From Burkholderiaceae bacterium (GTDB taxonomy: Bacteria > Pseudomonadota > Gammaproteobacteria > Burkholderiales > Burkholderiaceae_C), in NCBI GenBank assembly GCA_004322085.1, contig SCRR01000259.1, positions 1 through 35,495 on the forward strand: a stretch of DNA of 35,495 bases, given 5' to 3'. Under the pieces are notes generated by a model, which saw only the letters and a program-made list of their open reading frames with translations, was not told the origin of the DNA and ran no database searches. Below are positions 1-35,495 of the stretch, piece by piece (position 1 is the stretch's first letter; each line of letters starts with the position of its first letter). Both the position numbers and the translations under genes were made by a program.

Positions 1-1310
1 TTGCGGTGAATCGTCCAGGGGATATTGCCGCCCAGTGCCCACTGCTCGACGCCGTTCATCAGCGTGGCCACGGTCAGCCCCTTCTTGAACCAGGCCTTGA
101 AGTTGCGCGACTTGACCAGCTCCGCATGGAGCCAGCTCTTCTCGAACGCCTGCGGATAGGCGCTGAGCTCATCGTGCTGGCGTCCACCGGTGACCGCGTC
201 ATAGGCGGCTTCGGCCGCCAGCATGCCGGTCTTGATGGCGGCGTGGCTGCCCTTGATGCGGCTCACATTCATGTATCCGGCGTCGCATCCCACCAGCGCA
301 CCGCCCGGGAACACCGTTTTGGGCAGCGACATCAGGCCACCCGCCGTAATGGCACGCGCGCCGTAGGCCAGCCGTTTGGCGGGCTTGAGACCGCGGTCCT
401 CGCCTTCCAGGTACCAGCGGATGTTGGGGTGCGTTTTCCAGCGCTGGAATTCCTCGAACGGGCTCAGGTAGGGATTCGCGTAATCCAGTCCCGTGATGAA
501 TCCCAGCGCGATCTTGTTGTCTTCCATGTGATACAGGAACGCGCCGCCGTAGGTGCTGCTGTCCATCGGCCAGCCCGCGGTGTGCATGACGAAGCCGGGC
601 TGGTGCCGGGCCGGGTCGATTTCCCACAGCTCCTTGATACCAATGGCGTAACCTTGCGGATCCTTGCCCGCGTCGAGCTTGTAGCGGGCAATGAGCTGCT
701 TGCCCAGGTGACCGCGCGAGCCTTCGGCAAAAATCGTGTACTTGCCGTGCAGTTCCATGCCGAGCTGGAAGTTCTCGGTCGGCTTGCCATCCTTGCCAAT
801 GCCCAGGTTGCCGGTGGCTACGCCCTTCACGCTGCCATCCTCGTTGTAGAGCAACTCGGCGCCGGCAAAGCCGGGGAAGATCTCGACGCCCAGGCTCTCG
901 GCCTGCTGCGCCATCCAGCGTGTGATGTTACCCACGCTGACCACGTAGTTGCCGTGGTTCTGAAAGCACTTGGGCAACACAAAGCCCGGCGTGCGAAACG
1001 ACGATTTTTCACCCAGAAAAATCATCGCGTCACCCGTCACCGGCTGGTTCAAGGGGCAGCCCAACTCCTTCCAGTCGGGAAACAGTTCGTTCATGGCGAT
1101 CGGGTCCATGACCGCGCCCGACAGGATGTGCGCGCCCGGCTCCGATCCCTTCTCGAGCACGACCACCGACACGTCCGTGCCCTTTTCGGCGGCGAGCTGC
1201 TTGAGCCGGATGGCAGTGGCCAGACCGCCCGGGCCGCCGCCCACCACCACCACGTCGTACTCCATGGCCTCGCGCGGGCCGAACTGGGACAGGATTTCTT
1301 CGTTGGTCAT
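1..1310 (-). CDS. Electron transfer flavoprotein-ubiquinone oxidoreductase (ETF-QO), C-terminus runs off the window
   Basis: Minus-strand translation from ATG at 1310 begins MTNEEILSQFGPREAMEYDVVVVGGGPGGLATAIRLKQLAAEKG (FAD-binding GxGxxG) and continues with ETF-QO-like SRIKGSHAAIKTGMLAAEAAYDAV. Absent from the ORF track because no stop lies in the window. Confidence 0.93.
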   Translation of the reverse strand, partial: MTNEEILSQFGPREAMEYDVVVVGGGPGGLATAIRLKQLAAEKGTDVSVVVLEKGSEPGAHILSGAVMDPIAMNELFPDWKELGCPLNQPVTGDAMIFLGEKSSFRTPGFVLPKCFQNHGNYVVSVGNITRWMAQQAESLGVEIFPGFAGAELLYNEDGSVKGVATGNLGIGKDGKPTENFQLGMELHGKYTIFAEGSRGHLGKQLIARYKLDAGKDPQGYAIGIKELWEIDPARHQPGFVMHTAGWPMDSSTYGGAFLYHMEDNKIALGFITGLDYANPYLSPFEEFQRWKTHPNIRWYLEGEDRGLKPAKRLAYGARAITAGGLMSLPKTVFPGGALVGCDAGYMNVSRIKGSHAAIKTGMLAAEAAYDAVTGGRQHDELSAYPQAFEKSWLHAELVKSRNFKAWFKKGLTVATLMNGVEQWALGGNIPWTIHR

Positions 1311-1452
1311 GGGGCGTCTCGGTTGATTCTGGTTTGATAATGGGACGACGGGCGCCAGTGCTGGCTGCACCGCGCTCTCGGGTGTGCAGCCAATTTTATG
1401 CGGGGAATCGGCACAATGGCGCGATGGCCTCGGCACAGTGGAGACTCTCAAA

Positions 1453-2235
1453 ATGGCTTACAGCATTGATCTTGCGGGGCGCGTCGCCTTCATCACGGGC
1501 GCATCGGGCGGCCTGGGCGCGCAATTCGCCCGGACCCTGTCGCGTGCCGGCGCCGCCGTGGTGCTGGCGAGTCGGCGTGTGGACAAGCTCAGGGAACTGC
1601 GCGCGCGCATCGAGGGTGAGGGCGGTGACGCGCACGTCGTGGAACTCGATGTGACGGACACCGACTCGATCAAGGCCGCCGTGGCGCGGGCCGAGACCGA
1701 GGTCGGCTCGATCGACATCCTGGTCAACAACTCCGGCGTCAGCGCCACGCAGCGCCTGCAGGACGTGACCGAGGCCAACTTCGATTTCATGTTCGACACC
1801 AACGTGAAGGGAGCGTTCTTCGTGGCGCAGGAGGTCGGCCGGCGCATGCTCGCGCGGGCCCGCGGCGCGGCGCCCGGCACTTACACCGGCGGACGCATCA
1901 TCAACATCGCCAGCATGGCGGGCCTGCGCGTGCTGCCGCAAATCGGTGTGTATTGCATGAGCAAGGCGGCCGTGGTGCAGATGACGCGCGCGATGGCGCT
2001 GGAGTGGGGCAAGTTCGGCATCAATGTGAACGCCATTTGCCCGGGCTACATCGACACTGAACTCAACCACCATCACTGGCATACCGAGCAGGGGCAAAAG
2101 CTGGTTCAGATGCTGCCGCGCAAGCGCGTGGGCAAGCCGCAAGACCTGGACGCGCTGATCGTGCTGCTGGCCAGCGCGCAAAGCCACTTCGTGAATGGTG
2201 CCGTGATTGCAGCCGACGACGGGTTTGCGGCTTGA
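1453..2235 (+). CDS. SDR family oxidoreductase
   Basis: GRVAFITGASGGLGAQFA nucleotide-binding motif, NNSG, YCMSKAAV catalytic YxxxK. Start at 1453 (MAYSIDLAG) preferred over the 1384 ORF start. Confidence 0.9.
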   Translation: MAYSIDLAGRVAFITGASGGLGAQFARTLSRAGAAVVLASRRVDKLRELRARIEGEGGDAHVVELDVTDTDSIKAAVARAETEVGSIDILVNNSGVSATQRLQDVTEANFDFMFDTNVKGAFFVAQEVGRRMLARARGAAPGTYTGGRIINIASMAGLRVLPQIGVYCMSKAAVVQMTRAMALEWGKFGINVNAICPGYIDTELNHHHWHTEQGQKLVQMLPRKRVGKPQDLDALIVLLASAQSHFVNGAVIAADDGFAA

Positions 2236-2300
2236 CAGGAAAATACGGCCGTTGCCATTGAAGGTATTGAACAGTTAGCTACTATTCTTCTAGTAAACCC

Positions 2301-2720
2301 ATGAAAATTCAAATTCCCGAGGTCAAGAAACTCGTTTACGAAATGCGCATTCCGATTCGCTGGGGCGACATGGACGCGATGGGTCATCTCAACAATACGA
2401 CCTATTTCCGTTATCTGGAGACCGCGCGCATAGACTGGTTTCGCTCGCTTGGCTGCGAGGCCGACCCGTCCGGCGAGGGCATCGTCATCGTGAACGCGTT
2501 CTGCAACTTCTACCGGCAACTCGTCTATCCGGGCGACGTGCTGCTCAAGATGTACGCGAGCGATCCGGCGCGCTGCACGTTCGAGAGCTGGGCCACGATG
2601 GAGCGCACCAATATGCCCGGGGAGATCCATGCCGCCGGCGGTGCAACCACGGTGTGGGTCAATTTCAAGCAGCAGAAGGCGCTCCCACTGCCCGACTGGA
2701 TGCGCCAGATCGTCAGCTGA
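2301..2720 (+). CDS. Acyl-CoA thioesterase, 4HBT/YbgC-like hotdog fold
   Basis: RWGDMDAMGHLNNTTYFRYLETARIDWF is the 4HBT signature. Confidence 0.88.
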   Translation: MKIQIPEVKKLVYEMRIPIRWGDMDAMGHLNNTTYFRYLETARIDWFRSLGCEADPSGEGIVIVNAFCNFYRQLVYPGDVLLKMYASDPARCTFESWATMERTNMPGEIHAAGGATTVWVNFKQQKALPLPDWMRQIVS

Positions 2721-3110
2721 GCGCCACACCCGTTCCCCGGCCTGTGCAAAGCCCAGGCAAAGATGATTGACATTGCTGCGCTGCACAAGTTATTCTCGCC
2801 GGCTTGTCAATCAACGGAGTTTCGCTTGGGTACGTGTTCCAGTGACAGTCCTCGATCTTGGATCGACACCACTGCCTGAGCGGCGCCCCGGAACCCATCT
2901 TCCGCCGTGCCGCGCTAGCGGTCACGGTGTCTTGGCCAGCCACTGCCGGCCTTCCCAAATCGGTTTGATTCTGTCTCCAGACGCTTGCGTCGCGCGCCGG
3001 CCATGCCGCGTGTACAAGACGGGCGACTGGGTTTGAAATCCATCCTGCCATGATGGGTACGCCGGTCTGCGCGCGGGCGGCAGGTCGGCTTTCACGGGGC
3101 CGCCATGAAA

Positions 3111-3128
3111 CTGTCATGAACCTGTAAT
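3111..3128 (+). promoter_or_regulatory. Candidate Pho box (PhoB site) upstream of the Mg2+ ATPase
   Basis: CTGTCATGAACCTGTAAT: direct repeats CTGTCAT/CTGTAAT at 11-nt period, about 15/18 to the E. coli pho-box consensus by hand count. Confidence 0.5.
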
Positions 3129-3192
3129 TAAGTAAACGCTTGGATCTGCGCCTCGCAGCGGTGCATTGATCTCCAGCGGCGGGAGCCACAGC

Positions 3193-5952
3193 ATGAATCT
3201 ACTAAGAAGCCTTTTCGTTTCGTTTTTGAAGACCCGGCACACCCTGCGCCACTTTCGGCGCCTGATGATTCTCGATTCTCTGTCTGGCCCGGGCATCACG
3301 CGTGGCGTGCCGGAGGATCTGGCGCGCGAGTTGATGCAGGCCTCCGCGGACGATGCGGCGGGCGTGCTGGTGCGGCTGCACTCGCATGACGGCGGTCTGG
3401 CCCAATCCGAGGTTGACCTCATTGCCGAGCGGGTCGGGCCGAACGAGGTGGAACACGAGAAGCCCTTGCGCTGGTGGCAGCATCTCTGGCACTGCTATAG
3501 AAATCCGTTCAACCTGCTGCTCACGGTACTGGCCGCAATATCTTATTTCACCGACGACGACAAGGGCGCCATCGTGATTGGCCTCATGGTGGTGCTGTCC
3601 ACCCTGATTCGCTTTGTGCAGGAGGGGCGTTCCAGCCGCGCGGCCGAACGTCTCAAGGAGATGGTGAGCAACACGGCCACGGTGATCCGGCGCGACCTGG
3701 CCACCGACGTGGTGCAGGTGGCGCAGCGTTATTTTGAGCTGCCACTGCCCGTGCGCGTGCCGACCCGTATTGAAGTGCCGATCAGGGACCTGGTGCCGGG
3801 TGAACTGGTGGTGCTGTCGGCCGGTGACATGATCCCCGCAGACTGCCGCGTGCTGCAGGCCAAGGACCTGTTCGTGAGCCAGGCCGCGATGACAGGCGAG
3901 TCCTTGCCGGTCGAGAAATTTCCCGAGCATCGCGGGGCCGCATCGCACAATCCGCTGGAGATGAACAACCTGTTGTTCATGGGCACCAACGTGGTGTCGG
4001 GGTCCGCCACGGCGGTGGTGGTCACCACCGGCAACCGCACCTATTTTGGCGTGCTGGCCACGCGCGTCACGGCCACCGACCGTACGCCCACATCATTCGA
4101 GACCGGCGTGAACAGCGTGAGTTGGTTGTTGATCCGGTTCGCGCTCGTGATGGTGCCCGTCGTGCTGCTGATCAATGGCTTCACCAAGGACGACTGGACC
4201 GAGGCCTTCCTGTTTGCGCTGTCCGTGGCGGTGGGGCTGACGCCCGAAATGCTGCCGATGATCGTGACCTCGACGCTGGCCAAAGGCGCGGTGATCCTGT
4301 CGCGCAAGAAGGTGATCGTGAAAAGGCTGGATGCGATCCAGAACTTCGGCGCCATGAACGTCCTCTGTACCGACAAGACCGGCACGCTGACGCAGGACAA
4401 GATTTTCCTGGAGCGCCACACCGACGTATTCGGCCAGGACTCGGATGACGTGCTCAAGTACGCCTACCTCAACAGCTATTACCAGACCGGCCTGAAAAAC
4501 CTGCTGGACCGCGCCGTTCTCGATCGTGCGGGCCTGAAGGCCGAGCTCAAGCTGGCGCAGGACTACCAGAAGGTGGACGAGATCCCGTTCGACTTCGAGC
4601 GCCGGCGCATGTCGGTCGTGGTGTCCGAGAAGAGCCACCATCACGAGCTCATCTGCAAGGGCGCGGTCGAGGAGATCCTGACGACCTGCACCCAGGTACA
4701 GGTGGACGGCCAGGTTCTGGCGCTCGATGCCGCCATGCTGGAGCGCGTGCGCAGCGTCACTTCGGAGTTGAACGAGCAGGGCCTGCGCGTGGTGGCGGTG
4801 GCCATGAAAGAGGTCCCGCCCGACAAGTCGACCTACGCGATTGCCGACGAGGCGGAACTTACGTTGGTGGGCTACATCGCCTTCCTGGACCCGCCCAAGG
4901 AGTCGACCGCGCCTGCGCTGCGCGCTTTGGCCGAACATGGCGTGACGGTCAAGGTGCTGACGGGCGACAACGAACTGGTCACGGCCAAGATCTGCCGCGA
5001 GGTGGGGCTGCCGCTCGAGCGCGTGGTCCTGGGGCAGCAGCTCGATGCGCTGGACGATGCCGCGCTGTCCGCGCTGGTGGAGCGCTACAACGTTTTTGCC
5101 AAGCTCACTCCGCTGAACAAGGAGCGCATCGTGCGTGCGCTGCGCGCCAACGGCCACGTGGTCGGCTTCATGGGTGACGGTATCAACGACGCGCCGGCGC
5201 TGCGCGCGGCCGACATCGGCATCTCGGTGGACAGCGCGGTGGACATCGCGAAGGAGGCGGCCGACATCATCCTGCTCGAAAAGAGTCTGATGGTGCTGGA
5301 GGAGGGTGTGCTGGAGGGGCGCAAGACCTTCAGCAACATGCTCAAGTACATCCGCATGACGGCCAGCTCCAACTTCGGCAACGTGTTCTCGGTGCTGATC
5401 GCCAGCGCCTTCCTGCCGTTCCTGCCGATGCTGCCGCTGCAGCTGCTGGTGCAGAACCTGCTGTACGACATTTCGCAGATTGCGATCCCGTTCGACAACG
5501 TGGACGAAGAGTTGATCAGGATGCCCTTGAAGTGGAATCCCGCGGATATCGGCCGCTTCATGGTGTTCTTCGGCCCGACCAGTTCCGTTTTCGATATCGT
5601 CACGTTTTGTCTCATGTGGTATGTGTTCAAGGCCAATACGGTGCAGGATCAGGCATTGTTCCAGTCAGGCTGGTTCATTGTCGGCCTGATCACGCAGACG
5701 CTGATCGTGCACATGATCCGCACGCCCAAGCTGCCCTTCATCCAGAGCCGGGCGGCTTGGCCCTTGACGGCCATGACGCTGTTCATCATGGCGCTGGGCG
5801 TGTTCCTGCCCATGGGTCCGCTGGCCGGTTCCTTCAAGCTGGTGCCGCTGCCGCTGCTGTACTTCCCGTTCATGGTCGCCATCGTTCTGGCCTACATGCT
5901 GCTCACGCAGGCCATGAAGAAGTTCTATGTGCGGTGGTTTGGGTGGCAGTGA
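3193..5952 (+). CDS. mgtA: Magnesium-translocating P-type ATPase (MgtA/MgtB type)
   Basis: DKTGTLT phosphorylation motif, TGES, KVLTGDN, MGDGINDAPAL; C-terminus YFPFMVAIVLAYMLLTQAMKKFYVRWFGWQ. Start at 3193 (MNLLRSLF). Confidence 0.93.
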   Translation: MNLLRSLFVSFLKTRHTLRHFRRLMILDSLSGPGITRGVPEDLARELMQASADDAAGVLVRLHSHDGGLAQSEVDLIAERVGPNEVEHEKPLRWWQHLWHCYRNPFNLLLTVLAAISYFTDDDKGAIVIGLMVVLSTLIRFVQEGRSSRAAERLKEMVSNTATVIRRDLATDVVQVAQRYFELPLPVRVPTRIEVPIRDLVPGELVVLSAGDMIPADCRVLQAKDLFVSQAAMTGESLPVEKFPEHRGAASHNPLEMNNLLFMGTNVVSGSATAVVVTTGNRTYFGVLATRVTATDRTPTSFETGVNSVSWLLIRFALVMVPVVLLINGFTKDDWTEAFLFALSVAVGLTPEMLPMIVTSTLAKGAVILSRKKVIVKRLDAIQNFGAMNVLCTDKTGTLTQDKIFLERHTDVFGQDSDDVLKYAYLNSYYQTGLKNLLDRAVLDRAGLKAELKLAQDYQKVDEIPFDFERRRMSVVVSEKSHHHELICKGAVEEILTTCTQVQVDGQVLALDAAMLERVRSVTSELNEQGLRVVAVAMKEVPPDKSTYAIADEAELTLVGYIAFLDPPKESTAPALRALAEHGVTVKVLTGDNELVTAKICREVGLPLERVVLGQQLDALDDAALSALVERYNVFAKLTPLNKERIVRALRANGHVVGFMGDGINDAPALRAADIGISVDSAVDIAKEAADIILLEKSLMVLEEGVLEGRKTFSNMLKYIRMTASSNFGNVFSVLIASAFLPFLPMLPLQLLVQNLLYDISQIAIPFDNVDEELIRMPLKWNPADIGRFMVFFGPTSSVFDIVTFCLMWYVFKANTVQDQALFQSGWFIVGLITQTLIVHMIRTPKLPFIQSRAAWPLTAMTLFIMALGVFLPMGPLAGSFKLVPLPLLYFPFMVAIVLAYMLLTQAMKKFYVRWFGWQ

Positions 5953-6022
5953 GGCCGCGGGTGGGTATTCGACGGCGCAATGTGATCGATGCGCTTGAAA
6001 CGCAGGTGTGTGTCCAGTGCCG

Positions 6023-6778
6023 TCACCACGGAATTGGCCCGTTCTCGTCCGAGAAGGTGCCTGTGGGTCCATCCGGGCCAAGCAGCGCAAGCCGGACAGG
6101 CTCGCGTGCAGCCTCTTCTATCGTGAGCCGGCCTTCGAAGTTGTTCATGGCCGTCACCGTGAAGCCGGGCGCCGCCGCGTTGACCTTGATGCCAGTCGAC
6201 TCAAGGTCCAGCGCGAAGGCGACCGTCACGGCGTTGAGCGCCACCTTTGACGCGGAGTAGGTCACGCCGAACATTTCACGGCGTCGCTGCTCGCTCGGGT
6301 CCGAGGCCAGCGTCAGTGAAGCCCTGCCGCTCGACACATTGACGATGCGCGCAGCCGCCGCTGCGCGCAGCAGCGGCAACATGGCCTGGGTGACGGCGAT
6401 CACCCCGAACACATTGGTTTCGAAAACCGCGCGCACCTCGTCAAGCGAGGCGACGCTGGCGCGTCCTGCCTTGACCGTATCCGCGAGCGACCGACCCGGC
6501 GGGCTGGCATGCGCGATGCCGGCGTTGTTCACCAAGACATCGAGGCGACCGAATTCATGGCGTACGCGCTTTGCCGCTGCTTCGATAGACGCCCGATTGG
6601 TTACATCCAGCTGGATGGCGTGAGCGTCACCGTCGATGCTCCTGGCCGCCGCCTCGCCGTTCGCAAGCTTGCGCGACCCGACGAGCACGGTGAAGCCTTG
6701 CTTTGCAAGGTCTTTCGCGATCTGCAGGCCGATTCCCTGATTGGCCCCGGTCACTAAAGCGATGGGTTTCTTTTGCAT
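6023..6778 (-). CDS. SDR family NAD(P)-dependent oxidoreductase
   Basis: ALVTGANQGIGLQIAKDLAKQG, VNNAGIAH, YSASKVALN motifs. Confidence 0.92.
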   Translation of the reverse strand: MQKKPIALVTGANQGIGLQIAKDLAKQGFTVLVGSRKLANGEAAARSIDGDAHAIQLDVTNRASIEAAAKRVRHEFGRLDVLVNNAGIAHASPPGRSLADTVKAGRASVASLDEVRAVFETNVFGVIAVTQAMLPLLRAAAAARIVNVSSGRASLTLASDPSEQRRREMFGVTYSASKVALNAVTVAFALDLESTGIKVNAAAPGFTVTAMNNFEGRLTIEEAAREPVRLALLGPDGPTGTFSDENGPIPW

Positions 6779-6854
6779 AGTTCTGTTCCGGGTTGTGGGC
6801 GATCAGCTGGCTAGGCAGCCTCGCCACGGGTGCAATGATGGGTTGGGCTGCACG

Positions 6855-7166
6855 CTACGACGCGTGCTCGACGGGCTGGGCCGTGAGTCGCACGCCCAGT
6901 GCGCGTGCGACTTTGAACACGGTATCGAAGCGCGGCTTCGCCCCTGGAGCCAGTGCCTTGTACAGGCTCTCGCGACCGAGACCGGCATCCTTCGCTACTT
7001 GAGCCATGCCTCGGGCCCGCGCAACATCGCCGAGAGCAAGGAGCAAGAGATCGGGGTCCTCGGCTTCCAGCACGGCGTTCATGTACTCCGAGACAGCCTC
7101 ATCGTCGGTCAGATACTTCGCCGCATCGAAGGGCACAAGCCTGGATTGGGGTTTCACTTTGTTCAT
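6855..7166 (-). CDS. HigA-like addiction-module antitoxin (HTH)
   Basis: MNKVKPQSRLVPFDAAKYLTDDEAVSEYMNAVLEAEDPDLLLLALGDVARARGMAQVAKDAGLGRESLYKAL matches the antidote family paired with RelE/HigB-type killers. Confidence 0.85.
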   Translation of the reverse strand: MNKVKPQSRLVPFDAAKYLTDDEAVSEYMNAVLEAEDPDLLLLALGDVARARGMAQVAKDAGLGRESLYKALAPGAKPRFDTVFKVARALGVRLTAQPVEHAS

Positions 7167-7336
7167 AATTCAGACTCCAGTTCGTTCAGGATCTGCTGCG
7201 TGCGCTTGATGTCTTTAGTTTGGGTCGACTTGTCACCGCCATTGAGCAAGACGATCGAGATGCGGACCGGAGCCTTCTTGTCTTGCATACCATCGAGCCA
7301 AGCTTCGAACTCTGCGGCGAGTTGGACGGCGAACAC
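7163..7336 (-). pseudogene. RelE/HigB-type toxin remnant, internally deleted
   Basis: Frame ending at TGA 7163-7165 (overlaps the antitoxin ATG) reads VFAVQLAAEFEAWLDGMQDKKAPVRI-SIVLLNGGDKSTQTKDIKRTQQILNELESEL: N- and C-terminal family motifs joined with about 45 residues missing. Confidence 0.7.
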
Positions 7337-7345
7337 GCAATCATT

Positions 7346-7361
7346 GTATCCATTTGGATAC
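7346..7361. promoter_or_regulatory. Palindrome upstream of the TA operon, candidate autoregulatory operator
   Basis: GTATCCATTTGGATAC: 7-bp perfect arms with 2-nt spacer, just upstream of the toxin frame. Confidence 0.5.
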
Positions 7362-7448
7362 CGACGTCAAGCGGCTCGGCTCTGCCGGTGTGTGGCCCAA
7401 CGCATGAATTGAGCAGCGGTTGAAAGCCGTCTTCTCGGATGATGGAAT

Positions 7449-7557
7449 GGACTGCCGCTCGCCTACTTTCCGTACCTGGTCGCGATCATCGTCGGCTACA
7501 TGCTGCTGACGCAGGCGATGAAGACGTTCTATGTGCAGCGGTTTGGGTGGCAGTGAG
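7449..7557 (+). pseudogene. Orphan 3' end of a second mgtA-type ATPase gene
   Basis: Translates PLAYFPYLVAIIVGYMLLTQAMKTFYVQRFGWQ*, about 24/33 identical to the C-terminus of the intact ATPase ending at 5952. Confidence 0.88.
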
Positions 7558-7584
7558 GGGCGGGCGGATGTTGCGCCCGGTTTT

Positions 7585-7645
7585 ATGAGCAAAATCGCGT
7601 TGGAGTCGTTGATTGGCGCCTGCGGTGTGCTATAAAAAACACAGT
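7585..7645. repeat. Copy of a dispersed ~60-bp repeat (also at 18259-18319 and 19803-19863)
   Basis: TGAGCAAAATCGCGTTGGAGTCGTTGATTGGCGCC... aligns with the reverse complement of the dnaE2-internal copy. Confidence 0.45.
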
Positions 7646-7695
7646 AACATGCGTCTGCGCGCCACTGGTCACTCCCGGTCCGCAGCGTTTCGCAG

Positions 7696-7752
7696 GGCTG
7701 ACTGAATTGCGCCGCGCCGCGAAGCGGCGTCAGCCCGAATGAATTTTCCAAC
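7696..7752 (-). repeat. attC-like integron recombination site (degenerate cores)
   Basis: Minus strand GTTGGAAAATTCATTCGGGCTGACGCCGCTTCGCGGCGCGGCGCAATTCAGTCAGCC shares the 21-nt core GACGCCGCTTCGCGGCGCGGC and overall layout with the aadA-class attC (recalled); overlaps the stop of the upstream gene. Confidence 0.55.
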
Positions 7753-8467
7753 CCAGCAACTTTGCCTTTTGCGCCGCAAATTCCGCGCCCGTCAGGATGC
7801 CTCTGTCCCTAAGCTCAGCCAGCTTGCGAAGCTCATCCGATAGATTCTGCTTATCCTCTTGCGACGCAACATGGCTGGACGCGTCGTCCCTGTTGGCGCG
7901 CTTTATAACGCCGTCCAGGCGTGCCTGCCATTTTTTTGCCTGTTCAGACGAGTTTTTATAGAGAAGCCCATTCCGTTTTGATTTGACTGAAAGAAAGAAA
8001 ATCTCATGGATCGGCTGAACGGAATCATTGAGAACAAGACGAAGGCCAATTTTGCTGACTTTGCCAGACTCCACCTTTTTCGCGGACATTCCTCCGACAA
8101 ACGCGCCCACGTTCCCCAGCAGCATGCCTCCAACCAAAGCGCGAACAGCCAGACTGGAGCGTGAAGTTTTGACCATCGTCTGTCCGTCCTCAAACAATTC
8201 ACAACTCAGAACGTCACGGTAATCAAAGACTCGGTGCGTAAGTGTTTTGCTTTCGCGCTTGAACAAGCACACCTTTGACCGCGTCTCGTCAACTGCTATG
8301 CCGTTGCCCCCATCAGCGCCAAGATATTGAAAGCTCGCCGAAAACCTTGGAATATTTGAAATGGCAGTGCCAAGCTCTTTCAGCCCGCTTGACGTGTGGA
8401 TGACCGATGCAACGCCGATTGCAACAACTGCAACGGCGAAAATGATCAAGATCGCCCAGAAACTCAT
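7730..8467 (-). CDS. Membrane-anchored SHOCT-domain protein
   Basis: N-terminal TM segment MSFWAILIIFAVAVVAIGVASVI, Gly-rich GGMLLGNVGAFVGGM, C-terminal SHOCT motif LRKLAELRDRGILTGAEFAAQKAKLLG. Confidence 0.75.
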   Translation of the reverse strand: MSFWAILIIFAVAVVAIGVASVIHTSSGLKELGTAISNIPRFSASFQYLGADGGNGIAVDETRSKVCLFKRESKTLTHRVFDYRDVLSCELFEDGQTMVKTSRSSLAVRALVGGMLLGNVGAFVGGMSAKKVESGKVSKIGLRLVLNDSVQPIHEIFFLSVKSKRNGLLYKNSSEQAKKWQARLDGVIKRANRDDASSHVASQEDKQNLSDELRKLAELRDRGILTGAEFAAQKAKLLGWKIHSG

Positions 8468-8527
8468 GCCGTCCCTTTGATCTCGTAAATGCTCAGCATT
8501 TCCATCAAGAAGCTTGACGTTTGGAAT

Positions 8528-9247
8528 TCAGTGGCCGTCCAAGGTAGTCCGCTGAAGCGCGGTGGTTTGGGCCACACGCGACAACTTGCCGAGTGCGGCC
8601 TCCCAAACGGAGAGACAACGCGCTCGGTCGTGCCCCCAAGCACGGTACTGACCATAGCGACTAGCTTCGACGGAATTGAGGTTTACGCGAAAGTAGTTGG
8701 TCCGGATCTCGCTCATTGGAAGGACGAAAAACGAACACAGCGACAGGAAATCTTCTTCGTGTGGCAAGGCATCAACCCTTGCGGGGATCCTCGCCTCATG
8801 AAGAGTGGTTAGGAGATCATGCAAGTGTTCCCAGTAGCGTTCGTTTTCCAACCCCAGTGTTGTGATGCCAATTGCTATAAGTACGCCGTACGATTTAGGT
8901 TTCTTGGCTGGCGTGGTACTCAGATTCACGAATGCCCAGTTTTCCTTCGACTCTCCTTTGTAGCGGTTGGCGATATTGATCCTCGCGCATTTGACCTCAT
9001 AGCTGACCGCGCCTATTTTTGTCTCTACGAAACCGTCGGCTGGATCGTGAACCGCTCCGCCTTCGATAGCGTACTTTCGCGCTGCGTCTCCATAGCGGCC
9101 GAGTGGCGTGGAAACATCGGAGGATTGATATCCTACGCGATTTACCAGAAAGTTTTTTGCAATAAGCTTTCCGAGAAGGTCGCCATCAATATAGCGCGAG
9201 TACTCAGCGATTGAATTTGGCGCTTGCGGATCAAGAAATCCAGTCAT
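8528..9247 (-). CDS. Hypothetical protein with PD-(D/E)XK nuclease-like motif
   Basis: GRYGDAARKYAIEGGAVHDPADGFVETKIGAVSYEVKCARIN: D...ExK arrangement; same strand as and 60 bp upstream of the SHOCT gene. Confidence 0.55.
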   Translation of the reverse strand: MTGFLDPQAPNSIAEYSRYIDGDLLGKLIAKNFLVNRVGYQSSDVSTPLGRYGDAARKYAIEGGAVHDPADGFVETKIGAVSYEVKCARINIANRYKGESKENWAFVNLSTTPAKKPKSYGVLIAIGITTLGLENERYWEHLHDLLTTLHEARIPARVDALPHEEDFLSLCSFFVLPMSEIRTNYFRVNLNSVEASRYGQYRAWGHDRARCLSVWEAALGKLSRVAQTTALQRTTLDGH

Positions 9248-9250
9248 AGG

Positions 9251-9370
9251 TTCTAACGGAGTTAGGCGGTGGTCTTCTGATCGCTATCGTGAGCAAGGAT
9301 TATCTAGGCGTGGAGATCGAGCAAACACCAGCCTGATAAGCCGCCGCATTGCATCTTCACGATGTCAGAC
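9251..9370 (-). repeat. Candidate long attC-like site
   Basis: Minus strand: GTCTGAC...GCAATGCGGCGG...ACCACCGCCTAACTCCGTTAGAA; GTTAGAA lies 3 nt before the ATG of the 9247 gene. Arms are imperfect. Confidence 0.35.
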
Positions 9371-9572
9371 CCAAACACCATGACCACGGCAACGCCGCGA
9401 TCTTGGGACCGTAAAAGCATCTTGGCCATTTGAATAGTCACTCGCACTCGATTCATTATTGACTCAGGATGGATAGTTGCTCGTCATGGCTATTCCTCCA
9501 ACTGCTGAACAATTCCGCAGTCGTCCGCTTTGAGGCGCTGCGCCGTCTGTGCGCCGGCGAATGAATGAGAAA

Positions 9573-10457
9573 TCAAGCGTACGATTTTGGATCGATGCAC
9601 CAGATGAAAGACTGCGCATCAATCATGTCGCGTGGTTTTAGGCCGATGCGCTGCAATTCGTCAAAGAGGTGTTGGGCCATCCTCTCAGCCCGCGCCAAGG
9701 TGTTCCAGTTTAGCGCGCTGTCGTACTGGAGGTCCCAGCCGCAGGCTTGCGCAGCGAACTTCGTAACTTCCGGCTTGATGAATATCCGGGACTCCGGATG
9801 CATCAGAAATCCGTAGTAGGTAGCAATCGTCCATTTGCTGCAGCCCTCTGCCGCACCCAACGCATCGGCAAGTATTGCAAATCCAGCCATCCGACTGTCG
9901 GTTCCGAACAAGTCATTGAAAAAGGCATCTGCCAGCCCTTTTTGCAGCCGTGCATCTTTCAAGGCTGCATGCCATTTTATCTTCTCAAATGAGTGAAGGA
10001 GATTTGTCTTCGATTCGATTCTGGCGAGTCGCAAGCAGATTTCCGCGTGGTTGCCCGCATCGGCGAGTGACCTCCACTCCGATTCGCCCAATACCTCCTT
10101 GACGTAGGTGCTCGCGACGAGCTTATATTGTCGCTCGCCACCATCGAGGCCAGGTGAGAGATAGGTTGGATCGTCAAAGCCTTGTGGGAACAGCTTGAGA
10201 AAATATTGAATGCAATCCGGCAAGGGTAAAAACCTCGACGAATCATGTAGCATTGCCGACGCAAGATTCAAGAGCAGAGGATGTGCATGCATCGGGGCCG
10301 GAGCGGCTTCCAGCAATGCCGCCGGTTGGGAGAGTGTTTTTCGGCCAGCGTTCACAAAGAAAACATCAACTTCCTGCGAGTTGGCATGCAAGACCTTGCC
10401 AACACCCCACTCCGGCTTGTTCTTGTGAACGACGCGATCTTCAATTTTCCAGTTCAT
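9573..10457 (-). CDS. DUF3553-like N-terminal domain protein of unknown function
   Basis: N-terminus RVVHKNKPEWGVGKVLHANSQEVDVFFVNAGRKTL resembles DUF3553; remainder unrecognised. Confidence 0.6.
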   Translation of the reverse strand: MNWKIEDRVVHKNKPEWGVGKVLHANSQEVDVFFVNAGRKTLSQPAALLEAAPAPMHAHPLLLNLASAMLHDSSRFLPLPDCIQYFLKLFPQGFDDPTYLSPGLDGGERQYKLVASTYVKEVLGESEWRSLADAGNHAEICLRLARIESKTNLLHSFEKIKWHAALKDARLQKGLADAFFNDLFGTDSRMAGFAILADALGAAEGCSKWTIATYYGFLMHPESRIFIKPEVTKFAAQACGWDLQYDSALNWNTLARAERMAQHLFDELQRIGLKPRDMIDAQSFIWCIDPKSYA

Positions 10458-10592
10458 CGTCTGCGCTCCCTTGCCTCCGATTGATTTTTAGCCTCGGCTT
10501 GCTGACCATTGCTATCGGCATTTAAGTAGCGCCACTGTGCCAGATTTTCAGAGAAGCGTTTTCCACCCAGCCGGTCTATGAGACACCCTGTG

Positions 10593-11804
10593 TCAACCCC
10601 CCGCTGTTTTGAGCAAGGCTTGATAGGCGCCATGACGAGCCGGGTCGTAGGGCGTGCGCTCGGTCCATGCACGCCAGATGACACGCACCCAGGCGCGGCA
10701 CAGGATGCGCACGGCGTGCGGATGGTCGCAGCCGCGAGCTCGCGCCCTGGCGTAGACATCGGCGGCCCAGGCGCTGGCGTGGCGCGAGTTGTCGGCCAGG
10801 CAGGTCAAGGCCGCGCGCAGCCGGTGGTTGCAGGCCCATCGGAAGGCCACGGCCTGGGACTTGCCCGAGGCGTAGGTGACAGGGGCCACACCGGCCTCGG
10901 CGGCCAGTTGCGCGTCGCTATCGAAACGTTCACGTGACCTGCCCAGCTCGGCCAGGATCTGCGCGGCGCAGATGCGCCCGGCACGCGGGAAGCTCATCAG
11001 AATGCGGCCGTCGTCACTGCTGGCCACGTGGTGCTCGATGCGCGCCGACAGCAGTCTGATCTGCTCGACCAGCCGTGCCAGCGTGCGCACCAGGCAGCGC
11101 ACCAGCTCGCCCTTGGCGTCCATCTCCAGCTCGCCATTGACCGGCGCAGGCGCCTCGTGCAGGCGCGTCAGCAACTCCTCGGGCGAACGCCGACCGCAGT
11201 AGGCGTGCTGGGCACAGAAGGCGGCCATGCGCTTGGGCCCCAGCCGGGCTGCACTCTCCGGGCTGGGATAGCGCTCGATGAAGGCCAGCGCTATGGGCGA
11301 GTCCACATCGGCGAAGACGGCTACGGCACCCGGCCAGAATGCCTGCAGCAGGCTGCGCAGCTGGTTGGCCAGTTGCACGCGCGTGGCCACCAGATCGTCG
11401 CGCCCGCGCACCAGCGCACGCAAGGCGCGGATCTCATCGCCCTGGGGCTTGAGCGGCTTGAAGCGGTGGCCATCGGTGCGCAGCAGATCGGCCAGCAGAT
11501 AGGCGTCGCTGGCATCGCTCTTGGCGCCGTGGCTGCGGTAGCGCGGGCGCGTGGCCTTGACCGCGTTGGGGTGGATCGGCACGACCGTAATGCCGGCTTC
11601 CACCAGGGTATCGACCACCAGCCCCGAAGGCCGCTCGATGGCCACCGGCGGCATACCCCAAGCCTTCAGGCGACGCAGCAGCTCGGTCAGGCCGGCGGCG
11701 CTGTGTGCCACCTCCAGGCGTTCGCGCACGCCGCCCTGCGCATCGATGACGCACACCGCGTGCGTCTGGCTGGCCCAATCGAGCCCGGCGAAGAAAGTAT
11801 TCAT
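10593..11804 (-). CDS. IS110-family transposase (DEDD N-terminal, Tnp_20 C-terminal type)
   Basis: MNTFFAGLDWASQTHAVCVIDAQG, KSDASDAYLLADLLRTDGHRF, SFPRAGRICAAQILAELG, EAGVAPVTYASGKSQAVAFRWACNHRLRAAL. Confidence 0.94.
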   Translation of the reverse strand: MNTFFAGLDWASQTHAVCVIDAQGGVRERLEVAHSAAGLTELLRRLKAWGMPPVAIERPSGLVVDTLVEAGITVVPIHPNAVKATRPRYRSHGAKSDASDAYLLADLLRTDGHRFKPLKPQGDEIRALRALVRGRDDLVATRVQLANQLRSLLQAFWPGAVAVFADVDSPIALAFIERYPSPESAARLGPKRMAAFCAQHAYCGRRSPEELLTRLHEAPAPVNGELEMDAKGELVRCLVRTLARLVEQIRLLSARIEHHVASSDDGRILMSFPRAGRICAAQILAELGRSRERFDSDAQLAAEAGVAPVTYASGKSQAVAFRWACNHRLRAALTCLADNSRHASAWAADVYARARARGCDHPHAVRILCRAWVRVIWRAWTERTPYDPARHGAYQALLKTAGG

Positions 11805-11811
11805 GGACAGT

Positions 11812-12060
11812 CTCCTTGCATTTGCGGTATGACTTGCCGTGTCGGAAGTCCCTGCGGGTCGCTCACTGATCGGCGCTCCTGGCTGCTGACCTTGGCGCTA
11901 CACCCTGTAGCCCGTCGGGGTCTTCCGGCACCCTGGAGGCTGCGGGTCTCATACGGGCCATCGCGTGGCCAGCGACGCAGGCAGTCACCCCAGGGGCACG
12001 GAAGTCGGATCGAACGCTGTGCCTGCGCAACTCCTTGGGTCAATCAAAAGCCCTGTTTGC
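11812..12060 (-). ncRNA. Candidate IS110 bridge RNA region (5' leader of the transposase)
   Basis: Long GC-rich, apparently non-coding leader immediately upstream of an IS110-group transposase, the position where bridge RNAs are encoded; structure not computed. Confidence 0.4.
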
Positions 12061-12083
12061 AGCATCACCATGGCCCCAAAGAC

Positions 12084-12180
12084 GGGTTGACCACCGGGTG
12101 CTTCGCAGTTGTGGACAACACGCCTTGGGGCGTGAGAGGCGCCCGTCGCGTTGTCCACAACCAAGCCCGGTGGACAACCC
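12084..12180. repeat. Large nested inverted repeat
   Basis: GGGTTGACCACCGGGTGCTTCGCAGTTGTGGACAAC (12084-12119) pairs with GTTGTCCACAACCAAGCCCGGTGGACAACCC (12150-12180); the loop contains ACGCCTTGGGGCGT. Confidence 0.85.
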
Positions 12181-12237
12181 TGCGGCGTGCTTCATCCAAT
12201 GCCTCTATGGGCAGGAGGGTAGGCCAGTGAGCAGCCA

Positions 12238-12864
12238 TCAACTCTTGCTCGGCTGAAACTCCGGAAAGTCCTTGTACAGATCAGCGCGACTGCCCAAGGT
12301 CTGCGCATTGACATCCAGGCGGCCCGTTGGTTTGATATAGCTGTAGATCGCCTTCTTCGGGCGCTCGTGCCAGTTGATGTTGAAGGCCGCCAGCCTTGGA
12401 AAGAACTCAAGTGCGCTATAGGGTAGGTGGTCGTGGATCCAATAGGCCATGGACCGCCAATCCATTCCCAGGCCGTCGGCGTACTGGTCCGAAAACCATG
12501 GCACCACGACACATGCCGTGGCGCCTTTGAAACCGTCGGCATCGACATGGTCCCAGATGTGAGACGCAAAATTCTTTTCATTGGTCGCGCAACTGTCACC
12601 CTTTTCGTTGCCCAGTGCATTGACTGTCGGTGACCTGTAGCCCGAGCGAATTGCCAGACGCCCGAAAGTGGCGTTCAGCGGCTCCAGAAGCTCAGCACAT
12701 AACCGCTTCCCGACCTCTATCGCCAGGTCGGGGGTCTCCGGGATATTCGGGACGCCATAACAATTGCTGATCTCGCTATACAGGAAATCCCGCATGAAGA
12801 AGGAGGGTGACAGGCGAACTCGACCGAGTTCCTCCAGTGCTCGAACACTCCGCGGAGATTTCAT
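12238..12864 (-). CDS. Peptidase M15-like (D,D-peptidase fold) protein
   Basis: RLAIRSGYRSPTVNALGNEKGDSC...SHIWDHVDADG...FNINWHERPKK: SGYRS, HxxxxxxD and WHE elements. Confidence 0.6.
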   Translation of the reverse strand: MKSPRSVRALEELGRVRLSPSFFMRDFLYSEISNCYGVPNIPETPDLAIEVGKRLCAELLEPLNATFGRLAIRSGYRSPTVNALGNEKGDSCATNEKNFASHIWDHVDADGFKGATACVVVPWFSDQYADGLGMDWRSMAYWIHDHLPYSALEFFPRLAAFNINWHERPKKAIYSYIKPTGRLDVNAQTLGSRADLYKDFPEFQPSKS

Positions 12865-13068
12865 CGCTTCATGATGCCAGACTTCATTGGCGGGTGGAAT
12901 GCTCGAAACTCGCCAGTCCCGATCGGTCGAAACATGTGCATTCGAGGCGCGAGCATCTCAATTTCATTGACATTCCGAGCATTTTGAGCGCACAATAACC
13001 ATGCGCCCGATTTGATATTCAGCTTGCGGTGGCGCGTTAAAAATAACGGCTAAAGTGGGTACTGATGA

Positions 13069-13104
13069 CCCCGTTTTGGCTTGAAGGCTGGAACGGGTTT
13101 TTTT
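13069..13104 (+). terminator. Rho-independent terminator-like hairpin
   Basis: CCCCGTTTTGGCTTGAAGGCTGGAACGGGTTTTTTTGTTTT: CCCGTT/AACGGG stem followed by a U-tract. Confidence 0.75.
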
Positions 13105-13249
13105 GTTTTCGCAGTTCATCGGCCCTGTGGCCGGTCGCCGGTTTAAGCAACAACTTCCGGGGCGACTCACAAATGACCGGTAAAGCGTCGTCTACTCCTC
13201 CCTTGAGTCGGCTGCGTCCTTGGCTCTAAGGGAAACAGGAGGCTGGTGC

Positions 13250-13789
13250 ATGGATCGTCGAAATATGGTGCTCTCGATCGCCGGAGCACGCTTGGGTGCC
13301 GGGCTGCCGATGGCCTGGTTGAATACGTCAAATGCTCATGCTTGGCCGCCCAATTTCCTGCTGGGCCTGCCCTCGGTGGAGGTTCCGGGCGCAACGGAGT
13401 ACCTCATGCGGCCCAACCAGATCCCGCTCGTACTGGAGCAGTTGCAGTGGAACGCTCGGGATGGATCATGGGCTACCCTGATGTTCAGCACGGCCATCTC
13501 GTCGGCCGATACCGATGACTCAATCCTCAATCTCCAGTACTCCGTGGAAGAGGGCATCGCAGGTCTGGATTGGGTCTTGCTCGGGCCGCGCAACATTGCC
13601 GAGCTCGAACAGGTCGCAGCCTTCGCGGCCTCGCGTGGCCATCAAGTGATGGTCCGGACGATGAACAACGTGTCGTACCTTCGCGTGGAGGACGGCGACA
13701 TTGGTGCGCTTGGGCAATCCATCATCGCGCAGTACGGTATCCCCAGCGACAACGATATTGGCCTGCTGGCCAGTGCAGGGGCGTCATGA
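13250..13789 (+). CDS. Hypothetical protein, possible signal peptide
   Basis: AGGAGG-type RBS 5' of ATG 13250; N-terminus MDRRNMVLSIAGARLGAGLPMAWLNTSNAHAWPP looks like a signal sequence. Confidence 0.6.
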   Translation: MDRRNMVLSIAGARLGAGLPMAWLNTSNAHAWPPNFLLGLPSVEVPGATEYLMRPNQIPLVLEQLQWNARDGSWATLMFSTAISSADTDDSILNLQYSVEEGIAGLDWVLLGPRNIAELEQVAAFAASRGHQVMVRTMNNVSYLRVEDGDIGALGQSIIAQYGIPSDNDIGLLASAGAS

Positions 13790-13845
13790 AGACACTGATG
13801 ATCGAGAACGCTTCCGTAAAGGCGGCGCCCGGATGCGCGTGACTA

Positions 13846-14094
13846 TTGGATCAGACATTCACTGATGGGTTATTGATGAGGATGGCGATGAAGAAGCAAG
13901 AAAAATTGGATAACTCCATGGAGGCCGTATTGGCTCGGTTCAACAAGCTCGACGAAAACTGGCCGTATGACGTCAACCTTCCTTTGACCAAAGAACAGGA
14001 GGAAGCCGAGGGTGTGGTGGATCTCACGGATGTCTCTGGCGGCGTCGGACTCATGATCTTGGGAGTCGGTCGGTCCAAAAAACTGCATCCATAG
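13846..14094 (+). CDS. Small hypothetical protein (82 aa, or shorter from an internal Met)
   Basis: Charged body KKQEKLDNSMEAVLARFNKLDENWPYDVNLPLTKEQEEAEG and Gly-rich tail; downstream of the 13250 gene. Confidence 0.45.
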   Translation: MDQTFTDGLLMRMAMKKQEKLDNSMEAVLARFNKLDENWPYDVNLPLTKEQEEAEGVVDLTDVSGGVGLMILGVGRSKKLHP

Positions 14095-14338
14095 TGACTG
14101 TGGCATGCACTACGATAGAAACTTCGCCGGTGACCCCCACATCGACAGACGCCGATAACCCTTCCGGCAGCTTGCCTGCCGCTTGCAACAATTGGCGCGT
14201 CGGTGATGCAGATTCCATGTCGGCACGGGACAAATACGATCCCACCCCAGATGCCGGATATACGATTGCAGGCGCTTCCTCAACAGCCACACTATCGGTC
14301 AATTTCTTGCGCTTGTGGGGGAGTCCATATATGAAATC

Positions 14339-15034
14339 TTAGCTGCCGTACTCCACGAGCAGCGCGGCGTGATCTGTGATTGACGATGTAAGCGGCGTTT
14401 GATCATATCGAATGCTCGAAATGCGCCTATTGATTTCTATTGTTGCAAAGGCGTGATCGATACGAAAGCCGTTGCCGGCGGAGCTGTACCAGGTAAATTC
14501 CTTAATGTCGGGGTTTCTTGATCGCCAACAATCGATGTAGGGCTCACAGGACAGCGCCTCGAATAGCTGCGAGCAGTGGAATGTGGCTCCCACTTCATCT
14601 ACGTAGTGTCGTCCCGTGTTGAAGTCGCCGATAAACAATGCTGTTGGATCCCCGCTCGGAGGCCCTTGAAGCAGGAACTCGAATACCGCAGATTTTGCGC
14701 GCTGTTGTGGGAAATAGACGCCGTACAACGATAAGTTGGTGAAGTGGGCGGATATAACGCGGTGGCCATGTTCTGGCCCCAACTCTGGGTAGGTGCTTGC
14801 AACGAAAGAGGTCCGCGACACAATGCACACGCTGTTTTGGTTGTGTGCAACTGATGCCGCAGCGAAGAACGACAAACCTTCCTGGTTGAGGTGCTCGCGC
14901 AGTAGCTTCGCGTTTTTGTTCTCCCTGAATTCTGACAGCACAACCACATCCGGGTGCCAAGCGCAGATGTACCGCGCGATTGGAAGGATGCGGGTACCAC
15001 CACCATGTCGGATGTTAAGAGAGAGAATCTTCAC
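14339..15034 (-). CDS. Endonuclease/exonuclease/phosphatase (EEP) family protein
   Basis: MKILSLNIRHGGG, VVVLSEFRE, LFIGDFNTG, SITDHAALLVEY motifs; GTG start. Confidence 0.85.
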   Translation of the reverse strand: MKILSLNIRHGGGTRILPIARYICAWHPDVVVLSEFRENKNAKLLREHLNQEGLSFFAAASVAHNQNSVCIVSRTSFVASTYPELGPEHGHRVISAHFTNLSLYGVYFPQQRAKSAVFEFLLQGPPSGDPTALFIGDFNTGRHYVDEVGATFHCSQLFEALSCEPYIDCWRSRNPDIKEFTWYSSAGNGFRIDHAFATIEINRRISSIRYDQTPLTSSITDHAALLVEYGS

Positions 15035-15151
15035 AGGCAGCTAACAAGAATTGGTCGAAGTTGGTTCCGATGGCGCCGGTCGACCAACACGACAACCTGC
15101 GGACTACTGCCGCCAATTGGGCCGCTTTTCTTGGTCCAGCCGCACCCCAAT

Positions 15152-15748
15152 TCACCCCCCCTTCTTCTCCCTCGGCACCCGCCCCATCAGGTAGAACTCG
15201 GGGTTCGGCATCATGTTCGAGAAGCTCGCGATGCGGTTCGAGAGGCCGAAGAACGCGGTGATGGCGGCGATGTCCCAGATGTCCTCGTCGCTGAAGCCGT
15301 GCGCGTGCAGCGGCGCGAAGTCGGATTCGTTCAGTTCTGCCGAGCGCAGGCACACCTTCATCGCGAAGTCGAGCATGGCGTGCTGGCGTTCGCTGATGTC
15401 GGCCTTGCGGTAGTTGGCCGCGACCTGGTCGGTCACGAGCGGCTTCTTTTCGTAGATGCGCAAGAGTGCCCCGTGCGCGACCACGCAGTACAGGCACTGG
15501 TTGGCACTGCTGGTGGCGACCACGATCATCTCGCGGTCGCCCTTGGTCAGGCTGCTCGCGCGGCCCACGCTCTCGGGTTCCATCAGCGCGTCGTGGTACG
15601 CGAAGAACGCGCGCCACTCGGCCGGGCGGCGTGCCAGCGCGAGGAACACGTTGGGGACGAAGCCGGCCTTTTCCTGCACCGCCAGCACTTTGGCGCGGAT
15701 GTCGTCGGGCAGGTCGGCGAGGGTGGGGGCAGGGTAGCGCGTCGTCAT
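15152..15748 (-). CDS. AhpD-like peroxidase-related enzyme (carboxymuconolactone decarboxylase fold)
   Basis: Internal MTTRYPAPTLADLPDDIRAKVLAVQEKAGFVPNVFLALARRP start; SSANQCLYCVVAHGALLR (CxxC...H) motif. Confidence 0.85.
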   Translation of the reverse strand: MTTRYPAPTLADLPDDIRAKVLAVQEKAGFVPNVFLALARRPAEWRAFFAYHDALMEPESVGRASSLTKGDREMIVVATSSANQCLYCVVAHGALLRIYEKKPLVTDQVAANYRKADISERQHAMLDFAMKVCLRSAELNESDFAPLHAHGFSDEDIWDIAAITAFFGLSNRIASFSNMMPNPEFYLMGRVPREKKGG

Positions 15749-15882
15749 GGGAGGGATGCCTTTCAGGGTGGGGATGAGTCGGGTTCTTGCACAGATTACA
15801 CCCACCGTCCAAGCACCTTTCGCTGCGCGGGTGTTTCAGCTGCATGTAGTATCGTCAGGGTGAACATTTACAGGAGATCCGT

Positions 15883-16590
15883 GTGAACAAGATTTATCCC
15901 TCCGCCGCGGAGGCCCTCAGAGGCATCGTCAAGGACGGCCAGATGCTGGCGGTCGGCGGTTTCGGCCTGTGCGGCATTCCCGAGGCACTGATCCAGGCGC
16001 TGCACGACAGCGGCGTGAAGAACCTGACCTGCATCTCGAACAACGCGGGGGTCGACGGCTTCGGCCTGGGCAAGCTGCTGGAAACGCGCCAGATCAAAAA
16101 GATGATTTCCAGCTACGTGGGCGAGAACAAGGAGTTCGAGCGCCAGTATCTGGCCAAGGAGCTCGAGCTCGAATTCACGCCCCAGGGCACGCTGGCCGAG
16201 AAGCTGCGCGCCGGCGGCGCTGGCATTCCCGCGTTCTTCACCAAGACCGGCGTGGGCACCGTGGTGGCCGAGGGCAAGGAGACGCGCGAGTTTGACGGCC
16301 ACACCTACTTGATGGAGCGTTCACTGGTTCCCGACGTGGCGCTGGTCAAGGCCGCCGTGGCCGACACCAGCGGCAACCTGCGCTTCAACCTGACGGCGCG
16401 CAACTTCAACCCGGCCTGTGCAATGGCCGGCAAGATCTGCGTCGTCGAGGTCGAGAAGATCGTTGAGCTCGGCGAGCTCGCGCCCGACGACGTGCACCTG
16501 CCGGGCATCTACGTGCACCGCATCGTGCTCAATGCGCATCCCGAGAAGCGCATCGAAAAGCGCACCCTGACCGAAACCAAAGGAGCCTGA
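15883..16590 (+). CDS. scoA: 3-oxoacid CoA-transferase subunit A
   Basis: [30 protein letters not shown]; followed immediately by subunit B. Confidence 0.92.
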
Positions 16591-16591
16591 C

Positions 16592-17230
16592 ATGGCCTGG
16601 ACTCAAGATCAAATGGCCGCGCGCGCGGCGCAGGAACTGCAGGACGGTTTTTACGTCAACCTCGGCATCGGCATCCCGACGCTGGTGGCCAACCACACCG
16701 GCAACAAGGAAGTCTGGCTGCAGTCGGAAAACGGCCTGCTCGGTATCGGGCCGTTCCCGACCGAAAAGACGATCGACGCCGACATGATCAATGCCGGCAA
16801 GCAGACGGTCACCACCATTCCCGGCTCGTCCATCTTCGGCAGCCACGACAGCTTCGCGATGATTCGCGGCGGCAAGATCAACCTCGCCATCCTCGGCGCC
16901 ATGCAGGTCAGCGAGAAGGGTGACCTGGCCAACTGGATGATCCCCGGCAAGATGATCAAGGGCATGGGCGGTGCGATGGATCTCGTGGGCGGTGTGCCGC
17001 GCGTGATCGTGCTGATGGAGCATGTGGCGCGCAAGAAGGACGGCACCACGGATCTCAAGATTCTGCCCAAGTGCACGTTGCCACTGACCGGCGTGGGCGT
17101 GGTGCACGAGATCATCACCGATCTCGGCGTGTTCGCGGTCACGCCCAAGGGCCTGAAGGTGACCGAACTGGCGCCCGGCGTGACGTTCGATGAAGTGCAG
17201 GGCAAGACGGGTGCGACGCTGATCCAGTAA
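16592..17230 (+). CDS. scoB: 3-oxoacid CoA-transferase subunit B
   Basis: [30 protein letters not shown] (catalytic Glu motif). Confidence 0.93.
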
Positions 17231-17347
17231 GGCCGCTGCACCACGCGCAGCAGCGTGTGGAGAACGCAAGGCAGGGCAGCGAAAGCGGGCCCTGCTTTTT
17301 TGTCTGCGCTTGCGATGCGGTGGGTCCTTGCGGGGGCATTGAAAATA

Positions 17348-17363
17348 CTGTATAAAAATACAG
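17348..17363. promoter_or_regulatory. LexA (SOS) box
   Basis: CTGTATAAAAATACAG, full CTGT-N8-ACAG palindrome directly upstream of imuA. Confidence 0.92.
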
Positions 17364-17398
17364 TTATTATTGCAACCCCTTTTTGGACCTTGCCCGCC

Positions 17399-18121
17399 GT
17401 GGCTGCCGCTTCTTCACACCTTCATCTGCTCGACCTGCCTCATGTGTGGCGTGGGGAGGAGATTGCCCGTGCCGACAGTGCTGTTCTGTCTACCGGTCAT
17501 GCCTTGCTGGATGCGCAGTTGCCCGGCGGCGGCTGGCCGGTTGGCGGCATGGTCGAGGTGCTGCAGGCGGGCGCCAGCCTGCATGTCTGGCAACTGCTGC
17601 TGCCGGGCCTGGTGCAATCGGCCCGGAACCAGGCCGGCCCGGTGGTGCTGGTCGGCGCGCCGTGCGAGCCCTTTGGTCCCAGCCTGCGGGCTCGGGGCTT
17701 GCCGGGCGAGCGACTGCTCTGGGTGCGCACCGACAAACCAGCGGCCCGGCTCTGGGCCGCCGAGCAGGCCCTGCGCTGCGCCGAGGTGGTAGCCGTGCTG
17801 GCCTGGTTGCCGCAGGCCAAAGGCGCCGAGCTGCGGCGACTGCATCTGGCGGCGCAGCAGCAGGAGCGCCTGCTGTTTGTGTTCCGGACCTTGCGCGCGC
17901 GGCATGACGCATCACCGGCGCCACTGCGCCTGCTGGTGGAAGGTGTCGATGCGTTGAACGTGCATATCCTCAAGCGGCGCGGGCCGCCGCTGGAAGCACC
18001 GGTAACGCTGGCCGCCCATGCGCCGCGGCTGGCGGCGCTGCTGGCGGCGCGGCGCCCGCGGCTGCGCGCTGTGCCCTTGCGCGAGGCATGCCATGCACTG
18101 GATCGCCCTGTTGCCGCCTGA
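17399..18121 (+). CDS. imuA: ImuA-like translesion synthesis accessory protein
   Basis: HLHLLDLPHVWRGEEIARADSAVLSTGHALLDAQLPGGGWPVGGMVEVL; first of three linked SOS genes. Probable GTG start after the LexA box; upstream ORF start (17255) lies before the box. Confidence 0.87.
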   Translation: MAAASSHLHLLDLPHVWRGEEIARADSAVLSTGHALLDAQLPGGGWPVGGMVEVLQAGASLHVWQLLLPGLVQSARNQAGPVVLVGAPCEPFGPSLRARGLPGERLLWVRTDKPAARLWAAEQALRCAEVVAVLAWLPQAKGAELRRLHLAAQQQERLLFVFRTLRARHDASPAPLRLLVEGVDALNVHILKRRGPPLEAPVTLAAHAPRLAALLAARRPRLRAVPLREACHALDRPVAA

Positions 18122-19367
18122 GGCCGACCGCGCGGCCTGGAGCTGGTGGGCCCTGCGCTTCACGCCGCGTGTGGCACGGGTGGAGGAGGCCTTTTTGCTC
18201 GAGGTCTCGGTATCGCAGCGGCTGTGGGGCGGGCGAGAGCGGCTTTTGCACCAACTACTTGAGGAAAATCCACTCGAAACCCTTGTGGGGTATGCGCAAG
18301 GTGCTACATCGCTGGTAGCAGCGGCGTTGCTGCGGCTGGCTTGCCGCGGCGCGGCTGCCCCCAGCCAGTTGCCGGACCAGCTGCCGCTGGACACGCTGAG
18401 CGCCGCGCTGCCACATGTGCACACCCTGGCGCGTATCGGCTGCCGCAGCTGGGCTGATGTGCGGGCCCTGCCGCGCGGCGGTGTAGCAAGGCGTTTCGGC
18501 GCGGCGCTACTGGAGGCGCTCGACGCGGCCTATGGCGAGCAGCCCGAAGGCTACCCGTGGCTCGCCATGCCCGAGGTGTTCGATGTGAAGATCGAGTTGC
18601 CCGCGCTGGCCACCAGCGCGCCTGAACTTCTGTGGAGCGCGGGGCGCCTGCTGTCGCAGCTGCAGGTCTGGCTGCAGGCGCGTCAGCGCGGCGTGCTGGC
18701 GCTCGAACTCGAATGGGCGCTGGACCGCAGGCGCTACAACGGCGAGAACCTGCCGTCGCACGAGCAACTGGTGATCCGCACGGCTCAGCCGGCACAGGGC
18801 ATGACGCATCTGCGCCGGCTCATGGGCGAGCACCTGGCGCGTAGCACGCTGGCGGCGCCGGCCCATCATCTGCGCCTGCGTTCGCTGGAGACCGCGCCCT
18901 GGGCCGGTGCCAGCCAGAGCTTCCTGCCCGAAGACGCGGCCCGGGGTGACCGCCTGCACCAGCTGGTCGAGCGGCTCAGCGCGCGGCTGGGGCCGGCGCA
19001 GGTGGTGGTGCCGTTGGCGCAGGCCGATCACCGGCCCGAGCGCATGCAGCGCTGGGTGCCGGCCCAAGGCGGCACGCCGCGGGAGCATCAGGGCGCCGCG
19101 CAGGCGACGTACCCGGCCTGGCTGCTGCCGCGACCGCTGGCGCTGCAGATGCAGGGCGACCAGCCGTGCTACCGCGGCCCGCTGCATCTGCTGTGCGCCG
19201 AGCAGCGTATCGAGGCCGGCTGGTGGGACGCGCCGCCACAGGGCCTGGCCTCGCGCGACTACTTCATTGCCGGCAACGAGGCGGCGGGGCTGGTCTGGAT
19301 TTACCGCGAGCGTCTGAGGTCCGGGCGGACGCCCGCTCGCTGGTTCCTGCACGGCCTCTACGCTTGA
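18093..19367 (+). CDS. imuB: ImuB-like Y-family polymerase homolog
   Basis: MHWIALLPPEADRAAWSWWALRFTPRV start; VSQRLWGG; located between imuA and dnaE2. Confidence 0.88.
   Translation: MHWIALLPPEADRAAWSWWALRFTPRVARVEEAFLLEVSVSQRLWGGRERLLHQLLEENPLETLVGYAQGATSLVAAALLRLACRGAAAPSQLPDQLPLDTLSAALPHVHTLARIGCRSWADVRALPRGGVARRFGAALLEALDAAYGEQPEGYPWLAMPEVFDVKIELPALATSAPELLWSAGRLLSQLQVWLQARQRGVLALELEWALDRRRYNGENLPSHEQLVIRTAQPAQGMTHLRRLMGEHLARSTLAAPAHHLRLRSLETAPWAGASQSFLPEDAARGDRLHQLVERLSARLGPAQVVVPLAQADHRPERMQRWVPAQGGTPREHQGAAQATYPAWLLPRPLALQMQGDQPCYRGPLHLLCAEQRIEAGWWDAPPQGLASRDYFIAGNEAAGLVWIYRERLRSGRTPARWFLHGLYA
18259..18319 (-). repeat. Dispersed repeat copy inside imuB
   Basis: Reverse complement GCTACCAGCGATGTAGCACCTTGCGCATACCCCACAAGGGTTTCGAGTGGATTTTCCTCAA is about 34/61 identical ungapped to 19803-19863. 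Confidence 0.5.
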
Positions 19368-19379
19368 AGGCGGCGTGTC

Positions 19380-22300
19380 ATGAGTGCTTCACTGCCCCGC
19401 TATGCCGAGCTGCATTGCCTGACCAACTTCAGCTTCCAGCGCGGCGCCTCGCATGCTGCAGAGCTGGTGGCGCGTGCGCATGAACTCGGCTATGCGGCGC
19501 TGGCCATCACCGACGAGTGTTCCGTCGCCGGCGTGGTGCGCGCGCACAGTGCGCTCAAGGCGCTGCAGCTGGACAAGGACGACCCCTTCAAACTGATCCC
19601 GGGCAGCGAGTTCCTGCTCGGCGGCTTTCGGCTGATCGCGCTGGCGCGCAATCTGAACGGCTGGGGCAACCTGTGCGAGTTCATCACGGCCGCGCGGCGC
19701 CAGGCGCCCAAGGGCGAATACCGCGTGAGCCGCACCGGCAGCGATTTCGCGCTGCTGCGGGACTGCGAGATTCTGCTGGCGCCGTGCCGTGATACCGAAG
19801 ATGCTATTGATTTTGAAGCTGTCTGTGCAATCGTGTCATGGGCTTCAAGCCAATTTGGCTCAAGAGCCTGGCTCGCGGCCGAGTTGTGGCGAGGGCCGGA
19901 CGACGATGCCTGGTTGGACACGTTGCAGCGCGTGAGCGCAGCCACGGGCGTGCCGCTGGTGGCCGCAGGCGACGTGCACATGCACGTGCGCTCGCGCAAG
20001 GCCCTGCAGGATGTGATCACGGCCGTGCGGCTGGGCCAGCCCGTGGCCGACTGCGGCTTCGCCTTGCAGCCCAATGCCGAGCGGCACCTGCGCCAGCGCG
20101 TGCGCCTTGGCAGCCTCTATCCGGCTGAACTGCTGGCCAACACGCTGGTGGTGGCCGGGCGCTGCGGCTTCAGCCTCGAAGAAATCAAATACAACTATCC
20201 GCTGGAGACGGTGCCGACCGGCTTGACGCCGGCGCAGGCGCTGGCGCAACTCACCTTCGAAGGAGCGGCCGAGCGTTACCCGCAAGGCGTGCCAAGCAGC
20301 GTGCAGCAGCAGCTCGTGCGCGAACTGGCCCTGATCGCCGATTGCCAGTACGAGATGTTCTTCCTCACGGTGCACGACATCGTGCGTTTTGCGCGCAGCG
20401 TCAATATCTTGTGCCAGGGCCGCGGCTCGGCCGCCAATTCGGCGGTCTGCTATTGCCTGGGCATCACGGCGGTGGATCCGACGCGCTCGCATTTGCTGTT
20501 CGAGCGCTTCATCAGCCACGAGCGCAAGGAGCCGCCCGACATCGACGTGGACTTCGAGCATGAGCGGCGCGAGGAAGTGATCCAGTACATCTACGGCAAG
20601 TACGGCCGCGAACGCGCGGCCATCGCGGCGGTGGTGACTACCTACCGCACGCGCAGCGCGATCCGCGACGTGGGCAAGGCCCTTGGCCTGCCGCCGGCGC
20701 TGATCGACGCCGTTGCGAAAGATCACGTCTGGTTCGACGACGCGCTGGCCGCGCAGCGCCTGCGCGAGCTGGCGCAGCAAGCCGGGCTGGCGATCGGCGA
20801 GCGGTCCGCGCAGCTGTGGCTGGAGCTGACCGGGCAGCTCAAGGGTTTCCCGCGGCATCTGAGCCAGCACGTGGGCGGCTTCGTGCTGACGCAGGACAAG
20901 CTGACCCGGCTGGTGCCGGTGGAAAACGCCGCGATGCCGGAGCGCTCGATCATCCAGTGGGACAAGGACGACCTCGAGGACGTGGGGCTGATGAAGGTCG
21001 ACGTGCTGGCGCTGGGCATGCTGACGGCGCTGCGGCGCTGCCTGGATTTCGTCAGCCGGCGGCGCAGGGCGCCCTTTTCGATGCTGGATATCGAGCCCGA
21101 GGACGATGCCACCTACGACATGATCTGCGCCGCCGACACCGTGGGCGTGTTCCAGATCGAGAGCCGGGCCCAGATGTCGATGTTGCCGCGCCTGCGGCCA
21201 CGTGTGTTCTACGACCTCGTGGTCGAGGTGGCGATCGTGCGGCCCGGGCCGATCCAGGGCGGCATGGTGCATCCCTACCTCAAGGCACGGGAACGGGTGC
21301 GCAACAGGCTGCCCATCGAATACGAAAAACCCGAACTGGAGGGCGCTCTGGGGCGCACGCTGGGCGTGCCCATCTTCCAGGAGCAGGTCATGCAGATCTC
21401 GATGATCGCCGCCGGCTTCACGCCCGGCGAGGCGGACCGCCTGCGCCGCGCCATGGCCGCCTGGAAGCGCCATGGCGGCGTGCACAAGTTCGAGGACCGC
21501 CTGATCAACGGCATGCTGGCCAAGGGCTATCGACGGGAGTTCGCCGAGGCCATCTTCAAGCAGATCCTCGGCTTCGGCGAGTATGGTTTTCCGGAAAGCC
21601 ACGCCTACAGCTTTGCGCTGCTGGCCTATGCGAGCAGCTGGCTCAAGCGCCATGAACCCGCGTGCTTTCTGGCCGCGCTGCTCAATTCGCAGCCCATGGG
21701 CTTTTATCTGCCTTCGCAATTGATTCAGGATGCCCGGCGCCACGATGTCGTCGTGCGCCCGCCCGACGTGACGCGCAGCGATTGGGACTGCACGCTCGAA
21801 GAGGATGGCGAAAAACCGGCCGTGCGCCTAGGCCTGCGCCTGGTCGGCAGCCTGAGCGAGGCGGGGGCAGGGCGGCTGGTGCAGGCGCGCGCACAGGCAC
21901 CGTTCATCGATACAGAAGACCTGGCCCTGCGCGCCCAACTCGGCAGGCCAGACCTTGATGCGCTGGCCGCGGCCGATACGCTGGCATCGCTCTCGGGCCA
22001 CCGGCGCCAGCAGGTCTGGGATGCCAGCGCGCTGCAGCGCGCCCCGGCACTGTTGCAGGGCGCGCCGGTACGGGAGACACCGCTGGTGCTGCCGGCCGCG
22101 CCCGAAGGCGAGGAGATCGTGTTCGACTACGCCGCCATGGGCCTGAGTCTGCGCCGGCATCCGCTGGCGCTGTTGCGGCCGCGGTTGGCGCGCATGCAGT
22201 TGCTGACGGCGCGCGAGCTGCAAGAGCTCCCCAGCGGCCGCCAGGTGGCGGCCTGCGGCCTGGTCACCGTGCGCCAGCAGCCGCAGACCGCCAACGGCAC

Positions 22301-22541
22301 CATCTTCGTCACGCTGGAGGACGAGACCGGCCCGGTCAACGTGATCGTGTGGAAGCAGGTGCGCGCGCGCCAGCGCGAGGCGCTGCTGCAGTCACGCCTG
22401 CTGGCGGTCCATGGCGTCTGGCAGCGCGACGTGGAGAGCGGCGGCGAGGTGCGTCATCTGGTGGCCAGACGCCTGCGCGATCTGACGTCCCTGCTGGGGC
22501 GGCTTGGTGAGCAGGCCAGCCGCAGCCGGGACTTTCATTGA
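19380..22541 (+). CDS. dnaE2: Error-prone DNA polymerase DnaE2
   Basis: PHP start YAELHCLTNFSFQRGASHAAELVARA, GRGSAANSAVCYCLGIT, ERKEPPDIDVDFEHERREEVIQYIYGKYGRERAA; 1053 aa. Confidence 0.96.
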   Translation: MSASLPRYAELHCLTNFSFQRGASHAAELVARAHELGYAALAITDECSVAGVVRAHSALKALQLDKDDPFKLIPGSEFLLGGFRLIALARNLNGWGNLCEFITAARRQAPKGEYRVSRTGSDFALLRDCEILLAPCRDTEDAIDFEAVCAIVSWASSQFGSRAWLAAELWRGPDDDAWLDTLQRVSAATGVPLVAAGDVHMHVRSRKALQDVITAVRLGQPVADCGFALQPNAERHLRQRVRLGSLYPAELLANTLVVAGRCGFSLEEIKYNYPLETVPTGLTPAQALAQLTFEGAAERYPQGVPSSVQQQLVRELALIADCQYEMFFLTVHDIVRFARSVNILCQGRGSAANSAVCYCLGITAVDPTRSHLLFERFISHERKEPPDIDVDFEHERREEVIQYIYGKYGRERAAIAAVVTTYRTRSAIRDVGKALGLPPALIDAVAKDHVWFDDALAAQRLRELAQQAGLAIGERSAQLWLELTGQLKGFPRHLSQHVGGFVLTQDKLTRLVPVENAAMPERSIIQWDKDDLEDVGLMKVDVLALGMLTALRRCLDFVSRRRRAPFSMLDIEPEDDATYDMICAADTVGVFQIESRAQMSMLPRLRPRVFYDLVVEVAIVRPGPIQGGMVHPYLKARERVRNRLPIEYEKPELEGALGRTLGVPIFQEQVMQISMIAAGFTPGEADRLRRAMAAWKRHGGVHKFEDRLINGMLAKGYRREFAEAIFKQILGFGEYGFPESHAYSFALLAYASSWLKRHEPACFLAALLNSQPMGFYLPSQLIQDARRHDVVVRPPDVTRSDWDCTLEEDGEKPAVRLGLRLVGSLSEAGAGRLVQARAQAPFIDTEDLALRAQLGRPDLDALAAADTLASLSGHRRQQVWDASALQRAPALLQGAPVRETPLVLPAAPEGEEIVFDYAAMGLSLRRHPLALLRPRLARMQLLTARELQELPSGRQVAACGLVTVRQQPQTANGTIFVTLEDETGPVNVIVWKQVRARQREALLQSRLLAVHGVWQRDVESGGEVRHLVARRLRDLTSLLGRLGEQASRSRDFH
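19803..19863 (+). repeat. Dispersed repeat copy inside dnaE2
   Basis: GCTATTGATTTTGAAGCTGTCTGTGCAATCGTGTCATGGGCTTCAAGCCAATTTGGCTCAA, AT-rich patch in GC-rich coding DNA. Confidence 0.55.
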
Positions 22542-22596
22542 TGGAGATCTCGCACCGCCCGTGGCCCGGCGGGTGCGGCAGGCGCAGTGTTGGCGC

Positions 22597-23523
22597 TCAG
22601 CCCAGCTCGCTGCGGCGTGGCATGTCGGCACCGCGGCGCGAACAGGTGATGGCCGCGGCGCGCGCAGCAAAACCCAGCGCCAATTCCAGGTCGGCACTGG
22701 ACAGTGTTGCGAGCGCCGGCACCGACAACGCGTCGTGTTCGGCCAGCCAGGTCAGCAGCGCGGCCTGAAAGGTATCGCCGGCGCCCACCGTATCGACTAC
22801 CTCGACCGGGGTCGTCGGCACGGTGGCGCAGGCGTTCGGCGTGCAGCCCACGACACCCCCGCTGCCGCGCGTCACGACGGCCAGCTTCACGCCGTGGCTC
22901 AGTGCCCGGCGGGCGAACTCTTCAGGGGTGACGCCGGGCAGAAGCAGTTGCAGGTCTTCTTCGCTGATCTTGAGCAGGTCGGTGCGCGTGAGCATCCATT
23001 GCAGCATGTCCCCCCAGCGTGTCAGATCGGGCTCCACATTCAGGCGGATGTTGGGGTCGTAGGCGATCAGCGTGCGCCCATGTTCGCGCTCGACCAGTGC
23101 GCGCAGCGTCGAAGCCGTCGGCTCCACCACTGTGGCAAAGGAGCCGAGGTGGATCGCGTCGATGTCCTGGGGCAACGAGGCCAGCGCGGCGGTCGTGAGC
23201 AGGCGGTCGGCACAGCCCTGGCCGTAGAAGGAATACGAAGGCACGCCCTGGGAATCGACGCCAACGAGCCCGAGCGTGGTCGGCGCGTCCATGCGCTGTA
23301 CCGCCGAGGTATCGACTCCCTCGGCCACGAGCGTTTGCACCAATCGCTCGCCGAGGAAGTCCCGGGACACCGCTGAAAAAAAAGCCACCGGTTGCGCGAG
23401 CCGCGCCAATCCGACCGCCGCGTTGAACGGCGACCCTCCTACTCGGGCGTCCAGGGTCATGCCTGCAGCGGTGGGGCCGACCGCAAACACGTCCATCAAT
23501 GCTTCACCGCAGACAACGAACAT
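22597..23523 (-). CDS. PfkB-family carbohydrate kinase (probable fructokinase)
   Basis: MFVVCGEALMDVFAVGP, GGSPFNAAVGLARL, TVGAGDTFQAALL. Confidence 0.9.
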   Translation of the reverse strand: MFVVCGEALMDVFAVGPTAAGMTLDARVGGSPFNAAVGLARLAQPVAFFSAVSRDFLGERLVQTLVAEGVDTSAVQRMDAPTTLGLVGVDSQGVPSYSFYGQGCADRLLTTAALASLPQDIDAIHLGSFATVVEPTASTLRALVEREHGRTLIAYDPNIRLNVEPDLTRWGDMLQWMLTRTDLLKISEEDLQLLLPGVTPEEFARRALSHGVKLAVVTRGSGGVVGCTPNACATVPTTPVEVVDTVGAGDTFQAALLTWLAEHDALSVPALATLSSADLELALGFAARAAAITCSRRGADMPRRSELG

Positions 23524-23627
23524 GACACAGCTTTCATTCGGGTTGAGGGGCGTCATCACAGCGCGCGGCAGGAATGGCAACGGGTCAAGCATGCCTGCTT
23601 TTATTTTTTCGGGCATCAGGGTTTTCC

Positions 23628-23654
23628 ATTAATAAATCGCCTTGATTTATTAAT
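23628..23654. promoter_or_regulatory. Perfect palindrome, candidate ROK-regulator operator
   Basis: ATTAATAAATC-GCCTT-GATTTATTAAT, between the divergent kinase and frcB-like genes. Confidence 0.7.
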
Positions 23655-23763
23655 TAATAGCTCCGATACTCATGCCAGACCCGCAAGCGAGGCACGGCAA
23701 AACCAGATGCCGAACTCCTGCTGGTTCAAGGCCCCCAACCCGACTCACACCAGGAGACAATCC

Positions 23764-24762
23764 ATGAAACTCAAGAACGCCACTGTCCTTGCCGCCCTGC
23801 TGGCCAGCGCCGGCCTCGCGATCGCTGCCGACGCACCAGTCATCGGCCTGATCACGAAAACCGACACGAACCCCTACTTCGTGACCATGAAGAAAGGCGC
23901 AACAGCCGAGGCGACCAAGCTGGGCGCCAAGCTACTCACTGCCGCCGGCAGGATGGATGGCGACAATGCCGGGCAGGTCACGGCCATCGAGAACATGGTG
24001 GCTGCGGGTGCCAAGACGATCCTGATCACGCCGAGTGACGCAAAGGCCATCGTGCCCTCGATCAAGAAGGCCGAGGCGCAAGGCGTCATGTTCATTGCGC
24101 TGGACAGTCCGACCGAACCGATGAGCGCGGCCAATGCGCTGTTCGCAACCAACAACTACACGGCCGGCGAGTTGATCGGCGAGTACGCCAAGGCCGCGAT
24201 GGCGGGCAAGCCCGTGAAGATCGCCATGATGGACCTGTTTCCTGGCAATCCGGTCGGTGCACAGCGGCATAACGGTTTCATGAAGGGCTTTGGAATGAAG
24301 GCTGCGGACGCCTCCAGCAATGAACTGTCCACCAACCCTGCCATCGTGTGCTCGGCCGACAGCTACGGCGACCAGGCCAAGGGTCAGACCGGGATGGAGA
24401 ACTGCCTGCAAAAGGACCCCGGCATCAACCTGGTCTACACCATCAACGAACCGGCGGCAGCCGGTGCCTACCAGGCACTGAAGTCAGCCGGCAAGGAAAA
24501 AGGCGTGTTGATCGTGTCGATTGACGGCGGCTGCAAGGGTGTGGAAAACGTGAAGGCCGGGGTGATCGCGGCAACCTCCCAGCAGTACCCGCTGAAGATG
24601 GCCGCCATGGGCGTGGAAGCGGGCGTGAACTTCGCGAAGACAGGCAAGAAGGTCAGCGGCTATACCGACACTGGCGTCACGCTGATCACCGACAAGCCAA
24701 TCACAGGCGTCGCCAGCAAGGACACCAAGTTCGGCATGGACATGTGCTGGGGCAACAAGTAA
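23764..24762 (+). CDS. frcB: Sugar ABC transporter substrate-binding protein (fructose FrcB-like)
   Basis: MKLKNATVLAALLASAGLAIAADAPVIGLITKTDTNPYFVTMKKGA: signal peptide and periplasmic-binding-protein family motif. Confidence 0.87.
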   Translation: MKLKNATVLAALLASAGLAIAADAPVIGLITKTDTNPYFVTMKKGATAEATKLGAKLLTAAGRMDGDNAGQVTAIENMVAAGAKTILITPSDAKAIVPSIKKAEAQGVMFIALDSPTEPMSAANALFATNNYTAGELIGEYAKAAMAGKPVKIAMMDLFPGNPVGAQRHNGFMKGFGMKAADASSNELSTNPAIVCSADSYGDQAKGQTGMENCLQKDPGINLVYTINEPAAAGAYQALKSAGKEKGVLIVSIDGGCKGVENVKAGVIAATSQQYPLKMAAMGVEAGVNFAKTGKKVSGYTDTGVTLITDKPITGVASKDTKFGMDMCWGNK

Positions 24763-24836
24763 GCGCCGCAAACTGAAGAGCGACGACGCCCGCTGGTCTG
24801 CTGCTGCCACCGCCCGTTACCCCCACCGGAGACAAT

Positions 24837-25799
24837 ATGTCCATCACCAAACCTTCATGGCTGCCACCCGTGGCCACGCTCGGCCCGCTGATCGCGTTGC
24901 TGCTCGCAGTGATCTTCTTTGCCATGCAAAGCGACCGATTCATGTCGGTGCAGAACTTTTCGCTGATCTTGCAGCAAGTCATGGTGGTGGGACTGATTGC
25001 CATCGGCCAGACGCTGATCATCCTGACCGCAGGCATTGATCTGGCGTGCGGTGCGGTGATGGCGCTGGGCGGCATCGTGATGACCAAGCTGGCCGTGGAC
25101 AGTGGCATGAATCAGTACCTCGCGATCGTATGCGGGATCCTGGTTTGCATGGCGTTCGGACTGATCAACGGTCTGCTCGTCACCCGCATCCGGCTGCCGT
25201 CGTTCATCGTCACCCTGGGCACCCTGAACATCGCCTTCGCGTTCACCCAGCTCTACTCGGGCGCGGAGACGATTACCGGCCTGCCGCCGGCCATGACCTT
25301 CTTTGGCAACACGTTCCGGCTCGGCAACGCGGAAATCAACTACGGTGCCCTGCTGATGCTATTGCTGTACCTCTTCATGTGGTGGTGGTTGCGCGAGACT
25401 CAGCCCGGGCGTCATATCTACGCGGTCGGCAATAACCCGGAGGCCACCCGCCTGACCGGTATCGCGACCGACAAGGTGCTGCTCGGCGTGTATGTGACCG
25501 CCGGACTCTTTTATGGCATCGCCTCACTGCTGTCGGTGGCGCGAACCGGTGTGGGTGATCCGAATGCCGGGCAAACCGAAAACCTGAGCGCGATTACGGC
25601 GGTGGTGCTGGGCGGCACCAGCCTGTTCGGGGGCCGCGGCATGATCCTGGGCAGCCTGATCGGCGCCTTGATCGTGGGCGTGTTCCGCAATGGACTCACG
25701 CTGATGGGGGTGTCTTCTGTCTACCAGGTGTTGATCACCGGCATCCTGGTCATTCTGGCGGTGACTACTGATCAACTCTCACACAAAGGGGCACACTGA
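24837..25799 (+). CDS. frcC: Sugar ABC transporter permease (FrcC-like)
   Basis: GQTLIILTAGIDLACGAVMALG, multi-TM, RLTGIATDKVL, GGTSLFGGRG. Confidence 0.9.
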   Translation: MSITKPSWLPPVATLGPLIALLLAVIFFAMQSDRFMSVQNFSLILQQVMVVGLIAIGQTLIILTAGIDLACGAVMALGGIVMTKLAVDSGMNQYLAIVCGILVCMAFGLINGLLVTRIRLPSFIVTLGTLNIAFAFTQLYSGAETITGLPPAMTFFGNTFRLGNAEINYGALLMLLLYLFMWWWLRETQPGRHIYAVGNNPEATRLTGIATDKVLLGVYVTAGLFYGIASLLSVARTGVGDPNAGQTENLSAITAVVLGGTSLFGGRGMILGSLIGALIVGVFRNGLTLMGVSSVYQVLITGILVILAVTTDQLSHKGAH

Positions 25800-26602
25800 T
25801 GAGCACAGCCAATCAAACCCCGGCGCTCGTAATGGAAGCGCGCGGACTGGTCAAGCGGTACGGCCACGTCACCGCGCTCGACGGCAGTGATTTTGAATTG
25901 CGTGCCGGCGAGATCATCGCGGTGATCGGCGACAACGGCGCCGGCAAGTCTTCGCTGATCAAGGCGCTGTCGGGTGCCACGATCCCCGACGAGGGCCAGA
26001 TCCGGCTGGACGGCAAGGTCATCCATTTCAAGTCACCCATCGATGCGCGCCGCGAAGGCATCGAGACGGTCTATCAGGACCTTGCGGTGGCACCCGCGAT
26101 GACGATTGCAGAGAACCTGTTCATGGGCCGCGAAATCATCAAGCCCGGCTGGTTCTCGCAGTTGCTGCGCGTGATCGACAAGAGGCAGATGCTGGAGCAG
26201 AGCATTGCGCGGATGAATGATCTCAAGGTCGGCATCCGCTCCATGACGCAGGCGGTCGAAACACTCTCGGGCGGGCAGCGCCAGTGCGTCGCCGTGGCGC
26301 GCAGTGCCGCGTTCGCCAGGCACGTCGTGATCCTGGATGAGCCGACGGCCGCGCTCGGCGTCAAGGAAGGCAACATGGTGCTCGAGCTGATCCGGCGCAT
26401 TCGCGACAAGGGCCTGCCGGTGATCCTGATCAGCCACAACATGCCGCATGTGTTCGAGGTGGCCGACCGCATCCATGTGGCCAGGCTGGGCAAACGCGCG
26501 GCCTTGCTGGATCCGAAAAAAATCAGCATGAGCGACACGGTGGCGGTCATGACGGGCGCCATGAGCCCGCAGGACATACCTGCAGACTGCCTGGCCCATT
26601 GA
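25799..26602 (+). CDS. frcA: Sugar ABC transporter ATP-binding protein (FrcA-like)
   Basis: Walker [10 protein letters not shown], signature LSGGQRQ, Walker [13 protein letters not shown]. Confidence 0.92.
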
Positions 26603-26612
26603 GGACGCGACG

Positions 26613-26771
26613 ATGCTCAAGGGAGTCGATCCGCTGCTCTCGCCCGAGATGCCGAAGTTATTGTGCGAGATGGGGCACGGCGACGAGATCGTGCTGGCTG
26701 ACGCGAACTTCGCGGCCGCCTCGCTCGGGCGCGGCAAACTACTGGCGATCGCCGGGGAGCTTCGCAAGTGA
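26613..26771 (+). pseudogene. Truncated RbsD/FucU-type mutarotase (52 aa)
   Basis: [52 protein letters not shown]: FucU N-terminus, body missing; stop overlaps the next gene's GTG. Confidence 0.75.
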
Positions 26772-28009
26772 ACGAAGCACGCATTGCGGCGACGCCGACT
26801 GAAGCCCGGTTACGACCACGGGGCTCCAACCAGGTCGGCATGCGGCAGTTCAACGAGCGGGTTGTGCTGCAGGCGATCCGGCTGCAGGGGAGTTGTCCGA
26901 AGGCCGAAATTGCGCGCCTGACGCATTTGACGGCACAGACCGTGCAGCTCATCATTGGTCGTCTGGAGGCTGATGATCTGGTGCGAAAACTGGCGCCCGT
27001 GCGTGGCAAGGTCGGCCAGCCCTCGGTGCCGATGGCACTCAACCCGGACGGTGCGTTCTCCATTGGTGTGAAGATCGGTCGCCGCAACGCGGATATGTTG
27101 CTGGTGGACTTCACGGGCCAGGTTCGCGAGCGCCTGTCACTGAGCTATCCGTTCCCCGATCCACTCAAGCTATTCGGCGACATCGACGCCGGGCTGCGGC
27201 AACTGCGCAAGTCGCTCACACCCGCGCTGCGCAAACGCCTGCACGGCATCGGTGTTGCTGCCCCGCTGTCGCTCGGCGGCTGGAAGGTGCTTCTTGGCAT
27301 CACACCCGAACTCGCGCAAGAGTGGAATGACATCGACATGTGCGAGCGAATCGCCTCGCTGGATGGCGCTGCCGGGCTGCCGGTCGAGTTCGTCAAGGAC
27401 ACGGCCGCCGCCTGCGTGGCGGAGTTGGTGGCGGGTCGCGGCCGCAGCGTGCGCAGCTTCCTGTACTTCTTTGTCGACACCTTCATTGGCGGCGGCCTGG
27501 TGCTTGACAGCCACCTGTTCGGGGGCCTCAACGGCAACGCCGGTGCGGTGGGTTCGCTGCCGCTGGGTCTGAGCACCACCGCCGGCATGCCGCCCGAACA
27601 ACTGCTCAACGTCGGTTCGCTGTGGAACCTGGAAGCCCTATACGCCAAGGCCGGCATCGACACGGGCGCCTGGGTCGATGCGCGCGCGCTGGACGCGCCC
27701 TGGCTGGCGAGCACGCAAGCCTGGCTGGACCGGGCCTGCCCGGCCATTGCGCTGGCCATCAACAGCGCTGCCTGTCTGCTCGATCTGGGTGGCGTGATTA
27801 TTGACGGCTCCTTCGGCCGCGAATTGCTGGCGGCGCTGGTGCCTGGGGTCGAACGAGCACTCGACCTTTACAACTGGGAAGGTGCAGCACGGCCCAGGGT
27901 GCTGGCCGGCACCATTGGCAGCGACGCGCGTGCCATAGGTGGCGCACTGCTGCCGTTGTACGCGAATTTCGCGCCGGATCGGGATTTGTTCCTGAAAGTT
28001 GACCCTTGA
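26768..28009 (+). CDS. ROK family transcriptional regulator
   Basis: N-terminal winged-helix ([30 protein letters not shown]) plus ROK domain ([26 protein letters not shown]). Confidence 0.88.
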
Positions 28010-28019
28010 AAGAGACTGC

Positions 28020-29660
28020 ATGATGAACTCGCCGGAAAGCAATTCGATGCAACGAGAGATGATTTTTCATCGCTGTGACCGGACCGACGCGTGGAAGGTG
28101 CTGCAACGCCATTACGAGACACAGGGCCGCAGATTCAATCTGCGCGATGCCTTCGCGCGTTCCGCTGACCGATTCGAGATCATGAGCGTGCAGGCTCCGG
28201 AGGTCTTTGCCGACCTGTCGAAGAATCTGCTGGACACTGCGACGCTGCAACTCCTGCTCGATCTGGCGCGCGAGTGCGGTGTCGAAACCCGGCGTGCCGC
28301 CATGTTCGCCGGCCAGCCCGTCAACACGACCGAAGGGCGTGCGGTACTGCACACGGCGCTGCGCGCGCCCAAGGGGCAGGGCCCTTTCAGCGACGACGTT
28401 CATCGTGTGCTCGATGCGATGCTGGCTTACGCCGAGACCGTGCGCGACACGGCAACAAGCGGCATTCGGCACATCGTCAACATCGGCATTGGCGGCAGCG
28501 ATCTGGGGCCACAGATGGTGGTTCCGGCGCTCGACGCGTTCGCCCACCGGGGCTTGACGTTCCACTTTGTCTCGAATGTCGACGGCCACGACATCGTTCC
28601 CACTCTGCGGGGCCTGAAGCCGGCCGAGACCCTGTTTGTCATTGCCAGCAAGACCTTCACCACACAGGAGACGATGGCCAACGCGCATGTCGCGAAGGAC
28701 TGGTTCGTAGCCAACGGTGGCACCGACACGGCCCGGCAATTCGTTGCCGCCACAACCAACGTGAAGGCCGCCGCTGAATTCGGCATCACCACCACCTTTG
28801 GCTTCTGGGACTGGGTCGGTGGGCGCTACTCGCTCTGGTCCGCCATCGGGCTGCCGATCGGACTGGCCATCGGTGCGGAGCATTTTTGCGCGCTGCTCGC
28901 CGGAGCCCACGCGATGGATCGCCATTTTGCCGAAGCGCCGGCGCACAGGAACCTGCCGCTGCTGCTCGGGTTGCTCGATGTCTGGTACCGCAACTTCCAT
29001 GGGTTCACAAGCCGCAGCGTGGCGCCGTACCACCAGGGCCTGCGGCGACTTCCGGCCTATCTGCAGCAGCTCGAAATGGAGAGCAACGGCAAATGTGTCG
29101 ATCTCGGCGGCGAGCCGCTGCCCTTTGCCACCAGCCCGGTGGTGTGGGGCGAGCCGGGAACCAACGGACAGCACGCCTACTTCCAGATGCTGCACCAGGG
29201 CACGGACGTGATTCCGGTCGAGTTCATCCTGGTGAAGACGCCGGCGCATCCTTTGCACGACCTGCACGCCAAGCTCCTCGCGAACGGCCTGGCGCAGTCG
29301 CAGGCGCTGATGCGGGGCAAGTCCAGCGCCGAGGCCCTAGGCGAAAAGGCGTCGACGGCGTCGGCGGCGCTGGACCCGCTGGTGCTGGCGAAGCACCGCA
29401 GCTTTCCCGGCAATCGCCCCAGCACGACATTGATCCTGGATGAACTCACGCCGACGAGTCTGGGCGCACTGATTGCGCTTTACGAGCACCGCGTCTTCAC
29501 CAGTGGCGCCGTGTGGGGCATCAACAGCTTCGACCAGTGGGGTGTGGAGCTGGGAAAGGCGCTGTGCGCGGACCTGCTTCCGCGCCTCGCAAAGGACGGC
29601 GACCTCGACGGCATCGACGCCTCGACGGCCGGACTCATTCAACGATTGCGAGCGGCCTAG
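28020..29660 (+). CDS. pgi: Glucose-6-phosphate isomerase
   Basis: NIGIGGSDLGPQMV, SKTFTTQETMANA, FGFWDWVGGRYSLWSAIGLP. Confidence 0.96.
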   Translation: MMNSPESNSMQREMIFHRCDRTDAWKVLQRHYETQGRRFNLRDAFARSADRFEIMSVQAPEVFADLSKNLLDTATLQLLLDLARECGVETRRAAMFAGQPVNTTEGRAVLHTALRAPKGQGPFSDDVHRVLDAMLAYAETVRDTATSGIRHIVNIGIGGSDLGPQMVVPALDAFAHRGLTFHFVSNVDGHDIVPTLRGLKPAETLFVIASKTFTTQETMANAHVAKDWFVANGGTDTARQFVAATTNVKAAAEFGITTTFGFWDWVGGRYSLWSAIGLPIGLAIGAEHFCALLAGAHAMDRHFAEAPAHRNLPLLLGLLDVWYRNFHGFTSRSVAPYHQGLRRLPAYLQQLEMESNGKCVDLGGEPLPFATSPVVWGEPGTNGQHAYFQMLHQGTDVIPVEFILVKTPAHPLHDLHAKLLANGLAQSQALMRGKSSAEALGEKASTASAALDPLVLAKHRSFPGNRPSTTLILDELTPTSLGALIALYEHRVFTSGAVWGINSFDQWGVELGKALCADLLPRLAKDGDLDGIDASTAGLIQRLRAA

Positions 29661-29687
29661 GACGAACGTTCCCGAGGCCGCCACGCC

Positions 29688-31181
29688 ATGGAAAGCAGCA
29701 TGTCATTCGATCTCGTCTTTTTCGGCGGTACCGGCGATCTGGCCTGGCGCAAGCTGATGCCCGCCCTGTTCCAGGCCTTTCGTCACGGCAAGCTACCGCC
29801 CGGCGGGCGTATCGTTGCGGTCGCATGGGAAGATTTTGCCGATGACACCTATCGCATCTGGCTGAAGGAGCGTTTCCACGACGTCGAGGGCGCCAAGCGG
29901 CCCAGCGACGAGGAGTTCGCGCGCTTCGCCGTGCTGGTGCGCTACTTACGAGTCGACTTGTCAAAGCCCGAGGACTATGTCCGGCTGCGGCAATGGCTGG
30001 ACGGGCCGCGGGACGTAGAGGGTCACGGCGCGGATTCGGCGGAAACGGTGGTGCTTTACCTGGCCACCAGCCCGCACCTGTTCCCGCAGATCTGCCAACA
30101 ACTCGGCGCGGTCGGACTGAACGGACCGAACGTGCGCGTGGTGCTCGAAAAGCCGCTCGGGCACGATCTGGAAAGCGCACAGGAAATCAACCGCGTGGTG
30201 CGCTCGGTGTTCAGCGAAACTCAAGCCTTTCGCATCGACCATTACCTGGGCAAGTCGGCGGTGCAGAACCTGATGGCGCTGCGCTTCGGTAATGCGCTGT
30301 TCGAGCCGCTGTGGCGCCGCGAAAGCATCGCCAACATCCAGATCACGCTGGCCGAGCAACTCGGCGTGGGTACGCGCGGTGACTTCTACGATCGCACCGG
30401 CGCGTTACGCGACATGATCCAGAACCATGCGCTGCAATTGCTGACGATGATTGCGATGGAGCCGCCTTCGCGCAACGATGCCAACGCGATTCGCGACGAG
30501 AAGCTGAAGGTCCTGCATGCGCTCAAGCCGTTCACCGAGGACAACGTGCTGCGCGATGTGATACGCGGCCAGTACCGCCGCGGCACGGTCGGCGGCCAAC
30601 CCGTACCTGGCTATCAGGAAGAAGCGAAAGTGCCATCGCACAGCCACACCGAGACCTTCGTCGCGCTGCGAACCGAGGTGCAGAACTGGCGCTGGTCGGG
30701 CGTGCCCTTCTACCTGCGCACCGGCAAGCGTCTGGCAGCGCCCGAAGCGCAGATCGTGGTGAATTTCCGTCCCGCGCCACACCGTATCTTCCCGGGTGCG
30801 AACGTGCCGAACAAATTGGTCATCAAGCTGCAGCCTGAGGACGGCCTGGAGCTGCACCTGCTGGCGGCCAAGGGATCCGGCCCATCGGAAGCGCTGTCGC
30901 CGGTGTGCCTCGATCTCGATTTCGACGAGGCTTTCGCCGAGAACCGGGTAGGCGGCTACGAGCGCCTGCTGCTGGAGGCGATTGCCGGTCGCCTGAACCT
31001 GTTCGTGCGCAGCGACGAGCAGGAACAGGCCTGGCGCTGGATCGAACCCGTATTGCGCGCCTGGGAGCGCGACAACGATATCTCCGGCGGTCCTCGCTCC
31101 TATCCCGCCGGCACCTGGGGGCCCGCGGCGGCCAGCGCGCTGGTGGCGCGCGACGGCTTCGCATGGCCCGAGGAACAGTGA
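29688..31181 (+). CDS. zwf: Glucose-6-phosphate 1-dehydrogenase
   Basis: FGGTGDLAWRKLMPALF, RIDHYLGKSAVQN, RTGKRLAAPEAQIVVNF. Confidence 0.95.
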   Translation: MESSMSFDLVFFGGTGDLAWRKLMPALFQAFRHGKLPPGGRIVAVAWEDFADDTYRIWLKERFHDVEGAKRPSDEEFARFAVLVRYLRVDLSKPEDYVRLRQWLDGPRDVEGHGADSAETVVLYLATSPHLFPQICQQLGAVGLNGPNVRVVLEKPLGHDLESAQEINRVVRSVFSETQAFRIDHYLGKSAVQNLMALRFGNALFEPLWRRESIANIQITLAEQLGVGTRGDFYDRTGALRDMIQNHALQLLTMIAMEPPSRNDANAIRDEKLKVLHALKPFTEDNVLRDVIRGQYRRGTVGGQPVPGYQEEAKVPSHSHTETFVALRTEVQNWRWSGVPFYLRTGKRLAAPEAQIVVNFRPAPHRIFPGANVPNKLVIKLQPEDGLELHLLAAKGSGPSEALSPVCLDLDFDEAFAENRVGGYERLLLEAIAGRLNLFVRSDEQEQAWRWIEPVLRAWERDNDISGGPRSYPAGTWGPAAASALVARDGFAWPEEQ

Positions 31182-31210
31182 CGGCACCACGCCTGTATCG
31201 AGAGGAACGA

Positions 31211-32842
31211 ATGATGAGAAACACTGAAAACCTGAAGCAACTGTTCCCCGGCCCGGGCGAGATTCCACTGGAACACCGCCTGGCGTCGCCGATTCACCAG
31301 CGAACTTACCTGGTCGGCGGCGAGTTCAAGACCTGGAATGGAGCGTGCAAGACGGTGCTGTCGCCGATCTGTGAACAGCAGCCCGATGGCACCGTTCAGC
31401 AGCTCGAAATCGGCAGCTATCCGGTGATGGGCGAGGCCGAAAGCGACGCCGCGCTGGACGCCGCGGTCGCCGCCTATGACAGCGGGCGCGGAGAATGGCC
31501 GACGATGCCGGTAGCCGCGCGCATTGCCTGCATGCAGGACTTCGTGCGGCAGATGGTCGCGCAGCGCCAGACCATCGTCAGCCTGATCATGTGGGAGATC
31601 GGCAAGAGCCTGGCCGATTCGCAAAAGGAGTTTGACCGCACGGTCGAATACATCGTCGCCACCATCGAAGCGCTCAAGTCGCTCGACAACAATGCCTCGC
31701 GCTTCGAGATCGCCGACGGTACCATCGGCCAGATCCGGCGCACACCGCTGGGCGTGGTGCTGTGCATGGGGCCCTACAACTACCCGCTCAACGAGACCTT
31801 CGCCACCCTGATCCCGGCGCTGCTGATGGGCAACACGGTGGTGTTCAAGCCGCCGCAGTACGGCACGCTTCTGTTCTGGCCTTTGGTGGAGGCGTTCCGC
31901 AGCGCTTTCCCGTGCGGCGTGATCAATACTATCTACGCGCCGGGTGCCGTGGTGGTTCCGCACATGCTGGCCAGCGGCAAGATCAGCGTGCTGGCGCTGA
32001 TTGGCTCCAGCAAGGTGGCCGACCACCTGAAGAAGCAGCACCCCAAGTCGCACCGGCTGCGCGCCGTCCTGGGTCTGGACGCCAAGAACGCAGCGATCGT
32101 GCTGCCCGATGCCGACCTCGACCTCACAGTCAAGGAGTGTCTGCTGGGCGCACTCTCCTTCAACGGCCAGCGTTGCACGGCGCTCAAGATGCTGATCGTG
32201 CACCGCTCGATCGTCGAAGAGTTCCTGCGCCGCTTCACCGAAGCCGTCGGCAAACTCAAGGTTGGCATGTCGTGGGAGCCGGGCGTCAGCATCACGCCGC
32301 TGCCGGGGCTGCACCGCACAGCCTACATGACGGAGGCGATCGAGGACGCCAAGGCCAAGGGTGCCCAGGTGGTCAACGAAGGCGGCGGAGCGTACTGCGC
32401 AACGCTTTACTACCCGGCCGTGGTGTATCCGGTGAGGGAAGGTATGAAGCTCTACCGCGAGGAGCAGTTCGGCCCGTTGGTCCCGGTCATGGCCTACGAC
32501 GAGGTCGAAGAGGCGCTCCAGTATGTGATCAGCTCCGACCACGGCCAGCAGGTCAGCGTGTTTGGCAACGACCCGGTGCAGATCGGCGCCCTGGTCGATC
32601 CGCTGGTTAATCAGGTGTGTCGTGTCAACCTGAACTGCCAGTGCCAGCGCGGGCCCGATGTGTTCCCGTTCGCGGGGCGCAAGGATTCGGCCGAGGGCAC
32701 CCTGTCGGTGAGCGACGCGTTGCGCGCCTTCTCGATCCGCTCGATGGTCGCGGCCAAGCAGACGCAGGCCAGCAAGCGCCTGCTTGACGGCATCGTGCGC
32801 GACCACCGCTCGAACTTCGTCAACACGGGCTTCATTCTGTGA
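31211..32842 (+). CDS. GapN-like NADP-dependent glyceraldehyde-3-phosphate dehydrogenase (ALDH superfamily)
   Basis: [50 protein letters not shown], catalytic NGQRCTALK; in the zwf-edd-eda operon. Confidence 0.82.
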
Positions 32843-32874
32843 ACGAGGCCGGATTCACGTCAGGAGGTTCCAAA

Positions 32875-34772
<1,898 letters not shown>

Positions 34773-34776
<4 letters not shown>

Positions 34777-35399
34777 ACATTCTCGAGCTGATGCGCACCG
34801 GCCCCGTGATTCCGGTCATCGTCATCGACCAGCTGGAGCAGGCGGTGCCGCTGGCCCGGGCGCTGGTGGCGGGCGGTGTCCGCGTGCTGGAGCTGACTCT
34901 GCGCACGCCGGTGGCGCTGCAAGCCGTCAAGGATATTGCCGAGCAAGTCGAGGGGGCGATCATCGGTGTTGGCACCATCACGCGGCCGCAGGATTTCGAG
35001 CGCTCGATCGAGGCCGGCGCGATTTTCGGCGTGAGCCCGGGGCTGACGCTGGAACTCGCCGCCGCGGCGAGCGCCAGCGGCTTGCCGCTGCTGCCCGGGG
35101 TAATGACCCCGTCGGATGTGATCGCCGCGCGTGCGGCCGGTTTCACCGACTTGAAGCTCTTTCCGGCGCAACAGGCCGGTGGCGTGGGCATGCTGAAAGC
35201 CCTGAGTGGCCCGTTCCCGGATATGACCTTCTGCCCGACAGGCGGCATCAACGCCGCCACAGCGCGCGACTTTCTGGCGCTGCCCAACGTGGCCTGCGTC
35301 GGTGGTTCCTGGCTCACCCCAGCCGATGCCGTGGCTACCGGCGACTGGGCACGCATCACCGCGTTGGCCCGCGAGACAGTGGCCTTGCGCGATGCCTGA
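34773..35399 (+). CDS. eda: KDPG aldolase (2-dehydro-3-deoxyphosphogluconate aldolase)
   Basis: [65 protein letters not shown]. Confidence 0.95.
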
Positions 35400-35441
35400 T
35401 CGGCTCCCAATCTGCCGCCGCAACTCAAGGAGAACACTGAC

Positions 35442-35495
35442 ATGACAGGCCGATTGGGTTGGGGATTGATTGGCGCGAGCAACATCGCGCGCGAA
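35442..35495 (+). CDS. Gfo/Idh/MocA-type oxidoreductase, N-terminus only
   Basis: MTGRLGWGLIGASNIARE: GxIGxSxIA dinucleotide-binding start; runs off the window. Confidence 0.6.
   Translation, partial: MTGRLGWGLIGASNIARE

Follow-up and report, generated by a model that had tools for sequence, protein, structure and literature searches.

A probable decayed integron-cassette cluster without an integrase in a genomic island directly 3' of mgtA in a Burkholderiaceae bacterium

Genes and core motifs of the island beside mgtA

The analysed DNA, hereafter the window, is a 35,495-nt stretch of a Burkholderiaceae bacterium genome (GCA_004322085.1, contig SCRR01000259.1). An island of 9.2 kb (5950..15161) lies in it, with the stop codon of mgtA on one side and the following, convergent gene on the other. 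In five genomes of the same genus (L072-L076) the mgtA match ended at window positions 5948-5958 and the following match started at 15161-15174, with a short gap between them. Because mgtA directly adjoins position 15161 in these five relatives, the segment 5950-15161 is read as an insertion relative to the genus, loss in all five being less likely. The original prediction would have failed had relatives carried the genes as ancestral residents without junctions; instead the genes were absent and the mgtA|15161 junction was clean, a junction that bounds the whole 9.2-kb island and not single cassettes.

Most features of concern here are read from the minus strand. A DUF3553-domain gene (10457-9573) is followed by an R'-like core GTTAGAA (9251..9257), the gene of a 239-aa orphan protein with no detectable family (8528..9247, hereafter the 8528 gene), a candidate decayed attC of the form GCCCAAA...GTCAAGC (8512..8572), a small membrane-type gene encoding a SHOCT-domain protein (PF09851, 7730..8467) and a hairpin at the SHOCT stop (7697..7752). 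Then come a fragment of mgtA in antisense (7567-7452), a degraded attC-like site whose R' GTTGGGC is intact and whose R'' is degenerate (7395..7452), a 57-aa toxin remnant of the HI1419/RelE-ParE type (TIGR02683, 7163..7336), an intact HI1420-type antitoxin (6855..7166; PF21716, 1.2e-37; TIGR02684, 2.1e-35), the motif GCCCAACCCATCATTGCACCCG (6827..6848) and a short-chain dehydrogenase (SDR) gene (6023..6778; PF00106, 7e-45). Besides the cassette units, the island holds an IS110 element, a PF03372 gene or remnant and other genes. The IS110-family transposase (10593-11804) is a single genome copy, 61-65% identical to elements of Mesorhizobium and Variovorax, whose IS110 elements are also its nearest plasmid relatives; no second copy in the genome was available to set its ends and so to place it with the attC-targeting IS1111 type. 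The endonuclease/exonuclease/phosphatase-family gene or remnant (PF03372, 5e-10) occupies the right-hand margin of the island (14339-15034). Neither Rfam nor tRNA scanning gave any match in the window.

The motifs that had suggested gene cassettes were all found in place. The toxin-antitoxin pair is flanked by exact reverse complements, GCCCAAC at plus 7395-7401 (GTTGGGC on the minus strand) and GTTGGGC at plus 6842-6848 (GCCCAAC on the minus strand), the second lying 6 nt past the antitoxin stop (6855). GCCTAACTCCGTTAGAA occurs at minus 9267-9251, 3 nt upstream of the ATG of the 8528 gene at 9247, and the SHOCT stop codon (7730-7732) falls inside the hairpin 7697-7752.

The 3' end of mgtA is present twice in direct orientation, as the intact 5848-5964 and as a diverged copy at plus 7452..7567, which are identical at 96 of 117 positions (82%). 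The second copy starts sharply at 7452, where it borders the attC-like site on the R'' side. It is 75-79% identical to the mgtA ends of relatives; the genome's own mgtA is the best match, and no donor was found. None of the explanations considered here accounts fully for this duplication.

attC scoring within the window

Three scorings were applied. The first covariance model (R1) was built from 15 attCs adjoining intact intI genes of relatives; it returned 131 sites at E<=1 in 20 loci and can be trusted because these sit nearly all next to intI genes. With filters off, R1 singled out 7395-7452 in the window (16.6 bits, E=0.013), the next site reaching 7.8 bits. The second model (R2, 84 sites, none of them taken from the window) gave the same site 13.5 bits, with weak matches at 8512-8566, 7697-7752 (9.4 bits), 9251-9267 (9.2 bits over 17 nt only) and 6823-6848; with its 84 sites it did not lift the scores in the window. 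Five of the 12 R2 matches in the window fell on the minus strand within the 2.4 kb at 6823-9267, where about 0.4 would be expected (binomial ~3e-5). Across 39.8 kb of corresponding DNA in relatives the best R2 score was 9.2 bits, from stem-like matches none of which spanned the outer cores.

The third scoring, a home-made attC scorer with shuffling controls, also ranked 7395-7452 first (26.3), so that this site was the best in the window under all three. Its score was reached by one of 120 dinucleotide-shuffled windows, and the best control locus reached 21.3 in 69 kb. When the GTTGGGC core was fixed and the upstream bases were shuffled, none of 3000 sequences attained the score of the site, and the 22-base half-site 6848-6827 was matched by one shuffle in 20,000. 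Both the 7395 site and the 6848 half-site are far from chance.

The covariance check proposed earlier told in part against the prediction, because single sites score weakly, 7395-7452 being the best at E=0.013. Single-site covariance scores in the window are weak, no full attC is established by score alone, and it is therefore the relatives that decide. No attC was detected for the SDR, DUF3553 and IS110 genes of the island. None of the DUF3553 homologues examined had an attC within ~1.5 kb, and the SDR gene had no DNA match in genus relatives.

The 8528 gene had been described as nuclease-like, a label that found no support, for Pfam, NCBIfam, PADLOC and PDB yielded no nuclease match. Apart from itself, the protein had no homologue in Pfam, NCBIfam, PADLOC, plasmids or the 401 family genomes, and none in a scan of the genome collection; its match in PDB was weak (E=0.077). 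Downstream of the gene, the candidate 8512-8572 scores weakly (R2 11.0 bits, E=1.4) on the correct strand and in the correct intergenic gap. Upstream, the 9251 core is without a complete attC and at background level, 592 of 3000 shuffles scoring equally well. That the 8528 gene is a cassette is plausible but unproven, and we infer that it, too, was once one.

Relatives of the toxin-antitoxin and SHOCT units

Homologues of the antitoxin were found in 150 of the 401 family genomes. The closest (L083, genome G128; 90% protein identity) belongs to a locus whose DNA matches the window from 7408 to 6827 at 86-89% identity, a match that starts at the R' core with a few extra bases, spans the gene pair and ends inside the attC. 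The attC of L083 forms a full hairpin and scores 41.4 bits, and the alignment identifies 6827..6848 as the surviving 5' half (R'' and L'') of the toxin-antitoxin attC, of which the window keeps the first 22 bases and has lost the 3' half. The R' of the L083 attC appears to be interrupted by an IS with inverted ends, next to which lies the gene of an IS1111-like transposase; targeting of attC sites by IS1111-type elements has been described (PMC11187229). Positions 174-2300 of this locus (G128, contig C22) hold two HI1419/HI1420-type toxin-antitoxin pairs and the IS1111-like transposase. In L099 (genome G241) the homologue is flanked by attCs scoring 60.3 and 47.6 bits in a stretch of five attCs, and in L090, L093 and L103 an attC was found on at least one side. 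Many other homologues had no attC within ~1.5 kb. The occurrence of the gene with an R' core and its own attC in other genomes shows, at the level of sequence homology, that the toxin-antitoxin unit is cassette-derived.

The proposal that this pair is a cassette was borne out by the G128 and G241 homologues with their attCs, with the reservation that the toxin is internally deleted. Compared with the intact 100-aa L083 toxin, the window toxin has an in-frame internal deletion of 129 nt and lacks 43 residues; it scores 36.8 bits against TIGR02683, below the cut-off of 62.85, and the intact toxin scores 113 bits. Of the HI1419/HI1420 module the antitoxin is complete and the toxin keeps only its ends. 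The toxin is presumed dead; with its toxin internally deleted and below the family cut-off, the unit has probably lost its function as an addiction module. The complete antitoxin could at most neutralise related toxins. The unit resembles the HI1419/HI1420-type cassettes of G128 and G241 in families, gene order and cassette boundaries, and differs from them by the deleted toxin and the truncated attC.

A full-length relative of the SHOCT protein was met only once in the 401 family genomes, in Simplicispira (44-45% identical; L113/L133). A GTDB scan also gave one relative, in Simplicispira lacusdiani, which appears to be the same one. This homologue is preceded by GTTGGGC, 18 nt ahead of the ATG, and followed just past its stop by an attC of 36-44 bits; with a single attC in 6.7 kb, it appears to be a lone cassette. 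In the window, the upstream core of the SHOCT unit was not preserved. The hairpin at its stop matched attCs of plasmid aadA cassettes (88.6% over 44 nt, E=2e-6); aligned with the attCs of aadA6 and fosE, it proves to have an intact central stem and to have lost only the outer cores, R'' and R'. It thus shares the central 44 nt with the aadA6/fosE-type attCs of class 1 integron cassettes (88.6% with aadA6) and differs from them in its ruined cores and its other cargo gene. A terminator or a chance hairpin at this position was ruled out by the aadA attC match. Judged by these homologies, the SHOCT unit, too, is shown to be cassette-derived.

Origin of the cluster and integron remnants elsewhere in the genome

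The region is very probably a decayed cluster of integron cassettes on the minus strand, without an integrase, in the island directly 3' of mgtA. The homology comparisons are decisive for the cassette origin, and they sustain the earlier claim that several island genes arrived as cassettes for the toxin-antitoxin and SHOCT units, the 8528 gene staying unproven. A cluster of attC sites lacking an integron-integrase is termed CALIN in IntegronFinder 2.0 (PMC9024848). The region agrees with a CALIN in its several cassette units of the same orientation, its attC remnants (one site at E=0.013 with R1, one by homology to aadA/fosE and one half-site by homology to L083) and the lack of an integron-integrase nearby, contig C38 encoding no tyrosine recombinase. 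Unlike a typical CALIN, its attCs are mostly weak-scoring, and two are halves or core-ruined; default tools would probably miss the region or call it only partly for this reason. A complete integron, with intI, attI and promoter beside the array, is not present, since no intI lies in the window.

While the units were active, IntI would have moved each of them as a circle between folded attC sites; their source would have been the integron beside rarA in this genome or an integron of a relative. Since then most outer attC cores have been destroyed by mutation and deletion, which also took out a stretch of the toxin gene and truncated the attC that follows the antitoxin. IntI needs the outer attC cores, and as these are damaged or cut here, the attC sites of the window are probably inactive.

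One point counts against a plain array: in the unit bounded by the SHOCT and 7395 attCs, the place of an ordinary cassette gene is taken by the reversed mgtA fragment. It is possible, if less probable than a common array, that only the toxin-antitoxin and SHOCT units are cassette-derived and that they arrived separately, by off-target (attG-type) insertion under an IntI encoded elsewhere or by other recombination, and never formed one array. The 8528 gene without a provable attC, the solitary look of the Simplicispira SHOCT cassette and the mgtA fragment standing between the two units are in keeping with separate arrivals, and off-target insertion has been proposed, along with intI loss and rearrangement, as a route to CALINs (PMC8618304). 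However, all sites lie on one strand in one succession, and the 7395 site resembles the attC of a preceding unit and not a bare GTT target.

A rather unlikely order of events is that recombination at the mgtA 3' end brought in the SDR-toxin-antitoxin segment (5965-7451) after the SHOCT-side units and left the repeats 5848-5964 and 7452-7567. Their same orientation, 82% identity and sharp edge at 7452 would fit such an entry, but a divergence of 18% is high for a recent crossover and neither intermediate was seen in any relative. Late entry is a question of the sequence of events and does not conflict with a decayed cassette cluster. It is highly improbable that the reversed mgtA fragment was captured as cassette cargo and then, through homologous recombination, helped to bring cassettes next to the chromosomal mgtA; if this were true, excised cassette circles could integrate without attI, attC or attG. 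An ordinary island built by illegitimate recombination and IS activity, with chance 7-mers and a terminator hairpin, would suit the weak single-site scores, the IS110 element and the gene remnants, but it is scarcely tenable given the boundary agreement with L083, the attC-flanked homologues and the aadA attC match at E=2e-6.

For the decayed cassette cluster, the rest of the genome gives a context. The absence of intI from the window had been noted correctly, and no intact intI was found in this genome, a draft ~90% complete. The genome search did return a 47-residue C-terminal intI remnant on contig C346 (14568-14792), followed by rarA (read from its translation), with attCs upstream at 13898-13966 and 12686-12752 scoring 34.7 and 38.6 bits. 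Positions 11000-15041 of this contig (L027) represent a chromosomal integron in decay, bordered by lolA-side genes and by rarA; remnants of intI also occupy this rarA position in the sister genome G006. Contig C401 has two decayed attCs one after the other, and C163 has one. A genome-wide attC search scored 150 of 2706 candidates and missed the site at C346:13898. The C401 locus (L068, 4110-5133) has two decayed cassettes, one a 209-aa gene and the other a small lipoprotein, with an aminotransferase gene on one side and an SDR gene on the other; the attC-like site of C163 (L067, 9737-9805) scores 31.1 bits with R2 and lies near a transposase gene. In view of the intI remnants by rarA and the scattered decayed attCs, the genus appears once to have possessed a chromosomal integron, since defunct.

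A decayed cassette cluster of this sort is a known kind of genomic fossil. Chromosomal integrons that have decayed, their intI inactivated, have been described in Xanthomonas, together with CALINs located apart from the intI locus (PMC12444791). The present genome is similar in that intI is broken at a fixed locus, in this case next to rarA, and that cassette clusters lie elsewhere, and it differs in belonging to the family of Simplicispira, in its far fewer and more decayed cassettes and in their position beside mgtA.

The region shows that chromosomal cassette DNA persists near or below the level where single-site attC scoring convinces, so surveys of cassettes outside integrons may undercount old ones; intact cassettes in relatives can prove the origin of such fossils. 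With its intI remnant and its scattered attCs, the genome documents the end of a chromosomal integron.
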